NCBI GenBank assembly: GCA_003022125.1
Contig: PXQH01000042.1
Location: forward strand, 1 to 64,000
DNA: 64,000 nt
Direction of reading: 5' to 3'
Origin: Cyanobacteria bacterium QS_8_64_29
GTDB lineage: Bacteria; Cyanobacteriota; Cyanobacteriia; Cyanobacteriales; Rubidibacteraceae
In this document: piece after piece, positions 1-64,000 of the stretch
How positions within the stretch are numbered: position 1 is the first letter of the stretch
Layout of the letters: each line of letters opens with the position of its first letter
Position numbers and translations under genes: made by a program
The notes under the pieces: model-generated
What the model saw: the letters and a program-made list of their open reading frames with translations, nothing else
What the model was told of the DNA's origin: nothing
Database searches by the model: none

Positions 1-97
1 GGATGAGCGGCGTGCTGATATGCACCAAGCCTTTCTCAAGCTGGGCTGCGCGCTCATCCTGTTCAACCACCTGCAGAAGTTCTGTTAGGCGTTCTAA
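1..97 (+). mobile_element. Right end of an insertion sequence inside pilT
   Basis: The window opens inside what looks like an insertion sequence. A transposase-like reading frame ends at 88 and pilT homology on the other strand starts just beyond about 98. The junction carries ctaa at 94-97, which fits the CTAR-type target duplication of IS5-group elements, but the other end lies outside the window so neither duplication nor terminal inverted repeat can be confirmed. The family assignment is an inference. Confidence 0.5.
2..88 (+). CDS. Transposase, C-terminal 28 residues (partial)
   Basis: The frame is open from base 2 and stops at TAG 86-88. Its last residues include RRADMHQAFLKLGCALI and end in LQKFC. 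This hydrophobic tail after a basic, alpha-helical stretch resembles the C-termini of IS5/IS4-type DDE transposases as I remember them. No catalytic residue is in view because the rest lies upstream of the window. The frame runs opposite to pilT and ends where pilT homology begins, which supports a transposase rather than a chance frame. Confidence 0.5.
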   Translation, partial: DERRADMHQAFLKLGCALILFNHLQKFC

Positions 98-257
98 AGA
101 TCAGCGTTTGGCTGTCCTGGGCCGATAGCGGTTCCTCGCCCACGGGCTGGAGCTGGCCGCTGACGCGAAAGTAAACGGGCGCACCGGCCTGGATGTGCAT
201 ATCGGAGCCGCCGCGCTCGACGAGCTGCGCCATCAAATCTTCAATCGCGTAATCCAT
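94..257 (-). pseudogene. pilT: PilT twitching-motility ATPase, 5' remnant cut by an insertion
   Basis: PilT is the hexameric ATPase that retracts type IV pili from the cytoplasmic side of the inner membrane. The ATG at 257 begins MDYAIEDLMAQLVERGGSDM and continues through the PilT N-terminal PAS-like fold (DMHIQAGAP, PVYFRVSGQL, LSAQDSQTLIF). Similarity stops at LIF near base 100. The frame then runs through about ten unrelated codons to a stop at 63-65, so the Walker A/B ATPase core is missing. The gene lies 79 bp downstream of pilB on the same strand, the usual cyanobacterial pilB-pilT order. The truncation coincides with the transposase-like sequence on the other strand, so the gene appears inactivated. 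The 3' part would lie beyond the left edge. Confidence 0.75.
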
Positions 258-336
258 GGGGGAGGTGCCTTCGATACAAGCGAGTCTACCCCGAGCATTC
301 CCGGTGCAAGCGCAGCAGCTAACGCACCAGCCCGCT

Positions 337-2343
337 TCAGTTGTTGGGAAAGCGCGGGGTCAGGCAGTAGGGACAATCCAGCCACTCGGGTTGCAGCTCG
401 GCCTGGCAAGTGGGGCAGCTTAGGGCGTGCCGGCGCTTGGCTTGGGCTTCTGACTCCAACCCCGCGTCGGTGAGGGTGACGCGCTCCACCTCTTCCAAGG
501 TGGTATAGCCCTGGCGGACCAGATCCAAACTGTAAGCCAGCAGCGTGCGCATGCCCTCTTCGGCGGCCGCTTCCCGGAGGCGCTCGGCGGTAGCCCCCTC
601 GGCAATCAGGGATTGGATCCGGCTGGAGTTAGGCATGACCTCGTAGACGCCCATGCGCCCTTTGTAACCGGCCCCCTTGCAATGCGAGCACAGGGTCCCC
701 TGCCGCTTGGCCGTCTCGATGGCATCGGGCGGCAGGACGTTGGCGCGATAAAAGGTGACGTTGCTTTCTTCGTGGGCGCTGGAGAGGCCAAATCGGGCTA
801 GCTCCTCAGCCGTTGGGATGTAGCACTGCGCGCATTGCGGACAAACCCGGCGCATCAGGTGTTGGGCCAGCACCCCCAGCAGCGAGCCCGAGATCATAAA
901 CGGCTCCACCCCCATCTCGTCCAGGCGCGCGATCGCGCCGGCTGCATCGTTGGTGTGGAGCGTGGTCAGCACCAAGTGGCCCGTCAGCGCCGCTTCGATG
1001 GCGGTTTTGGCTGTTTCACGATCATGAGTCTCGCCCACTAGCAGGACGTCGGGGTCTTGGCGCAGGAACGCCCGCAGCACCGAGGCAAAATCCATCCCTT
1101 TCTCGCGCAGCACCTGGACCTGGGTGATGCCGGGCAGCGAGTACTCGATGGGATCTTCCACCGTGCCGATGTTGACGCCCGGATCGTTGCGCTCGGCCAG
1201 CCCCGAATAGAGCGTGGTGGATTTGCCCGAGCCGGTGGGGCCCGTCACTAGAATGAGCCCGAACGGGCGCTTGACCATGCCCCGGACTTGCCCTAGCGTC
1301 CCCGGATCGGTAATGAGCTGATCCAAGCCCAGTTGCGTCGAGGAGTTGTCCAGAACCCGCAGGACGATTTTCTCGCCGTAGCGGCTGGGCAAGCTGCTGA
1401 CGCGAAAGTCGATGTTGCAGCCGTTGAACTTGCGCCGGATTTTGCCATCTTGCGGCAAGCGCTTCTCGGCGATGTCGAGATCGGCCATGATCTTGAAGCG
1501 GGCCGCAATGGCGGGGGCGATGCGGATGGGCAGTGGCTCGAAGGCCTGATGCAGGACGCCATCCTTGCGAAAGCGAACGCGCAGGTACTCCTCTTGCGGC
1601 TCGAGGTGAATGTCGGAGGCCTCCTCTTTGAGCGCTTTGACCAGCATGCGGTTGACTAGGTTGATGATGGGGGCATCCTGCGCTTCGCCGATGGCCTCAT
1701 CTAGGTTGAAATCTACCTGTTCGTCTGCATCTTCTAGCTCGTTGGCAATATTTTGCAGGTCCTGGGAGATATCGAAATTTTTCTGGGTATCCTGCTCCTG
1801 CTGGCGTTCCCGGCGCAGCGCCAGGTAGCGATCCAGCAGCTGCTGGTAGGCTTGGGCCGTAATGACACGGCGCTGCAAGCGCACGTTCTGGCCGCGCAGC
1901 CGGCGATTGAGCTCATCGCGCGCGCTCAGATCGTCCGGCTTTACCATGCCCACTACCAGCGTGGGGGGATCCCCGGATTGGAGTTGTAGGGGCAGCAGTC
2001 GGTATTGGCGGCACAGCTGGAGCGGAATGCCCAGCTCCAGCGCCTCTTCGATCGAGTGCGCGTTTGCGCCCGCTGCGTCGGGGTCGAGGGACTCGATGCC
2101 GTAGAGCACTTTGAGCTCGAACAGGCGGTAGGCCTGGTACTGCCGGACTAGCTCGGCAGGGGGCTCGCGCTCGGTCACCGAGGCCAGTGCCTGCATCAAG
2201 TCCGTATCGCGCTGCCGCGCGAGCGAGCGGGCCTGCTGCAGTTGCTCGCGCGTTGCGTAGCCGCCAGCCAGCACGTGCCGGCCGAACGGCGCAGGGTCGG
2301 GCGGCATTGGGGAAGCCCGCTTTTGGGTCGCAGAATCGGTCAT
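337..2343 (-). CDS. pilB: PilB type IV pilus assembly ATPase
   Basis: PilB powers pilus extension at the inner membrane and is needed for motility and natural transformation. The 668 residues match the usual cyanobacterial PilB length. An N-terminal GspE/MshEN-type domain is followed by the GspE core with SDIHLEP, Walker A GPTGSGKST near residue 370, an aspartate-box/Walker B stretch (EDPIEYS, DPDVLLVGETHD) and TTLHTND. A CPQC...CSHCKGAGYKGR zinc-binding segment follows. The C-terminus ends in a second CPTC...CPYC ribbon, also seen in other cyanobacterial PilB proteins. Start ATG 2343 faces the divergent grpE. The truncated pilT follows it. Confidence 0.95.
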   Translation of the reverse strand: MTDSATQKRASPMPPDPAPFGRHVLAGGYATREQLQQARSLARQRDTDLMQALASVTEREPPAELVRQYQAYRLFELKVLYGIESLDPDAAGANAHSIEEALELGIPLQLCRQYRLLPLQLQSGDPPTLVVGMVKPDDLSARDELNRRLRGQNVRLQRRVITAQAYQQLLDRYLALRRERQQEQDTQKNFDISQDLQNIANELEDADEQVDFNLDEAIGEAQDAPIINLVNRMLVKALKEEASDIHLEPQEEYLRVRFRKDGVLHQAFEPLPIRIAPAIAARFKIMADLDIAEKRLPQDGKIRRKFNGCNIDFRVSSLPSRYGEKIVLRVLDNSSTQLGLDQLITDPGTLGQVRGMVKRPFGLILVTGPTGSGKSTTLYSGLAERNDPGVNIGTVEDPIEYSLPGITQVQVLREKGMDFASVLRAFLRQDPDVLLVGETHDRETAKTAIEAALTGHLVLTTLHTNDAAGAIARLDEMGVEPFMISGSLLGVLAQHLMRRVCPQCAQCYIPTAEELARFGLSSAHEESNVTFYRANVLPPDAIETAKRQGTLCSHCKGAGYKGRMGVYEVMPNSSRIQSLIAEGATAERLREAAAEEGMRTLLAYSLDLVRQGYTTLEEVERVTLTDAGLESEAQAKRRHALSCPTCQAELQPEWLDCPYCLTPRFPNN

Positions 2344-2600
2344 GGGCAGCTGCTAGTTTCGGTCTGCCTGCAGCGGGCTAGCATGGAGTCAGCAAGTGCC
2401 GATTGGATCGAGCGCTTCACCATAGGACCGACCAGCTCTAGCCTATCGAAATGGGCAGCAATCGGCCCTGCATCCCCTGACGGGCAGAGCGCGTTCGCTG
2501 CCAGGCGGACCGGGCGAAGCCCCTGCCCCCTTGAGTGCTGCTTTGGGGACTGGCAGCCATCGCTTACGATCCATAAGGTTCTGATACCCCAACGAGCGCT
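2344..2600. other. Divergent pilB/grpE intergenic region
   Basis: This is one of the two longest gene-free stretches (257 bp) and must hold promoters for both pilB and grpE. I see a possible -10 (tacgat, 2565-2570) for grpE with only a weak -35 upstream. There is no complete CIRCE element: a gagtgct half-site occurs at 2533-2539 but its partner arm is absent. No convincing small gene or structured RNA is visible. Confidence 0.4.
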
Positions 2601-3392
2601 ATGACCAACGAGCAATCCCAACAGCCAGAGTCGCAATTTCAAGACGCCGAGCAGGAAAGCGCCGAGCCGCCACAAGCGGCAGCGAGCGAGGCGTCACAAC
2701 AGCCGCCGGCGCAACCGTCAGAATCGGAGCAAGCGAGCGAACCGGGCGGCGAGTCCTCCCAAGATCCCGAGACCGCGATCGCCGAGCTGCGCCAGGAAAT
2801 CGAGACGCTGCGGCAGCAGCTAGAGCAGAAAAACGAGCAGTACCAGCAACTCCAGAACCAGTCGGCCCGCGTGGCCGCCGACTTCGAAAACTTTCGCAAG
2901 CGCAGCGAGCGCGAAAAAGCGGAACTCGAGCAAAAAGTCAAGCAAGAAACGCTCGCCGAAATTTTGCCCATCGTCGATAACTTCGAGCGGGCGCGCACCC
3001 AAATTCAGCCCCAGACCGAGGGCGAGATGAGCGTGCACAAAAACTACCAGGGCCTGTACAAGCAGCTGGTCGACAGCCTCAAAAGCCTGGGCGTCTCGGC
3101 CATGCGACCGGAAGGCCAGCCCTTCGATCCCCAATATCACGAAGCGGTCCTGCGCGAGCCCAGCCAGGCGTACGAAGAAGGCCAAGTGATCGAGCAGCTC
3201 ATCCGCGGCTACTGGCTCGGTGATCGCGTGCTGCGCCATGCCAGCGTCAAAGTTGCTGCCCCCTCAGAAACCGCCGAAGCCGGCGAGTCCGCTCAACCGG
3301 ATGAGGCCGCCCAGCCAGGCGAAGCCACCGAGGGCGAATCGCAGCAGTCCGCTTCGGATGCAGCCTCCAACTCGGCCGAGTGCAGCGAGTAA
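2601..3392 (+). CDS. grpE: GrpE, nucleotide exchange factor of DnaK
   Basis: GrpE releases ADP from DnaK in the Hsp70 cycle. The 263 residues contain an acidic, Gln/Ser/Glu-rich N-terminal tail (about 1-60), a long coiled coil, then the conserved GrpE dimer head and beta-wing (VDNFERA, GVSAMRPEGQPFDP, HEAVLREPS, VLRHASVKVA). A second acidic Ala/Glu/Ser tail follows from about residue 218. The two low-complexity tails make it longer than the roughly 200 residues of E. coli GrpE. It is followed by dnaJ after 151 bp. The dnaK often found between them in cyanobacteria is absent. Confidence 0.95.
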   Translation: MTNEQSQQPESQFQDAEQESAEPPQAAASEASQQPPAQPSESEQASEPGGESSQDPETAIAELRQEIETLRQQLEQKNEQYQQLQNQSARVAADFENFRKRSEREKAELEQKVKQETLAEILPIVDNFERARTQIQPQTEGEMSVHKNYQGLYKQLVDSLKSLGVSAMRPEGQPFDPQYHEAVLREPSQAYEEGQVIEQLIRGYWLGDRVLRHASVKVAAPSETAEAGESAQPDEAAQPGEATEGESQQSASDAASNSAECSE

Positions 3393-3543
3393 CGCTGGTT
3401 CCGGCCCCGTTGCTGCCAGGGGACGAGCGTGTTAGTAATGAGCACCGGACCCCCTTAAGGCAGAGCTGCCGCAGCAGCGCGCGGCTGGCGCTTCCCCCCT
3501 CCTCCATTGCAGCCCACCCGAGCGCAACCTCGCAACCACTCCT

Positions 3544-4677
3544 ATGGCGGGCAACTACTACGAAATCCTGGGCGTCTCGCAGGATGCCAGCAAAGAAGAC
3601 ATCAAGCGGGCCTACCGGCGCTTGGCGCGCCAGTACCACCCGGATGTCAATAAAGAGGATGGCGCGGAGGAGCGCTTCAAAGAAATCAACCGCGCTTACG
3701 AAATCCTCTCCGATCCCGAGATGCGGGCCCGCTACGACCGCTTTGGCGAAGCCGGCATCTCGGCAGGCGCCGGTGGGGGCAGCGGTGCCGAGGACTTTGG
3801 CGATATGGGCGGCTTCGCCGATATCTTCGAGACCATCTTTGGCGGCATGGGCGGTATGGGGGGCGGCTCCGGCCGGCGCCGCTCGGGGCCCATGCGCGGC
3901 GACGACCTCCGCCTGGATCTCAAGCTCGAGTTCCGCGAAGCGGTCTTTGGCGGCGAGAAAGAAATCCGCATTCCCCACCTGGAAAACTGCGACACGTGCG
4001 AAGGCAGCGGTGCCAAGCCGGGCACGAGCGCCCAGACTTGCGCCACTTGCAGCGGAGCCGGCCAAATCCGGCGCACGACGCGCACGCCGTTTGGGAGCTT
4101 CGCGCAAGTGTCGGTGTGCCCGAGCTGCAACGGCGAAGGGCGCACTGTGGAGGAAAAATGCGAAGCCTGCGGTGGAGCCGGTCGCAAGCGAGAGCGCAAG
4201 CAGCTCAAAATTACCGTGCCGCCAGGGGTCGATAGCGGCACGCGCCTGCGCGTCTCGGGCGAGGGCGATGCCGGCTCGCGCGGCGGCCCACCAGGGGACC
4301 TCTACGTTTATCTGTTCGTGCAGGAGGATTCCGAGTTCTCGCGCGAGGGGATGAACGTCCGCTCCGAGATCGAGATCGACTACTTGCAAGCCATTTTGGG
4401 CTGCAAAGTCAGCGTCAAAACCATCGATGGCGAAGAAACCTTAACCGTGCCGGCCGGCACCCAGCCCGAGAGCGAGCTCAAACTCGAGAACTACGGCGTG
4501 CCCAAGCTGGGAAACCCGGTCAGCCGCGGCGACCAGCTCATTACCGTGCACGTTGGCATCCCCACCCGACTCAACTCGGAAGAGCGCGAATTGCTGGAGC
4601 AACTAGCCAAGGTCAAAGGCGAGAAGGTGGGTAAAGGCGGCCGCGAAGGGTTCCTGGGAGGCCTGTTTCGCGGATGA
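3544..4677 (+). CDS. dnaJ: DnaJ, type I Hsp40 co-chaperone
   Basis: DnaJ delivers unfolded substrates to DnaK and stimulates its ATPase. The J domain has the catalytic HPD at residues 32-34. A Gly/Phe-rich linker follows. Four zinc-binding CxxCxGxG repeats ([32 protein letters not shown]) precede the two substrate-binding beta-sandwich domains. The length of 377 residues is normal. The stop overlaps the ATG of the TusA-like gene by 4 bp (atga), implying translational coupling. A second, zinc-finger-free DnaJ is encoded at 29002-30015. Confidence 0.97.
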
Positions 4678-4952
4678 GCGATGCCGTCGCCGCCAGCGAT
4701 GCGGTGCCCTTGCCCGACGCGCAGCTCGATCTGCGCGGGACGCCTTGCCCGCTCAACTTTGCCCGCACCAAGCTGTATCTGGAGCGCATGGCGGCCGGGT
4801 CGCTGCTAGAAGTGTGGCTCGATCCGGGCGAGCCCATCGAGCAGGTCCCCAACAGCTTGAAGGTGGAAGGCTACGAGCTGGTTGCCCTGGAGCAGCAGCA
4901 GGAGTTTTTCAAGCTGCAGGTCCGCTATCCGGCAACGGGCGATGGCCGCTAG
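4674..4952 (+). CDS. TusA/SirA-like sulfurtransferase family protein
   Basis: This small protein of 92 residues has the TusA-family signature [16 protein letters not shown], with the presumed persulfide-carrying Cys at residue 25 in the CPL motif, then the alpha-beta fold through EGYELVALE. TusA-family proteins relay sulfur for tRNA thiolation and molybdopterin, but the role of this cyanobacterial subgroup beside dnaJ is not established. It overlaps dnaJ by 4 bp upstream and the rsgA start by 11 bp downstream, so the three form one translation-coupled unit. Confidence 0.85.
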
Positions 4953-6006
4953 CGATCGCTCGCCCAACGCAACGGTCGTGGCCCTGCAGGCCAATTTTTA
5001 CCGCGTTCGTTTGGAGCGCCCGCAAGCCGGCGTGCCGCTCGGCGCGCGCCTGCTTTGCACCTGCCGGGGGCGCCTGCGCAAGATCGGGCAGTCAGTCGTG
5101 GTGGGCGATCGCGTGGCAGTCGCGGATCTGGATCCGCAGCAGCGGCGCGGCACCATTGCGGCCGTGGGCCCGCGCCAGACGCGACTGAGGCGCCCGCCGC
5201 TGGCCAATGCAGACCGCCTGCTGGCCGTCATGGCGCTGGCTGAGCCGCCGCCCGACCCGCTGCAGCTGAGCCGCTTTTTGGTCGCCGCCGAGGCCAGCGG
5301 CCTCACACCGTTGGTGGGCCTCAACAAAAGCGATCGCGTCTCGGCCGGCGAGCGGGAACGCTGGTGCCAGCGCCTGCGCGCCTGGGGCTACGATGCTGTC
5401 CCCATCAGCGCCACCGGGGGCTGGGGCCTGGATGCGCTCGAGCGGCGCCTGCGAGGCCATCTGACCGCGATGGCCGGTCCCTCCGGTGCGGGCAAATCCA
5501 GCACCATCGATGGGCTCATTCCGCACGCGCAGTTGCGCGTGGGCGCGATCTCGCGCAAAACGCGGCGGGGCCGCCAGACCACGCGCCATGTCGAGCTGTT
5601 TGAGCTTCCCCAGGGCGGGCTCCTGGCCGATACGCCCGGCTTCAAGCGCCCCCAGCTTGACTGCGAGCCGCAGGCACTGGCGCGGTACTTCCCCGAAGCG
5701 CGCGCGCGCCTGGCCGTTGGAGCGTGCCAGTTTGCCGATTGCCTGCACCAGGCCGAGCCCCAGTGCGCCGTGCGCGGTGACTGGGAGCGCTACCAGCACT
5801 ACTTGCAGCTGCTGGAGGAAGCACGCGCGCGGGCGCAAGCGCGCCAGCAGCAGCGCGATCGCGAAGCCAGCACCAAGGTCAAAACCCGGCGGGAGGGGCG
5901 CCTGGAGCGCGAGCCCAAGCTCGATCCGCGCAAGTACCGCCGCCCCTCGCGGCGCCGGCAGAACCAGACGCTGCAGGGGCTGCTGGATGAGGCCGAGGCG
6001 GAATGA
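4942..6006 (+). CDS. rsgA: RsgA, small ribosomal subunit biogenesis GTPase
   Basis: RsgA is a circularly permuted GTPase that checks late maturation of the 30S subunit. An OB-fold comes first (about 10-75), then the G domain in permuted order: G4 (LNKSD), G1 P-loop GPSGAGKSS near residue 178, G3 (DTPG). A C-terminal zinc finger (CQFADCLHQAEPQC) and a basic tail follow. I chose ATG 4942, inside the end of the tusA-like gene, because OB-fold homology begins right after it; an upstream start would add 20 unrelated residues. The length is 354 residues. Confidence 0.93.
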   Translation: MAASDRSPNATVVALQANFYRVRLERPQAGVPLGARLLCTCRGRLRKIGQSVVVGDRVAVADLDPQQRRGTIAAVGPRQTRLRRPPLANADRLLAVMALAEPPPDPLQLSRFLVAAEASGLTPLVGLNKSDRVSAGERERWCQRLRAWGYDAVPISATGGWGLDALERRLRGHLTAMAGPSGAGKSSTIDGLIPHAQLRVGAISRKTRRGRQTTRHVELFELPQGGLLADTPGFKRPQLDCEPQALARYFPEARARLAVGACQFADCLHQAEPQCAVRGDWERYQHYLQLLEEARARAQARQQQRDREASTKVKTRREGRLEREPKLDPRKYRRPSRRRQNQTLQGLLDEAEAE

Positions 6007-6015
6007 CGCCTCGGA

Positions 6016-6460
6016 TCACTGCGCTGGCGCGCTCAAATAGGCCAGGAACTGCTTGGGCACCACCTGCAACTCGCCCGAGAGGCAGTGATCGATGCTGACC
6101 CAGCGGGCCAGCTTTTGCCACTCGCCCTCGCTAAAGGCAATCTCGTCGCGCTCGTAGAACTCAGGATCGGCCAAGTTGCAGCGGTAGAGCTGGATGAGCT
6201 CGTGGCCGGGCTGGTTGTTAAACACGAAAATGCTCTCCAGGCAGCCCAGGTAGTGTCAGGTCAACCAGGCGCGCATCGAGCTCTTCTCGCAGCTCGCGCT
6301 GCAGGGCATCGGCGCTGGACTCGCCAAAGTTGATGCCGCCGCCCAGGGCGCGGTAGAACTCGGCTTGCTTGACCGGATCGTAGCCGCGCGAGAGCAAAAC
6401 CCGATCCCCGTTGCGGATCAGGGCCAGCGCTAGCGTCCGGATTTGGCCGCTTTGATGCAT
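6016..6460 (-). pseudogene. Nudix hydrolase with an internal frameshift
   Basis: Nudix hydrolases cleave nucleoside diphosphates linked to another moiety. The first frame (6460 to about 6255) contains the intact Nudix box (GGGINFGE...RELREEL). It then shifts frame near 6250-6258 and stops at 6218. The second frame (from about 6249 to 6016) continues the fold (LESIFVFNNQPGHELI, then YRCN, ending LAYLSAPAQ). Removing one base near 6255 would join them as DLT-YLGCLESIF. It could be a true pseudogene or a sequencing error. It is convergent with rsgA, 9 bp apart. Confidence 0.8.
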
Positions 6461-6482
6461 GGGGAGAGCTTGGATGGCACTG

Positions 6483-6938
6483 TCAGTTACTGCTGCCTTC
6501 GATGGCGCTGGAGCGGCTGGCCTTATCGATGGGCCAGTCTTGGTTTTCGCCGCCGATCGCCAGCTGGGTGATTTTGATGTAGTCCTGGCTCAGCTGCCAG
6601 AGGGCGTTGATGAGCACATCGAGCGCCACCGGGTCGCTAGTGCCCAAATCGAACCAGCAGCGCGCCCAAACGCCGTTGTACTCAAAGTCGCCCATGTTGT
6701 GCATGGGCGCCATGAGTGCCCGACTGGCTGCCTCCGTGTCGTATTCCATGTAGCTGAGATCGACCCCGGTCTCGGTCACCTGGAAATTCTCGGCATTGAA
6801 GCCGCCCAGCTTGCCAATGTAGAACCACGAGTAGAACAGCTCCTCGACGTACTGCTTCTCCAGCTCCGAAGGGGCAGTCTCAAAGGCCAGCCAAATCCAG
6901 AGGTTGAACGGGTCGAACTCGCGGAACTGAACGTCCAT
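6483..6938 (-). CDS. DUF3531 family protein
   Basis: The protein of 151 residues belongs to the DUF3531 family, conserved in cyanobacteria and plastids and of unknown function. Recognisable stretches are MDVQFREFDPFNLWIW, YSWFYIGKLGGFN and GVWARCWFDLGTSDP. The many aromatic and acidic residues and absence of a signal peptide suggest a soluble cytosolic protein. ATG 6938 is preferred over an upstream in-frame codon because family similarity starts there. It lies just upstream of the frameshifted Nudix gene on the same strand. Confidence 0.8.
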   Translation of the reverse strand: MDVQFREFDPFNLWIWLAFETAPSELEKQYVEELFYSWFYIGKLGGFNAENFQVTETGVDLSYMEYDTEAASRALMAPMHNMGDFEYNGVWARCWFDLGTSDPVALDVLINALWQLSQDYIKITQLAIGGENQDWPIDKASRSSAIEGSSN

Positions 6939-7045
6939 GGCATCCGGGCGAACGCGCCCGGCCATTGTAGCGGCTGGTGCCGCCCGCAAGCGCTGCCCGC
7001 AGCGCCAGCCGCTAGGATGGAATGCAGTTTTTGGCCCCGCCCCCC

Positions 7046-7792
7046 ATGCAGCTACAGCTCCAAACCTGGCAAGACGTCGAGACCTACCTGCAACGCTCCC
7101 AGGGCATCCTGGTCCCCATCGGCTCCACCGAGCAGCACGGGCCCACAGGGCCCATCGGTACGGACGCGCTGTGCGCCCAGGCCATTGCCGGTGGCGTGGG
7201 CGAGGCCACCCAGACCCTGGTGGGGCCGACCCTCCACATTGGCATGGCGCTGCACCACACCGCCTTTCCCGGCACGGTCAGCCTGCGGCCCACCACCCTA
7301 ATTGGCGTGGTGCAGGATTATCTGGCCAGTTTGGCGTCAGCCGGGTTCCGGCGCTTTTTTTTCATCAACGGGCACGGCGGCAACATCGCCACCCTCAAAG
7401 CCGCCTTCGCCCAAAGTTACGAGCGCCTGGCCGAGATGGGCGTGCCGCACGCTGCCCAGGTGCGGGCGCAGCTGGGCAACTGGTTCCTCTGCCGCGGCGT
7501 GCGCGAGCTGGCCCAACAGTACTACGGCGATGCCGAAGGCTCGCACGCCACTGCCAGCGAGATCGCGCTCATGCAGTACCTCTACCCCGAAGCTGCCAAA
7601 GCCGCGCCCGCCATGGCCCAAGCGCCGGCCGGCCACCCCATCTACAGCGCTGCCGACTTCCGCCGCCACTACCCTGATGGCCGCATGGGCTCCAATCCCA
7701 GCCTGTCGCAGCCCGAGCACGGCGAGCGCTTTTACGCGACCGCAGTCGAGGAGCTCGCCCAGGACTATCGGGCTTTCGTGCAGGCCGAGTGA
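7046..7792 (+). CDS. Creatininase family amidohydrolase
   Basis: Creatininase-family enzymes are metal-dependent amidohydrolases (creatininase, FAPy deformylase, mycofactocin MftE). The 248 residues show the metal-binding signatures GSTEQHGP near the N-terminus, a downstream TD pair, and FINGHGGN, with a later acidic segment (EGSHATASE) that fits the remaining ligand region. The substrate cannot be told from sequence. I chose ATG 7046, where homology starts; an in-frame ATG at 7022 would add eight residues. It is convergent with radA, 6 bp apart. Confidence 0.85.
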   Translation: MQLQLQTWQDVETYLQRSQGILVPIGSTEQHGPTGPIGTDALCAQAIAGGVGEATQTLVGPTLHIGMALHHTAFPGTVSLRPTTLIGVVQDYLASLASAGFRRFFFINGHGGNIATLKAAFAQSYERLAEMGVPHAAQVRAQLGNWFLCRGVRELAQQYYGDAEGSHATASEIALMQYLYPEAAKAAPAMAQAPAGHPIYSAADFRRHYPDGRMGSNPSLSQPEHGERFYATAVEELAQDYRAFVQAE

Positions 7793-7798
7793 GGGGCG

Positions 7799-9238
7799 CT
7801 AGTCTTCGCCTTGCGGCTCGGTCGGCATGGCCGCAACCAGGGCATCGCGCACCCGCGCAACGGGCGCAACTTCGAGCCCCACTTCCGGAACCGTTTGCCC
7901 GCTGGGCACCAGGGCACGCTCAAAGCCCAGCTTGGCGGCTTCCTTGAGGCGCAGCTCGGTTTGGGTTACCGGGCGCACTTGCCCGCCCAAGCCCACCTCG
8001 CCAATGGCGATCACGCGCGGGTCAACGGCGCGATCGCGAAAGCTGGCCACCACGGCCAGGGCAATGCCCAGATCGGCGGCCGGTTCCACCACACCCAGGC
8101 CGCCGGCGGCCGCCACGTAGGCATCCAGCTTGGAGAGCGGAATGCCCACCCGCTTCTCTAGCACGGCCAGGATCTGTTGCAGGCGGTTGTAGTCGATGCC
8201 GGTCGCAGTGCGGCGTGGGGCCGCGTAGCTGGTTGGGCTGACCAGCGCTTGCAGCTCCACCAGCAGCGGTCGCGTTCCCTCGCAGGCCACTACGGTGGCC
8301 GTCCCCGGCACCTGCTGTTGGGCGTCGCCCAAAAACAGCGCCGAGGGGTTGGCCACCTCTTGCAGGCCCCGATCGCCCATATCGAAAATGCCCACTTCGT
8401 GGGTGGCGCCAAAGCGGTTTTTGACCGAGCGCAGCAGCCGGTGGGTGGCAAAGCGATCGCCTTCGAAGTACAGCACCGTGTCCACCAGGTGCTCCAGCAC
8501 CCGCGGACCGGCCAGCGTCCCTTCCTTGGTGACGTGGCCCACGATGGCCAGGGTGATGCCGTCGCGCTTGGCCACCTGCATCAGCGCTGAGGTGCACTCG
8601 CGCACCTGGGCCACTGACCCCGGGGCCGAGCTCAGGGCGGCAAAGTAGAGCGTTTGAATGCTGTCGATGGCCGCCAAGCGCGGTTGCAGCGACTCGAGCT
8701 CCTGCAGGACTGCTTCCAGGTCGGTCTCGGCCAGGACGTAGAGCTCGCCATCGGCGCTGGCCTCGACCGCCGGATCGCTCTGCTCAGTTGGCGCAACCCC
8801 CAGGCCCAAACGGCGCGCGCGCAACTTGACCTGCTGGGCCGATTCTTCCGAGCAGACGTAGAGAGCCGGGCCATCGCGGGCAACGCGGGCGGCGACTTGC
8901 AGCAGCAAGGTAGATTTGCCAATGCCCGGATCGCCGCCAATCAGCACCAGCGAGCCCGGCACAATGCCGCTGCCCAACACCCGGTCCAGCTCGGCGTACC
9001 CGGAGGGCCAGCGCTCCTGGCGGTTGGGCTGAATTTGGGATACGAGCTGGGCCGAGCGCGGCCGGCCCGCCTGGGGGGTAGCGCGGCGCTGCCGCCCTAC
9101 TTGCTGCCGGCTATCGGCGGGCGCTACAACCTCGGATTCGAGCGTCCCAAAGCTAGCGCAACTGGGACAGCGGCCGTACCACTGTAGGTGCTGCGCGCCG
9201 CAGGCCGTACAGTTGTAGACTGTTTTGGATTTGGGCAT
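7799..9238 (-). CDS. radA: RadA (Sms) DNA repair and branch-migration ATPase
   Basis: RadA is a RecA-like, DnaB-type hexameric motor that extends recombination intermediates, including those of natural transformation. An N-terminal C4 zinc finger (CTACGAQHLQWYGRCPSC) is followed by the ATPase core with Walker A GGDPGIGKST, the RadA-specific KNRFG motif (KNRFGATHEVG), and a C-terminal Lon-protease-like domain without a protease active site. The length of 479 residues is slightly longer than average because of a linker after the zinc finger. The start ATG 9238 faces rpaB. Confidence 0.96.
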   Translation of the reverse strand: MPKSKTVYNCTACGAQHLQWYGRCPSCASFGTLESEVVAPADSRQQVGRQRRATPQAGRPRSAQLVSQIQPNRQERWPSGYAELDRVLGSGIVPGSLVLIGGDPGIGKSTLLLQVAARVARDGPALYVCSEESAQQVKLRARRLGLGVAPTEQSDPAVEASADGELYVLAETDLEAVLQELESLQPRLAAIDSIQTLYFAALSSAPGSVAQVRECTSALMQVAKRDGITLAIVGHVTKEGTLAGPRVLEHLVDTVLYFEGDRFATHRLLRSVKNRFGATHEVGIFDMGDRGLQEVANPSALFLGDAQQQVPGTATVVACEGTRPLLVELQALVSPTSYAAPRRTATGIDYNRLQQILAVLEKRVGIPLSKLDAYVAAAGGLGVVEPAADLGIALAVVASFRDRAVDPRVIAIGEVGLGGQVRPVTQTELRLKEAAKLGFERALVPSGQTVPEVGLEVAPVARVRDALVAAMPTEPQGED

Positions 9239-9402
9239 CCGGCAGGTTAGCTTGCTGGGCGTGAGTCACCGGTGGAGCCACCGGCAACCGGTACGATGCG
9301 ATCGCAGCTCGGGCCGCTAGCGCAAAAGAGGCTATTGTAGTATCAGCTAGCTTTATTACCCAACAACCCGTAGCGTTGCAGCAAGAAGGAGCGTGGGGGA
9401 AC

Positions 9403-10146
9403 TTGGAGAATCAAGAGCGCAAAGAGAAAGTCCTCGTTGTCGACGACGAAGCCAGCATCCGCCGGATTTTGGAAACCCGCCTCTCGATGATTGGCTACGA
9501 GGTGGTCACGGCAGCCGATGGCGAGGAAGCCCTACAGACCTTCGGCCAAGACGAGCCCGATCTGGTCGTGCTGGATGTCATGATGCCCAAGCTCGACGGC
9601 TACGGCGTCTGCCAGGAACTGCGCAAAGAATCCGAAATTCCCATCATCATGCTAACGGCGTTGGGCGATGTGGCTGATCGCATTACGGGCTTGGAGCTGG
9701 GGGCCGATGACTACGTGGTCAAGCCCTTCTCGCCCAAGGAACTGGAAGCGCGCATCCGCTCGGTGCTGCGGCGTGCCGACAAAGAGGCCACCCCCGGCAT
9801 CCCCAGCTCGGGCATCATTCAAATCGGCTCGCTCAAAATCGACACCAACCGGCGCCAGGTCTATAAAGATGGCGAGCGCGTCCGGCTGACCGGGATGGAG
9901 TTTAGCTTGCTCGAGCTCATGGTCAGCCGCTCGGGGGAGGCGTTCTCCCGCTCCGAGATCCTGCAGGAGGTGTGGGGCTATACGCCCGAGCGCCACGTCG
10001 ACACGCGCGTGGTGGACGTGCACATCTCGCGGCTGCGCGCCAAGCTGGAGGACGACCCCAGCAACCCCGAGCTCATCCTAACCGCGCGCGGCACCGGTTA
10101 CATGTTCCGGCGCATTACCGACTCGGCCACCGAGGAGCAAAGCTGA
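9403..10146 (+). CDS. rpaB: RpaB, OmpR-type response regulator
   Basis: RpaB (Ycf27) is the essential cyanobacterial regulator that binds HLR1 sites of light-responsive genes and partners with NblS. The receiver domain carries the acidic pocket DDE, the phospho-acceptor Asp in LVVLDVMMPKLDGYG, and KPFSPKE. A winged-helix DNA-binding domain follows (HVDTRVVDVHISRLRAKL). Similarity to RpaB is near full-length. I chose TTG 9403 because AAGGAG at 9386-9391 sits 11 nt upstream and known RpaB proteins begin with an equivalent ENxxEK segment; an in-frame TTG at 9376 is the alternative. It is followed after 6 bp by a CCB-type gene. Confidence 0.93.
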   Translation: MENQERKEKVLVVDDEASIRRILETRLSMIGYEVVTAADGEEALQTFGQDEPDLVVLDVMMPKLDGYGVCQELRKESEIPIIMLTALGDVADRITGLELGADDYVVKPFSPKELEARIRSVLRRADKEATPGIPSSGIIQIGSLKIDTNRRQVYKDGERVRLTGMEFSLLELMVSRSGEAFSRSEILQEVWGYTPERHVDTRVVDVHISRLRAKLEDDPSNPELILTARGTGYMFRRITDSATEEQS

Positions 10147-10152
10147 GCGCGC

Positions 10153-10824
10153 ATGGGCCGCCCCCGAGATCCCAATCGCGGGCTGCGGTGGCTGCCGCCG
10201 ATCGCGGGCGGGCTGGGCGGAACGCTGCTCGCCGTCAACCGGCTGACGGCCACCTCGCTCAGTAGCGCCCAGGCGCGCTCGGATGTGGTGGGGGTATTGC
10301 TGAGCGCGCTGCTGGTGCTGGTGGGGCTGCTGTGGCAGCGCGTGCAACCCCGCCCGCCGGAGGCTGTCACCCTCACCGGCGAGGAGGGCTTTGAGCTGGC
10401 CCCGACCTTGCCCGAGCCGGTCCAAACCGAGCTGGCCTGGGCATCCCAGCTGCTGCTGACCAATACGGCCACGCGATCGCTGGTGGTCTATTACGGCGGC
10501 AACGTGCTGCTGCGCCGCGGCGTGTTGCCCCCCAAACGAACGGTGGAGCCCGGCCCCATCGTGCAGCGCGTTTTGAGCCGGCAGAAGCCGGTCTATTTGG
10601 TCAATCTCAAGGTCTATCCGGGGCGGGTGGAGTTCGACTACCTGCCGCCCAACGTGCAGGGCGCGATCTGCCAGCCCATTGGTGATCGTGGGGTGTTGAT
10701 TTTGGGCGCCAACGCCCCGCGCAGCTATACGCGCCAGGATGAGACCTGGATTGCCGGCATTGCCGACAAACTAGCGGACACCCTCGAGCGCTACGCCGCT
10801 GATGGGGCGGCAGCCAGCATTTGA
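10153..10824 (+). CDS. CCB2/CCB4-like cytochrome b6f haem-attachment factor
   Basis: The CCB proteins attach haem ci covalently to cytochrome b6 in the thylakoid membrane. The 223 residues match the DUF2930/CCB2-CCB4 family: two membrane segments close together near the N-terminus (about 14-60), then a soluble domain (SLVVYYGGNVLLRRG, FDYLPPNVQG, GVLILGANAPRSYT). The gene starts 6 bp after rpaB and is probably co-transcribed, linking a light-response regulator to b6f assembly. Which of CCB2 or CCB4 it corresponds to cannot be decided here. Confidence 0.8.
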   Translation: MGRPRDPNRGLRWLPPIAGGLGGTLLAVNRLTATSLSSAQARSDVVGVLLSALLVLVGLLWQRVQPRPPEAVTLTGEEGFELAPTLPEPVQTELAWASQLLLTNTATRSLVVYYGGNVLLRRGVLPPKRTVEPGPIVQRVLSRQKPVYLVNLKVYPGRVEFDYLPPNVQGAICQPIGDRGVLILGANAPRSYTRQDETWIAGIADKLADTLERYAADGAAASI

Positions 10825-10832
10825 GCGGTGTG

Positions 10833-12344
<1,512 letters not shown>

Positions 12345-12417
12345 GGCGGGCGAGCGGCCTCACAATGCGACGCATGCTGTTACGGTACCGCGACAGCCCG
12401 CCGCAAGCCTGCGCACC

Positions 12418-13284
12418 ATGCCCGAAATTACCGGCCGAACCCAGCTGCTGGGCGTCATGGGCGACCCCGTCGAGCACTCGCTCTCGCCAGCCATGCACAA
12501 CGCCGCGCTGGCCGAGCTGGGCCTCGATTGGGTTTACGTGCCGTTCCCAGTCCAAGCAGAGCGCCTGGAAGCCGCCCTTGCCGGCTTGGCCGCCATTGGG
12601 GTGGTGGGCTTTAATGTCACCCTGCCGCACAAGCAGCGCATCCTGCCGCAGCTGCAGGAGCTCTCCGACGCGGCGCGCCTGGTCGGGGCCGTCAACACGG
12701 TCTATCGCACTGAGGCCGGCTGGGGCGGCACCAACACCGACGTGGACGGTTTTGTGGCCCCCTTGTGGCGCCAGCGGCAAGATTGGTCGCAGGCCGCGCC
12801 GCTAATTTTGGGCAACGGCGGGGCAGCGCGCGCGGCAGTGGTGGGTTGCGCGCGCTTGGGCTGCCGCCGCATCCGCGTTGTCGGGCGCGATCGCGCCAAA
12901 TTGGCGCAGTTCCAGCAAAGCTGGCAAGCGGCGCCGCTGGGGGCAACCCTCGAGACCCATCCCTGGGACGCGCTGCCGCAGCTCGTACCCCAGACCGGGC
13001 TGCTGGTCAACACAACCCCCATCGGCATGGCGCCCCATACCGATGGCGTGCCGCTCGAGCCCGCCACGCTCGCCCAGCTCCCGGCTGGGGCCATGGCCTA
13101 CGACCTGATCTACACGCCGCGGCCGACGCGATTGCTAACCCTCGCCCAGCAACAGGGCGCGATCGCCCTCGACGGCGCGGAGATGCTGGTACAGCAGGGC
13201 GCCGCTGCCCTGAGCTACTGGCTGCAGCAACCCGTTCCCGATGGCACCATGCGCGAGGTTCTGTTGCAGCGCTTGGAGCGCTAG
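12418..13284 (+). CDS. aroE: Shikimate dehydrogenase
   Basis: AroE reduces 3-dehydroshikimate to shikimate with NADPH in aromatic amino acid synthesis. The 288-residue protein shows the substrate-binding motif SLSPAMHN, the catalytic Lys in NVTLPHK, the Asp in NTDVDGF, and the NADP-binding loop GNGGAARAA. ATG 12418 gives the family length; the frame is open further upstream but without similarity. It is divergent from glpK. Confidence 0.95.
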   Translation: MPEITGRTQLLGVMGDPVEHSLSPAMHNAALAELGLDWVYVPFPVQAERLEAALAGLAAIGVVGFNVTLPHKQRILPQLQELSDAARLVGAVNTVYRTEAGWGGTNTDVDGFVAPLWRQRQDWSQAAPLILGNGGAARAAVVGCARLGCRRIRVVGRDRAKLAQFQQSWQAAPLGATLETHPWDALPQLVPQTGLLVNTTPIGMAPHTDGVPLEPATLAQLPAGAMAYDLIYTPRPTRLLTLAQQQGAIALDGAEMLVQQGAAALSYWLQQPVPDGTMREVLLQRLER

Positions 13285-13338
13285 CGGCGCGCCCGAATCT
13301 GTTAGGGTTGCGCGCGAACTGCTATTGGACTGCTGGCC

Positions 13339-13767
13339 ATGTTGCGAGCCACGATGGCGCTAGTCCTTGCCTGGGCATTGTGGGCGATTGCGCCCAGCGC
13401 TGTTGCCCTAACCCAAATTGAGCTCAGCGATCTGCGCTATGAGGCCTGCCCGCCCGAGCTGGCGCAGGGGGCGGTTACTAGCGGCGGCTACAGCCGGGAG
13501 GCCAACTGCTTCCTCGTCACCGGCACGGCCCGCAACGACACCGGGCAGCCAGTTTACGATGCCGACGTTTACGGCCGCATTTACGACGCCAATCGCAACC
13601 CGGTCATGCCCAACCGGACGCGGGTGGGAACGATCGAGCGAATCCCGCCCGGCACGAGCGAGTTCAGCATCCGCATCACCGTGCCGGCCGGGCAACCCAC
13701 CCCGCTCCAGCTGGAACAGTTCAAAGCCTCTGGGTTCTCCGGCTCGGTCGAGTACCGCATCGACTAG
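13339..13767 (+). CDS. Secreted protein with an FxLYD-like beta-sandwich
   Basis: This protein of 142 residues has a clear signal peptide (hydrophobic core about 5-22, likely cleavage after AVA near residue 23). The mature part contains two cysteines (EACPPELA, EANCFLV) and the pattern of an FxLYD-type domain: FLVTGTARNDTGQPVYDADV, a GTIERIPPGTSEFSIRI segment and a final SGSVEYR strand. Such domains often occur on extracytoplasmic proteins, and function is unknown. It lies 54 bp after aroE and may share its transcript. Confidence 0.65.
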   Translation: MLRATMALVLAWALWAIAPSAVALTQIELSDLRYEACPPELAQGAVTSGGYSREANCFLVTGTARNDTGQPVYDADVYGRIYDANRNPVMPNRTRVGTIERIPPGTSEFSIRITVPAGQPTPLQLEQFKASGFSGSVEYRID

Positions 13768-13789
13768 AAGCCCGCATTTGGGGCGAGGC

Positions 13790-14050
13790 TCAAGCTGTTT
13801 GCAGGATGCTGGCGACGATCTGCAGCAGGATGATGCCCACAATGGGCGATAGGTCCAGCCCGCCCAGCGGCGGGATGAACGAGCGGAAAATGTTCAAGTA
13901 CGGGTCGGTGACCGGGCTGAGGTAGGCCATGCCTTGCTGCGCCCAGCCGGCGGTCTGGAACCAGCTCAGCACGATGCGAACCAGGATCAGCAGCAGATAA
14001 ATATTGAGGAAGTTCGCCAGGCTATCGGTTAGCAGGTTGCTTGCGCTCAT
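13790..14050 (-). CDS. YggT/Ycf19 family membrane protein (CCB3-related)
   Basis: This 86-residue protein has two membrane helices separated by the family motif VLSWFQTAG...PVTDPYLNIFR. YggT proteins occur in bacteria and plastids (Ycf19); the plant and algal member CCB3 takes part in haem ci attachment to cytochrome b6. Cyanobacteria usually have more than one YggT paralogue, so whether this is the CCB3 equivalent is an inference. ATG 14050 is preferred over an in-frame TTG at 14077. It is downstream of khpA-rpsP-ffh on the same strand. Confidence 0.85.
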   Translation of the reverse strand: MSASNLLTDSLANFLNIYLLLILVRIVLSWFQTAGWAQQGMAYLSPVTDPYLNIFRSFIPPLGGLDLSPIVGIILLQIVASILQTA

Positions 14051-14133
14051 GGGAAGTGCGGTTTCGCTATCGGGCAATGGGTGTAGGTTAGCAAGATTGG
14101 GTCGCCGGTGTAGGAGGCTGCCTCTGCCGATGG

Positions 14134-14469
14134 TTAGGCGTTAGCCCCATTGTTCTGGCCGCGATCGTCGGCGCGGTCAGTCCCATAAACCTCCAGCCGA
14201 ACGGTCCCGCCAGCAGCCGCCGCCGCGGCGTGCAGCAAGGTCTCGATGGCTTGCACGTTGCGGCCGCCGCGTCCCAGGGCTCGCCCGCGATCGCTACCTT
14301 TGAGGGCCAAGCGGATCCAGGCTTGCTGGCCGCCTTTGGTCCGCTCGCAATCCAGCCGCAACGAATCGGGCGAATCCAGCAGCGGCTCCAGCAAAAACCG
14401 CAGCAACCCCGCATAGTCGGGCGCACCCGTGCCAGGCTGCGGCGCGTCGGCTCGAGCCTCAGGAGGCAT
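14134..14469 (-). CDS. khpA: KH-domain RNA-binding protein (KhpA/YlqC)
   Basis: This small RNA-binding protein of 111 residues holds one KH domain. Its GxxG loop region reads [14 protein letters not shown]. It follows rpsP with an 11-bp overlap, the conserved bacterial ffh-rpsP-khpA gene order. The N-terminal segment ([16 protein letters not shown]) matches the family. KhpA acts in RNA chaperoning and cell-division control in other bacteria. The Asp/Asn-rich C-terminal tail is unremarkable. Confidence 0.85.
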
Positions 14470-14710
14470 GGAGCTGCTGATAGACCTGGGCCTTCTCTAG
14501 AATTTGCCGGACGGTTTGGGTGGGCTGGGCCCCGTTTTGGAGCCACTTGACAATCGCTGGCACGTTCAGCCGCGTTTCGTCGCTGCGCGGGTTGTAGTAG
14601 CCCAGCTCCTCCAGCGGACGCCCGTCGCGCGGGGCGCTGTGGTTGATGGCAATGATGCGGTAGCTGGCTTGGCGCTTTTTGCCAAAGCGCTTCAGTCGCA
14701 GTTTGACCAT
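14459..14710 (-). CDS. rpsP: 30S ribosomal protein S16
   Basis: S16 is an assembly protein of the small ribosomal subunit. The 83 residues begin [19 protein letters not shown] and contain [12 protein letters not shown], both diagnostic. The length is normal. It lies between ffh (66 bp upstream) and khpA (11-bp overlap). Confidence 0.97.
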
Positions 14711-14776
14711 AGGGTCGATCTAGCTAGATAGCGCGAATGTGCCGTTCCAATTCTAAGCGATCGCCGCTGGCGGCGT

Positions 14777-16207
14777 TTACCACAGCTCGCCAAAGCCCTT
14801 TTTCTTTTTCTTCTTTTTCTTTTTGGGTTTGGCGCTAGGCTGCGGTGCTGCCCCTTGACCGCCGCCCAACAGGTTGCCCATATTGCCCATCCCGGGCAGG
14901 TTGGGCGCATTGCCCTGCCCCATTTGCTGCATCATCCCGCGCATTTTGGTGAAATCACCGATTAGCTTGCTGATGTCGGTTTCTTTCTGCCCCGAACCGT
15001 TGGCCACGCGGCGGCGGCGGCTGGGCGATTGCGCCAGCAGATCCGGATCCGAGCGCTCCTCGGGCGTCATGGAGTTAATGGCGGCTTCGGTGCGCTTGAG
15101 CTGTACCTTCCCCTTTTCCAGATCGTCGCCGCTGAGCTTGTTCATGCCCGGGATTAGCTTCATGATGCTGCCGAACGAGCCCATGTTTTTCAGCAGCCGC
15201 ATTTGCTTGAGAAAGTCGTTGAAATCGAACCGGGCCTCGAGCATTTTGGCCTGCATCTGCTCGGCATCGGCCATGTCGATTTCTTCCTGGGCCCGCTCCA
15301 CTAGCGAGACCACATCGCCCATGCCCAGGATGCGCGAGGCCATGCGGTCTGGGTGAAAGGGCTGCAAGGGCTCGACCTTCTCGCCGGTGCCGGCAAACTT
15401 GATCGGCTGCCCCGAAACGTGGCGCACCGACAGCGCCGCCCCGCCGCGGCTGTCGCCATCGAGCTTGGTCAGGATGTTGCCGGTGATGCCAACGTGCTCG
15501 TGAAACGTCCGGGCCAGATTGGCAGCTTCCTGGCCCGTCATGGCATCGACCACCAGCAGGACTTCGTGCGGCGAGACGGCCTCTTCAATGCGCGCCAGCT
15601 CGGCCATCATGTCGTCATCGATTTGCTGGCGCCCGGCCGTATCGATGATGGCGGTATCGATGCCCTGCTCGCGGGCCCGCTCGATCCCCTCGCGGGCGAC
15701 CTCGACCGGATCGGCGTCCGTGCCCTTTTCAAAAACCGGAACCTCGGTCTGCTGCCCCAGCGTGACGAGCTGATCTACCGCAGCCGGCCGGTAGACGTCA
15801 GTTGCAATCATGAGGGCGCTGCGCTGCTCTTTGCGCAGGTGTAAGGCCAGCTTGGCCGAGGCCGTGGTCTTGCCGCTGCCTTGCAAGCCGGCCATCAGCA
15901 CGATCATGGGCGAGGTCTCGGCCTGGGCCAGGGGGACGTGGGTCTCCCCCATAATGCGCGCCAGCTCGTCGTTGACGATTTTGATGAACTGTTGCTCGGG
16001 GCTAACGCCCGAAATTACCTCAGCGCCCTGCGCTTTCTGCTCGATGTCGCTGACGACCGCTTTGACTACCTCGTAGTTGACATCGGCTGCTAGCAGGGCG
16101 CGCCGCACCTCCCGCAGGGCATCCTGGATGTTGGAAGCAGAGATTTTGTCCTGGCCGCGAACTGTTTTCCAGGCTTGCTCCAACCGTTCGGAGAGGGCTT
16201 CAAACAT
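14777..16207 (-). CDS. ffh: Ffh, signal recognition particle GTPase (SRP54)
   Basis: Ffh binds signal sequences and 4.5S RNA and docks with FtsY to deliver membrane proteins. The 476 residues contain the N domain, the G domain with P-loop GLQGSGKTT, DTAGR and TKLDGD, and the methionine-rich M domain (MRGMMQQMGQG...MGNMGNLLGG). The C-terminus is an uninterrupted run of about nine lysines followed by GFGELW. An FtsY partner is encoded at 55672-57162. No SRP RNA gene is seen in the window. The start ATG 16207 is divergent from gifA. Confidence 0.97.
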   Translation of the reverse strand: MFEALSERLEQAWKTVRGQDKISASNIQDALREVRRALLAADVNYEVVKAVVSDIEQKAQGAEVISGVSPEQQFIKIVNDELARIMGETHVPLAQAETSPMIVLMAGLQGSGKTTASAKLALHLRKEQRSALMIATDVYRPAAVDQLVTLGQQTEVPVFEKGTDADPVEVAREGIERAREQGIDTAIIDTAGRQQIDDDMMAELARIEEAVSPHEVLLVVDAMTGQEAANLARTFHEHVGITGNILTKLDGDSRGGAALSVRHVSGQPIKFAGTGEKVEPLQPFHPDRMASRILGMGDVVSLVERAQEEIDMADAEQMQAKMLEARFDFNDFLKQMRLLKNMGSFGSIMKLIPGMNKLSGDDLEKGKVQLKRTEAAINSMTPEERSDPDLLAQSPSRRRRVANGSGQKETDISKLIGDFTKMRGMMQQMGQGNAPNLPGMGNMGNLLGGGQGAAPQPSAKPKKKKKKKKKGFGELW

Positions 16208-16362
16208 AGAGCGGGCGCAGCTCCAGAACTACCGACAGGCTGTGTCTCAGTTCACGATAGCGCCTTGCCAGCTGCCCCCGCGATGGCAGCTAGCCCCCAA
16301 CCGGCGATCGGCGGTTCGATTGCGGCCTTTGGGTGGCGCGCTTGCGCCAAATCGATCGTTTC

Positions 16363-16402
16363 GTGACAACAGATACAAAAAAATTTTGCTAATATAAGTA
16401 AT
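16363..16402 (+). promoter_or_regulatory. Putative gifA promoter with an NtcA-like box over the -35 region
   Basis: An extended -10 (tgctaatat, hexamer 16390-16395) stands in an unusually AT-rich patch. The palindrome half-sites gtg-N8-tac at 16363-16376 match the NtcA consensus GTA-N8-TAC in five of six bases. The box ends 13 nt before the -10, so a bound NtcA would occupy the -35 region, a position expected for repression. NtcA repression of gif genes is known in Synechocystis; the site here is inferred. Confidence 0.6.
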
Positions 16403-16429
16403 ACAAAGCCAGATAGGCTAGCTGGCGCA

Positions 16430-16445
16430 ACGGTCGAATGATCGT
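16430..16445 (+). promoter_or_regulatory. Small hairpin next to the gifA ribosome-binding site
   Basis: The arms acggtc (16430-16435) and gatcgt (16440-16445) pair with one G-U around a gaat tetraloop. The stem ends one base before a strong Shine-Dalgarno (aaggagg, 16447-16453), 9 nt before the ATG. A control role is possible but unproven, and the stem is short. Confidence 0.35.
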
Positions 16446-16462
16446 CAAGGAGGTCGGTAACC

Positions 16463-16657
16463 ATGGCTGCAGAACAGCAAGCACGCGCGCTCATGATGCG
16501 CCACCACCGCTGGATCAAAAACCGCCAGCAGGCCATGTTGGGACGGACGGCATCCGAAATTGGGATGGATGCAACCCGCTACTGGAACCACATCCAGGGC
16601 AAGCCCCATCCCACCTTCCGCAAGTCTTATGATCGCAGCGGCGCCGCCTCGAGCTAA
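16463..16657 (+). CDS. gifA: GifA (IF7), glutamine synthetase inactivating factor
   Basis: IF7 binds type I glutamine synthetase and inactivates it when ammonium is plentiful. The 64-residue basic protein matches the roughly 65-residue IF7 family: EQQARALMMRHH, IKNRQQAML, RTASEIG, YWNHIQGKP, SYDRS. Arg8, Arg21 and Arg28, the positions reported as essential for binding GlnA in Synechocystis IF7, are all present at identical numbers. A strong RBS precedes ATG 16463. The promoter carries a near-perfect NtcA box and the gene ends at a strong terminator. Its target GlnA is encoded at 62298-63722. The assignment rests on recalled family sequence. Confidence 0.83.
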   Translation: MAAEQQARALMMRHHRWIKNRQQAMLGRTASEIGMDATRYWNHIQGKPHPTFRKSYDRSGAASS

Positions 16658-16705
16658 GCAGCTCCCCTGTCGGTGTCGGCTAAAATCAATAGCGCTCCTG
16701 TCGCC

Positions 16706-16739
16706 GGGTATCCTTCAGCGAAGGATACCCGATTGTTTT
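16706..16739 (+). terminator. Rho-independent terminator after gifA
   Basis: A perfect 10-bp stem (gggtatcctt, 16706-16715, with aaggataccc, 16721-16730) encloses a five-base loop (cagcg). A T-rich stretch (gattgtttt) follows immediately. It lies 48 bp after the gifA stop and just before rsmB, separating the two transcripts. Confidence 0.8.
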
Positions 16740-16746
16740 GGGCGCC

Positions 16747-18123
16747 ATGGCCGCAGCCCGCCAAGCCGCGCTTGCCGCGCTACGCCAGTTCTACCGGCAA
16801 GGGGCCTATGCCGACGTCGCCCTCGATCGCGCGCTGTCGCGGCAGGCCGAGCAGGACGGCCCCATGCCGCGCGCCGATAGTGGCTTTGCGGCCGAGCTGA
16901 CCTACGGCACCATCCGCCGCAAGCGCACGCTCGATGCGCTCATCGATTGCCTGGGTCGCAAGCCAGCCCACCAGCAACCGCTGGCGCTGCGCATGGTCTT
17001 GCAGTTGGGGTTGTACCAGCTGCGCTACCTGCCCCACATCCCCGAGGCCGCTGCCGTCCATACCAGCGTCGAGCTGGCCAAGGCTAACCGCTTGCGCCGG
17101 CTGGCCTCGGTAGTCAACGGCATGCTGCGGCAGTACGCGCGCCAGGCTGCCAGCGGTACTGATCCGCTGCCGCTACCCAGCGACCCAACGCAGCGCTTGG
17201 GCATCGCTTACAGCTTGCCTGATTGGATCGTCGCCACCTGGCAGCAGCAGCTCGATGCAGCCGAAACCGAGCGCCTGTGTGCCTGGTGCAATCAGCCCCC
17301 GGTGGTTGACTTGCGGATCAACCCGCTGCAAACCAGCCGCGATCACGCGCTAGCTGCGGTTGCAGCCGGTTTGCCGGCTGGCAGCAATTGCGAGTACGTG
17401 AGTGCTCTCCCCCAGGCCCTGCGCTTGCAGGGTGGGGCCGGATCGCTGCAGGCCCTGCCCGGCTACCGCGAGGGCTGGTGGAGCGTCCAGGACAGCAGTG
17501 CCCAGTTGGTGGGTCACCTGCTGGCACCGCAACCGGGCGAGATGGTCGTTGATGCCTGCGCCGCCCCCGGCGGCAAAAGCACGCACATCGCCGAGCTCAT
17601 GGGCGATTGCGGGACAGTCTGGGCCTGCGATCACGACCCCCGTCGGTTGCAGAAAGTGCGGCAGAACGCGCAGCGCCTGCGGCTGCAGGCGGTTCGCACG
17701 CAAGCAGGCGACGTGCGCGCGCTCTCGCAATTCCAAACCAGCGCCGATCGAGTGCTGCTCGATGCCCCCTGCTCGGGGCTAGGAACCCTCCACCGGCGCC
17801 CCGACCTACGCTGGCGGCAAACGCCAGCTCGGGCGGCCGAGCTAGCAGCGCTGCAGCGCGAGCTGCTCGCGCACGCGGCTGCCTGGGTCAAGCCCGGTGG
17901 CGTTTTGGTCTATGCTACCTGTACCCTTAACAGCAGCGAAAATGGGGAGGTCGTGCGCGCGTTTCTACAGGCCCATCCCGAGTGGCGGATCCAGCCGCCA
18001 TCCGCGCACTCGCCGGCGGCCCCGTTTGCCGACCCCTGGGGGCCGATCGCCATTTGGCCCACGCGCCACCAGATGGACGGGTTTTTCATGGTCCGCTTGC
18101 AGCGCGCATCGCCGCCTAGCTAG
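16747..18123 (+). CDS. rsmB: RsmB (Sun) 16S rRNA m5C967 methyltransferase
   Basis: RsmB methylates C967 of 16S rRNA. The 458-residue protein has an N-terminal NusB-like RNA-binding domain (about 1-140) and a C-terminal SAM-dependent methyltransferase domain with DACAAPGGKSTH, the catalytic motif IV LDAPCSGLGTLHRRPD and motif VI YATCTLN (second Cys). ATG 16747 is chosen over an upstream in-frame TTG at 16738, which would overlap the T-tract of the gifA terminator. The gene is followed by the SDR gene 9 bp later. Confidence 0.95.
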   Translation: MAAARQAALAALRQFYRQGAYADVALDRALSRQAEQDGPMPRADSGFAAELTYGTIRRKRTLDALIDCLGRKPAHQQPLALRMVLQLGLYQLRYLPHIPEAAAVHTSVELAKANRLRRLASVVNGMLRQYARQAASGTDPLPLPSDPTQRLGIAYSLPDWIVATWQQQLDAAETERLCAWCNQPPVVDLRINPLQTSRDHALAAVAAGLPAGSNCEYVSALPQALRLQGGAGSLQALPGYREGWWSVQDSSAQLVGHLLAPQPGEMVVDACAAPGGKSTHIAELMGDCGTVWACDHDPRRLQKVRQNAQRLRLQAVRTQAGDVRALSQFQTSADRVLLDAPCSGLGTLHRRPDLRWRQTPARAAELAALQRELLAHAAAWVKPGGVLVYATCTLNSSENGEVVRAFLQAHPEWRIQPPSAHSPAAPFADPWGPIAIWPTRHQMDGFFMVRLQRASPPS

Positions 18124-18132
18124 GAGCAGCGC

Positions 18133-18819
18133 ATGGCAAGACTGATTCTGCTCACGGGAGCCAGCCGGGGCCTGGGGCGGGCCATGGCCCAGGGCTTTGC
18201 CCAGGCCGGCCATACCGTGCTGGGCTGCGCGCGCGATCCCCAAGCTGTGGCGGCGCTCAACCGGCAGCTGGGGGAAGCGCACGATTTCGATGCGGTCGAT
18301 GTGGCCGATGCTGCCCAGGTTGAGGCGTGGCGCGACCGGCTCCTGGCCGCCTACGGTTGCCCCGATTTGCTTGTCAACAATGCCGGGTTGGCTAACGATC
18401 TCAATCCACTGTGGGCCGTACCGCAGGCCGAGTTTGATCGCGTCATCGATGCCAATATCAAAGGCGTGGCGAACGTCATCCGGGCTTTTGTCCCCGCTGC
18501 GATCGCGCGCCAGCGCGGCATTATCGTCAACTTTAGCTCCGGCTGGGGGCGCTCCACCTCACCCCAGGTCGGCCCCTACTGCACGACCAAATGGGCCATC
18601 GAGGGCATGACGCGCTCGCTAGCGCAAGAATTGCCGGCCGGCATGGCGGCCATTCCGCTCAACCCCGGCATCATCCATACGGACATGCTGGAGACCTGCT
18701 TTGGCGAGCGCGCCGCGCAGTTCACGCCAATCGAGGATTGGGCGGCGCGCGCTGTCCCGTTTCTGCTAGGGCTTGACCCCAAGGACAACGGCAAGCCGTT
18801 GAGCGTGCCGGCTGGCTGA
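18133..18819 (+). CDS. Short-chain dehydrogenase/reductase
   Basis: The classical SDR pattern is complete: the cofactor loop TGASRGLG near residue 8, NNAG, the catalytic Ser (NFSSGWGR) and YCTTK, and PGIIHTDM after it. The length of 228 residues is on the short side but contains all active-site elements. The substrate cannot be predicted. It starts 9 bp after rsmB with RBS taggag, so the two are probably co-transcribed. Confidence 0.88.
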   Translation: MARLILLTGASRGLGRAMAQGFAQAGHTVLGCARDPQAVAALNRQLGEAHDFDAVDVADAAQVEAWRDRLLAAYGCPDLLVNNAGLANDLNPLWAVPQAEFDRVIDANIKGVANVIRAFVPAAIARQRGIIVNFSSGWGRSTSPQVGPYCTTKWAIEGMTRSLAQELPAGMAAIPLNPGIIHTDMLETCFGERAAQFTPIEDWAARAVPFLLGLDPKDNGKPLSVPAG

Positions 18820-18820
18820 A

Positions 18821-18893
18821 TGGCTCAGGCTGGATTTGAACCAGCGACACGAGGCTTATGAGTCCTCTGCTCTAACCCCTGAGCTACTGAGCC
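18821..18893 (-). tRNA. tRNA-Met (CAU), probably elongator
   Basis: The complement folds as a 73-nt tRNA: acceptor stem ggctcag/ctgagcc, D arm with tagctcaggggttagagc, anticodon loop ctcataa (CAT), T arm ctggttcaaatccag, discriminator A, CCA not encoded. The fully paired first base pair excludes the initiator tRNA. Elongator Met and the lysidine-modified tRNA-Ile2 share a CAT anticodon; Met is more likely but not certain. The last anticodon-stem pair (A31-G39) is mismatched. Confidence 0.85.
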
Positions 18894-18938
18894 GCTCACA
18901 CAGCGAGGTTAGCATACCCCGCCCTGCCGATTCCAGGC

Positions 18939-20258
18939 TCAAGGCGAGCCATTCCAATTGAAGTAGGCGCCGCGCACGCTCTCGGGCGCCCCGCTGCGCC
19001 AGGCCGCTCCGTCAACCGTTTGCCAGTCGCGGTTCGCCGGGATGCGCGCCGGGTTGGGGGCCCGGGCAAAACTGCCCCTAACCCCCTGGGTAGCCACCGG
19101 GATGACCTGGACTTGCCGGGGTTCTAGGGTGTCGCGATCGAGCAGAACGCGCCCGATAATGTTTTTGCGCTGGGCCGCCAGTGACGGGTGGAGAAAGTTG
19201 CCCAAACTCTCGAATAAAATGCCGCGCTCGCCCGAGCGGGACTCGATCGCGCGCACCTTGCGCCAAACGTGGGGACCGTGCCCAAAGACAATATCGCCGC
19301 CATAGCGGCGCAAAAAGGCCTCGCCTGTCTCCACCAGTTGCTGCTGCGTCGCGGCGTTCCAGCTGTGGATGGACAGGATGCGCAGGTCTGCATCTGCCGA
19401 TTGCAGCGATTCCAACACCGTCGAGCGAGCGGCGGCGCAGGCTGCGTAGCGGCACTGGGGACCGCCCATGTAGAGGCCGGCAAACGCTACGCGCATCGAG
19501 CGATCGCCCACGGAGACACTCCGGACGCGAGCCGCTTTTTGCCGGCCCACGCCGTGCCACACCCAGTCGGCCGAGAGCGAGCGCTCCAACCGCACCATTT
19601 GGCGGGCCGACATCAGCGTCCCCCGAACGCCACCGGGCGCACTGGGGCAATCCTGGGTATGGTTGTTGGCCAGGCCGATGAGGTTGAAGCCGCGTTGGTG
19701 AGCAGCTTGGAGATTGGCCGGGTGGGAAACAAAGGCGTAGGAGCGGGGCCCCGGCGTGCCGCGAAAGCGATTGCAGCGCTCGCCCACCACGCTCTCCCAG
19801 TTCAGAAACGACAGATGGCCGCGATAGCTCCGCCCACTGGGATCGAGCGCATCCAGCCAGTGGCCGAAATCGGCCGGCCCGCCTTCTGGGAGGGTCTCGC
19901 CTGCGGGGAGCGTTCCCCCGAGCGAGCGCGGCTGCTTGTAAGTTAGGGCCATGCCCGAATCGCCCACGCCGCGCACGTCCACCAGTCCCCGCTCGCGGGC
20001 AGCTTGGGGATCCAGCGGCACCGGTTCTAGCGGCGAGGCGGCCTTGGCCGTCTTGGGGACCGCTCGCTCGGGGACGGCAGTCGTTTGAATGGGCGTTGCT
20101 TCGGGGGCACTGCCGGCCGCAGGCGGGGCTGTTGCAGCCGGCCGCCCAGAGACTGGGGCGGTTGTTAGATAGCCATGAGCCAATTTGAGCGTGCCGCCCG
20201 CCACGGCGAGCGCGGCTGCACTCAATCCAATGGCACCGACTTGCTGGCGTTTGCGCAT
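18939..20258 (-). CDS. CapA-like metallophosphatase family protein
   Basis: The 439 residues begin with an N-terminal membrane anchor or signal segment (about 8-30) and an Ala/Pro/Thr-rich linker to about residue 90. A PGA_cap/CapA domain follows, with the metal-binding pattern GDSGMA, LNWES, GLANNHTQD, ILSIHSWN and VFGHGPHV. CapA proteins (calcineurin-like fold) act in poly-gamma-glutamate or polysaccharide export in Bacillus; most cyanobacterial members are uncharacterised. No capB/capC is adjacent, so the name should not be taken to mean poly-glutamate synthesis. Confidence 0.8.
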   Translation of the reverse strand: MRKRQQVGAIGLSAAALAVAGGTLKLAHGYLTTAPVSGRPAATAPPAAGSAPEATPIQTTAVPERAVPKTAKAASPLEPVPLDPQAARERGLVDVRGVGDSGMALTYKQPRSLGGTLPAGETLPEGGPADFGHWLDALDPSGRSYRGHLSFLNWESVVGERCNRFRGTPGPRSYAFVSHPANLQAAHQRGFNLIGLANNHTQDCPSAPGGVRGTLMSARQMVRLERSLSADWVWHGVGRQKAARVRSVSVGDRSMRVAFAGLYMGGPQCRYAACAAARSTVLESLQSADADLRILSIHSWNAATQQQLVETGEAFLRRYGGDIVFGHGPHVWRKVRAIESRSGERGILFESLGNFLHPSLAAQRKNIIGRVLLDRDTLEPRQVQVIPVATQGVRGSFARAPNPARIPANRDWQTVDGAAWRSGAPESVRGAYFNWNGSP

Positions 20259-20380
20259 GGCTAAACTCGTGAAGCTGGCAGGGCCGCTCGCTCAGCGGTT
20301 TGGGGAGCGGGAAGCGCTTCGAGTCTAGCAGCAAGCTAGTCCCGAGCGGGAGTGGCGGGACGCAGATCGAAGGGGCGAGC

Positions 20381-20845
20381 TCAGGCCAAGCGGCCCAACT
20401 GCCGTTGCGCTTCGAACAGGACAATGGCGACGCTCACCGAGAGGTTGAAGCTGCGCACCTGTGGCTGCTGGATGGGAATGTAGAGGGTGGTATCGCAGGC
20501 CGCCAGCACGGCATCGGGCAAGCCATCGGTTTCGCTGCCAAACAGCAGCCAGTCGTTGGGAGCAAACGCGTAGTGTGCGTAGTTTTGCGCGCCCCTAGAG
20601 GCCGATAGGCCAACGGCGCGCCCGCCTGCCTGCCGGCGGTGGGCCTGGAATTGGGCCCAATCGGGGTGGTAGTGCCAATCGACGTAGGGCCAGTAGTCCA
20701 AGCCAGCGCGCTTGAGATAGCGATCGCTAATCTCGAACCCGAGCTCGCCCACCAGGTGCAGCTCGGTGCGCGTGGCAGCACAGGTGCGCGCGACGCTGCC
20801 CGTGTTAGGCGGGATTTGCGGCTGAACCAGAACCACGTTGGGCAT
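20381..20845 (-). CDS. trmL: TrmL tRNA (cytidine34-2'-O)-methyltransferase
   Basis: TrmL methylates the wobble ribose of tRNA-Leu. The 154-residue single-domain SPOUT enzyme shows VLVQPQIPPNTGSVARTC, DYWPYVDWHYHPDW, the knot motif LLFGSETDGLP, and the C-terminal IPIQQPQVRSFNLSVSVAI. ATG 20845 gives the standard length; upstream codons in the same frame are unrelated. It lies just downstream of gshA (22 bp). Confidence 0.93.
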   Translation of the reverse strand: MPNVVLVQPQIPPNTGSVARTCAATRTELHLVGELGFEISDRYLKRAGLDYWPYVDWHYHPDWAQFQAHRRQAGGRAVGLSASRGAQNYAHYAFAPNDWLLFGSETDGLPDAVLAACDTTLYIPIQQPQVRSFNLSVSVAIVLFEAQRQLGRLA

Positions 20846-20867
20846 GGTGGTGGGGACTGCTTCCCCG

Positions 20868-22019
20868 CTAGGCTGCCAACAGCTGGCAGAGGCGCTCTTC
20901 CAGCTCGCGATCGCCGCGCTCGGTGCCTGCAATGGCAGCCTGCAGGATGGAGCGGATGGGGCGACCGCGTTCGTATTGCTGCAGCCACTGTTGCGCCGTA
21001 TTGCCATCGCGCAACAGGGTCTGGATGGGTGAGAGAAAGCAGCTAAAGCCTTGCTGCTGCGCGATGGGCTGCACCTGCTGGTAGAGCTGCGCGATCCAGT
21101 CGCGAGCGCGAACGGGGCGGCCGTCCTGCCAGTGGCGCAGCTGGGCATCGAGGCTGCTGCGGGCGGCAGCCGTTTCGTTGGCATCGGTCAGATCCAGCAA
21201 GTCCTGGGCGCGCGTGCCTGCCGGTAGCGTACTGATCTCGAGCGGGTCCAAGCTGGGGTCGCGCAGCATCTGGGTCAGGCGGGCCTCCAGCAGCGCCGTT
21301 ACCGCCAGCAGTATGACCGGATCGGCAATCAGATCGCAGATGCGCAGCTCCAGGCGGTTGAGGTTATAGGGCCGCCGGTCGCCGTTGGGTCGCACCGAGG
21401 CCCACAAGTGGCGCACGTTTTGGATCGTGCCGCTAGCGAGCTGCTCCTCCATCCAGCGAATGTGGTGCCAGTGGCTCTCAAACAGCGGCACCCGGGATGG
21501 GGTGCGCGGAAACATGCCCCAGCGCGTGGAGTGCTGGCCGCTCGCTTGCCCATCCAAAAAGGGCGAGGAGGCGCTCAAGGCCAAATAAAGCGGGGCCTCG
21601 ACTTGAACCAACCGGCAGGCCTGCATGAGCGTTTCGGGATCGTCAAAGCCCACGTTGATATGCACGCTGGCGGTAACCACGCGCGTCCCGTAAGCGCGCT
21701 CGATAAAGTCGTGATAGGGATTGCCGGGATCGGTGCGGTAGAAGCGATCGCTACCACCCAATGCCAGGGCGCTGCCGGGCAGTAGCGTGTAGTCGCCCCA
21801 CTGTTGCAGGTAGGAGCGCAGCTTCAGGCGCGGCCGCACTAGGGCGCAAAGCAAGCGGTCGTAGTCGTAGAGCGGGGCTGTAGTGTATTCAACGTTGCGG
21901 TTGTCCGGTTCGATAACAAACCCGTGCAGGTCGCGGACGATGCGATCGGCAAAGCCGACGACCTCGCCTTGGGGGGTGCCGGTGTAAATCTCGACCTCAA
22001 AGCCTTTCGGTAGCAGCAC
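20868..22019 (-). CDS. gshA: Glutamate-cysteine ligase, cyanobacterial type
   Basis: GshA joins Glu and Cys with ATP as the first step of glutathione synthesis. The 383 residues match the cyanobacterial family: LLPKGFEVEIYTGTPQGEV, DNRNVEYTTAPLYDYDR, ASVHINVGFDDPE, RPYNLNRLELRICDL. It starts with GTG 22019. A glutathione-using enzyme (gloB, glyoxalase II) is encoded at 36990-37769. No gshB is in the window. Confidence 0.92.
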   Translation of the reverse strand: MLLPKGFEVEIYTGTPQGEVVGFADRIVRDLHGFVIEPDNRNVEYTTAPLYDYDRLLCALVRPRLKLRSYLQQWGDYTLLPGSALALGGSDRFYRTDPGNPYHDFIERAYGTRVVTASVHINVGFDDPETLMQACRLVQVEAPLYLALSASSPFLDGQASGQHSTRWGMFPRTPSRVPLFESHWHHIRWMEEQLASGTIQNVRHLWASVRPNGDRRPYNLNRLELRICDLIADPVILLAVTALLEARLTQMLRDPSLDPLEISTLPAGTRAQDLLDLTDANETAAARSSLDAQLRHWQDGRPVRARDWIAQLYQQVQPIAQQQGFSCFLSPIQTLLRDGNTAQQWLQQYERGRPIRSILQAAIAGTERGDRELEERLCQLLAA

Positions 22020-22113
22020 GGCACCTCCTCGGGCGGCAACGCTGAACCCGGAAGCTCTAGCCTAGCAAAGAGACTGACCCGCCAGAGGGGCGCAATGCGG
22101 GCTCTTGCGCTTT

Positions 22114-23031
22114 CTACAGGTGGTAGTAGCGAAACGCTTCGCTCGCGGCACGATGCAGCAGCGCGTGGCGCCGGGCCAGGCTGGCAAGGTCGTCGGCATA
22201 GCCGCCGCCAATGGCGCCCGCAACGGGATAGCCTGCCGCCAGGCACGCGCTCAGTACGTGCCAATCGCGCTGGTAGAGGCCAGCCTCCGAGAGGGCTAGC
22301 TTGCCCAAGCGATCATCAGCGTGCGGATCGACCCCCGCGTCGTAGAGCACCAGATCGGGGCGCACTTGGCTCAGCCAATCCGGGATGTAGCGTGCCAGGC
22401 ATTGCAAGTAGCCGCGATCGTCTAGCCCTTGCGGCAGCGCGACGTCGCAGTCGCTGGCCTGCTTGCGGCTAGGAAAGTTGACCCCGCAGTGCATGGAGAA
22501 GGTGAACGTGTTGGGATCGCCGCGAAAAATGGCGGCCGTACCATCGCCTTGGTGCACGTCCAAATCCACGATCGCGATCCGGCGCGCCCATCCGCGTTGT
22601 TGCGCCACGCGCGCTGCGACGGCCAGATCGTTAAAAATGCAAAACCCCGAGCCGTAGTTGGGGTGGGCGTGGTGCGTCCCGCCCGCGGTATTGCAAGCCA
22701 AGCCGTAGCGCAGGGCCAGCCGAGCGGTGAGCACGCCACCGCCGATGGCAATTTGGGTCCGTTCGACCAGTGCCGGGCTCCAGGGCAGGCCGATCCGGCG
22801 CTGTGCCCGCTCCGAGAGCGTCCCGTTGCAGTAAGCCTCAACGTAGTCGCGATCGTGGGCTAGCTCCAGCCACGCTCGGGGCGGCTTTTGGGGCTGATGC
22901 ACCCACTCGCGCCTCGCGATGCCCTGGGCCTGCAGCAGCGCGTAGAGCTGGCGGAACTTGGCCATGGGAAAGCGATGGCCCGCCGGCAGGGGGACGACGT
23001 AACTGGGATGGTAGACAATGGGCAGCGCCAT
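22114..23031 (-). CDS. Histone-deacetylase-fold (AcuC-like) amidohydrolase
   Basis: The 305-residue protein belongs to the class II HDAC/acetoin-utilisation superfamily. The zinc and catalytic elements are present: GGTHHAHPNYGSGFCIFND (tandem His), VDLDVHQGDGT (zinc Asp/His), and DAGVDPHADDRLG (second zinc Asp), ending with GGGY. Bacterial members deacetylate polyamines or protein lysines; the substrate here is unknown. It lies between serS and gshA on the same strand. Confidence 0.88.
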   Translation of the reverse strand: MALPIVYHPSYVVPLPAGHRFPMAKFRQLYALLQAQGIARREWVHQPQKPPRAWLELAHDRDYVEAYCNGTLSERAQRRIGLPWSPALVERTQIAIGGGVLTARLALRYGLACNTAGGTHHAHPNYGSGFCIFNDLAVAARVAQQRGWARRIAIVDLDVHQGDGTAAIFRGDPNTFTFSMHCGVNFPSRKQASDCDVALPQGLDDRGYLQCLARYIPDWLSQVRPDLVLYDAGVDPHADDRLGKLALSEAGLYQRDWHVLSACLAAGYPVAGAIGGGYADDLASLARRHALLHRAASEAFRYYHL

Positions 23032-23039
23032 GCCGGCCG

Positions 23040-24326
23040 CTAAGCCGCAATAGTCTCGCGCTGCAGGTAGGGCTGCAACGCAGCCGGTACCGTGACCGAG
23101 CCATCGGGCTGTTGGAAGTTCTCCAAAATGGCGGCCATGGTCCGCCCGATCGCCAGCCCCGAGCCATTGAGCGTGTGGGCGAACTGCGTGCCTTTTTGGC
23201 CGGGCACTTTGAACCGAATGCCGGCCCGGCGCGCTTGAAAGTCGCTAAAGTTAGAGCAGCTAGAAATTTCGCGGTAAGCCCGCGAGGAAGGCAGCCAGAC
23301 CTCGAGGTCGTAGCACTTGGCAGCGCCAAAGCCCAAATCGCCCGTGCAAAGCTCCATGACGCGGTAGGGCAGCTCGAGCGCTTGCAGGATGGCTTCGGCA
23401 TCGCGCACCAGCGACTCGTGCTCCTGCGGCGAGGTCTCGGGGTGGACGAGCTTGACCAACTCGACTTTATTGAACTGGTGCAGCCGGATCAGGCCGCGGG
23501 TGTCTTGGCCGTAGCTCCCCGCTTCGCGGCGGAAGCAGGGCGTATAAGCGCAGTGGTAGATGGGCAGCTGCGAGGCGTCTAGGACCTCCTCGCGGTACAG
23601 GTTGGTCACCGGCACTTCCGCCGTGGGGCTCAGCCACAGATCGTCGCGCTCGCAATTGAAGCTCTCCTCGCCAAATTTGGGAAGCTGGCCCGTTCCGGTC
23701 ATGGTGTCGCGGTTGACCAGAACTGGGGGCATGACTTCCAAATAGCCCGCCGCAATTTGGCGGTCGAGCATGAAGGCGATCAGCGCGCGCTCCAGCGCTG
23801 CCCCGGTCCCTACCAAATTGACAAAGCGGCTCTGCGCCACCTTGACAGCGCGATCGGTTTGCAGGATGCCCAGCTGCTGGCCGATCGCCCAATGCGAGTG
23901 CAGATCGCTGCGCTGCGGGATGAGCTCGTCGCCCCAGCGCCGAATCTCGACGTTGTCTTCATCGCTTTGCCCTACAGGGGTGGACTCGCTGGGCAAATTG
24001 GGCATCCCGAGCAGCAGGTCGGTCTGCTGCTGCTTGAGCGCCCGCTCCTGGGGCTCCAGCTCGCTTAGTTGGCTTTTGAGCTGGTTGCCTTCTTGTTGCA
24101 GGGCTTCAATTTCGCCGCCATCGGCGCCGCTGCCTGCTTGCTTTTTGTGCCCGATGAGCTTGCCGATCTCGTTGCTGCGCGCCTGCAGCTGGCTTCGGGT
24201 TGCTTGGAGCTCGCGCAGCTGCTCGTCGAGCTTTAGGATGGGCTGGAGGTCCAGCTCGGGATCGCGCTGGTTGAGCCGCTGCTGGACGCGTTCGGGCTGC
24301 TCGCGGATTTGCTTGAGATCGAGCAC
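23040..24326 (-). CDS. serS: Seryl-tRNA synthetase
   Basis: SerRS charges tRNA-Ser. The 428 residues include the N-terminal antiparallel coiled-coil arm (about 25-110), then the class II core: motif 2 region ([35 protein letters not shown]), the [11 protein letters not shown] segment, and motif 3 ([16 protein letters not shown]). I chose GTG 24326 because it gives [11 protein letters not shown] as N-terminus, the typical SerRS start; the frame is open further upstream but without similarity. Confidence 0.96.
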
Positions 24327-24382
24327 AGATGCGCTTGGGGTGCCTGTCCGCCCTCGACTATACCGCCCGAGGGCGCGATCGC

Positions 24383-24961
24383 TTACTGCGTAATGCGATA
24401 GAGCAACCACAGCGAGGTTGCCAGGCCCGCTACGTGGGCCACCAGAATGTTGAGGCTCGACTGCACCACGACGATGTCGATGGCGCGGACGTACTGTGAG
24501 GCTTCTTTGACCGTTACGCCCGTCTGGGGAACATTGGTGGCCTTGGTCAGCAACACGCCTACAAACGTCTCGGTGGAGATGACGGTCAGGATGATGCCAA
24601 CCAGGCTGACGAGCAACCCCAGACGGATGGTGCGTAGGGTGTTCGCCCGGCTGGGACGCTGCGCGGGCGGTTCAGTACGCAGGCGGCGGGCCAAGCGGCG
24701 ACAGCGGAACGCCAGCAAAATGCTAATGCCGAGCGCCGCGAGGCCCAAAGTGGCAAACGCTAGAGCCGAATTCTCGACGCGGACGTATTCGGTTTCTTGG
24801 CGGGTAATCAAGCCAAACGTGCCGAACGCGAGCAGGCCTGCTGCGACTGCCCCTAGCACGAGTTGGACCCAAAAGCCCACGTTGCCCCACCAGCGCAAGC
24901 TTGACGACACGCGCCGGACGGCGGGCGGCAGATCAGCCTCAGTTGCGGATTGCTGGCTCAT
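24383..24961 (-). CDS. DUF3611 membrane protein (PIC1/TIC21-related)
   Basis: The protein of 192 residues has four predicted membrane segments, at about 28-52, 65-85, 112-135 and 168-190. The DUF3611 family is shared by cyanobacteria and plants; the plastid member PIC1/TIC21 has been linked to iron transport and protein import. Recognisable stretches are [17 protein letters not shown] and [18 protein letters not shown]. Function here is not established. It is divergent from the CCB1-like gene. Confidence 0.8.
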
Positions 24962-25020
24962 GCGCTGGCAAGCTCGAGCGCCTTGGCGGCGGCATGCTGC
25001 TCGCCGGTTAAACGTTTATC

Positions 25021-25026
25021 TATACT
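25021..25026 (+). promoter_or_regulatory. Possible -10 element upstream of the CCB1-like gene
   Basis: tatact lies 92 bp before the proposed GTG start within a short AT-rich patch of an otherwise GC-rich divergent region. No good -35 hexamer is found 16-18 bp upstream, so support is weak. Confidence 0.3.
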
Positions 25027-25117
25027 GCCCCATCCCCGGCGATTGCTGCAAACCCAACTTGAGCCTGGCTAGCATGGATTGCAGCAACGCTACCAACGCT
25101 GGCAGCGCCATCGAACA

Positions 25118-25666
25118 GTGGTAAACCCATCCGCCCTGGTTTTGCCGTCAACGCTACTGCTAACCCTGCTGATGGCAGTCGGGTTGATCTTTTTCATCCG
25201 CGCTGCCTCCAAAGATCGCACCCGCCAAGTGCAGCTGGTGGCGCCCGAGTCGGAAGCCGAGCTGCTGCCCAGGCTACAGGCCTACCTCGACCGCCGCGCT
25301 TACCGCATCGACAGCGTGGACGCCACGGGCAATGGGGCAACATTCTGGGGGTACGTCCGCCCGAGCTGGTTTCTGGCGGCGTTTCTAACCCTGCTGGCAG
25401 CCTGCGGTTGCCTCTGCCTGGCGCTGATTGGGACCTTACTCTGGCCCGAGCGCGGCGAGTGGTTTGCCGCTTCCCTCCTGCTCGCGCCAGCCGCGGGCGG
25501 CTACTACTGGCAAAAAGCCGGCCGCATCGAGCGCGTTTCGGTCCAGATTGAGCCGGCGCCCGAGGTCGGCAATGGCAGCCGCATCACCGTTACGGCGCAC
25601 CGCGACGAGATCCGCCAGCTCCAGCAGCAGTTGGGGTGGGCGCGCGCGCCTGAGCCGCAGGCATGA
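25118..25666 (+). CDS. CCB1-like cytochrome b6f haem-attachment factor (DUF3529)
   Basis: The 182-residue protein matches the CCB1/DUF3529 family: N-terminal membrane helix (STLLLTLLMAVGLIFFIRA) followed by SKDRTRQVQL, a soluble segment (LLPRLQAYLDRRAYRI), and a second membrane region around WFLAAFLTLLAACGCLCL. CCB1 is the first factor of the CCB pathway attaching haem ci to cytochrome b6. GTG 25118 is chosen because family similarity starts there; an earlier TTG (25079) would add an unrelated basic segment. It is convergent with the DUF3155 gene. Confidence 0.82.
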   Translation: MVNPSALVLPSTLLLTLLMAVGLIFFIRAASKDRTRQVQLVAPESEAELLPRLQAYLDRRAYRIDSVDATGNGATFWGYVRPSWFLAAFLTLLAACGCLCLALIGTLLWPERGEWFAASLLLAPAAGGYYWQKAGRIERVSVQIEPAPEVGNGSRITVTAHRDEIRQLQQQLGWARAPEPQA

Positions 25667-25687
25667 CCCAGTTGCAGCACTCGGGGC

Positions 25688-26020
25688 CTAGCTTTGGTGG
25701 CCCACTGAGGCTACATCGGCTTCGGCCCATTCCTCCTGCTCGCTATCGAACGGTTGCAAGCTAGGGAACAGAAAGTGGTTTTCTTCCACGTACTGCGCAC
25801 CAAACAGCCCCTTCTCAGCCCAGAAGTAGCGATCGGTGGTGTGCTCGTTGCGCCGCACTAGCAACACGGCGGGGGGTGCGATGCCTTGCGCTGCCACATA
25901 CTTGCGCGCTGCTGTGACGGGCTTATCGTCGCCGCTATCGAGGTCATATTGGGGAACAGCCTCTAAAATCTTGCGGCCTTCTTGGCGGCGATGGCTCTTG
26001 CGCTTGCGCTTTCTTGCCAA
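25688..26020 (-). CDS. DUF3155 family protein
   Basis: The 110 residues begin with a very basic LARKRKRKSHRRQEGRKI segment, followed by the strongly conserved LLVRRNEHTTDRYFWAEKG, GAQYVEENHFLFPS and an acidic C-terminus. DUF3155 is a cyanobacteria-specific family of unknown function. The start is TTG 26020, supported by GGAGG 8 nt upstream. A good sigma70-type promoter lies 65 bp upstream of the start. Confidence 0.85.
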   Translation of the reverse strand: MARKRKRKSHRRQEGRKILEAVPQYDLDSGDDKPVTAARKYVAAQGIAPPAVLLVRRNEHTTDRYFWAEKGLFGAQYVEENHFLFPSLQPFDSEQEEWAEADVASVGHQS

Positions 26021-26084
26021 GGTGCGTACCTCCGATTCGAATCCTGCAACTGAACTGTAATAACGGCTACCAATCGCCGGCGGA

Positions 26085-26113
26085 ATTTTATCGAGCGAGG
26101 GCAAGATGGGCAA
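26085..26113 (-). promoter_or_regulatory. Sigma70-type promoter of the DUF3155 gene
   Basis: On the minus strand ttgccc (26108-26113) and taaaat (26085-26090) are separated by exactly 17 bp. The implied transcript would have a leader of about 60 nt before the TTG start. Confidence 0.5.
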
Positions 26114-26261
26114 ACGTACTTAATAAACCGCAACGGCTGCTGCTTGCATGGGTCTCGCCAGCCAAGCTGCCCGCGCTCGGGGCTAAATTGAAAGTAAAGC
26201 CCTCGGCTCGTTCGCGTGGGGCGATCGCTACCTACTACCGTTTGTCGAATCTCATCTGGCC

Positions 26262-27581
26262 ATGTCGGATCCCGCTCGCCCGGCTGTAGCGCCCAGCTCG
26301 GAATTTGTCAGCCTCTGCCAGTCGCAGCTGGGTTGGCTGCAGCAGGCGTTGGGCGCTACGCAAGGCGCCGTTTATTTAGCACAAGCGAGCGGCGAGACGC
26401 GCGAGCTGGTGCCGGTTGCCGTCCAGCACGCGCCCAGCAACACCCCCCATACCAACAGCGAGCAGCACTCGCCTACCACCGGCGCCGAGACAGAAGGCCC
26501 CAGCGAGCTGCCCTCCCATCCCGAACTGCCAGCCAGTGCCCGAGCGCTAGCGTTGCCGCAGCGCTCTAACGAAGGCCAGCTGATCGCCTGGCAGGATGAG
26601 TCGCTCTGGCAGGGCCAGCAGGTGGTGGTACCGCTAGTGCATCAAAACACCGCCATTGGCTTGTTGGTGGCGCAGCGCGGGGACCGCGAGTGGAACCAGC
26701 GCGAGTTCTTCCAGATCCAGCACTCGGCCCAAACGCTAGCGCTGGCCGGCGTTTTGGATTGGCGCCAACGGCGCTACCAGCAGCAGCTCAATCGGCAATG
26801 GCAGCGCCAGCAGCGCGATCGCGAGCGCTTGGACGAGCTACTGCACCAAATTCGCAATCCGGTCACGGCCCTGCGCACCTTTGGCAAGCTGCTAGCCCAA
26901 CGCTTGCAGGGGGACGAGCGCAACCGCGGCATGGCTGACAGCGTCTTGCGCGAAGGCGAGCGCCTGCAATCGCTGCTGCAAGCCTTCGAGCGGCACGTCG
27001 ATGCCATGGCTGAGTGCGAGACAGACTCGGTTGCGAGCGAGGCTGCGCCTGCCCTAGCGAGTCCTGCCGATGTGCCAAGTGCGAGTTCGCTGCTGCTGGA
27101 AGGCTCTACGCTCGAACCCCTCAGCGCTGTCGAGGTGCTGCAACCCCTGCTCGACTCAATAGCCCCCACGGCCCAGGAGAAGCACCTTACCCTCGAGACC
27201 GAGCTGCCCAAGGATCTGCCCCCCATTCGTGCCGATCGCGGCGCCCTGCGCGAGGCGATCGGCAACGTGCTCAACAATGCCGTTGCCTACACCCCCGCTG
27301 GCGGAACGGTGACGGTACGCGCCGCCCAGGCCCCGCAGCCAGGCTGGCAGGGGATAACCGTTCGCGATAGCGGGCCTGGGATTCCACCCGCCGAGCAGGC
27401 GCAGATTTTCGAGCGGCACTATCGCGGCACCCAGCACGCCAGCAGCACGCAAGGGAGCGGTCTGGGCCTACCCATTGCCCAGTCGCTGCTCGAGCGCATG
27501 GGCGGCACTATCGAGCTAACGAGCCCGCTCGATGAATCGGGCGGTACGGCATTCACCTTGTGGTTGCCCGAGGCCGAATAA
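26262..27581 (+). CDS. GAF-like sensor histidine kinase
   Basis: The 439 residues comprise an N-terminal GAF-like sensory domain (about 15-170), with an Asn/Thr/Ser-rich insertion near 55-85. A HisKA dimerisation domain follows with the phospho-acceptor His at residue 195 (ELLHQIRNPVTALR), then a HATPase domain with the N box (NVLNNAVAYTP), G1 (DSGPGIP), F box and G2 (GSGLGLPIA). No membrane segment is seen, so it is likely cytosolic. No response regulator is adjacent; the partner and signal are unknown. Confidence 0.9.
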   Translation: MSDPARPAVAPSSEFVSLCQSQLGWLQQALGATQGAVYLAQASGETRELVPVAVQHAPSNTPHTNSEQHSPTTGAETEGPSELPSHPELPASARALALPQRSNEGQLIAWQDESLWQGQQVVVPLVHQNTAIGLLVAQRGDREWNQREFFQIQHSAQTLALAGVLDWRQRRYQQQLNRQWQRQQRDRERLDELLHQIRNPVTALRTFGKLLAQRLQGDERNRGMADSVLREGERLQSLLQAFERHVDAMAECETDSVASEAAPALASPADVPSASSLLLEGSTLEPLSAVEVLQPLLDSIAPTAQEKHLTLETELPKDLPPIRADRGALREAIGNVLNNAVAYTPAGGTVTVRAAQAPQPGWQGITVRDSGPGIPPAEQAQIFERHYRGTQHASSTQGSGLGLPIAQSLLERMGGTIELTSPLDESGGTAFTLWLPEAE

Positions 27582-27743
27582 GCCCCGATGCGCGGCAGCG
27601 CCACCGGATGGCGCACTACTCAAAATCGTTATGAGTATGGTATGCTCGCGGGTGGCTGCAACCCTCGACTGCGGGGGGATTGCGCGTTCGCCCACCTGTC
27701 GCATCCGTTGCTGCACTCGCCACCCCAAAGGAGGTTTCCAACC

Positions 27744-28349
27744 ATGAACTATCCATCGGAATGCTTGCGCGTCGGGCAACAAGCACCGGACTTTAGCGCG
27801 ACGGCCGTCGTCGACCAGGAATTCAAAACGATTAGCCTATCCGGCTATCGCGGCCAGTACGTCGTTCTGTTTTTCTACCCGCTCGACTTTACCTTCGTCT
27901 GCCCCACCGAGATCGCATCCTTTAGCGATCGCCACAACGAGTTCAAGGAACTGGGCGCCGAAGTGCTTGGCGTCTCGGTCGACAGCGAGTTCTCTCACCT
28001 AGCCTGGATTCAAACTGATCGCAAATCGGGCGGCATCGGCGATATCAACTACCCGCTCGTCTCCGATCTGAAAAAAGAGATTAGCACGGCCTACAACGTG
28101 CTCAAGCCCGATGAAGGCATTGCCCTACGGGGGCTGTTCATCATCGATCGGGACGGCATCATCCAGCACTCCACGGTCAACCACAAAGCCTTCGGCCGCA
28201 ACGTTGACGAAGTGCTGCGCACGCTCAAGGCCATCCAGTACGTGGACAACCACCCGGACGAGGTTTGCCCCGAAGGCTGGCAGCCCGGCGAGAAAACCAT
28301 GAACCCTGATCCCGAAAAATCCAAGGTCTATTTCTCCGCCGTTAACTAA
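27744..28349 (+). CDS. Typical 2-Cys peroxiredoxin
   Basis: This thiol peroxidase reduces hydrogen and organic peroxides, using thioredoxin in cyanobacteria. The peroxidatic Cys is in [14 protein letters not shown] and the resolving Cys in [13 protein letters not shown] near residue 170. The length of 201 residues is normal for the AhpC/Prx1 class. A strong RBS (aaggagg, 27727-27733) lies upstream of ATG 27744. A second thioredoxin-fold peroxidase-like gene follows after a hairpin-containing spacer. Confidence 0.95.
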
Positions 28350-28362
28350 CGGTCCAGCCGCT

Positions 28363-28416
28363 CCGGGCAGTGCGGCTGCCCGGATGGCCTTGCTTGAGTC
28401 CCGCCAACCGGCGGGA
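28363..28416 (+). terminator. Two GC-rich hairpins after the peroxiredoxin gene
   Basis: Stem 1 is ccgggca (28363-28369) with tgcccgg (28377-28383). Stem 2 is tcccgcc (28399-28405) with ggcggga (28410-28416). Neither is followed by a T-run, so they may be weak or factor-assisted terminators, or processing barriers between two transcripts. Confidence 0.4.
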
Positions 28417-28457
28417 GTCGCGTAGCTGGAGCGACGTTGAGCCTATCCTTGCCTGCC

Positions 28458-29012
28458 ATGCTGACGTTGACCGAAGCGCGCAGCTTGTTCGACGCGCGCT
28501 TTCGCCGCAATTTTTGGCCCGCTCCGGCCAGGCCGCAATGGGCGCTGGGCCAGCTAACGCCGGATTTTGAGCTGCCCGATGCCACCTACGAGTGCCGGCG
28601 CCGGCTGGCCGACTACCGCGATCGCCAACCGGTCGTTCTGGCGTTCGCGCGCATTTTTACCGCCCGGACGTACTGTCCGCTCTGCTACCCTCACCTCATC
28701 GAGCTCAACCGGCACTACCCGCAGTTGCAGGCAGCTGGTGCCGAGCTGCTGCTGGTGGCCAGTACCAACGCGGAGCAGAGCCGCCAGGTCGTTCGCGATT
28801 TGGGGCTTGTCATGCCGCTGCTAAGCGATCCGCGCTGCACCAGCTTTCGCGCTTACGGCGTGGGGCAAGCGCTCGGGGCGCCCTTGCCGGCGCAATTTGT
28901 CCTCGATGCGCGCGGCCGGCTGCGCTACCGGCACTTGTTTTCGTTTCTATCCCCCAATGCGGGAGTGGAGCGACTGCGCCAGGCCCTAACGGACGGCGGC
29001 ACTACAAGCTAG
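28458..29012 (+). CDS. Peroxiredoxin-like (AhpC/TSA) thioredoxin-fold protein
   Basis: The protein of 184 residues has the AhpC/TSA fold: [12 protein letters not shown], a divergent active-site strand with a CxxC ([10 protein letters not shown]), [23 protein letters not shown], and [20 protein letters not shown]. The peroxidatic-site context differs from the classical TxxC, so the activity (peroxidase or disulfide reductase) is uncertain. ATG 28458 is preferred to an upstream in-frame TTG. It overlaps the 3' end of the convergent dnaJ-like gene by 11 bp. Confidence 0.75.
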
Positions 29013-30015
29013 CTTGCTGCAGCTGGCTGCGCGGACTGTAGCTCCGCTGGGCCTGAAGCTTTTGGTAAAGCTCGCGCTCGGTGGCGCTGAGGCTCTTGGG
29101 CGCCACAATTTGGATGCGAGCGAACAGGTCGCCGCGCCGCCCTTGGGCATCGGTCCAGCCTTTGCCGCGCAACCGCAGCGACTGACCGGAGCGTACGCCA
29201 GCTGGGACTTTAACCGAGACTTGGCCGTCGGGGGTGGGCATGCTGACGGCGCTGCCAAGCGCCGCTTCATCCGGGGAAATGGGAACATCGCAGGTCAGAT
29301 TGTCTCCCTCAAACCGAAAGACCGAGTGTGGCTGCAGCTCCACGTTCAAGTACAGATCGCCGCGCTGCTGGCTGAGCGGGTGGGCTTGCCCCTTGCCGGG
29401 CACGCGGATGCGGCTGCCTGGTTTGGCGCCGGGCGGGATCCGGACCGAGACTTCTTCATCTCCCACTTTGAGGCGCTTTTGGACGCCGCGGAAGGCCTCG
29501 GAGAAGGTCAGGCGGAGCGTGGCTTCGCGATCGGCAGGCGCGCTCGTAGTGCCGACGCCATCGCCAAAGCCCCCAAAACCGCCAAAATCGCTAAAGCCGC
29601 TCTGGCCGCGCGGCGAGCTGCGGTAGGTGTAGCTGCGACCTGTGCCGCCAAAGCGGCCGAGCAGCTCGTCGATGAATTCGTCAAAGCTGCCGTACTGGCT
29701 GAAATCAAAGCCTCCGACATCGACGCCGTAGCCCCCGCCAAAGGGCGAGCCGCCACCTTGTCCTTGGCCGGCTTGCGAGGCTCGCTTCCAGTACTGGCCG
29801 AAGCGATCGTACTGCTTGCGCTTCTGCGGGTTGGATAGGACTTCGTAGGCTTCGTTGATTTCTTTAAAGCGCGTTTCGGCGTCCTTGTCGCCCGGGTTCA
29901 TATCCGGGTGGTACTTGCGAGCCAAGCGGCGAAACGCTTTTTTGATTTCGTCTTCGCTGGCGTTGCGATCGACGCCCAGCAGGGCGTAATAGTCCTTGAA
30001 ATCAGTCGCGGCCAT
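29002..30015 (-). CDS. DnaJ-like Hsp40 without a zinc finger (CbpA type)
   Basis: The 337-residue protein has a J domain ([13 protein letters not shown] in [13 protein letters not shown]), a long Gly/Phe-rich linker (about 75-190, with GGFGGFGDG) and the DnaJ C-terminal substrate-binding sandwich ([32 protein letters not shown]). Lacking the CxxCxGxG repeats, it is a type II Hsp40. ATG 30015 with GGAGG 9 nt upstream is clear. A perfect 14-bp palindrome lies 111 bp upstream of the start. Confidence 0.93.
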
Positions 30016-30125
30016 CGCTGCCCACCTCCTTGTCCGCTCTCGGCAGCCGCAGCTTGACCGGGGCTCGCACCCCGAAACTAGCAAGGCACGCAGGCGCACC
30101 GAGTTCGGGTTTCTCGCACGGGCCG

Positions 30126-30139
30126 ACGGGAATTCCCGT
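30126..30139. repeat. Perfect 14-bp palindrome in the glgC/dnaJ-like intergenic region
   Basis: acgggaattcccgt is self-complementary over all 14 bases. It lies between the glgC stop and the dnaJ-like start on the same strand. It could be an operator for the chaperone gene or part of a glgC terminator, though no T-run follows. The function is unknown. Confidence 0.4.
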
Positions 30140-30171
30140 ACCCGCGGATGGCTCGCTCGGATCGCTAGCGT

Positions 30172-31461
30172 TTAGATGACGGTCCCGCTGGGAATGAGTG
30201 CGTTTTTGAGCACCACGACGATGCCATTGCGGATGTAGAATCCTTCGCTCTCGCGGTTGGCTTCCTCGACTCGGTCTTTGTTGACGATTTGCACGCTATC
30301 GCCAATGCGCGCGTTTTTGTCGATAATGGCACCGTGGATGAGCGTGTCTTTGCCGATGCCAAGCGGGATCTTGCCCCGATCGAGCTGTTGTTGGCGATCG
30401 CTGTGGGATTCGTAATAGTCGGCACCCATCAGCAAACTGTTATCGATGACGCTGTTGGCCTCGATGCGCGAGCAGATGCCCAGCACCGAATGGCGGATTT
30501 GGCACGCTTTGAGAATGCAACCTTCCCCCACAATGGACTCGGTAATTTCGCAGTTCCACATTTTGCTGGGCGGTAGGTAGCGAGCGCGCGTGTAGATGGG
30601 CGCGTCCTTGTCGTAGAAACTGAACGCGGGTTGCGGTTGCTGGGTCAGGGCTAAGTTAGCGTTGTAGAAGGCCTCGATCGTGCCGATGTCTTCCCAGTAA
30701 CCATTGAACAGGTAGGCTTGAACGCGATAATCTTGCGCAGCGGCAGGAATCACTTCCTTGCCAAAGTCAGTTTGCTCGGGGAACTGCTGCAATAACGCCT
30801 CGAGGACCGATCTGTTAAAGACATAGATCCCCATCGAGGCGATATAGGGCTGGCGCTGGGCTTGGTTGGGGGGCAGGCCCAGCGTCGTGGTATCGACCTG
30901 CATCCGCTCGAGTTCCTCGCCTTGGGGTTTCTCACTGAACGCCACAATGCGCCCGGTACTGTCAATTTGCATCAAGCCAAAACTTGAGGCTTGCTGAGCC
31001 TCAACGGGGATGACCGAGAGCGTAATGTCGGCACCACTATCGCGGTGGTGCTGCAAGAACTGACTGTAGTCCATGCGGTAGAGATGGTCGCCTGAGAGGA
31101 TCAGGTACTCATCCACATCCCACTCCTGCAGCAGCCAGAGGTACTTGCGGACCGCATCGGCCGTGCCCTGAAACCAGCTGGGGTTTTCGGGGGTTTGCTG
31201 CGCGGCAAGGACCTCGACAAAGCCCTCCGAGAACCCCGAGAACCGATACGTTCGGGTGATGTGGCGATTGAGCGAGGCCGAGTTGAACTGCGTCAGGACA
31301 TAGATTTTGCCAATGTCGGAGTTCAGGCAATTGCTGACCGGAATGTCAATCAGGCGATACTTGCCCGCAAGCGGGACGGCTGGCTTGGCCCGCAGCTTGG
31401 TCAGCGGATAGAGGCGCGTTCCGGCACCGCCACCCAAAATGATGGCTAACACGCGTTTCAC
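30172..31461 (-). CDS. glgC: ADP-glucose pyrophosphorylase
   Basis: GlgC makes ADP-glucose for glycogen synthesis and is the regulated step, activated by 3-phosphoglycerate in cyanobacteria. The 429 residues show the catalytic N-terminus [37 protein letters not shown], the substrate motif [10 protein letters not shown], and a left-handed beta-helix C-terminal regulatory domain ending in a conserved [19 protein letters not shown]. It starts with GTG 31461. Confidence 0.97.
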
Positions 31462-31563
31462 GGCAGGAACCTCTCGCGTACCTGTCGCCTCAAGTGTATC
31501 CCGCCAGGCGACCCGGTCGCTTGCCGCCCCTGGGTTGCAGCTGGCGCGATCGGCAGCTTGGAG

Positions 31564-31637
<74 letters not shown>

Positions 31638-31725
31638 ATGCTAGCGGTACGCTAACACAAGCGCCGAGCGCACTCCAACCGGCTTTGCAGCGGGGCAGGC
31701 ATGGGGTTTGGGCGGCTGGAATCTG

Positions 31726-31731
31726 CTATGA
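31726..31731 (+). promoter_or_regulatory. -10 element upstream of the DprA-like gene
   Basis: tatgat is a near-consensus -10 located 37 bp before the proposed start. No convincing -35 is seen at the usual distance. Confidence 0.35.
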
Positions 31732-31762
31732 TAGCTGCGTCAGTCGCGCGGCCCGGTTGCCT

Positions 31763-32281
31763 TTGACTCGATCCACGGTTACGACCAGCATCCAAGACAT
31801 TGATAGCGAGACGCTAACCCAAGAGCTGGCCGCCATCCAGCAGACGGGGTCCAAGCGAATCGCGCTTTTGGGCTCGCGCCACGTTCCCATTACCCACCAA
31901 CAGCTCATCGAAATGATGAGCTATGCCTTGGTGCTAGGGCAAAACCGCCTCATTACCTCCGGCGCCACGGGCACCAATGCAGCCGCCATTGACGGCGCCA
32001 TGCGCGCCGACCCCAACCTACTGACGGTCATCCTGCCGCAAAGCCTGGAGCGGCAACCGGAAGAGTCCAAAGCGCAGCTCCAAAAAGTCATCCACCTAGT
32101 CGAGAACCCAGAGCAGGACCGCCTGTCGCTAAGCGAAGCGAGCGCCCTCTGCAACAGCGAAATTATCTCGCGCTGTCAGCAGCTGATCTGCTTTGCGTTT
32201 CACGACAGCCACACCTTGCTCAAGACCTGCCAGGAAGCTGAGGAGAGGCGCAAGCTGGTCACCCTGTTTTATTTCGATTGA
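31763..32281 (+). CDS. DprA-like single-domain protein (DNA recombination-mediator A family)
   Basis: This roughly 172-residue protein matches a family conserved in cyanobacteria and annotated as recombination-mediator protein A. It is a Rossmann-type fold resembling the DprA/LOG core: KRIALLGSRHVPITHQQLIEM, NRLITSGATGTNAAAIDGAM, LLTVILPQSLERQPEES, CNSEIISRCQQLICFAFHD. DprA loads RecA on incoming DNA, but this short family has not been shown to do so. The start is uncertain: TTG 31763 or TTG 31757, with no strong RBS. The stop overlaps the TTG start of mltG. Confidence 0.7.
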   Translation: MTRSTVTTSIQDIDSETLTQELAAIQQTGSKRIALLGSRHVPITHQQLIEMMSYALVLGQNRLITSGATGTNAAAIDGAMRADPNLLTVILPQSLERQPEESKAQLQKVIHLVENPEQDRLSLSEASALCNSEIISRCQQLICFAFHDSHTLLKTCQEAEERRKLVTLFYFD

Positions 32282-33348
32282 GCTGGCTTGCCAACGCTCG
32301 CCTGGGGCAGCAGGGATTGCGACGTTCGCTCGCGATCGCGCTGCCGGCTGCGCTGATTGGCGCCACCGCCTGGCAGGGTTGGCAGCGCGCCATGGCCCCA
32401 GCAGCCGCGCCTGAAGCGGCTCAGCCCTTGCGCGTCCACATTGCCGCAGGGACGCCGGCGCAACGCATCGGTCGCAAGCTCGAGGCCCTGGGCGTCATCC
32501 GCTCGCAGTGGGGATGGCGCGCGTGGCTGCTGTGGCAGCAGCTCACGCCCGGATCCGCTAGCTTGCAAGCTGGTACCTATCGGCTCTCGCCCGCTCAGCC
32601 GCTGCCCGCCGTTGCCGAGCGCATCCAAAGCGGGGACGTGCTGACAGTATCGATCGCCATCCCGCCGGGGGAATCCATCCGGCAAATGGCCGCTCGGTTG
32701 GAGGCCCAAGGCCATTTCTCGGCTCAGGCATTTCGGCAGGCTGCCCGCCAGGTGCCGTCCGAGCGCTATCCGTGGTTGCCGCCGGATTTGCCCCACCTGG
32801 AGGGGTTTTTGTTCCCCCAAACCTACCGCTTCCGCCTCGATGAGCTCACGCCGCAGCGGCTCGTGCGGGCCATGCTGGAGCGCTTTGAGCAAGAGGCCCT
32901 GCCGCTCTACCGGCAGCAGCGCGATCGCCACGGCCTCAGCCTGCGCGAATGGGTAACGCTGGCTAGCATCGTCGAGCGGGAAGCAGCGGTCGCGCGCGAG
33001 CGTCCCCGCATTGCCGGGGTTTTTCTCAATCGCTTGCGCCAGGGCATGCCGCTCCAGGCCGATCCCACCATCGAGTACGCGCTCGGGACGCGCCAAACGC
33101 CTGACAATCCCCTCACCGAGCGCCAAATCAGCACGCGATCGCCCTACAACACCTACCGCCAAACGGGGCTTCCCCCTACCCCCATTGCCAGTCCCGGCCT
33201 CGGAAGCCTCAAGGCGGTGCTGGCACCAGCCCAAACTGAGGACCTGTACTTTGTCGCCCGCTACGATGGGACCCACATCTTTAGCGAAACCCTGGCGGCG
33301 CATCGCGCTGCCAAACGTCGCGTTCGCCGCCGCCAAGATGCCCCCTAG
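32278..33348 (+). CDS. mltG: MltG endolytic murein transglycosylase
   Basis: MltG cleaves nascent glycan strands and is thought to terminate peptidoglycan elongation at the inner membrane. The 356 residues contain an N-terminal membrane anchor (about 15-35), a LysM-like subdomain (LRVHIAAGTPAQRIGRKLEALGVI, QAGTYRLS) and the YceG core with the catalytic Glu in SIVEREAAV, NRLRQGMPLQADPTIEYALG, SPYNTYRQTGLPPTPIASPG. It starts with TTG at 32278 overlapping the preceding stop, indicating coupled translation. Confidence 0.92.
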   Translation: MSWLANARLGQQGLRRSLAIALPAALIGATAWQGWQRAMAPAAAPEAAQPLRVHIAAGTPAQRIGRKLEALGVIRSQWGWRAWLLWQQLTPGSASLQAGTYRLSPAQPLPAVAERIQSGDVLTVSIAIPPGESIRQMAARLEAQGHFSAQAFRQAARQVPSERYPWLPPDLPHLEGFLFPQTYRFRLDELTPQRLVRAMLERFEQEALPLYRQQRDRHGLSLREWVTLASIVEREAAVARERPRIAGVFLNRLRQGMPLQADPTIEYALGTRQTPDNPLTERQISTRSPYNTYRQTGLPPTPIASPGLGSLKAVLAPAQTEDLYFVARYDGTHIFSETLAAHRAAKRRVRRRQDAP

Positions 33349-33398
33349 CCGGCCCGGCGGCAAAACCGCGTCCACCCACTTGCCTGCAACCCACCATC

Positions 33399-33923
33399 GT
33401 GAACTGGACGGCCCTGCTACAGCCCGATGCAGTCCTTGACGGATCGGTCACCAGCTTGACCCCTGCGTTCCTGCAGCAGCACCGCTTGCAGGGCTTGATC
33501 TTGGATGTCGATCGCACCCTAGTGCCGCTCAACAGCCGCCGGGCCTCCGAGGAGCTCCAGCAATGGGTGGCCCAAGTGCGGCCCAACGTCCAGCTGTGGC
33601 TGGTGAGCAACAACCTGGGCGAAGCGCGCATTCGCAGCATTGCCAGCTCGCTGGAGCTGCCCTACCTGTCAGGGGCGGCCAAACCGTCGCGGCGCAAGCT
33701 GCGGCAGGCACTTGCGGGGATGGCCCTGCCGGCCGAGCGCGCGGCCATGGTCGGCGATCGCCTGTTTACGGACGTGCTGGCCGGCAACCGCTTGGGCCTG
33801 TTCACAATTTTGGTCGAGCCCGTGCGCGATCCGCACGCCGGCGACGCCCATCCCGTCCGGGACGCTGAAGTGTGGCTCTCGCAGCGTTTGGGCGTCTCGC
33901 TCGCCAGGGCCCGGTTGGAGTAA
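33399..33923 (+). CDS. YqeG-family HAD phosphatase
   Basis: The 174-residue protein is a HAD IIIA-type phosphatase of the YqeG/GEP4 family: motif I ILDVDRTLVP, motif II LVSNN, motif III Lys in AAKPSRRKLRQAL, and motif IV VGDRLFTDVLAGNRLGL. The eukaryotic relative GEP4 dephosphorylates phosphatidylglycerophosphate, so a role in phosphatidylglycerol synthesis is plausible, not proven. The start is GTG 33399. Confidence 0.85.
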   Translation: MNWTALLQPDAVLDGSVTSLTPAFLQQHRLQGLILDVDRTLVPLNSRRASEELQQWVAQVRPNVQLWLVSNNLGEARIRSIASSLELPYLSGAAKPSRRKLRQALAGMALPAERAAMVGDRLFTDVLAGNRLGLFTILVEPVRDPHAGDAHPVRDAEVWLSQRLGVSLARARLE

Positions 33924-33944
33924 CGCCGCCGCTGCGGCAGCGCC

Positions 33945-35063
33945 ATGGCAGCAACAGTGGTTGTCAAAATTGGGACTTCCAGTGTGACACAAGCGGCCGG
34001 CGGCCAGCTCGCGCTCGCCACGCTTGCGGCGCTGGCCGAGCAGCTCACGCAGCTGCGGGCGAGCGGCTACCAGCCCATCCTGGTGTCCTCGGGGGCAGTG
34101 GGGATAGGCTGCGCCCGCTTGGGGATGGCCGAGCGGCCCCAGCGCATGCCGCTGCGGCAGGCAGTGGCCGCCGTGGGGCAGGGCCGCCTGATGCGCGTCT
34201 ACGACGACTTTTTTACCAACCTGCAGCAGCCCATCGCCCAAGTCCTGCTGGCGCGCGGCGATCTGATCCGGCGCAACAGCTACCTCAACACCGACAACAC
34301 TCTGCGAGAGCTGCTCGAGCTCGGCGTCATTCCCATCGTCAACGAAAACGACACCACGGCGGTAGAAGAGCTTAAATTCGGCGACAACGACACCCTCTCG
34401 GCCCTAGTAGCCAGCCTGGTGGAGGCCAAGTGGCTGCTGCTGCTTACCGATGTTGATGGCCTCTACTCGGCCGATCCGCGCCAGCACCCCGACGCGCAAC
34501 CGCTGGCCCAGGTCGATCCCAAGCAGCTGGCTGCCCTGCAAGTTGAGGCCGGATCGGCCGGCTCGGTTTGGGGGACCGGGGGCATGGCAACCAAGCTCGC
34601 TGCCGCTCGCATTGCCACTGATGCCGGGGTTCGCACGGTCATTACCAACGGCCGCTCCCCCCAAAAACTCGCGCGCATCCTGGCCGGGGAGGCGATCGGC
34701 ACGCAGTTTGAGCCCCTGCCGCGCACCGAGGCGCGCAAGCGCTGGATCGCCCATGGCCCCATTCCCCAGGGCACGCTGCATCTGGATTGCGGGGCTGTCA
34801 CGGCCATTTGCGAGCGGGGCAAATCGCTGCTAGCAGCGGGAATCGCGGCCGTTGAAGGCGAGTTCGACGCTTCGGCGGTCGTACGCGCCTGCGACCCGCA
34901 AGGCAACGACATTGCGCGCGGCATTGCCAACTACAGCAGCCGCGAAATCTGCCAGATTGCCGGCCAGCGCTCGGCCGACATCCCGGCCATTTTGGGCTAC
35001 ACCCGCGCCGAGACGGTCATCCACCGGGACAATTTAGTGGTCACCGCCGCCGAGATGACCTGA
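33945..35063 (+). CDS. proB: Glutamate 5-kinase
   Basis: ProB phosphorylates glutamate in the first step of proline synthesis. The 372 residues contain an amino-acid kinase domain ([55 protein letters not shown]) and a C-terminal PUA domain (about 280-372). The length is normal. No proA is adjacent. Confidence 0.96.
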
Positions 35064-35070
35064 GCGGGCG

Positions 35071-36411
35071 CTAGCGGGCCATGTTGCGAAACTGGGCCAG
35101 CTCGGGGTTGAACAGCAACTTGACGGTCCCCGTCGGACCGTTGCGGTGTTTGGTGACGATGGCTTCGGCGGTGTCGCGATCGGGAGAGTCGGGGTTGTAG
35201 TACTCGTCCCGATACAGCATTAGGACCACATCCGCATCCTGCTCGATGCTGCCCGACTCGCGCAGGTCCGATAGCATGGGGCGCTTGTTGGTGCGCTGCT
35301 CCACGCCCCGACTGAGCTGGGACAGGGCAATGACGGGCACGTTGAGCTCGCGCGCCAGGGTTTTGAGGCTGCGGGTGATGCGCGAGAGTTCCTGCACGCG
35401 GTTGTCGCTGCCCTGTCCCTCCATCAGCTGCAGGTAATCGAGCAGGACCAGGCCCAAATCGCCGCGCTCGGCCTGCAGGCGGCGGGCCTGCGATCGCATC
35501 TGGGTGACCGTCATGTTGGCGGTGTCCTCGATGTAGATCGGCAGCTCCGAGAGGTAGCCGATGGCCCGGACGATGGGCTCCGTATCGGTTTGCGCCAGGC
35601 GGCCCGAGCGCAAGCGGCTGCTATCGATCTCGGCTTCGCCGGCCAGCAGGCGCTGCGAGAGCTGCTCCTTCGACATCTCCAGGCTGAAGATCGCCACCGG
35701 CAGCTGCCGGTCGCTGGCGATGTTGCGCGCGATGTTGAGCCCAAAGGCCGTTTTGCCCATGGAGGGGCGACCGGCGCAGACGATCAAATCGGAGCGCTGC
35801 AGGCCGCTGGTCATGGCGTCCAAATCGTAAAAGCCGCAGTCGATCCCCGGCAGCTTGTTGGCGACCTGGCGGTTTTCGATGTTCTCGAAGGTTTGCGCCA
35901 GCGGCTCGGCGATGGGGACCAACCCCTGCTGGGACCGCGCTTGGGTCAGGGCAAACAGCTTTTGCTCGGCGCGATCGAGCACCGATTCCAGCGCTTGCGC
36001 CGTGTCGTAGCCCAGGGCGGCAATTTCGTTGCCGGCGCTAATGAGCCGCCGGCGCAGGTACTTGTCCTGGACCAGCGCCCCGTAGCCGTCAATGTTGACC
36101 GCCGAGACGGTGCGATCGACCAGTTGCGCTAGCTTGGCCGATCCGCCCGCTTGCTCCAGCTCGCCGCGATCCTGCAGCCAATTGGTAACCGAGATCAGGT
36201 CGGTGGGCTGGTTTTGCTGGTAGAGGCGTAGCGCTGCCCGATAGATTTGCTGGTGCGCCTGCAGGTAAAACGCCTCCGGGGCCAGAATTTCGGCCACGCG
36301 CCCCATGCCCTGCGGATCGAGCAGGATGCCGCCCAGGATGGACTCCTCCGCCTCGACGTTCTGGGGCGGCAGGGTATCGCCGGGCGGTTGAACGTGGGTG
36401 GCGTTCGCCAT
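35071..36411 (-). CDS. dnaB: Replicative DNA helicase DnaB
   Basis: DnaB is the hexameric fork helicase. The 446 residues have the N-terminal collar domain (LPPQNVEAEESILGGILLDP), then the RecA-like core with Walker A GRPSMGKTAF, EMSKEQLSQRLL, the Walker B segment LGLVLLDYLQLM, and LSRGVEQRTNKRP. Unlike many cyanobacterial homologues it has no intein. It lies just downstream of rplI on the same strand. Confidence 0.96.
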   Translation of the reverse strand: MANATHVQPPGDTLPPQNVEAEESILGGILLDPQGMGRVAEILAPEAFYLQAHQQIYRAALRLYQQNQPTDLISVTNWLQDRGELEQAGGSAKLAQLVDRTVSAVNIDGYGALVQDKYLRRRLISAGNEIAALGYDTAQALESVLDRAEQKLFALTQARSQQGLVPIAEPLAQTFENIENRQVANKLPGIDCGFYDLDAMTSGLQRSDLIVCAGRPSMGKTAFGLNIARNIASDRQLPVAIFSLEMSKEQLSQRLLAGEAEIDSSRLRSGRLAQTDTEPIVRAIGYLSELPIYIEDTANMTVTQMRSQARRLQAERGDLGLVLLDYLQLMEGQGSDNRVQELSRITRSLKTLARELNVPVIALSQLSRGVEQRTNKRPMLSDLRESGSIEQDADVVLMLYRDEYYNPDSPDRDTAEAIVTKHRNGPTGTVKLLFNPELAQFRNMAR

Positions 36412-36433
36412 TGCTGCGCGCGGGTGGGGGCGC

Positions 36434-36895
36434 TTAACTGGGAACGACTTGAATCTGCACCTGCGCGGTCACCTCGGGGTGCAGCTTGACCTCGGCCTGA
36501 TAGAATCCCGTCTGGTTGATGTCCTCGGGCAGGCTAATGCCGCGCCGGTCGATGGTATGGCCGGTGGTTTCGCTAATAGTATCGGCCACTTCCTGCGCCG
36601 TGACCGTGCCGAAAATGGCCTTGCCCTCGCCCACTTGCTTTTGAATGGGAAAGCGGCCCACCGTCTCGAGCGCCGTCTTGGCGGCCTCAGCTTCGCGCTT
36701 GGCCTCGAGCTGGCGCTGCCGCTCCTTGGCCTGGCGGTGCTCGCGCTGCTTGAGAGCGCTGTCGGTGGCGATGCTGGCTAGGCCCTGCGGGACCAGGTAG
36801 TTGCGCGCGTAGCCGGGCGTCACATCCACCAGATCGTCGGTTCGGCCGAGTTTGCGAACGTCCTGGTGCAGGACGACTTGCAAGCGCTTTGCCAT
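36434..36895 (-). CDS. rplI: 50S ribosomal protein L9
   Basis: L9 is an elongated protein of the large subunit, near the L1 stalk. The 153 residues begin [17 protein letters not shown] with [15 protein letters not shown], a long helical connector, and the C-terminal domain ([20 protein letters not shown]). ATG 36895 gives the canonical N-terminus. The dnaB gene follows after 22 bp, the conserved rplI-dnaB pairing. Confidence 0.97.
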
Positions 36896-36989
36896 GAGCT
36901 CTTCTCCGCATCGTGCTGCCCGCTTAGCGATCGCGGGTAAGCTATCTAGTTTAGAGGGCAAAGCGCCATTGCCGCAACCCAGCGGGGCC

Positions 36990-37769
36990 TCAAAAGCGGT
37001 CCTTTATCCGCCGGATTTGTGCGAAGGTTGCTACCGCATCCGCGCTGCCTGCCGCCGATTGCAAGGCAGGCGCATCCCAGCGCAGGAAGGGATTGGTGCG
37101 CTTTTCCACCGCGAGCTGCGACGGCACGGTGGCGCTATCCTGCTGGCGCTGCGCTTGCACCTCGCGCAAGCGCGCCTGCAGCTCGGGATTGTCGCCATCG
37201 ACGGTGAGGGCGAACTGGAGGTTTTTGAGGGTGTATTCGTGCCCGCACCAGACGCGGGTGCAATCGGGGAACGCGCGCAGCTTGGCCAGCGAATCCACCA
37301 TCTGCTCGGCGTTGCCCTCAAACAGGCGGCCGCAGCCGCCGGCAAACAGCGTATCGCCGCAGAACAGCTCGCCCGTTCCGCCCTCAGTCTCGGGCGGAAA
37401 GTAGTAGGCAATTTGGGCTCGCGTATGGCCGGGGGTAAAGACGATCTCGGCTTGGTGATCGCCCAAGGCGACCCGGTCGCCTTGTTCCAAAAAGCCATCC
37501 TGCTGCGGGATTCGGCCGCGATCGCCAGCACCGCCATAAACCCGAGCCTGGGGATGGCGCCGCTTGAGGGCCTCGTTGCCACCCACGTGGTCGAAGTGGT
37601 GGTGGGTGTTGAAAATGGCAACGAGCTCGGCCCCCAGCTGCGCCAGCAGCCGCTCGATGGGCTCAGATTCAGCCGGATCGACGGCGGCCGCTTCCTGGCG
37701 CTGCGGATCGTGCAGCAGGTACATGTAGTTGTCCGCTAGGGCAGGCACCCGATGGATGTCCATAGCCAT
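36990..37769 (-). CDS. gloB: Hydroxyacylglutathione hydrolase (glyoxalase II)
   Basis: GloB hydrolyses S-lactoylglutathione, detoxifying methylglyoxal. The 259-residue metallo-beta-lactamase-fold protein shows [11 protein letters not shown], the zinc His in [10 protein letters not shown], the bridging Asp in [13 protein letters not shown], and CGHEYT. Glyoxalase II C-terminal elements follow (TNPFLRW). The start is ATG 37769, with ATG 37763 as the only alternative. It is divergent from the radical SAM gene. Confidence 0.95.
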
Positions 37770-37879
37770 GTTTCCCCAGGCGATTGGCGCTCGCGCACTC
37801 GCCTCCACCCTACCGCTGGCGCGGGAAGGTGACGAGGCCGCCGTTAGGATTGGGGCTGGCGCCCGTTTGTGGAGCTCCC

Positions 37880-39508
37880 GTGAGCGCATTCGCCCGCGAA
37901 CGCCTGCTGTTTCAACCGGCCTCGCCGGACGTCCACGCCGTTCCCACCATCCTGGCCTATCCCAATACCTACAGCGTGGGCATCACCAGCCTGGGCTATC
38001 AGCTGGTGTGGGCCCATTTGGCAACGCGCACCGACGTCCGCGTCAGCCGCTCGTTTGGCGACGCCAGCGAGTCCCTGCCGCGCGAACCGGAGCTGGTGGG
38101 CTTTTCGGTGTCTTGGGAGCTGGACTACGGCAACATCCTGGATCGCCTCGAGGCACTGGAGCTGCCCGTGCGCACCGCCGATCGCGGTGATCGCCACCCG
38201 CTGGTCTTTGGCGGCGGCCCCGTGCTAAGCGCCAACCCCGAGCCCTTTGCTGATTTCTTTGACGCCATCTTGCTAGGGGACGGCGAGAATCTGCTCGACG
38301 GGCTGCTAGACGCTTACCAGGAAGTCCGCAACGCCGAGCGCGAGACGCAGCTGCACCGCCTGGCGCAGGTGCCGGGAATCTACGTCCCTAGCCGCTACGC
38401 GGTCACCTACCAAGCCCCAGACGAGCCCATCCAAGCCATCGAGCCCACTCACCCCGAGGTTCCGGCGCAGGTGCACAAGCAGACCTTTCGCGGCAACGGC
38501 CTGTCGCACTCGATGGTGGTGACCCCCGAGGCCGCTTGGGCGAGCATCTACATGGTGGAGGTGGTGCGCAGCTGCCCCGAGATGTGCCGCTTCTGCCTGG
38601 CCAGCTACTTGACGCTGCCCTTTCGCGCGGCCTCTGTGGAGCAATCCCTCATCCCCGCCATCGACCGGGGGTTGCAAGCCACCCAACGCATTGGCTTGCT
38701 AGGGGCCTCGGTGACCCAGCACCCAGAGTTTGAGGCCCTGCTCGATCGCTTGGCGCAACCGCAGTACGACGGCGTGCGGCTCAGCGTGGCCTCGGTGCGC
38801 GCCAATACGGTGACCGAGAAGCTGGCGCGTACCCTGGCCCGGCGCGAGACCCGCTCGGTCACCATCGCCGTCGAGAGCGGCTCGCCGCGGGTGCGCCAAA
38901 TCGTCAACAAAAAGCTGGAGCAGGCCCAGATCGAGCGGGCTGCCATCAACGCTCGCGCCGGCGGCCTCAAGGGGCTCAAGCTTTACGGCATGGTGGGCGT
39001 GCCCGGCGAGGAACCGGCCGATTTGGACGACACAGTGGCCATGATGGCCTCGCTCAAGCAGGCAGCGCCGGGGTTGCGCCTGACCCTGGGCTGCAGCACC
39101 TTCGTGCCCAAAGCCCACACGCCCTTGCAGTGGTGCGGCCTGGATCCGGCCGGGAAAAAGCGGCAGCAGTACTTGCAGAAGCAGCTGCGCTCGCGCGGCA
39201 TCGAGTTTCGGCCCGAGAGCTACAACTGGTCGGTGGTGCAGGCGCTGCTCTCGCGCGGCGATCGGCGGCTGTCGCAGTTGCTGGAGCTCGCGCGCGAGTA
39301 CGGCGAGTCAGTGGGCAGCTACAAGCGGGCTTTCAAGGCCCTGCGCGGCCACATCCCGCCGCTAGAATTCTACGTTCACCAGCACTGGCCCCGCGATCGC
39401 GTCTTGCCCTGGCAGCACCTGCAAGGGCCGCTGCCGCCCCAAACGCTGCACCAGCATTACGAGGCTGCTGCCCGGCACTTCGATCGCACCCCGCAACCCA
39501 CGGCTTAG
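37880..39508 (+). CDS. B12-binding-like radical SAM protein
   Basis: The 542-residue protein has an N-terminal cobalamin-binding-like Rossmann region (about 1-130; LAYPNTYSVGITSLGYQLV, ELVGFSVSWELDYGN, VFGGGPVLSANPEPF). The radical SAM domain follows with the cluster motif CPEMCRFC (CxxxCxxC). Downstream conserved parts are GLLGASVTQHPEF, VAIESGSPR-like VAVESGSPRVRQ and LKLYGMVGVPGEE. The reaction is unknown. The start is GTG 37880. The CPXCG protein starts immediately after the stop. Confidence 0.88.
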   Translation: MSAFARERLLFQPASPDVHAVPTILAYPNTYSVGITSLGYQLVWAHLATRTDVRVSRSFGDASESLPREPELVGFSVSWELDYGNILDRLEALELPVRTADRGDRHPLVFGGGPVLSANPEPFADFFDAILLGDGENLLDGLLDAYQEVRNAERETQLHRLAQVPGIYVPSRYAVTYQAPDEPIQAIEPTHPEVPAQVHKQTFRGNGLSHSMVVTPEAAWASIYMVEVVRSCPEMCRFCLASYLTLPFRAASVEQSLIPAIDRGLQATQRIGLLGASVTQHPEFEALLDRLAQPQYDGVRLSVASVRANTVTEKLARTLARRETRSVTIAVESGSPRVRQIVNKKLEQAQIERAAINARAGGLKGLKLYGMVGVPGEEPADLDDTVAMMASLKQAAPGLRLTLGCSTFVPKAHTPLQWCGLDPAGKKRQQYLQKQLRSRGIEFRPESYNWSVVQALLSRGDRRLSQLLELAREYGESVGSYKRAFKALRGHIPPLEFYVHQHWPRDRVLPWQHLQGPLPPQTLHQHYEAAARHFDRTPQPTA

Positions 39509-39697
39509 ATGCAGCTCCCAGCCGAGTTCCGCTGCGCTTTCTGCGGCGAGCGCAACCCCATTACCGTGGCGCTCGATGGCGGGTTGCAGCAGTCACCCAT
39601 CGAGGACTGCCAGGTCTGCTGCAACCCCAACCTGCTGTTCATCCGCATCGACGAGGCCACCCTAGCCGTCGAAGTTGATGCGGACTGCAGCTCCTAG
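39509..39697 (+). CDS. CPXCG-motif cysteine-rich small protein
   Basis: The 62 residues contain two Cys pairs, FRCAFCGE and EDCQVCCNP, the pattern of the CPXCG cysteine-rich family (a small zinc-ribbon). The ATG directly follows the stop of the radical SAM gene, so the two are translated from one transcript. Function unknown; zinc or iron binding is inferred. Confidence 0.8.
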   Translation: MQLPAEFRCAFCGERNPITVALDGGLQQSPIEDCQVCCNPNLLFIRIDEATLAVEVDADCSS

Positions 39698-39703
39698 CAG
39701 CGC

Positions 39704-40039
39704 CTACTGCTGCGCGATGGGTGCCGGCGAAGGCAGCCGGTAGCGATCGCAGGCAGCTCGCTGCTCGGGGGTCATGTTGGCGCGGCGCTCCGGCTCGCTG
39801 GCCTCGGCCATCTCGATTTGCGCTGATAGCGGCGTGCTGCGGTGGAAGATCAGCGCCCGCAGGCAGCTCAAAACGCAATCCCGGATGGGGTAACCCTTGC
39901 GCTCGCCAGCCGTCACGTTGAGCGCGATCGACTCCAGCGACTGCACGTCGTAATCGAGCGGGGAGGCCTCCGTTACGCGCAAGTACTCGGCGTAAGCTGC
40001 CTGAATCTCGCTATCAGCGAGGATTTCCTTAACATCCAT
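39704..40039 (-). CDS. Conserved small protein of unknown function
   Basis: I do not recognise this 111-residue protein. It begins MDVKEILADSEIQAAYAEYL, contains a single cysteine cluster (RDCVLSCLRALIFHRS) and an acidic segment (IEMAEASEPERRANMTPEQRAACDRYR). No signal peptide or membrane segment is seen. ATG 40039 is preceded by aggtaacgg. It is convergent with the CPXCG gene and divergent from the next small gene. Confidence 0.6.
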   Translation of the reverse strand: MDVKEILADSEIQAAYAEYLRVTEASPLDYDVQSLESIALNVTAGERKGYPIRDCVLSCLRALIFHRSTPLSAQIEMAEASEPERRANMTPEQRAACDRYRLPSPAPIAQQ

Positions 40040-40202
40040 ACCGTTACCTCGATAGAAGTTAAAACAAAAATTAACAAAATGCAATGCCGAGTGACTACTG
40101 CCCGCCGCTGGCGTCTCCCCTCGGGCTACCGCTGCCAGCGCCGGGCTTGCTAGCATGCTGGCCAGAGTGAATTGGATCGCGGACGCGCAGCGCAGCTTCC
40201 CC

Positions 40203-40454
40203 ATGGAGCGCTATCGCGGTTTCGACATCCACATTCACGCCGACGAGGCCGGCTATCGCTTCACGCTGGAGAGCGAGTGGGGCGTGACGCCCGCGCCGCG
40301 GTTTTACCCTACGGCTGAGGCCGCCGCTGAGGCGGCTCGCACTAAAATCCAGCGCATGCTGGCCAAGCTGTCGCTAGCGCACGTGGTGGACGATTTCTAC
40401 CAAACCGGCAAGATCGACCGCGACGAACACCGCCGCTTGAACGGTCTAGGCTGA
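40203..40454 (+). CDS. Small protein of unknown function
   Basis: This 83-residue protein begins MERYRGFDIHIHADEAGYRF and continues FTLESEWGVTPAPRFYPTAEAAAEAARTKI, then a basic helical C-terminus. I do not recognise a family. An in-frame upstream start at 40155 would add 16 residues. The stop overlaps the end of the convergent metallophosphatase gene by about 9 bp. Confidence 0.55.
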   Translation: MERYRGFDIHIHADEAGYRFTLESEWGVTPAPRFYPTAEAAAEAARTKIQRMLAKLSLAHVVDDFYQTGKIDRDEHRRLNGLG

Positions 40455-42119
40455 GTTCTGCAGCGCGAACTCGTCGAATTTGATGGCAGCGGCCTCGGGC
40501 GTGCGCGTATCGAAGCGGTAGCTACTGACCGTGCCGCGCCCCGTATCCAGCAGGCTGAAAGCCGTCAGGGCATTGCTGGCGATGTAGGGCAGCGGTTGAC
40601 CGTTCTCGCCGTACAGGGGCGCAATATTGGGCACGACCGGTTCCAAGCCGTAGGGATCGCCGCGCTCGGTGTAGGTCTCTCGGTGATTGGCAGGGACCGG
40701 GCGCCGCTGGGCGCGCCAGTAAGCGCCGTAGCTGTTGCCAACGTTGGAGGACTCCAGGTAGTGGGTGCCGCTGGCGCTGACAAAGCGGTTCCAGAGGTGG
40801 GAGTGGCCGTAAAAGACCAGCTGCGTCCCGGCAGCTTCCAATAGCGGCACGACATCGCGCGCCAGGTAGTCGCGCTCTTGCGGGTACTCGTAGCGTACGG
40901 CGCTGATGCGGCCGGCGCTATCCCGCTCGATGGACTGCACGGGATCCGTATAGGCCGGAACGACGTTGGCCCCCAGCGAGTGCGGCGGATGGTGGAGCAT
41001 GACGATGCGGTAGGGGGCTTGCTGGAATGCTTCGCCAGCTAGCTCGGCCGCCAGCCAGCGGTACTGGGCGCTGCCGCGGTGGATGGGCTCAAAGATGTGC
41101 TGCCCGTAGCCCCAGTTGTGCGGATGGGGCAAATCGGCGTCCCGCTCGCGGTACTTGCTGCAAGCGTCAGGATCGAGGCTGGGGGTGCGCCAGACGCAGG
41201 TGGCATAGAGCACCACCAACCGGATGTCGCCCAAGGTCACCGCGTAGTAGCTCGAGTCGCCGCTCGGCCGCTGCGGTAGCGTCAAGATCTCGCGGTAGGT
41301 CTGGGCGTTAAAGGCGTGATCGCGAAACCAGGCTTCCCGCTCGCGAGCGCTAGCGGGGGCTGGGCCATCGAGCCGCTCGGCCGCCGAGCGCGGGATGGCG
41401 GCATCCATTTGATCCTCGAGCGGCTGCTCGCGCGAGAAGCGCCCCATGACCTCGTGATTGCCGATGGCGGCAAACAGCGGCGCTGACTGCAGCAGCGGCG
41501 CACCCCGGTAGGTGGCAGTGCGCCCGCCGCGCTCGAGCGCGACCCGAGCGTTGCCCTGCAAGCAGGGAAAAAACGCACCGCCGCGGGCGTCATCGAACCA
41601 GTCGGAGGCGCGATCAGGAATATCGGTCAGATCGCCGGCGAAGAAAATGCCATCCACCCGGTCTGCCACTGCCCCCACCTGCTGCAAGTTGGCGGCCGTC
41701 ATGGGCTTGAGCTGGTGGTCCGAGGTCAGCAGGATCTGCAGCCGCTGGCCCGCTGGCGGCTTGGGGGCAAGCTCGAAGGTGGCGCTGCGCGCCACCGCGC
41801 CCGCTTCGTCCCAACTCGCCACGCAGTAGGGGACACGCTCGCCCGGCGTCAGATCCCGGACCTCAGCTTCGTGGCGCCAGATGGGACGTTCCTGGGGCGC
41901 CCTCTCAAGGGCGGCGACGCCCCCCGGCTGCCAGGAATCGGCATCTTCGCGGGTGCGGCTCAGCTGCGTCGTCGTCGCCTCGGTGCGCGCTGCCAGCCCA
42001 GGACCGCTCCAGACCGCATGCGCGCTGCCGCGAAACGCGGTAAACCACACCACGCGCACGCTGCGCTCGCTCGGGCACTGCAGCAGCGGATCCGTTAGCA
42101 GTTGCGGCGGGCCGGCCAT
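40446..42119 (-). CDS. Purple-acid-phosphatase-like metallophosphoesterase
   Basis: The 557-residue protein has an N-terminal beta-sandwich-like region (about 1-120) and a calcineurin-like metallophosphoesterase core with TSDHQLK, FFAGDLTD, AAIGNHEVM, VMLHHPPHS and FYGHSHLWN. The motif order is that of purple acid phosphatase-related enzymes. No signal peptide or membrane segment is obvious, so it may be cytosolic. It follows a DUF89 phosphatase gene with 12 bp between them. Confidence 0.82.
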   Translation of the reverse strand: MAGPPQLLTDPLLQCPSERSVRVVWFTAFRGSAHAVWSGPGLAARTEATTTQLSRTREDADSWQPGGVAALERAPQERPIWRHEAEVRDLTPGERVPYCVASWDEAGAVARSATFELAPKPPAGQRLQILLTSDHQLKPMTAANLQQVGAVADRVDGIFFAGDLTDIPDRASDWFDDARGGAFFPCLQGNARVALERGGRTATYRGAPLLQSAPLFAAIGNHEVMGRFSREQPLEDQMDAAIPRSAAERLDGPAPASAREREAWFRDHAFNAQTYREILTLPQRPSGDSSYYAVTLGDIRLVVLYATCVWRTPSLDPDACSKYRERDADLPHPHNWGYGQHIFEPIHRGSAQYRWLAAELAGEAFQQAPYRIVMLHHPPHSLGANVVPAYTDPVQSIERDSAGRISAVRYEYPQERDYLARDVVPLLEAAGTQLVFYGHSHLWNRFVSASGTHYLESSNVGNSYGAYWRAQRRPVPANHRETYTERGDPYGLEPVVPNIAPLYGENGQPLPYIASNALTAFSLLDTGRGTVSSYRFDTRTPEAAAIKFDEFALQNSA

Positions 42120-42131
42120 AAGGCAGTCGAT

Positions 42132-43307
42132 TCAACTCGGGTCGTAAAACTGGATTATGCCCCACTGACCGTCGGTGAGCCATTCCGGATCGCGCTGGCG
42201 GATCCATTCGATAGTGGCGGCGTCCAAGCCGGCGGCAACCTCGGATTTGAGCGTTCGCAGCAGCAGCAGTGGGGCCGGAAAGTCACCCGCGATATGGGCC
42301 CAGTCGCTGCTAAAGGCCCAGTGGCGATCGCCCAGCAGCCGCCGGTAGTTGGCATCGCCTTTTAGAATAACCAGCTCGGCGCGCGCCAGGTCGCGCGCCA
42401 GGGCTGCGGGCATTGTCCCAAGCGCTAAGGGCGCGCTCCAGAAAAAGTCGTCCTCCAGCCACAGCTGGCCCGTTCGTCGGTAGCCCTGCAGGCGCTGGCC
42501 CCAACGCTGCAGGGCCGGATCGGCAGCGGCTTCCAAAGCGGCAAGTGTATCGCGGGCGTCGGCCGCTGTGGCATCGGAGACCAAGAAAGGATGCGGCTTG
42601 AGGTGAAAGCGCACCTCGCCTGCTAGCTTGCGGGCCAGCAGCGCGTCCGCTAGGGCCAGATCACCCAGTAGCTCCGCACCGGCATTATCGGCCACAACCT
42701 CAATGCGGCCGCCCGCTCGCTGCGCCAGATGCGCGATCGCGGCTTCCCGCTGGTCTTGCAGCAGGCCGCCGCCGGCCTCGCCGGCCGAGCGCTTGCCCGG
42801 TTGCAGGCTCAGATCGGCCTGGTTGCCCCAAAGCGTTTGCTCGAGCAAGTCTTGCAGCGGACGCCCGTTGGCGCCATTGCACCCGGGCGGCCAGCGCTCG
42901 AGGGCGGCCTGCAACGCCGCTTGCTTGGGGGCGGCAAACGGATCGAGGCCTTGCGTCGCGCCGGGCAGAAAAAAGCCTGTGGCTTCCAGAATGCGGCGGT
43001 AAAAGTAGCACTCGGCTGGGTACCAGGGCAGCACCAGCCAGGGCTGGCCCAACCAGGGGGCCAGGTAGCCGTCCCAGTCTGCCGTATCGGGTGCCGCGCG
43101 ATCGCAAAGCGCGCGCACGCTGCCGTTAGGCAGCGACTGCCGCAGCGCCTCGAGCGCCTCAACCGTTGCCGGCGACCAGGTGCGTTCCTGGGCCACCTGC
43201 TGCGCGATGGCCGGCCAGCGCTGGGTCAGCGTGTAGTAGGCGAACGAGCCCGGCTCAGAGAGCTCGAGCGGCGGCGGCAGCGGCTGTTGCGGTACGGACT
43301 GGGACAC
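42132..43307 (-). CDS. DUF89/ARMT1-family metal-dependent phosphatase
   Basis: The 391 residues match the DUF89 damage-control phosphatase family: LWGNQADLS, VVADNAGAELLGDLALADALL (metal-binding Asp/Asn), and VILKGDANYRRLLGDRHW. Family members remove phosphate from damaged sugar phosphates and related metabolites, or are ARMT1-like. The substrate here is unknown. The start is GTG 43307. The gene is 12 bp upstream of the metallophosphoesterase, implying an operon. Confidence 0.85.
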   Translation of the reverse strand: MSQSVPQQPLPPPLELSEPGSFAYYTLTQRWPAIAQQVAQERTWSPATVEALEALRQSLPNGSVRALCDRAAPDTADWDGYLAPWLGQPWLVLPWYPAECYFYRRILEATGFFLPGATQGLDPFAAPKQAALQAALERWPPGCNGANGRPLQDLLEQTLWGNQADLSLQPGKRSAGEAGGGLLQDQREAAIAHLAQRAGGRIEVVADNAGAELLGDLALADALLARKLAGEVRFHLKPHPFLVSDATAADARDTLAALEAAADPALQRWGQRLQGYRRTGQLWLEDDFFWSAPLALGTMPAALARDLARAELVILKGDANYRRLLGDRHWAFSSDWAHIAGDFPAPLLLLRTLKSEVAAGLDAATIEWIRQRDPEWLTDGQWGIIQFYDPS

Positions 43308-43343
43308 CTCGACGTTCTCCCAAGTGATCGTTGGCAGTAAGGA

Positions 43344-44471
43344 TCAGCGTGACTCCAGCGCGGCTTGCAGGGAACGTGCTGGCGTCACGACCGGCCCGTG
43401 GAACGGCGGTGGCGCCTCGGCCTCGCTAGCCGCAAACCGGATCCGTTGGCTGCCTGTGGGGCCATCAGTCCCGGTGGCAGCGGGAGTCAGCCAAATGAGG
43501 GGACCCTGGGGCCAGCTAGCTTCGGCCAGTGCTTGGGGCTGCGCGGCCGCCAGGGCCGCCAGCACGCGCTGCTTGCCTCTCACGAGGCCGGTCTCTGGCA
43601 GCCACAGCCAAACGTCGAACTGCCGGCGGTGGGCGTAGCAATAGAGCGAAGCGGCGGCGCTCGCTGCCAGCTCGAACGTGCTGGCCGGCCAGCGCGCCGT
43701 CCCATCCAGGCTGATGGTAACCTCGCGCGTCTGGGGCGGTGTCTCAAGCTCGCGCACGCGCAGCTCGCCGTAGCGGGCGCTGGTGCGCCAGTGAATCAGG
43801 CGTACGGGATCCCCGCGCCGGTAGGGGCGAATGCCTTTAAACACCCCTTCCGGGTCGGTTCTGTACGCGCGATCGCGGCGGATGCGGGAACCAGCCGCCT
43901 GCCCCAGCGAATCGAGCAATGGGCAGCGCGCCAGGGGCAAGACCGGCGGGTGGACGATGGCCCGAACAGGCAAGGCCCAGTCGCGGCAGGCCCAAAACAG
44001 CCCGAGCGGCGTGGCGCTCCTGAGCCGGACCGCGTGCCAGCGATAGATGCCGCGCTGCTGGGGAACCAAGGTGTAGCGCCAGCAGTAAGTGCCGCGCGCG
44101 GGGACGCGCTCGATGGCAGCCTGGGCGGGTGGGCCCAGCGCGACCGGTACGCCATCGCGCGCTTGCAGCAGCTGCTTGGGGTGAGCGCTGGGGTTGGCGA
44201 CGGTCAGCTCGAGCGTCAGGCGCTCGCCCACAGCAACCGGCTCGATGCCGCCGCGCTGCACTTGCAGCCCAGCCAGCGCCCGCCGCGGGGCCACAGCCGC
44301 GATCGCCAGCAGGCCCAGGATGGTACCGCTCAGGGCGTACAGCCAGCCCGCCATTGTGTTGGTGGCAGCGCCAAAAAAGCACAGGGCCAGCAGCAGCAAA
44401 ACGCCACCCCCGTAGGTGGGGCGGCCAGCCCGCCGTTCCAACCCCTCGCTCAGGCGAGCTGCAATTGCCAC
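43344..44471 (-). CDS. DUF58 domain membrane protein
   Basis: The 375-residue protein has two membrane helices near the N-terminus (about 25-70) and then the DUF58 domain, with the signature FKGIRPYRRGDPVRLIHWRT and the vWA-like SLDGTARWPA. In other bacteria DUF58 proteins are often encoded with MoxR ATPases, which is not the case here. Function unknown. The start is GTG 44471. The GDYXXLXY gene lies 20 bp upstream on the same strand. Confidence 0.88.
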   Translation of the reverse strand: MAIAARLSEGLERRAGRPTYGGGVLLLLALCFFGAATNTMAGWLYALSGTILGLLAIAAVAPRRALAGLQVQRGGIEPVAVGERLTLELTVANPSAHPKQLLQARDGVPVALGPPAQAAIERVPARGTYCWRYTLVPQQRGIYRWHAVRLRSATPLGLFWACRDWALPVRAIVHPPVLPLARCPLLDSLGQAAGSRIRRDRAYRTDPEGVFKGIRPYRRGDPVRLIHWRTSARYGELRVRELETPPQTREVTISLDGTARWPASTFELAASAAASLYCYAHRRQFDVWLWLPETGLVRGKQRVLAALAAAQPQALAEASWPQGPLIWLTPAATGTDGPTGSQRIRFAASEAEAPPPFHGPVVTPARSLQAALESR

Positions 44472-44491
44472 GCGCTGCCTCCGCCGCTGGC

Positions 44492-45091
44492 TCAGAAGCG
44501 GTATCCGCGATTGCCGACCCAGAGCCGGACCGGCACCGCATATCCGCGGCGATCGACTTTAACCTGCAGCAGCATCCGCTCGGAAGGCGCCAGCTCGCGG
44601 ATGCGCTCGTTAATGGCCTCGCGCTGGCCTTCTGGCAAGTAGTAGCGATCCAAGCCGTAGTCAATGCCGTAGCGCTTTTGCCTGCCACGCAAAGCGATGC
44701 GATCGGCGGGCAAGTCGCTAGGGCGTTGCGCTCGAACGGCCACCGGCATCCAGGCCTGCTGCTCCTGCTCGGAGGCCTCCAGAATGACGTAGAACGCGGT
44801 TCCCACCGCTAGTTGGTTTGGATCTTGCTCCGAGCGGGATTGGGCCAGCAACTGCTCCCAACCGGATAGATCCTGCAACTGCGAGCGGCGCGAGATGGCC
44901 AAGTTGAGGGTTTGGCTGTAGCCGCGCAACAGCTCGTAGGGGTCAACTGGCCCCACGCGCAGGAAGGCTGTCTGACCCGTTACGTAAGTATAAGCTGAGC
45001 GAGCCGGAACAGCCAGCACCAGAGCAACTTGCAAGGCAAGCGGCAGCCAGAAGTGCCAGTGGGGCAAGCGAGGGCTCGTGTCGTCCGGCAT
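44492..45091 (-). CDS. GDYXXLXY-domain protein
   Basis: The 199 residues begin with a membrane anchor (about 12-35) and carry the family motif, here as DPYELLRGYSQTLNL, followed by an extracytoplasmic-looking domain. Recognition is by position and the PYELLRGY pattern; the name residues GDY are not exact. In bacteria the family is often paired with DUF2157, which lies 6 bp upstream here. Function unknown. Confidence 0.75.
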   Translation of the reverse strand: MPDDTSPRLPHWHFWLPLALQVALVLAVPARSAYTYVTGQTAFLRVGPVDPYELLRGYSQTLNLAISRRSQLQDLSGWEQLLAQSRSEQDPNQLAVGTAFYVILEASEQEQQAWMPVAVRAQRPSDLPADRIALRGRQKRYGIDYGLDRYYLPEGQREAINERIRELAPSERMLLQVKVDRRGYAVPVRLWVGNRGYRF

Positions 45092-45097
45092 AAGCTA

Positions 45098-46489
45098 TCA
45101 GCGAGGGCGGATCGCGCGGCGCTCGAACCACAGGCCTGCTGCCAGGATGGCGGCACCGCATAGCAGCAGTCCCCCGGCCTTCAGCAGCAAGCTGGTGTCG
45201 TACTCCAGCATGCGCGAGGTGAGCTGCAGCACGAGCAACAGCATGCCGCCCCAAAAACCGGACCGTCGGGCGGTTGTCAGGCCCCAATTCAACAGGCTGA
45301 GGGCTAGGGCCAGCAGCAATCCGTTAAACGCGACTGTCGCTGCAATACCGATGGAATGAGTGCTGTGGATGCCCGGGATCGCAGCGGCCGCCGCAATGGC
45401 CGCTCCCGTGGCAGCGCTCGCCCGATCAGGCCACCAAACGCGGCCGCTTTCTCCTGAACGGCCCAAGCGCCACCAGCCCCATAGCGCAACGCCGCCCAAA
45501 ACGGCCGCGTTGAGACCGACCGGCAGCGGATCGGCGGTGGCACCCATCATCAAAAAGTTGCGATCGGGCAAGTCCGCCCAAACCCAGCGGAACGAAAAGG
45601 TATAGAACTGCCCTGCTAGCAAGATGATGGCAAGGCGCCGCACGATCGCGCCCGCCTCTAGTGATCGCGGCTCCCAACCAGCTCCCCCATAGCCCCACAG
45701 CAGTGCCGGCGGCAGCGCGAATGCCAACGCAGTCATTCCGGCACTCGCACTGGGTAGGGCGTTGGGATCGTTAGGAACGGCCGCCAGCAGCACCACCCCT
45801 AGCGAAAACACCACCAGCGCTGCCGCAAGACCGAAGGCCCAGCGGGAGCGGCACCAATGCGCGAGCGGAACGAGTCCGCCTGCTGCCAGCAGGGGGGTAT
45901 ATTGGACCCACCCGCGCTCGAATGATGGTAACGGTAGACCGATTGCCTCAGTTGAATTTGCCGTTCCGTAAGCGATCCAGACCAACAACGTTGTCGTGGC
46001 GGCCAGCAGGGCCGATCGCAAACCTAGGGCCATCACGGCAACGCCTAAAGCCCAAGCCGCGTATAGCTGGTAGAGCGGACCGCTTTGATGGAACAACTGC
46101 GATCCCAGCGCCAGGTTGGCGCCCAGGGCAAGCGCCCCCAGCAGCAACAAGCCCTGTCCCAAGCGGTACCGCCAGCCGCCCGCGGCTGATCGCCACAGAT
46201 AAAACCCTGCTGCCTCAGCGGCGATCGTGGCGCCCAACAGCAGCCCCACCTTGAGGGCTTTGGGCATGGCCTGCCAGTTCGCGGCGACAAAGGTAATAAC
46301 AGCAAGCCCAACGAGCAGGCCACCCAGTCCGAATAGCAGGGCGGCAAAGCGGTTGCGACTGGCTTCTTCTAGCGTTTCGAAGCGGTAGCGGCGCGCTAGC
46401 TCGCCATAGAGCGCCGCATCGATGGTGCCCTCGGCATACCACTGCTGGGCTTCTTGGCGTAGCTGGCGGCGGAACCGCTCCGACGGCAT
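45098..46489 (-). CDS. DUF2157 multi-pass membrane protein
   Basis: The 463-residue integral membrane protein begins with a soluble stretch (RRQLRQEAQQWYAEGTIDAA, YGELARRYRF) and then about a dozen hydrophobic segments. The N-terminal DUF2157 region is typical. Function unknown. It heads a tight run with the GDYXXLXY and DUF58 genes downstream on the same strand, suggesting an envelope-associated module. Confidence 0.82.
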   Translation of the reverse strand: MPSERFRRQLRQEAQQWYAEGTIDAALYGELARRYRFETLEEASRNRFAALLFGLGGLLVGLAVITFVAANWQAMPKALKVGLLLGATIAAEAAGFYLWRSAAGGWRYRLGQGLLLLGALALGANLALGSQLFHQSGPLYQLYAAWALGVAVMALGLRSALLAATTTLLVWIAYGTANSTEAIGLPLPSFERGWVQYTPLLAAGGLVPLAHWCRSRWAFGLAAALVVFSLGVVLLAAVPNDPNALPSASAGMTALAFALPPALLWGYGGAGWEPRSLEAGAIVRRLAIILLAGQFYTFSFRWVWADLPDRNFLMMGATADPLPVGLNAAVLGGVALWGWWRLGRSGESGRVWWPDRASAATGAAIAAAAAIPGIHSTHSIGIAATVAFNGLLLALALSLLNWGLTTARRSGFWGGMLLLVLQLTSRMLEYDTSLLLKAGGLLLCGAAILAAGLWFERRAIRPR

Positions 46490-46510
46490 GGACTCGGCTG
46501 CGCGAGCGGG

Positions 46511-47602
46511 CTAAACGTTGAACTTGAACGTAATGACGTCGCCTTCTTGAACAATGTAATCTTTTCCCTCAGAGCGGAGCAACCCTTGCTCGCGGGCGGC
46601 GTTCAGGGAGCCGGCGGCCACCAGCGAGTCGTAGTCGATGGTCTCGGCCCGGATGAAGCCGCGTTGCATATCGGAGTGGATGGCACCGGCTGCCTCGGGG
46701 GCTTTCATACCAGCGCGAATGGTCCAAGCACGAGTCTCCTGCTCGCCGGTGGTCAAGTAGGTGCGCAGGCCCAGGCGCTCGTAGGTGGCTCGGATGAGCG
46801 ATTGCAAGCCGCCCTCGCTAACCCCCAACGAAGCCAGATAGGCTTGCCGCTCGGCCGGTTCGAGCTCGATCAGCTCGGACTCCACCTGCGCCGAGACCAC
46901 CACCGTCGAGGCGCCCTCTCGCTGGGCCACCTCGCGCACGCGCTCCACCCACCCATTGCCGGTGGCAATGTCGGGCTCGGCCACATTGGCTGCGTAGATG
47001 ACAGGCTTGGCACTCAACAGGCCCAGGTGCTTGATGGCAGCCAGCTCCTGCGCGCTCAGCTCGAGCTGCCGCACGGCTTTGCCCTCGCTCAGGGCCGGCT
47101 CGAGCTTTTCCAAAACGGCCAGTTCGGTTTGGACGCTGGCGTCTTTTTTGGCTTCTTTGCGCGCGCGCTGCAGGCGCCGCTCGAGCTGCTCCAGATCGGA
47201 GAGGACGAGCTCGAGGTTGATGGTCTCGATGTCGCGCTCGGGGTCCACGCCACCGGCAACGTGGGCGATTTCGTCGCTCTCAAAGCAGCGCACAACGTGG
47301 ACGATGGCATCGACCTCGCGGATGTTGGCCAGGAACTGATTGCCCAGGCCTTCCCCTCGGCTGGCCCCCTCGACCAACCCGGCAATATCGACGAACTCGA
47401 TGCGGGTGGGCACGATGCGTGCCGAGTTGGACAGCTCGGCCAGGACGGCCAGGCGCTCGTCCGGAACGGCCACAACGCCCACGTTAGGCTCGATCGTGCA
47501 AAAGGGGAAGTTGGCGGCATCGGCCGCAGCGTTTTCGATCAGCGCGTTGAAGAGCGTGGATTTGCCCACATTGGGCAGCCCGACAATTCCGGCTCTCAGC
47601 AT
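46511..47602 (-). CDS. ychF: YchF/OLA1-family ATPase
   Basis: YchF is a ribosome-associated P-loop ATPase. The 363 residues have G1 [14 protein letters not shown]3-like [17 protein letters not shown], the coiled-coil insertion ([20 protein letters not shown]), NVAEPD and a C-terminal TGS-like domain ([11 protein letters not shown]). ATG 47602 gives the canonical [11 protein letters not shown] start. It is divergent from the PLP decarboxylase gene. Confidence 0.95.
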
Positions 47603-47697
47603 GGCTCCTTCGCTTGCGGCACGGCACCAACAGGCGCGATCGCCCATCCCATTGTAGGGAACGCCCATGCGCTCAGTTGGCGCTGCGCGCCCCATTG

Positions 47698-49182
47698 ATG
47701 GCTGCCGAGACTAACAACGCCACCGCGCAAGCGCAGGCACCGCTGCTGCAAGCCCTGCAAGCCCAAGCCCAGCGCTCCGATGCCGCTTTTTATACACCTG
47801 GTCACAAGCGCGGCCAGGGGAGCCCGGCCGCGCTCGCCCGGTTGCTCGGGACGGCCGCCCTGCGCTCGGATTTGCCCGAGCTACCCGAGCTGGACGATCT
47901 GTTTGCGCCCTCAGGGCCCATCGCCGAGGCCCAAGCCCTGGCCGCTGCCGCCTTTGGCGCCGATCGCAGCTGGTTTTTGGTCAACGGCTCGAGCTGCGGC
48001 ATTGCGGCCGCCATGCTGGCGGCTTGCGACCCGGGCGACAAAATCGTGCTGCCACGCAACAGCCACCAGTCCGCCATTTCGGGCGCGATCACCTCGGGGG
48101 CGATGCCAGTGTTTGTCGAGCCTGCGTGCGAGCCGAGTTCCGGGCTGGCCGCGGGCGTTGCGCCGGCCGCGATCGACGCCGCCCTGGCCCACCATCCCGA
48201 TGCCCGCGCCGTGCTGGTCGTCCGGCCCACCTACCAGGGATTCTGTAACGATCTGGCGGCGATTGCAGACCGAGTGCACCGCGACGGCATCCCGTTGTTG
48301 GTGGATGAAGCGCACGGCGCGCACTTGGCCTTCCACCCCGAGCTGCCGCAATCGGCGCTGGCGGCAGGGGCCGATCTGGTCGTGCAGTCGAGCCACAAAA
48401 CGCTGGGGGCCTTAACGCAAGCGGCCATGCTGCACTGCCAGGGCGCGCGCATTGATACCGAGCGCATCGCCAGTGCCTTGCAACTGCTGCAATCGAGCAG
48501 CCCCAACTACGCGTTGCTGGCCTCGCTGGATGCCGCCCGGCAGCAAATGGCGCTTGAGGGCAACGCCCGCATGGCCCAAACGCTGGCGTTGGCGAAGCGC
48601 GCGCGCGATCGCATCCCGCATCAGGCCGGATTGCCGGTACTGGGCCTGACGCCGTCCCATCGCTCGGGGGGCGCCTCGGCGCTCGATCCCACCCGCCTGA
48701 CAGTCGATGTCTCGCCCGCGGGCCTCAGCGGCTTTGCCGCCGATGGCCTCCTGCGCGATTGGCTGGGCGTAACCGCCGAGTGCCCGCTGCCGCACCACCT
48801 CACCTTTGCCCTGAGCCTAGGGAATGCGGCTAGCGATACCGATTGCTTGATAAGATCGCTAGCTATCCTCAGCGAGCAGTTTGGCTGTGCCCGAGCATCA
48901 GCTGCTTTCGCTCTGGGCGAGCGTCCCCCAAGCGACCTGAGCCGTTCCCCGCGCGAAGCATTTTTTGCGCCCAGCCAATCGCTGCCGCTCGAGCGCGCGG
49001 CTGGCGAGGTTAGCGCGGAGTCGGTCTGCCCTTACCCACCCGGCATTCCCGTCCTGGTGCCGGGAGAGGCCATTGCCCCCGCCACGGTCGCCTACCTGCA
49101 ACAGCTGCGCCGGTTGGGCGTTCGCATTACCGGATGCCGGGATCCACACTTACGGGCTCTGCGCGTCGTCCGTGCCCCGTGA
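47698..49182 (+). CDS. Orn/Lys/Arg decarboxylase-family PLP enzyme
   Basis: The 494-residue fold-type I PLP enzyme belongs to the Orn/Lys/Arg decarboxylase class: FYTPGHKRGQGSP, WFLVNGSSCGIAAAM, VVRPTYQGFCNDL, LLVDEAHGAHL, and the PLP-binding Lys in QSSHKTLGALTQ. The C-terminal part is shorter than in E. coli decarboxylases. Lysine or arginine decarboxylation for polyamine synthesis is plausible; the substrate is not fixed by sequence. The start is ATG 47698. Confidence 0.85.
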   Translation: MAAETNNATAQAQAPLLQALQAQAQRSDAAFYTPGHKRGQGSPAALARLLGTAALRSDLPELPELDDLFAPSGPIAEAQALAAAAFGADRSWFLVNGSSCGIAAAMLAACDPGDKIVLPRNSHQSAISGAITSGAMPVFVEPACEPSSGLAAGVAPAAIDAALAHHPDARAVLVVRPTYQGFCNDLAAIADRVHRDGIPLLVDEAHGAHLAFHPELPQSALAAGADLVVQSSHKTLGALTQAAMLHCQGARIDTERIASALQLLQSSSPNYALLASLDAARQQMALEGNARMAQTLALAKRARDRIPHQAGLPVLGLTPSHRSGGASALDPTRLTVDVSPAGLSGFAADGLLRDWLGVTAECPLPHHLTFALSLGNAASDTDCLIRSLAILSEQFGCARASAAFALGERPPSDLSRSPREAFFAPSQSLPLERAAGEVSAESVCPYPPGIPVLVPGEAIAPATVAYLQQLRRLGVRITGCRDPHLRALRVVRAP

Positions 49183-49211
49183 GCCCTCTGGACGCGAGTG
49201 ACCCCACGCCC

Positions 49212-49811
49212 ATGCCTTCTGCAAGCTGGCCCTATACCACCCCTGGCATTCCCGATAGTTGGTTCGAGCAGCTACCCGGCATCCCCATGACGGAGCGGGA
49301 AGTTCGGCTGCTGCTGTTGGCCAGCTTGCGCCTGCCTGCGCAGGGCGTGTTGTGGGATATTGGCGCCGGCACGGGAACGATTGCAGTCGAAGCGGGGTTG
49401 CTGTCCCCGCAGGGCCAGGTGATCGCCATCGAGCGCGATGAGGAAGTCGTTAGCCTGATCCGCCGCAACTGCGAGCGCTTTGGGGTCAGTAACGTTGACG
49501 TTATTGCTGCACGTGCCCCAGACTGCCTGGCGCAGCTGCAGCCGCTGCCGAACCGCATTTGCATCGAGGGCGGTCGGCCGCTCGATCGGACCCTGCGCGA
49601 CGCCTGGGAATACCTACAGAGCCCGGGGCGGGCGGTCATCACGGCCCGCAACCTCGATACCCTACATGTGCTCTCGCAGGGATTGGTGCAACTGCAAGCC
49701 AGCAACATCGAGATCGTTCAATCGGCTGTCAACCGTTTGGAGGCCCGCGGTGCCGAGCAGCACCTTGCTGCCGTCGACCCCATTTTTGTCATCAGCGGCG
49801 ACAAAACTTAG
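49212..49811 (+). CDS. cbiT: CbiT-like precorrin-6Y methyltransferase
   Basis: CbiT methylates C15 and decarboxylates the precorrin ring in cobalamin synthesis. The 199 residues match this SAM enzyme: TTPGIPDSWFEQLPGIPMTE, GVLWDIGAGTGTIAVEAGLL, VIAIERDEEVVSLIRRNCERFG, IEGGRPLD. The ATG 49212 start is 27 bp after the decarboxylase stop. No other cobalamin gene is nearby, and the enzyme could serve another corrinoid step. Confidence 0.82.
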   Translation: MPSASWPYTTPGIPDSWFEQLPGIPMTEREVRLLLLASLRLPAQGVLWDIGAGTGTIAVEAGLLSPQGQVIAIERDEEVVSLIRRNCERFGVSNVDVIAARAPDCLAQLQPLPNRICIEGGRPLDRTLRDAWEYLQSPGRAVITARNLDTLHVLSQGLVQLQASNIEIVQSAVNRLEARGAEQHLAAVDPIFVISGDKT

Positions 49812-49904
49812 CAGTGCCCGCGCCCTTCGGGCTCGGACGCTGGTATCGGGCATCCGTTAAATTTAGGTTAGGCTCCAACCTGTTGCTTGTCAGGCCCTCA
49901 CTTC

Positions 49905-50813
49905 ATGTCGCTACCCCGGCTTGCCAGCGCCATCCTGGCAATTGCGGTCTCGCTCGGCGCGATCGTGGCTGGCGGCTGGTACTTCACCCTGGCAATCGCG
50001 ATTGCCGTGTTCGTCGGGCAGTGGGAGTACTTTCGCCTGGTCCGAACCAAAGGCAGCGTTCCGGCTGCCAAGACCACATTGGTCGTTTCGCAGCTGTTGC
50101 TGGTTGCGGCCGCCGTCTCGCCGCTGACGGCCGATGCTTTGTTTCCCATCGCCGGGATGCTCGTCTGTTTCTACTTGCTGCTGCAGCCTCGCCCTTCCAC
50201 GATTGCCGATGTCTCCACCTCCATTCTGGGCTTGTTCTATGGGGGCTACCTTCCCAGCTACTGGATCCGGCTGCGCGTGGGCATGGCCCAACCGGCAAGC
50301 GATGGTGGTCCCATTCAAGCGGGGCTTGCGGGTAGCCGCAGCTTCCCACTGGACGGCCTCTGGCCCCATACCAGCGCGCTACCGGTGGGGCTAGCCATCG
50401 TCCTGCTGGCGTTTGGCTGCATCTGGGCGGCCGACATTGGCGCCTACACCATGGGTAAAGCCATCGGGCGGACGCAGCTTTCTCAAATCAGCCCCAAAAA
50501 AACGGTTGAGGGAGCTCTGTGCGGGCTGGTTGCGAGCGCGGCCGTTGCCGAGTTGGGGGCTTGGTCGCTCGGCTGGCCCGTTTGGCCCTTGAGCGGCCTG
50601 CTCTTGGGCGTCCTCATTGGTATTGCCAGCGCGATTGGCGACCTAACCGAGTCGCTGATCAAGCGGGATGCTGGCGTCAAAGACTCCAGCCAGCTCATTC
50701 CGGGGCACGGCGGCATTTTGGATCGCACCGATAGCTACGTCTTTACGGCACCGCTGGTGTACTATTTCATAACGCTGGTTCTGCCGCTTTTCCCGGGTGG
50801 CGCCGGTAGTTAA
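49905..50813 (+). CDS. cdsA: Phosphatidate cytidylyltransferase
   Basis: CdsA makes CDP-diacylglycerol for phosphatidylglycerol synthesis. The 302-residue multi-pass membrane protein ends with the family signature: IWAADIGAYTMGKAIGRTQLS, SPKKTVEGALCG, and GDLTESLIKRDAGVKDSSQ, IPGHGGILDRTDS. ATG 49905 is preferred over an upstream in-frame start. A YqeG/GEP4-type phosphatase that may act in the same pathway is encoded at 33399. Confidence 0.95.
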   Translation: MSLPRLASAILAIAVSLGAIVAGGWYFTLAIAIAVFVGQWEYFRLVRTKGSVPAAKTTLVVSQLLLVAAAVSPLTADALFPIAGMLVCFYLLLQPRPSTIADVSTSILGLFYGGYLPSYWIRLRVGMAQPASDGGPIQAGLAGSRSFPLDGLWPHTSALPVGLAIVLLAFGCIWAADIGAYTMGKAIGRTQLSQISPKKTVEGALCGLVASAAVAELGAWSLGWPVWPLSGLLLGVLIGIASAIGDLTESLIKRDAGVKDSSQLIPGHGGILDRTDSYVFTAPLVYYFITLVLPLFPGGAGS

Positions 50814-51508
50814 GGCCGGACGGTAAACTGCCCGCGCAACCAGAGCGCGCCTGCCTGCAAGCGCAACTCATCCAGCTGCAAGTCCGGGCCCAGTGCAATT
50901 TGAGCGCTTTCGCTGGCAGCAGCTAATGTCCGTCCGGCGCAGGTAATTTGCAACGGTTGCAGCTGCAGCCGATTGGGGGCGGCCAGCTGCAGCCCACCCT
51001 GCAGCATTAACGGCACAGCCGTACTGGCAGGGGGCACCAGCGATCCCCACAAGGCCAGGCCATTCAACTGCAAGCGGGCATCATGCCAGTGCAGCTCGCT
51101 GCCAGGCTCGACTAACTCGGGTCCCGCGGTGCGCGCTAGCAGATCCCGCAGCGCTGCGTGTAATAACGGTGATGCCAGCGATGCCTGCAAGCCGCGCTCG
51201 CTCAGGCAAAGCTGGCCGCTAACCGGGACGGGCGCTAGCAAGCGGAATGCCTGTCCCTGCCAGAGCTGGCCCACATTGGCTTGGATTCCGCGGCCGGTAA
51301 GCTCGATCGCCTCCAAATGCAGCCCGGTGTAGCTGGCATGGCGGCATGCAAGGCGAACTGACTCAATGCAGCCGCGCAGGAGTTGCGCGTTGCGGCTGTC
51401 GATGGCAAGCTGCAACCCATCCGCACGCTCGAGCTGTGATCGCAGCCACAACCGCAAGGCCACCTCCAGCAGCGAGCCGAGCGAGTGACGGGACGCTAAG
51501 GCTGCCAC
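50810..51508 (-). CDS. DUF2993 family protein
   Basis: The 232 residues match DUF2993, a family common in cyanobacteria with a beta-rich lipid-binding-like fold: VALRLWLRSQLERADGLQLAI, GLHLEAIELTGRGIQANV, and a C-terminal FTVRP. The start is inferred as GTG 51508, overlapping the end of ribD by 13 bp; the frame is open further upstream inside ribD but without similarity. Function unknown. Confidence 0.7.
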   Translation of the reverse strand: MAALASRHSLGSLLEVALRLWLRSQLERADGLQLAIDSRNAQLLRGCIESVRLACRHASYTGLHLEAIELTGRGIQANVGQLWQGQAFRLLAPVPVSGQLCLSERGLQASLASPLLHAALRDLLARTAGPELVEPGSELHWHDARLQLNGLALWGSLVPPASTAVPLMLQGGLQLAAPNRLQLQPLQITCAGRTLAAASESAQIALGPDLQLDELRLQAGALWLRGQFTVRP

Positions 51509-52644
51509 GGCGGTTCTGCTCCTGGGGCAGTGTCGCTTGCGGCCAGATAGCCCTCGACTAAATAATCCGGCGCGATCGCGCGCCAGCTCACATCCGTCAG
51601 CATTTGGGCTTGCTGGAGGGTCGCAATGCCCAAATCTCCCACAGGCGAGGGCGCCCCGCCATCGCCGATCAGCTTGGGGGCAATAAAGGCCATCAGTTTT
51701 TGCACGCCCCCTTGGGCGATGGCGCGAGCGGCTAAGCGACCGCCGCACTCCCACAGCACGCGGTTCAGCTGCCGTTGGTACAGCTCGGCCATGGCTGCCG
51801 CTGGCGTTAGCGCAGGCAGCGCGATCGCCTCAACGCCGCGATCGCGCAGTTGCCGGATCCGAGCGGGATCGGCGCCGCGCTCGGTCAGCACCAGCGTTGG
51901 GGCTTGGGTCACTTGCCACAAACGGGCGTCTGCCGGCAGATCCAGCGTGCGGCTCATGACCACGCGCAGCGGCTCCCGCCTGCCAGTGCCGTGCGAGGTC
52001 AGCTGGGGATCGTCCTGCCGGACCGTATCGCCTCCAACGATAACTGCATCGCAGGCAGCGCGCTCGCGGTGGACGGCATGGCGCGCATTCGAGCCAGTTA
52101 CCCACTGGCTGTGACCGGTAGCTGTGGCAATTTTGCCATCGAGGGTCATGGCGTATTTGAGCACGCCGAACGGGCGCTGGTGGCGAACCCGATGGGTGAA
52201 GGCTTCGTTCAAGCGCTGGCAGGCCGCCGCCTCGATCCCGATTGAGACCTCAATGCCCGCTGCTTGCAGGCGCTCGATCCCGCCGGTGGCCTCGGGGTTG
52301 GGATCGCGCATGCCAATGGCAACGCGCGCGATGCCGGCCGCGATTAGGGCCTCCGAACAAGGCGGGGTCCGGCTGTGGCGGTTGCAGGGCTCCAAATTGA
52401 CATAGAGGGTGGCACCGCGAGCGCGCTCGCCCGCGGCTTGCAGCGCGTTGGCCTCAGCATGCGGCCGGCCGGCGCCGGCGTGGAACCCTTCGCCGACAAT
52501 GGTTCCCTCGCGCACCACGACGGCTCCTACCAGTGGGTTGGGGGCCGTTTGCTCCAGCGCGCGGCGCGCCAGTTCCAAGCACCGGCGCATCATGGCGCGA
52601 TCGAAGGCCGTGCCGAAGGCCTCGCTAGCAGCAGGCTCGCTCAT
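51496..52644 (-). CDS. ribD: RibD bifunctional deaminase/reductase of riboflavin synthesis
   Basis: RibD deaminates and then reduces the pyrimidine intermediate of riboflavin synthesis. The 382 residues have an N-terminal deaminase domain with HAEANAL and the zinc-binding LEPCNRHSRTPPCSEAL, and a C-terminal reductase domain (LKYAMTLDGKIATATGHSQWVTG, IVGGDTVRQDDPQLT). ATG 52644 gives a normal length. It is followed by the overlapping DUF2993 gene. Confidence 0.94.
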   Translation of the reverse strand: MSEPAASEAFGTAFDRAMMRRCLELARRALEQTAPNPLVGAVVVREGTIVGEGFHAGAGRPHAEANALQAAGERARGATLYVNLEPCNRHSRTPPCSEALIAAGIARVAIGMRDPNPEATGGIERLQAAGIEVSIGIEAAACQRLNEAFTHRVRHQRPFGVLKYAMTLDGKIATATGHSQWVTGSNARHAVHRERAACDAVIVGGDTVRQDDPQLTSHGTGRREPLRVVMSRTLDLPADARLWQVTQAPTLVLTERGADPARIRQLRDRGVEAIALPALTPAAAMAELYQRQLNRVLWECGGRLAARAIAQGGVQKLMAFIAPKLIGDGGAPSPVGDLGIATLQQAQMLTDVSWRAIAPDYLVEGYLAASDTAPGAEPPWQP

Positions 52645-52737
52645 GCCAGAATCGACAGAATCGCTGCAGCCCAAGGGGGCGATTGCAGCCAACCAGAGCC
52701 ATACTAAATTGCTGCGAGTTGGGTTGCAGCTGACTCC

Positions 52738-53973
52738 TCAGCGCTCCCTCCCTTCGGCCCGATCGCCCTCGGGCATTGCGAGCGGGAGTAGTGCAGGAAC
52801 CCGCTCGGCCAAATCGGGCAGGGCTAGCGTAGCGCTTGCCAGGCTCGGAAGCGCCCAATCGGGCGGATAGCCGTCTCCGCCATCCCAGCGGGATGCCTCG
52901 CGCGGCAGGCGCGCCGCGATCGCGCGTGCCACATCGGCGCGGGTCAGCGGCCCCACTACCTCGCCTGTTGCCAACACGACAGTGATGTCGTGATCGCTGC
53001 TTTGCTCGAGCTGCTCAACCGCCACCGCCAGCGGGGCCTCGGCCCGCACGGTGGGCACCTGGGCCAGCGGCCGCGCAATGTTGCCCACCGTGCGGCGATC
53101 CCAGGCGCTGCGTTCGATGGCGTGCAAGTCGGTGGCGTAAGCCTTGCCGATGCAGTCACTGCCTGCGAGCGCGTAATAGGGCTCGCTCGGGCCTGCATGG
53201 CGAATGCCCGCCTGGGCCAGCGCGCGCAACGGCGAGTGGGCAGCAATCCAGCGCACCTCGCGGTGGAGTGCGTCAGCCGCCTTGAGCTCGACCAGCGTCG
53301 CTTGCAGGGCCAGGCTGCGCCCGCTAGCCTGAGCGCTACGCCAAAGGATGCCGCCAATCAAGGCAAGCCAGAGCGCATGGGCAGCGTCAGCGAGCAGCGC
53401 GCCGGCAAGACCGCCGGCTGCGACCAGTACGCCCATCCCCTGCCCGGCGCGAGCTGCCCAGTGTCCGGCTGCCAGTCGGTCGCTGCTGCGTTGCCACAGG
53501 GCAGCTTGGAGCAGGTGGCCGCCATCCAGCGGCAAGCCGGGGAGCAGGTTGAATCCGGCTAGGGTGAGGTTGAGTGCGGCAGCCGCCCAGGCGCCGTCGC
53601 GTCCTGGGGGCGGCAACGCTAGCGCAAGCACGCCCAGGCTAGTGCCCAACGCCAGGCTGGCTGCCGGTCCGGCAGCCGCCACCCAAGCCATTTGCGCCGG
53701 GTGCCAGGGGGCTCGCTCAAGGCTGGCAACACCGCCAAAGCAAAACAGCACGATGCGACCGACTGGCAACCCCTGCGCGCGGGCAGCCAGGGCATGACCG
53801 AGTTCGTGCAGCCAAGCTGAGGCCAGCAGCGTTAGCGCGATGGCTGCCCTGGCCATCCAACCTGGGGACTCAAACGTGGCACCGGCTGCCACCCATATCG
53901 CAACGGCCAGCCAGGTGGCATCCAGATAAAGCGGTATCCCCAGGGGCGCCCCCAGGCGCCGGCTGGCTTGCAT
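52738..53973 (-). CDS. Site-2 protease (M50) with C-terminal CBS-like region
   Basis: The 411-residue membrane protease shows the zinc motif HELGH in SAWLHELGHALAARAQG and the second motif NLLPGLPLDGGHLL, the Asp-containing NPDG-like site. About six membrane segments precede a cytosolic C-terminal region with CBS-type features (VRAEAPLAVAVEQLEQ, DITVVLATGEVVGPLTRADV). Site-2 proteases release membrane-anchored regulators; the substrate is unknown. The start is ATG 53973. Confidence 0.88.
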   Translation of the reverse strand: MQASRRLGAPLGIPLYLDATWLAVAIWVAAGATFESPGWMARAAIALTLLASAWLHELGHALAARAQGLPVGRIVLFCFGGVASLERAPWHPAQMAWVAAAGPAASLALGTSLGVLALALPPPGRDGAWAAAALNLTLAGFNLLPGLPLDGGHLLQAALWQRSSDRLAAGHWAARAGQGMGVLVAAGGLAGALLADAAHALWLALIGGILWRSAQASGRSLALQATLVELKAADALHREVRWIAAHSPLRALAQAGIRHAGPSEPYYALAGSDCIGKAYATDLHAIERSAWDRRTVGNIARPLAQVPTVRAEAPLAVAVEQLEQSSDHDITVVLATGEVVGPLTRADVARAIAARLPREASRWDGGDGYPPDWALPSLASATLALPDLAERVPALLPLAMPEGDRAEGRER

Positions 53974-54038
53974 GGCTCCACAGGCGCGCGGCCCTTCCAA
54001 CCTAGACCAGGGCGCTTATGGGTCGCTGCCGCGCCCAG

Positions 54039-54770
54039 TCAACGGCGCTCGGCTTCCAGGGCGGCCCCTGCTGCGCCATCCAGCAACCACCAAAGCTCGC
54101 CGCTGGGCTGAATGGCGCGCGCCGGATAAGCCATCTCGTCGCCGTCGGGGGCAAAAACGTGCTGCAGGGCCTCGGTTTTGGCCTCGCCTGCCACCAAAAA
54201 CACCACGCAGCGCGCCTGGTTGAGCGCTGGCACTGTCAGCGTCAGGCGCGGGTTGCCATCCTTGCGACCGACGGTGACCCAGCGATCGCGGACCTGCACC
54301 GCCTCGCTTTGGGGGGATAGCGAGGCGGTGTGCCCGTCATCACCCATCCCCAGCAACACGAGGTCAAAGCGTGGGCCCTCGCCAGGTGCGGGTTGGAAAC
54401 ATTCCTGCAGCGTGGCTTCGTAGGCTCGGGCATCGGCTTCGGGGTCGTTGGCCTCGGTGGGCATGGGATGGATGTTGCCTGGCGGAACCCCAACGCGATC
54501 GAGCCATGCCTCGCGGGCCATGCGCTGGTTGCTGTCGGGGCTGTCGGCTGGGACGTAGCGCTCGTCCCCCCAAAAGGCATGGATTTGGTGCCAAGGGAGC
54601 GATTCTTGCGCCAGTGCTTGGTAGAGCGGTTGGGGCGTTCCGCCGCCCGCCAGCGTGATCGCGCACCAGTCCCGCTGCCGGATCGCGGCCATTATTTTGT
54701 CGCGCACCAGGGCAAGCGCGCGCGCGATCAGCGCGTCCCGATCCGCTAAGACCTCAATATTTTGAGCCAT
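54039..54770 (-). CDS. pgl: 6-phosphogluconolactonase
   Basis: Pgl hydrolyses 6-phosphogluconolactone in the oxidative pentose phosphate pathway, a main source of NADPH in the dark. The 243 residues match the DevB/Pgl type: LAGGGTPQPLYQAL, FWGDERYVPADSPDSNQRMA, and the active-site stretch LVLLGMGDDGHTASLSP. No zwf is adjacent. It is divergent from nusB. Confidence 0.93.
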   Translation of the reverse strand: MAQNIEVLADRDALIARALALVRDKIMAAIRQRDWCAITLAGGGTPQPLYQALAQESLPWHQIHAFWGDERYVPADSPDSNQRMAREAWLDRVGVPPGNIHPMPTEANDPEADARAYEATLQECFQPAPGEGPRFDLVLLGMGDDGHTASLSPQSEAVQVRDRWVTVGRKDGNPRLTLTVPALNQARCVVFLVAGEAKTEALQHVFAPDGDEMAYPARAIQPSGELWWLLDGAAGAALEAERR

Positions 54771-54872
54771 GCCGGTTTCTCCAATCCTCCCCTTGATCGA
54801 GCGGCATCATGCCGGCAGTGTCAATCCCGCAGGCGCAACCGAGCCGCCCCAACCCCCGACGCGCCGCGATGC

Positions 54873-54878
54873 TAGAAT
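54873..54878 (+). promoter_or_regulatory. Extended -10 element upstream of nusB
   Basis: tagaat, preceded by tg-c (extended -10 pattern), lies 117 bp before the proposed nusB ATG. There is no clear -35, which an extended -10 can tolerate. Confidence 0.35.
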
Positions 54879-54994
54879 CAGCCAGAGCATCTCGGGCGGG
54901 CGAACTTCGATCCAGCGCCCGATGGCGCAATGACCCTAGATTGCGCCAGGTCGACTGTGCTCGTACCGCTGCCCGCTTGCCGTTGGAAATTGTA

Positions 54995-55633
54995 ATGCCT
55001 ATGCGCCGACAGCCTCGCCGCATTGCGCGGGAACTCGCGCTCTTGAGCCAGAGCCAACTCAGCCGCAACCCGGACAAGCTGGCCCAACAACAGCTCAACG
55101 ATCTGGTGGTTGCGGCCATCCGTGCGCTCACCGGCGAAGCCAACGACAGCCTAGAAACCGCAGCTGCCGAGCTTCAGCGCGGCAACGAGCGCCTGTTGAA
55201 CAGCGAAACCAACGCCACCACGCTCCAGGGCGCGCGTACCATGGCCGGCGAGGCAATCGAGCTAACGCAAACGGCCATCAATCGGGTGGGGACATCGCTC
55301 GAGCTGCCCGAGTTCGTCTGCGTTGCTGACCAGCAGGCCGTGCGGGACTACGCGGTAACGCTATTGCAGACCATCGGCGAGCATCGCGCTGCCATCGATC
55401 GCGACCTAAGCGCGGTCATGCGGGATTGGCAGCTGCATCGGCTGCCCCAAATCGAGCGCGATCTACTGCGCTTGGCTGCTGCCGAGATGCAGTTTCTGCA
55501 GCTACCAGCCCAGGTAGCGATCGACGAAGCCATCGAGCTAGCCAAGCGCTATGCTGATGAGGAAGGAGCGCGGTTTCTCAACGGCGTCTTGCGGCGCGTC
55601 AGCGATCGGGCCCAGGCCCCTTCAAGCGGGTAA
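54995..55633 (+). CDS. nusB: NusB transcription antitermination factor
   Basis: NusB binds boxA RNA with S10 in rRNA antitermination. The 212-residue protein has the cyanobacterial form of the family: RRQPRRIARELALLSQSQLSR at the N-terminus, a longer middle helical insertion (about 60-120), and the C-terminal RLPQIERDLLRLAAAEM, VAIDEAIELAKRYADEEG, FLNGVLRRV. It is longer than the 140 residues of E. coli NusB, as usual in cyanobacteria. The start is ATG 54995; the ftsY gene follows. Confidence 0.93.
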   Translation: MPMRRQPRRIARELALLSQSQLSRNPDKLAQQQLNDLVVAAIRALTGEANDSLETAAAELQRGNERLLNSETNATTLQGARTMAGEAIELTQTAINRVGTSLELPEFVCVADQQAVRDYAVTLLQTIGEHRAAIDRDLSAVMRDWQLHRLPQIERDLLRLAAAEMQFLQLPAQVAIDEAIELAKRYADEEGARFLNGVLRRVSDRAQAPSSG

Positions 55634-55671
55634 TTTAACCTTGCCGCCATCCAGCGACTGAGGTGCCTGCC

Positions 55672-57162
55672 GTGTTCAACTGGTTTCGCCGCCAATTCCA
55701 AAAACGCGAACCAGCGCCGGAAGCAACGGAAGCGCAATCCCAAACGTCCCCGCCAGCCCAGGCCGAAGCGGCCGAAACCGAGACCGCAGCCAGCGAGAGT
55801 GCGCCGGCAAGCAGCGCCAGTTCGCAAGATTATTTGGCTTGGGCCAAAGCGGCCTATCAAAACATCCAAAGCGCGCAAGCCGCCGCCAGCGAGACGGCCG
55901 AAAGCGGCGAAACTGCCGCAGCGGCCGAGACCAGTGACGATACTGATGCGGCCGGGGCCGATGCTGGCACCACCGCAACGGAAGCGCCTGCTGGCGACGG
56001 CCAGGCCGCTGCGGATGCCGCCAGCGGACCGGCGTGGCTGCAGCAATCGGACGGGTTGGAACGGCTGAGGGCCACCGCCATGGAGGCCCCGCCAGTTGAA
56101 GGAAGCACCGAGACGGCAGCACCGAGCACCGCCGATCGCGAGGCCGGCGGGGTCGCCTTCGACGACGAATTCATTTGGGCGGCCCAGGTCCTGGCCGATC
56201 GCGGGCAATCGCCCGACCAAATTTCGGCCGAAGAGATCGACTGGCTCAAAAAGCTGCGGCGCGGGCTGGGCAAGACCCAGCGCGGTTTTGTCAATCAGCT
56301 CAAGGCCATTGTCGGTCAGGGACCGCTCAACCGCGAGGCTATCGACGAAATCGAAGCCTTGCTGCTGCAGGCCGACGTCGGCATTGAGGCAACCGATGCC
56401 ATCATCGAAACCCTCCAGGAGCAGGTGCGCCAAGCGTCGCTGCCCCCCGAGCAAGCGCTCGAGACCCTCAAGCAGATCCTGTGCGAGGTGCTGGATCGCC
56501 CCCTCAACGAACAGCCCCGCAGCACCCTCGTCCCGGACTCCAGCAGCCTGGATATCTGGCTCATCGCCGGCGTTAACGGTTCGGGCAAAACGACCACCAT
56601 CGGCAAGCTCGCCCACATGGCGCGCCAGTCGGGCTATCGCTGCACCATCGCCGCCGCCGATACCTTCCGTGCCGCCGCCGTCGAGCAGGTGCGGGCTTGG
56701 GGCGAGCGCAGCGGCGCTCATGTTGTAGCCAACCCCAGCCAGAATGCCGATCCGGGGGCCGTGGTCTTTGATGCCATCAGTGCAGCCCAGTCCCGCCAGA
56801 GCGACCTGCTGCTGGTGGATACGGCCGGGCGCCTGCAAAACAAGAAAAACCTCATGGACGAGCTGGGCAAAATTCGCGGCGTCATCGACAAGCAGGCGCC
56901 TGAGGCCAACGTCGAATCCTTGCTGGTCATCGATGCCACCCTGGGTCAAAACGGGTTGCGCCAGGCTGAGGTGTTTGCCGAGGTGGCCCGCTTGAGTGGT
57001 GTCGCGCTGACCAAGCTCGACGGCAGCGCCAAAGGCGGCGTGGCGCTGGCGATTGCCCAACAGCTGAATCTGCCCATCCGGTTTGTGGGCGCTGGGGAGG
57101 GCATTGAAGATCTGCGGCCGTTCTCTAGCTACGAGTTCGTCGAAGCCCTGTTGAGCGATTAG
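55672..57162 (+). CDS. ftsY: FtsY, SRP receptor GTPase
   Basis: FtsY receives Ffh-ribosome complexes at the membrane. The 496-residue protein starts VFNWFRRQFQK, then an acidic Ala/Glu/Ser-rich A domain to about residue 165. The NG domain follows with GVNGSGKTTTIGKLAHMA (P-loop near residue 300), AADTFRAAAVEQ, DTAGRLQ, TKLDGSAKGG and GVGE-like GAGEGIEDLRPF. GTG 55672 gives this standard start; GTG 55663 is an alternative. The SRP partner ffh is at 14777-16207. Confidence 0.95.
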   Translation: MFNWFRRQFQKREPAPEATEAQSQTSPPAQAEAAETETAASESAPASSASSQDYLAWAKAAYQNIQSAQAAASETAESGETAAAAETSDDTDAAGADAGTTATEAPAGDGQAAADAASGPAWLQQSDGLERLRATAMEAPPVEGSTETAAPSTADREAGGVAFDDEFIWAAQVLADRGQSPDQISAEEIDWLKKLRRGLGKTQRGFVNQLKAIVGQGPLNREAIDEIEALLLQADVGIEATDAIIETLQEQVRQASLPPEQALETLKQILCEVLDRPLNEQPRSTLVPDSSSLDIWLIAGVNGSGKTTTIGKLAHMARQSGYRCTIAAADTFRAAAVEQVRAWGERSGAHVVANPSQNADPGAVVFDAISAAQSRQSDLLLVDTAGRLQNKKNLMDELGKIRGVIDKQAPEANVESLLVIDATLGQNGLRQAEVFAEVARLSGVALTKLDGSAKGGVALAIAQQLNLPIRFVGAGEGIEDLRPFSSYEFVEALLSD

Positions 57163-57272
57163 CGCCGGTCCTGGGCGCGCGCTCGGATTGGCATGCTGGG
57201 CAATGAGCGCTATGATTGGCTGGCATTCGCGCCGCGGTGCTGCCCCGGTCCCGTCTGAGTCGTACTGATGCC

Positions 57273-58748
57273 ATGACAGCCGTACCCAGATCCCAAGCAT
57301 CGGGGTCCCAGAATGGCACCCAAGCAGGCCGGGACGCCCGCACCACACCCGTCAAAACGCTCAAAGCGCTGGTTGCCGAGCTCTATACCGAGCAGCACAA
57401 AACCCAGAACTTATTGAGTTCGCTGAGCTTTGCGCTGCGCAGCTTCAATAACCTCAACCAGTTTCTGGAGCTCATCCCGCTAATGGCAGCGCGAGTGGCG
57501 GATGCCGAGGGCAGCGCGCTGCTGCTCTACCACCAAGATGGGCAGCTGCACCTGGAGCAGATGCACTGCCAGGGCAAGGGCAATCGCAGCTGCCAGGACG
57601 TCCGGCAAGCCCTAGTGAGTGCCACCCGCCAGATCGCCATGCCCGTGCTGCAGGACGGGACGGCGGCAACACTGGAGGCGGATGGCAATACCGCTGCTGC
57701 TGGCAGTGAGACAAACGCAGCGCCGTTCGAGACTCAGGTGCGGCACTACTTGGGCACTGATGTGGCCCTATTTAGTACGCCGGTGCTGGTTCAGGGCGTC
57801 GAGCGCGGGCGCTTGTACGTTTTTAGCCGCGATGCTGATTACCAGTGGACGGCAGCCCGGCAGCAGCTCGTCCAGCTCGTGGCCGATCAAGCAGCCGTGG
57901 CGATCACCAACAACGATCTCACCGCCGAGGTCAGCCGCAAGGAGCGCCTGGATCGCGAGCTAGAGCTAGCTTCCGACATTCAATCCCACCTACTGCCGCG
58001 CGAACATCCGCCCATTGCGGGCGCGGACATCGCAGCCACTTGCGAAACGGCCGATCGCGTGGGGGGAGACTACTACGATTTTATTCCGGCTCACTACGAC
58101 GGGCAGCACGCCTGTAGCCGCAACGAGCAGGGCGCCTCAGCCAGCACGCAACCGTGGGGCATCGTCATTGGCGATGTCATGGGCAAGGGCGTCCCAGCCG
58201 GGCTGATTGCCACCATGATGCGCGGCATGCTGCGGGTTGAGATTCCCAACCGCCACTCCCCGGCGCAAATTCTCGAGCATCTCAATTGCGCCATGTACGA
58301 GGACTTGGATAGCTCTTCCCGCTTTGTGACGCTGTTTTACTCCGAATACGACCCGCAGACCCAGACCCTGTCCTACAGCAATGCCGCTCACAATCCGCCG
58401 CTGCTGTGGCGCGCCGCAACCGGCGAGATTCAGACGCTCGATAGCGAGGGCGCCCTCATTGGCTTGGATGCCAGCTCACGCTACGAAGACGGCCAGGTCC
58501 AGCTTGCCCAGGGCGATACGGTCGTCTACTACACGGATGGCCTCACCGATGCGGTCGATCCCCAGGGCGAGCGCTTTGACGATACCAACCTGCAGTCGGC
58601 CGTCCGCCTAGCCTGCCAGCAGCACGCGAGCGCCCAAGCCATTTTGGATGCGATTTTCGAGCGCGTGTGGCGCTTCATTGGCAGCGGCAACCGCAACAGC
58701 GACGATATGACGGCCGTGGTCTTTAAAGTAGGACCGACCCCTTCCTAA
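57273..58748 (+). CDS. GAF-SpoIIE (RsbU-type) serine phosphatase
   Basis: The 491-residue protein has an N-terminal helical linker, a GAF-like domain (about 45-205) and a C-terminal PP2C-like SpoIIE domain with the metal motifs [26 protein letters not shown] and [14 protein letters not shown], and DDMTAVVFK. RsbU-type phosphatases act on anti-sigma-factor antagonists, but no Rsb partner is nearby. A start at ATG 57273 is chosen over an upstream TTG. Confidence 0.88.
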
Positions 58749-58822
58749 CGGCCGCGTCCGTGCCCGATCCGCTGGCTGGTTGCAGCCCTCCCGTTTGGCA
58801 ACCTGAGGTTGGAGGAGCAGCA

Positions 58823-60211
58823 GTGGCAGCCGATCGCCCCTGGAGCGAGCGTTTTGAAGCCGCCCTCAATCCGGCCATCGCGCGCTTCAATGCCAGCATC
58901 GGCTTTGACCTTGAGCTGCTGCCCTACGACGTTGAAGCCTCCATCGCCCACGCGCGGATGCTGGCCCGCACCGGCATCGTGACCGAGGGCGAGGGCGAGC
59001 AGCTCGTTGCCGGCTTGCAGCAAATTCGCACCGAGTACGAGCGCGGCACCTTCCAGCCCAGCCCGGAAGCCGAGGACGTGCACTTTGCCATCGAGCGGCG
59101 GCTGATCGAGATCGCCGGCGAGGTGGGCAAAAAGCTCCACACCGCGCGATCGCGCAACGATCAAATCGCCACCGACCTGCGGCTGTACCTGCGCGATCGC
59201 ATCGATCGCTTGCGCGAGCGGTTGCGCGAGTTCCAACAGGTACTGCTCGATCGCGCCGAGGCGCACGTCGAGACGCTCGTTCCGGGCTACACGCACCTGC
59301 AGCGGGCGCAGCCGCTGAGCCTGGCCCACCACTTGCTGGCCTACCTCCAGATGGCCCAGCGGGATCGGGAGCGCCTAAGCGAGGTGCGCCGGCGCACCAA
59401 CCGCTCGCCGCTGGGCTCGGGCGCACTGGCCGGCACGACCTTCCCCATCGACCGCCATGATGCGGCCGAGCAGCTGGGGTTCGAGGGCATCTGCACCAAC
59501 AGCTTGGATGGCGTCAGCGATCGCGACTTTGCCATCGAGTTCCTGCACGCCGCCAGCCTGATTGGCCTCCACCTGAGCCGCCTGAGCGAAGAGATCGTGC
59601 TCTGGGCATCGCAGGAGTTTGGCTTTGTGACCCTGACCGGGCGCTGCGCCACAGGCTCCAGCATCATGCCCCAAAAGAAAAACCCGGACGTGCCGGAGCT
59701 AGTGCGCGGCAAGAGCGGGCGCGTCTTCGGGCACCTGCAAGGCTTGCTGACGGTGATGAAAGGGCTCCCGCTGGCCTACAACAAGGACCTGCAAGAAGAC
59801 AAAGAGCCCCTGTTCGATAGCGCCCGCACCGTCGAGGCTTGCCTGGAGGCCATGACCATCCTGCTGCGCGAGGGCATCGAATTTTGTCCCCAGCACTTGA
59901 GCGAGGCCGTGGCAGCCGATTTTGCCAATGCCACCGATGTGGCCGACTACCTTGCTGCGCGGGGCGTGCCCTTTCGCGAGGCCTACGCGCTGGTGGGTCA
60001 GCTGGTGCGGCAGTGCTTGAGCGAGGGCAAGCGGCTGCCGGATCTAACCCTGGCCGAGTGGCAGGCGCTGCACCCAGCTTTTGAGGCCGACATTTACGCG
60101 GCGATCGCGCCCGAGCAAGGCGTGGCCGCGCGCAACAGCGAGGGCGGTACTGGCTTCGAGCAGGTGCGGCAAGCGCTGGCCCAAGCGCGCGCGCAGCTGC
60201 AAAGCGAGTGA
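58823..60211 (+). CDS. argH: Argininosuccinate lyase
   Basis: ArgH releases arginine and fumarate from argininosuccinate. The 462 residues include the fumarase/aspartase signature [13 protein letters not shown] near residue 280, [20 protein letters not shown] and [21 protein letters not shown] chose GTG 58823 because GGAGGAG at 58811-58817 precedes it at good spacing and the length then matches the family (about 461). A longer in-frame GTG at 58760 is possible but would add 21 unrelated residues. Confidence 0.95.
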
Positions 60212-60366
60212 TCCCTACTTTTGCCCGCAAAAACGGCAGTCGCGATCGGGTCGGCAGCGCGTTCGCTCTTGAGACGCTCTACAGCAGTCTAGACAACTGC
60301 ATAACGGCGGGCGGCTGCGGCTATGGCAAAAGCGAGGCAGCAATCCCGCTATAGGAGGGAATAACC

Positions 60367-60798
60367 ATGGCACTTAACAAGCCGCTAAAAGCACTGCTAC
60401 TGGGCTCGGTCGCCGTCAGCTTGGCTGGGGCAGGTGCCGCACACGCAGGTCCGAATGCGCCTGATACTCAGTTCCCGAGCGAGACCTACACGCCAGGCTC
60501 GGGGAGCAGCATCAACACTGACTCCACTCGGGGCTCTGGCGAGCAATTCCCGAGCGATACTTACACGCCGGAGTCGGGAAGCAATGGTAACGGTGAGGGC
60601 AACTTCGGTGAGGACCGCCTCACGCCGGGATCGGGGGGCAACAACAACGCCGACTTCGAGAACCCCCACGACGTGGAGCGGCAAAACCAGGGGAGTCGTT
60701 CCTCTTCTGGGCCCTCTGATACCAATTTGAGCGGCGGATGCACGCTTGCCAAACAACATGACTCCCATATTAAGGTAGTTCCGGAGATCGGAATCTAG
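60367..60798 (+). CDS. Secreted repeat protein of unknown function
   Basis: This 143-residue protein has a clear signal peptide (hydrophobic core about 8-22, cleavage likely at AHA-GP, residue 27). The mature part carries three related units, QFPSETYTPGSGS (35-47), QFPSDTYTPESGS (60-72) and NFGEDRLTPGSGG (79-91), in a Gly/Ser/Asn/Thr-rich chain. One Cys occurs (residue 125). ATG 60367 has a good RBS (aggagg). The TAG stop at 60796-60798 is followed in frame by 31 more sense codons to a TAA at 60892-60894. I do not recognise a family; both flanking genes are unrelated. Confidence 0.65.
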   Translation: MALNKPLKALLLGSVAVSLAGAGAAHAGPNAPDTQFPSETYTPGSGSSINTDSTRGSGEQFPSDTYTPESGSNGNGEGNFGEDRLTPGSGGNNNADFENPHDVERQNQGSRSSSGPSDTNLSGGCTLAKQHDSHIKVVPEIGI

Positions 60799-60890
60799 TG
60801 CACAAGCCACGAGAATTGGTATGACAACGCGGTCAATAACGGTGCACTTCCAATCGATGCATCCAATAACGCGGATCTCGGTTACAGGTT

Positions 60891-61658
60891 CTAATCTGGC
60901 CTGACGGACCGACGCGCTAAAGGGGCCTCCCAATAGCTGGCGATCTGCTGCCACTCGCGCTCGGTTAGCGGCTGCGTTGCCAGTGCAATGCCAAAGCAGT
61001 CGCGGGCAGCCGCCGCGAGCGCCGCGATCGCCGCCTCGACCGATGGCAGGGTCAGTCCTGGGGGCGGCTGATCGCGCTCGCCAAACAGGCGCTCGGCCAA
61101 GGCAGGATTGGGGGCCAAGCGCATGGCGCCGTGCTGCAGTAGGGCCTGCCCCTGGCGCAACTGGGCGCTGCCGATGAGCTTGTAGCCCTCGCGCGTAACC
61201 AAATCCGCCCCGGTAGCCGTCCCGAAGCAGTGGGAATCGCGCGCGTAGCGCCGCCCGGCCGTGCCGTAATGCAGCGGGATGCCCAGCGATCGCCACCCCG
61301 CAATTAAAAACTGGCAGAGCGCGGTATAGGCCTGCTGGCGCTGCGGCGGTAGGCCTGAGGTCACCACGGCATAGGTGAGATCGCCTTGGTGCAACACAGC
61401 GCGCCCGCCCGTGGGGCGGCGGACGATTTCCAACCCTGCCGTACGGGCCAGCTGGTGCCAGTGCTGGGGCCAGCGGCGCTGGTGGTAGCCTAGCGAGATG
61501 GCTGGCGGGCGCCAGGTATAGAAACGCAAGCTGGGGGGCTGCCAGCCCTGCTGGTGCTGCGCCAGCAGCCAGCGGTCGATCGCCATCTGGGTGGCCCCAT
61601 CCGAGCTCAGCGGCGGAATCCAGCGCCAGACGGCTCCCCGGGCGCGCTCGATCGCCAC
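60891..61658 (-). CDS. Lipoate-protein ligase A family protein
   Basis: The 255-residue protein has the biotin/lipoate ligase fold: FYTWRPPAISLGYHQR, the glycine loop RRPTGGRAVLHQGDLTY, and the conserved Lys in GYKLIGSAQLRQG. Members attach lipoate or octanoate to E2 subunits or transfer octanoyl groups; I cannot tell ligase from transferase. It starts with GTG 61658 directly after the stop of the YbjN gene, so it is translated from the same transcript. Confidence 0.82.
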   Translation of the reverse strand: MAIERARGAVWRWIPPLSSDGATQMAIDRWLLAQHQQGWQPPSLRFYTWRPPAISLGYHQRRWPQHWHQLARTAGLEIVRRPTGGRAVLHQGDLTYAVVTSGLPPQRQQAYTALCQFLIAGWRSLGIPLHYGTAGRRYARDSHCFGTATGADLVTREGYKLIGSAQLRQGQALLQHGAMRLAPNPALAERLFGERDQPPPGLTLPSVEAAIAALAAAARDCFGIALATQPLTEREWQQIASYWEAPLARRSVRPD

Positions 61659-62162
61659 TCAGGCTGTCCCAAACTCGGCCTGCAAGCACTCGTCGTTGTC
61701 GTCGGCCACTGTGGCAACCAGCGTAATGGCGCGCGAGATCTCGCCCGGCGTCAGCCCCGCATTGGTGCGGTTGACGGCCACGACCGCTTGCTGGTTGAAA
61801 ATGCTAAAGCACGCTTCAAAGGTATCGCTCCAGTTGAGCTCGAGCAGCTGGCGCATCAGGCGGGCTTCGTCGCGAGCCGGTAGCGACAGCACTGGCGACC
61901 AGACTGTCAGCGTGTCATCATCACTCTCGCCGGTCAGCCGCACCAAGACCTCAACGCTGCCGTAGCGAAACTTCCAAAGGTAGGCTTCGCTGCCGTGATT
62001 GACCATGGCGCTGTTGTCTTGCTCTAGCGCCGCAATCACGGTCTCGATCTGCTCGCGATGGGAGGTTTGGGCCTCGGCTGAGGCCAGCTCCGCCGAGACC
62101 GAGGCCGCAGCGGGATCGTCGTCCTGGGCGGCGGGATCCGCGTTTGAGGCTGGGGCGCTCAT
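61659..62162 (-). CDS. YbjN-domain protein
   Basis: The 167 residues begin with an acidic, Ala/Asp-rich disordered stretch to about residue 35, then a YbjN domain related to type III secretion chaperone-like folds: SAMVNHGSEAYLWKFRYGSVEVLVRL, DDDTLTVWSPVLSLPARDEARLMRQLLELNWSDTF. Cyanobacterial YbjN proteins have no settled function. It is downstream of glnA, separated from it by a strong terminator. Confidence 0.8.
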   Translation of the reverse strand: MSAPASNADPAAQDDDPAAASVSAELASAEAQTSHREQIETVIAALEQDNSAMVNHGSEAYLWKFRYGSVEVLVRLTGESDDDTLTVWSPVLSLPARDEARLMRQLLELNWSDTFEACFSIFNQQAVVAVNRTNAGLTPGEISRAITLVATVADDNDECLQAEFGTA

Positions 62163-62240
62163 GGCACGCTCCTATTTGGCCGAGTCGCTAGCGCCTCAAA
62201 GCCTAACATCGGCCCGATGCCGCGGCTGGCGCGGAGGGAT

Positions 62241-62271
62241 ACAAAAAAGCGCCACAACGCATTGTGGCGCT
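62241..62271 (-). terminator. Rho-independent terminator after glnA
   Basis: On the minus strand agcgccacaa (arm 62262-62271) pairs perfectly over 10 bp with ttgtggcgct (arm 62248-62257) around a four-base loop (62258-62261). A run of six T (plus strand A, 62243-62248) follows. It lies 27 bp past the glnA stop and separates glnA from the YbjN gene. Confidence 0.9.
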
Positions 62272-62297
62272 GCGATCGCCTGCCGGCCTGCGCGCCG

Positions 62298-63722
<1,425 letters not shown>

Positions 63723-63761
63723 GGGTGGCTCCTTGCAGTCAGCTCGCTTGTACTGCGCCAC

Positions 63762-63803
63762 ATCCTATGGATAGGGCAATTCCACGTTTGTATCGCTTGT
63801 TAC
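63762..63803 (-). promoter_or_regulatory. NtcA-activated promoter of glnA
   Basis: On the minus strand gta-N8-tac (palindromic, plus strand 63790-63803) is followed after exactly 22 nt by taggat (plus 63762-63767), which fits the -10 pattern TAN3T of class II NtcA promoters. The predicted TSS lies about 7 nt downstream of the -10, leaving a leader of about 30 nt before ATG 63722. NtcA activates glnA under nitrogen limitation in cyanobacteria. Confidence 0.88.
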
Positions 63804-63985
63804 AGAACTATACATTCGGCAACCTGCGCCGCGCGAGTGCCATCAGGCGGCGCCGCTCGGCGGCACAGGGCCTCACTTGAAGGGCAAAGTTCGCGCCCGC
63901 CCAAGCGCCACGCGCAGCGGCTTTCCCTATAGGATCGGTGGCAGCAGTCGCAATACCAACGACATCCTGTAGCGAGGACCGACCC

Positions 63986-64000
63986 ATGCGGGACGCAGTT
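63986..64000 (+). CDS. apcF: Possible start of apcF (allophycocyanin beta-18)
   Basis: Only five codons are in view, ATG plus four, reading MRDAV, after a weak agga-containing RBS. This matches the start of ApcF, the beta-18 subunit of the phycobilisome core, as I remember it. Five residues are far too few to be sure. The region upstream (63804-63985) is divergent from glnA and would carry its promoter; a possible -10 tatagg is at 63928-63933. Confidence 0.35.

Follow-up and report, generated by a model that had tools for sequence, protein, structure and literature searches.

The gifA locus of this cyanobacterium raises the question of whether its glutamine synthetase (GS) inactivating factor is controlled by NtcA in the manner known from model strains, and whether a short hairpin beside the ribosome-binding site adds control at the level of translation. 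We analysed the gene, its promoter, its leader and its terminator within the window (the whole 64-kb stretch of DNA under analysis), together with the host genome and the gifA genes of relatives. Feature coordinates are collected in Table 1.

Table 1. Features of the gifA and glnA loci in the window.
Feature	Position	Strand	Remarks
NtcA box GTG-N8-TAC, repressor position over the -35	16363-16376	+	sequence GTGACAACAGATAC; orthologous boxes in relatives
Extended -10, TGC-TAATAT	16387-16395	+	13 nt past the box
Hairpin ACGGTC-GAAT-GATCGT, 6-bp stem, GAAT loop	16430-16445	+	1 nt before the Shine-Dalgarno
Shine-Dalgarno AAGGAGG	16447-16453	+	9 nt before ATG; AGGAGG conserved in the family alignment
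gifA, IF7A-type glutamine synthetase inactivating factor, 64 aa	16463-16657	+	NCBIfam NF052599 match
Intrinsic terminator behind gifA, GGGTATCCTTC-AGC-GAAGGATACCC then T-rich tail	16705-16739	+	12-bp stem
glnA, type I glutamine synthetase, expected IF7 target	62304-63704	-	TIGR00653, 693 bits
Canonical NtcA activator promoter of glnA, GTAACAAGCGATAC-N22-TAGGAT	63762-63803	-	class-II layout

The original prediction of a gifA product of 64 residues with arginines at positions 8, 21 and 28 was confirmed as an open reading frame (product sequence MAAEQQARALMMRHHRWIKNRQQAMLGRTASEIGMDATRYWNHIQGKPHPTFRKSYDRSGAASS). In a profile search the protein matched the NCBIfam equivalog NF052599 (GS_inact_IF7A) over positions 1-66 of 66 with 115.3 bits (E 1.1e-33; cut-off 70 bits), and it was the only IF7A gene in the 2.22-Mb host genome. 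Arg8, Arg21 and Arg28, which are presumably the essential IF7 arginines, were invariant in 141/141 distinct full-length IF7 sequences collected; in the same set Arg13 and Arg58 were nearly invariant and Arg16, Arg39 and Arg53 varied. The small IF7 of Synechocystis sp. PCC 6803 likewise has three conserved arginines, which are essential for GS binding (PMC6316151). A sequence search for solved IF7 structures gave no match. The gene is flanked by ffh (14777-16207, minus strand) on one side and an rsmB-like methyltransferase gene (16738-18123, plus strand) on the other. Tandem gifA copies were seen in several relatives (L045, L036, L010, L037, L041), some of them truncated or lacking the NtcA box.

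The proposed promoter, a gtg-N8-tac element over the -35 that ends 13 nt before an extended -10, matched in its coordinates, with the TAATAT hexamer at 16390-16395 preceded by TGC at 16387-16389. No TTGACA-like hexamer was found at the gifA promoter, and a -35 element at 17-bp spacing would fall at 16367-16372, within the NtcA box. Transcription is predicted to start near 16400-16402. The pattern GTR-N8-TAC-N11-14-TANNNT occurred once on both strands of the window, at gifA. When the 255-bp intergenic region was dinucleotide-shuffled, such a box with its -10 (N11-14) appeared in 0.11% of cases, and a box together with an extended -10 in 0/20,000. A second, activating NtcA site was not present in this 255-bp region upstream of gifA, which in this respect differs from Anabaena (Nostoc) sp. 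PCC 7120 with its second upstream site.

Any doubt that the gifA box had arisen by chance was removed by its conservation in relatives. A GTN8TAC-type box was found upstream of 114/141 gifA-type genes; the pattern was missing from the other 27, and the box is thus a common rather than a universal feature. The gap from the box to the first TANNNT was mostly 12 nt (65 genes) and was 13 nt in nine. The 66 promoters fitting a strict pattern, which leave out the window promoter, had ATTTTGTA-N8-TACAGAATT-N-TnTGnTATAnT in common, with TACA invariant and the next GAA present in 63-65 of the 66. In the relatives of the same family (Halothece and others; L011, L013, L014, L016, L019, L024, L028, L029) the box and extended -10 could be aligned base by base with those of the window, which lay in register. 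IF7 identity to the window protein was 73-81% (four of the eight members aligned). The window protein differs from these relatives in a 2-residue deletion mid-protein, and the UTR sequences are unrelated. Comparative footprinting thus shows the gifA box to be a real footprint, shared in position by most relatives, and its assignment as an NtcA repressor site is further backed by the NtcA gene of the host and by a glnA gene with an NtcA activator site.

The window promoter departs from these relatives in three points: GTG for GTA in the half-site, AAAA for the AGAA of their TACAGAA, and a spacer longer by one base, the relatives carrying TGn-TATAnT 12 nt past the box. Immediately after GTAN8TAC, the gifA promoters of relatives such as L011, L013 and L014 carry an AGAA (mostly AGAATT) that is nearly invariant and goes beyond the usual NtcA consensus. 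Given the GTG half-site, the AAAA and the 13-nt gap, NtcA binding or repression could be weaker in the window. Taken further, the box may have decayed so that gifA is weakly or no longer repressed by NtcA and is either constitutive or under another regulator, for example RpaA or a dark response. The 114 boxes comprised 109 with GTA, three with GTT, one with GTC and a single GTG, that of the window, and the G that follows TACA in the relatives has been lost here; in addition, darkness strongly induces gifA in Synechococcus elongatus (PMC6091082). However, the box keeps five of the six defining NtcA bases, the box-internal ACAACAGA (identical in relative L013) and its extended -10 in a window of 65% GC, and the host encodes NtcA (profile search, 352 bits against a cut-off of 245) with an intact recognition helix, IGSTRVTVTRLLGELR. 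The GTG half-site itself appears to be tolerated in vivo, since the Anabaena region with the strongest NtcA ChIP-seq signal contains GTGN8TAC (PMC3898017). We therefore regard a decayed box as quite unlikely and gifA under NtcA repression as the preferred reading.

The counterpart of this repression lies in the same window, where glnA was the single TIGR00653 match of the host genome. The class-II layout of its NtcA site also precedes glnA in three family members. The gifA box and the glnA activator site thus bring together in one window the two halves of the classical circuit that regulates these genes in opposite directions (PMC6316151, PMC11288750). That NtcA represses gifA has been established for both Synechocystis and Anabaena, whose boxes over or near the core promoter are centred at -30.5 and -28.5, respectively; the Synechocystis box represses under nitrogen limitation, and the Anabaena repressor box lies near the -10 (PMC6316151). 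In an ntcA mutant, gifA expression is constitutive (PMC11288750). The window gifA is for this reason a further example of a known system. Like the window, Anabaena has a single IF7-type factor.

The terminator behind gifA was strongly folded (-18.6 kcal/mol, z -6.5), so a gifA mRNA of about 340 nt is predicted. In Anabaena the major gifA transcript is short and stops soon after the gene (PMC11288750). A Nostoc-type glnA antisense from gifA read-through was excluded here because gifA and glnA, which differ from the Anabaena arrangement, are ~46 kb apart and not tail to tail, with the strong terminator behind gifA lying between them. The terminator also lies directly against the beginning of the rsmB-like gene (16705-16750), so a promoter between the two would put that hairpin in the rsmB-like leader.

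Elsewhere in the window, a MITE-like repeat of ~104 bp with inverted ends (TACCAATTTGAGC...GCACAAGCCACGAGAATTGGTA) was observed at 60719-60822. Its end sequence was found at 77 places in the 2.2-Mb host genome (≤2 mismatches) compared to 0 for a reversed control, and several copies of the repeat were clustered in L065.

Two regulatory arms that accompany gifA in other strains were not found. The glutamine riboswitch (RF01739) was detected neither in the host genome nor in the gifA leader, and IF17 was absent from the host genome, whereas most Halothece-type relatives have both; their absence from the host genome, together with the GTG half-site, also sets the window apart from Synechocystis. 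The one DUF4278 protein of the host was considered as an IF17 and rejected, as it lacks the IF7-like C-terminal part. The host genome measures 2.22 Mb, is called 99.95% complete and compares to 2.8-4.8 Mb for its family. A small genome without IF17 and the glutamine riboswitch suggests a reduced nitrogen-regulation set. Post-transcriptional control could potentially also come from an NsiR4-like sRNA that base-pairs at the Shine-Dalgarno of the gifA leader. Control of this kind is known from Synechocystis, and at least 38 cyanobacterial genomes have been reported to carry an NsiR4 homologue (PMC6316151). Such pairing would be compatible with NtcA repression and would add to it. The perfect GTA-N8-TAC-N19-25-TANNNT sites of the host genome, however, were accounted for by glnA, by repeats or by positions within long open frames. 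A scan for NtcA activator sites in the host genome and three relatives returned glnA, an aminotransferase-like gene and other genes, and no sRNA candidate was found behind such sites in these four genomes, an indirect way of looking for NsiR4. Control of this gifA by an NsiR4-like sRNA is considered unlikely.

The hairpin abutting the Shine-Dalgarno exists as drawn in the original prediction, but the translational control suggested for it did not rise beyond chance. Its stability was about -5.3 kcal/mol (shuffle p about 0.03-0.05), a value equalled or surpassed by stems at ~14% of positions drawn at random from the window (65% GC). The Shine-Dalgarno itself stays outside the hairpin. The fold of the gifA 5'UTR compared to shuffles gave z -1.45 (64 nt) and +0.53 (99 nt), neither the leader nor the hairpin sequence was conserved in the family alignment, and an Rfam search of the 5'UTR returned no riboswitch match, the only hit being irrelevant (E 4.4). 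The hairpin is therefore at chance level and not convincingly more.

Across 102 gifA leaders there was no general excess of Shine-Dalgarno-adjacent stems, and the hairpin as a general feature of gifA was ruled out (about 1-3/93 outside the family). Stems ending within 6 nt of the Shine-Dalgarno with a shuffle p ≤ 0.05 were found in 4/9 family members compared to 1/93 others, and this excess was absent 7-20 nt further upstream. We take this as a hint at most because the comparison was post hoc, the family members share ancestry and, of the four significant stems, two are very weak (about -1 to -1.5 kcal/mol). On the strength of the family stems, and in a host genome lacking the RF01739 riboswitch and the IF17 gene, it could be argued that the hairpin, or pairing of GAUC (16440-16443) with GGUC (16452-16455), makes gifA translation conditional and perhaps replaces the missing arm. 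Beyond the post-hoc nature of the test, the sequences of the stems are unrelated, and the frequency of equally stable stems, the UTR z-scores and the Rfam result all count against it, which leaves conditional translation very improbable. Still more far-fetched is a new nitrogen-dependent translational switch formed by the stem next to the ribosome-binding site of gifA, of which the position and not the sequence would be common to a few relatives.

We consider the window gene an ordinary gifA that is repressed by NtcA under nitrogen limitation and expressed on ammonium, with IF7 inactivating GS (probability about 0.9). The direction of regulation, the binding of NtcA and the inactivation of GS are those expected by analogy with published homologues. 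Under nitrogen limitation (high 2-oxoglutarate), NtcA on its box over the -35 would block RNA polymerase at the extended -10 and would meanwhile activate glnA from its upstream site. When ammonium is added NtcA would be released, a monocistronic gifA mRNA running from about 16402 to 16739 would be made and IF7 would accumulate, binding and inactivating glutamine synthetase probably through its three invariant arginines.

The gene is an ordinary gifA in a system already known, though its half-site is slightly unusual, and the case adds little beyond what a specialist would expect. In wider terms it confirms that a deeply conserved promoter module underlies NtcA repression of the GS inactivating factor. 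One more genome can now be placed in this module, in which the AGAA behind GTAN8TAC is a possible determinant of repression.
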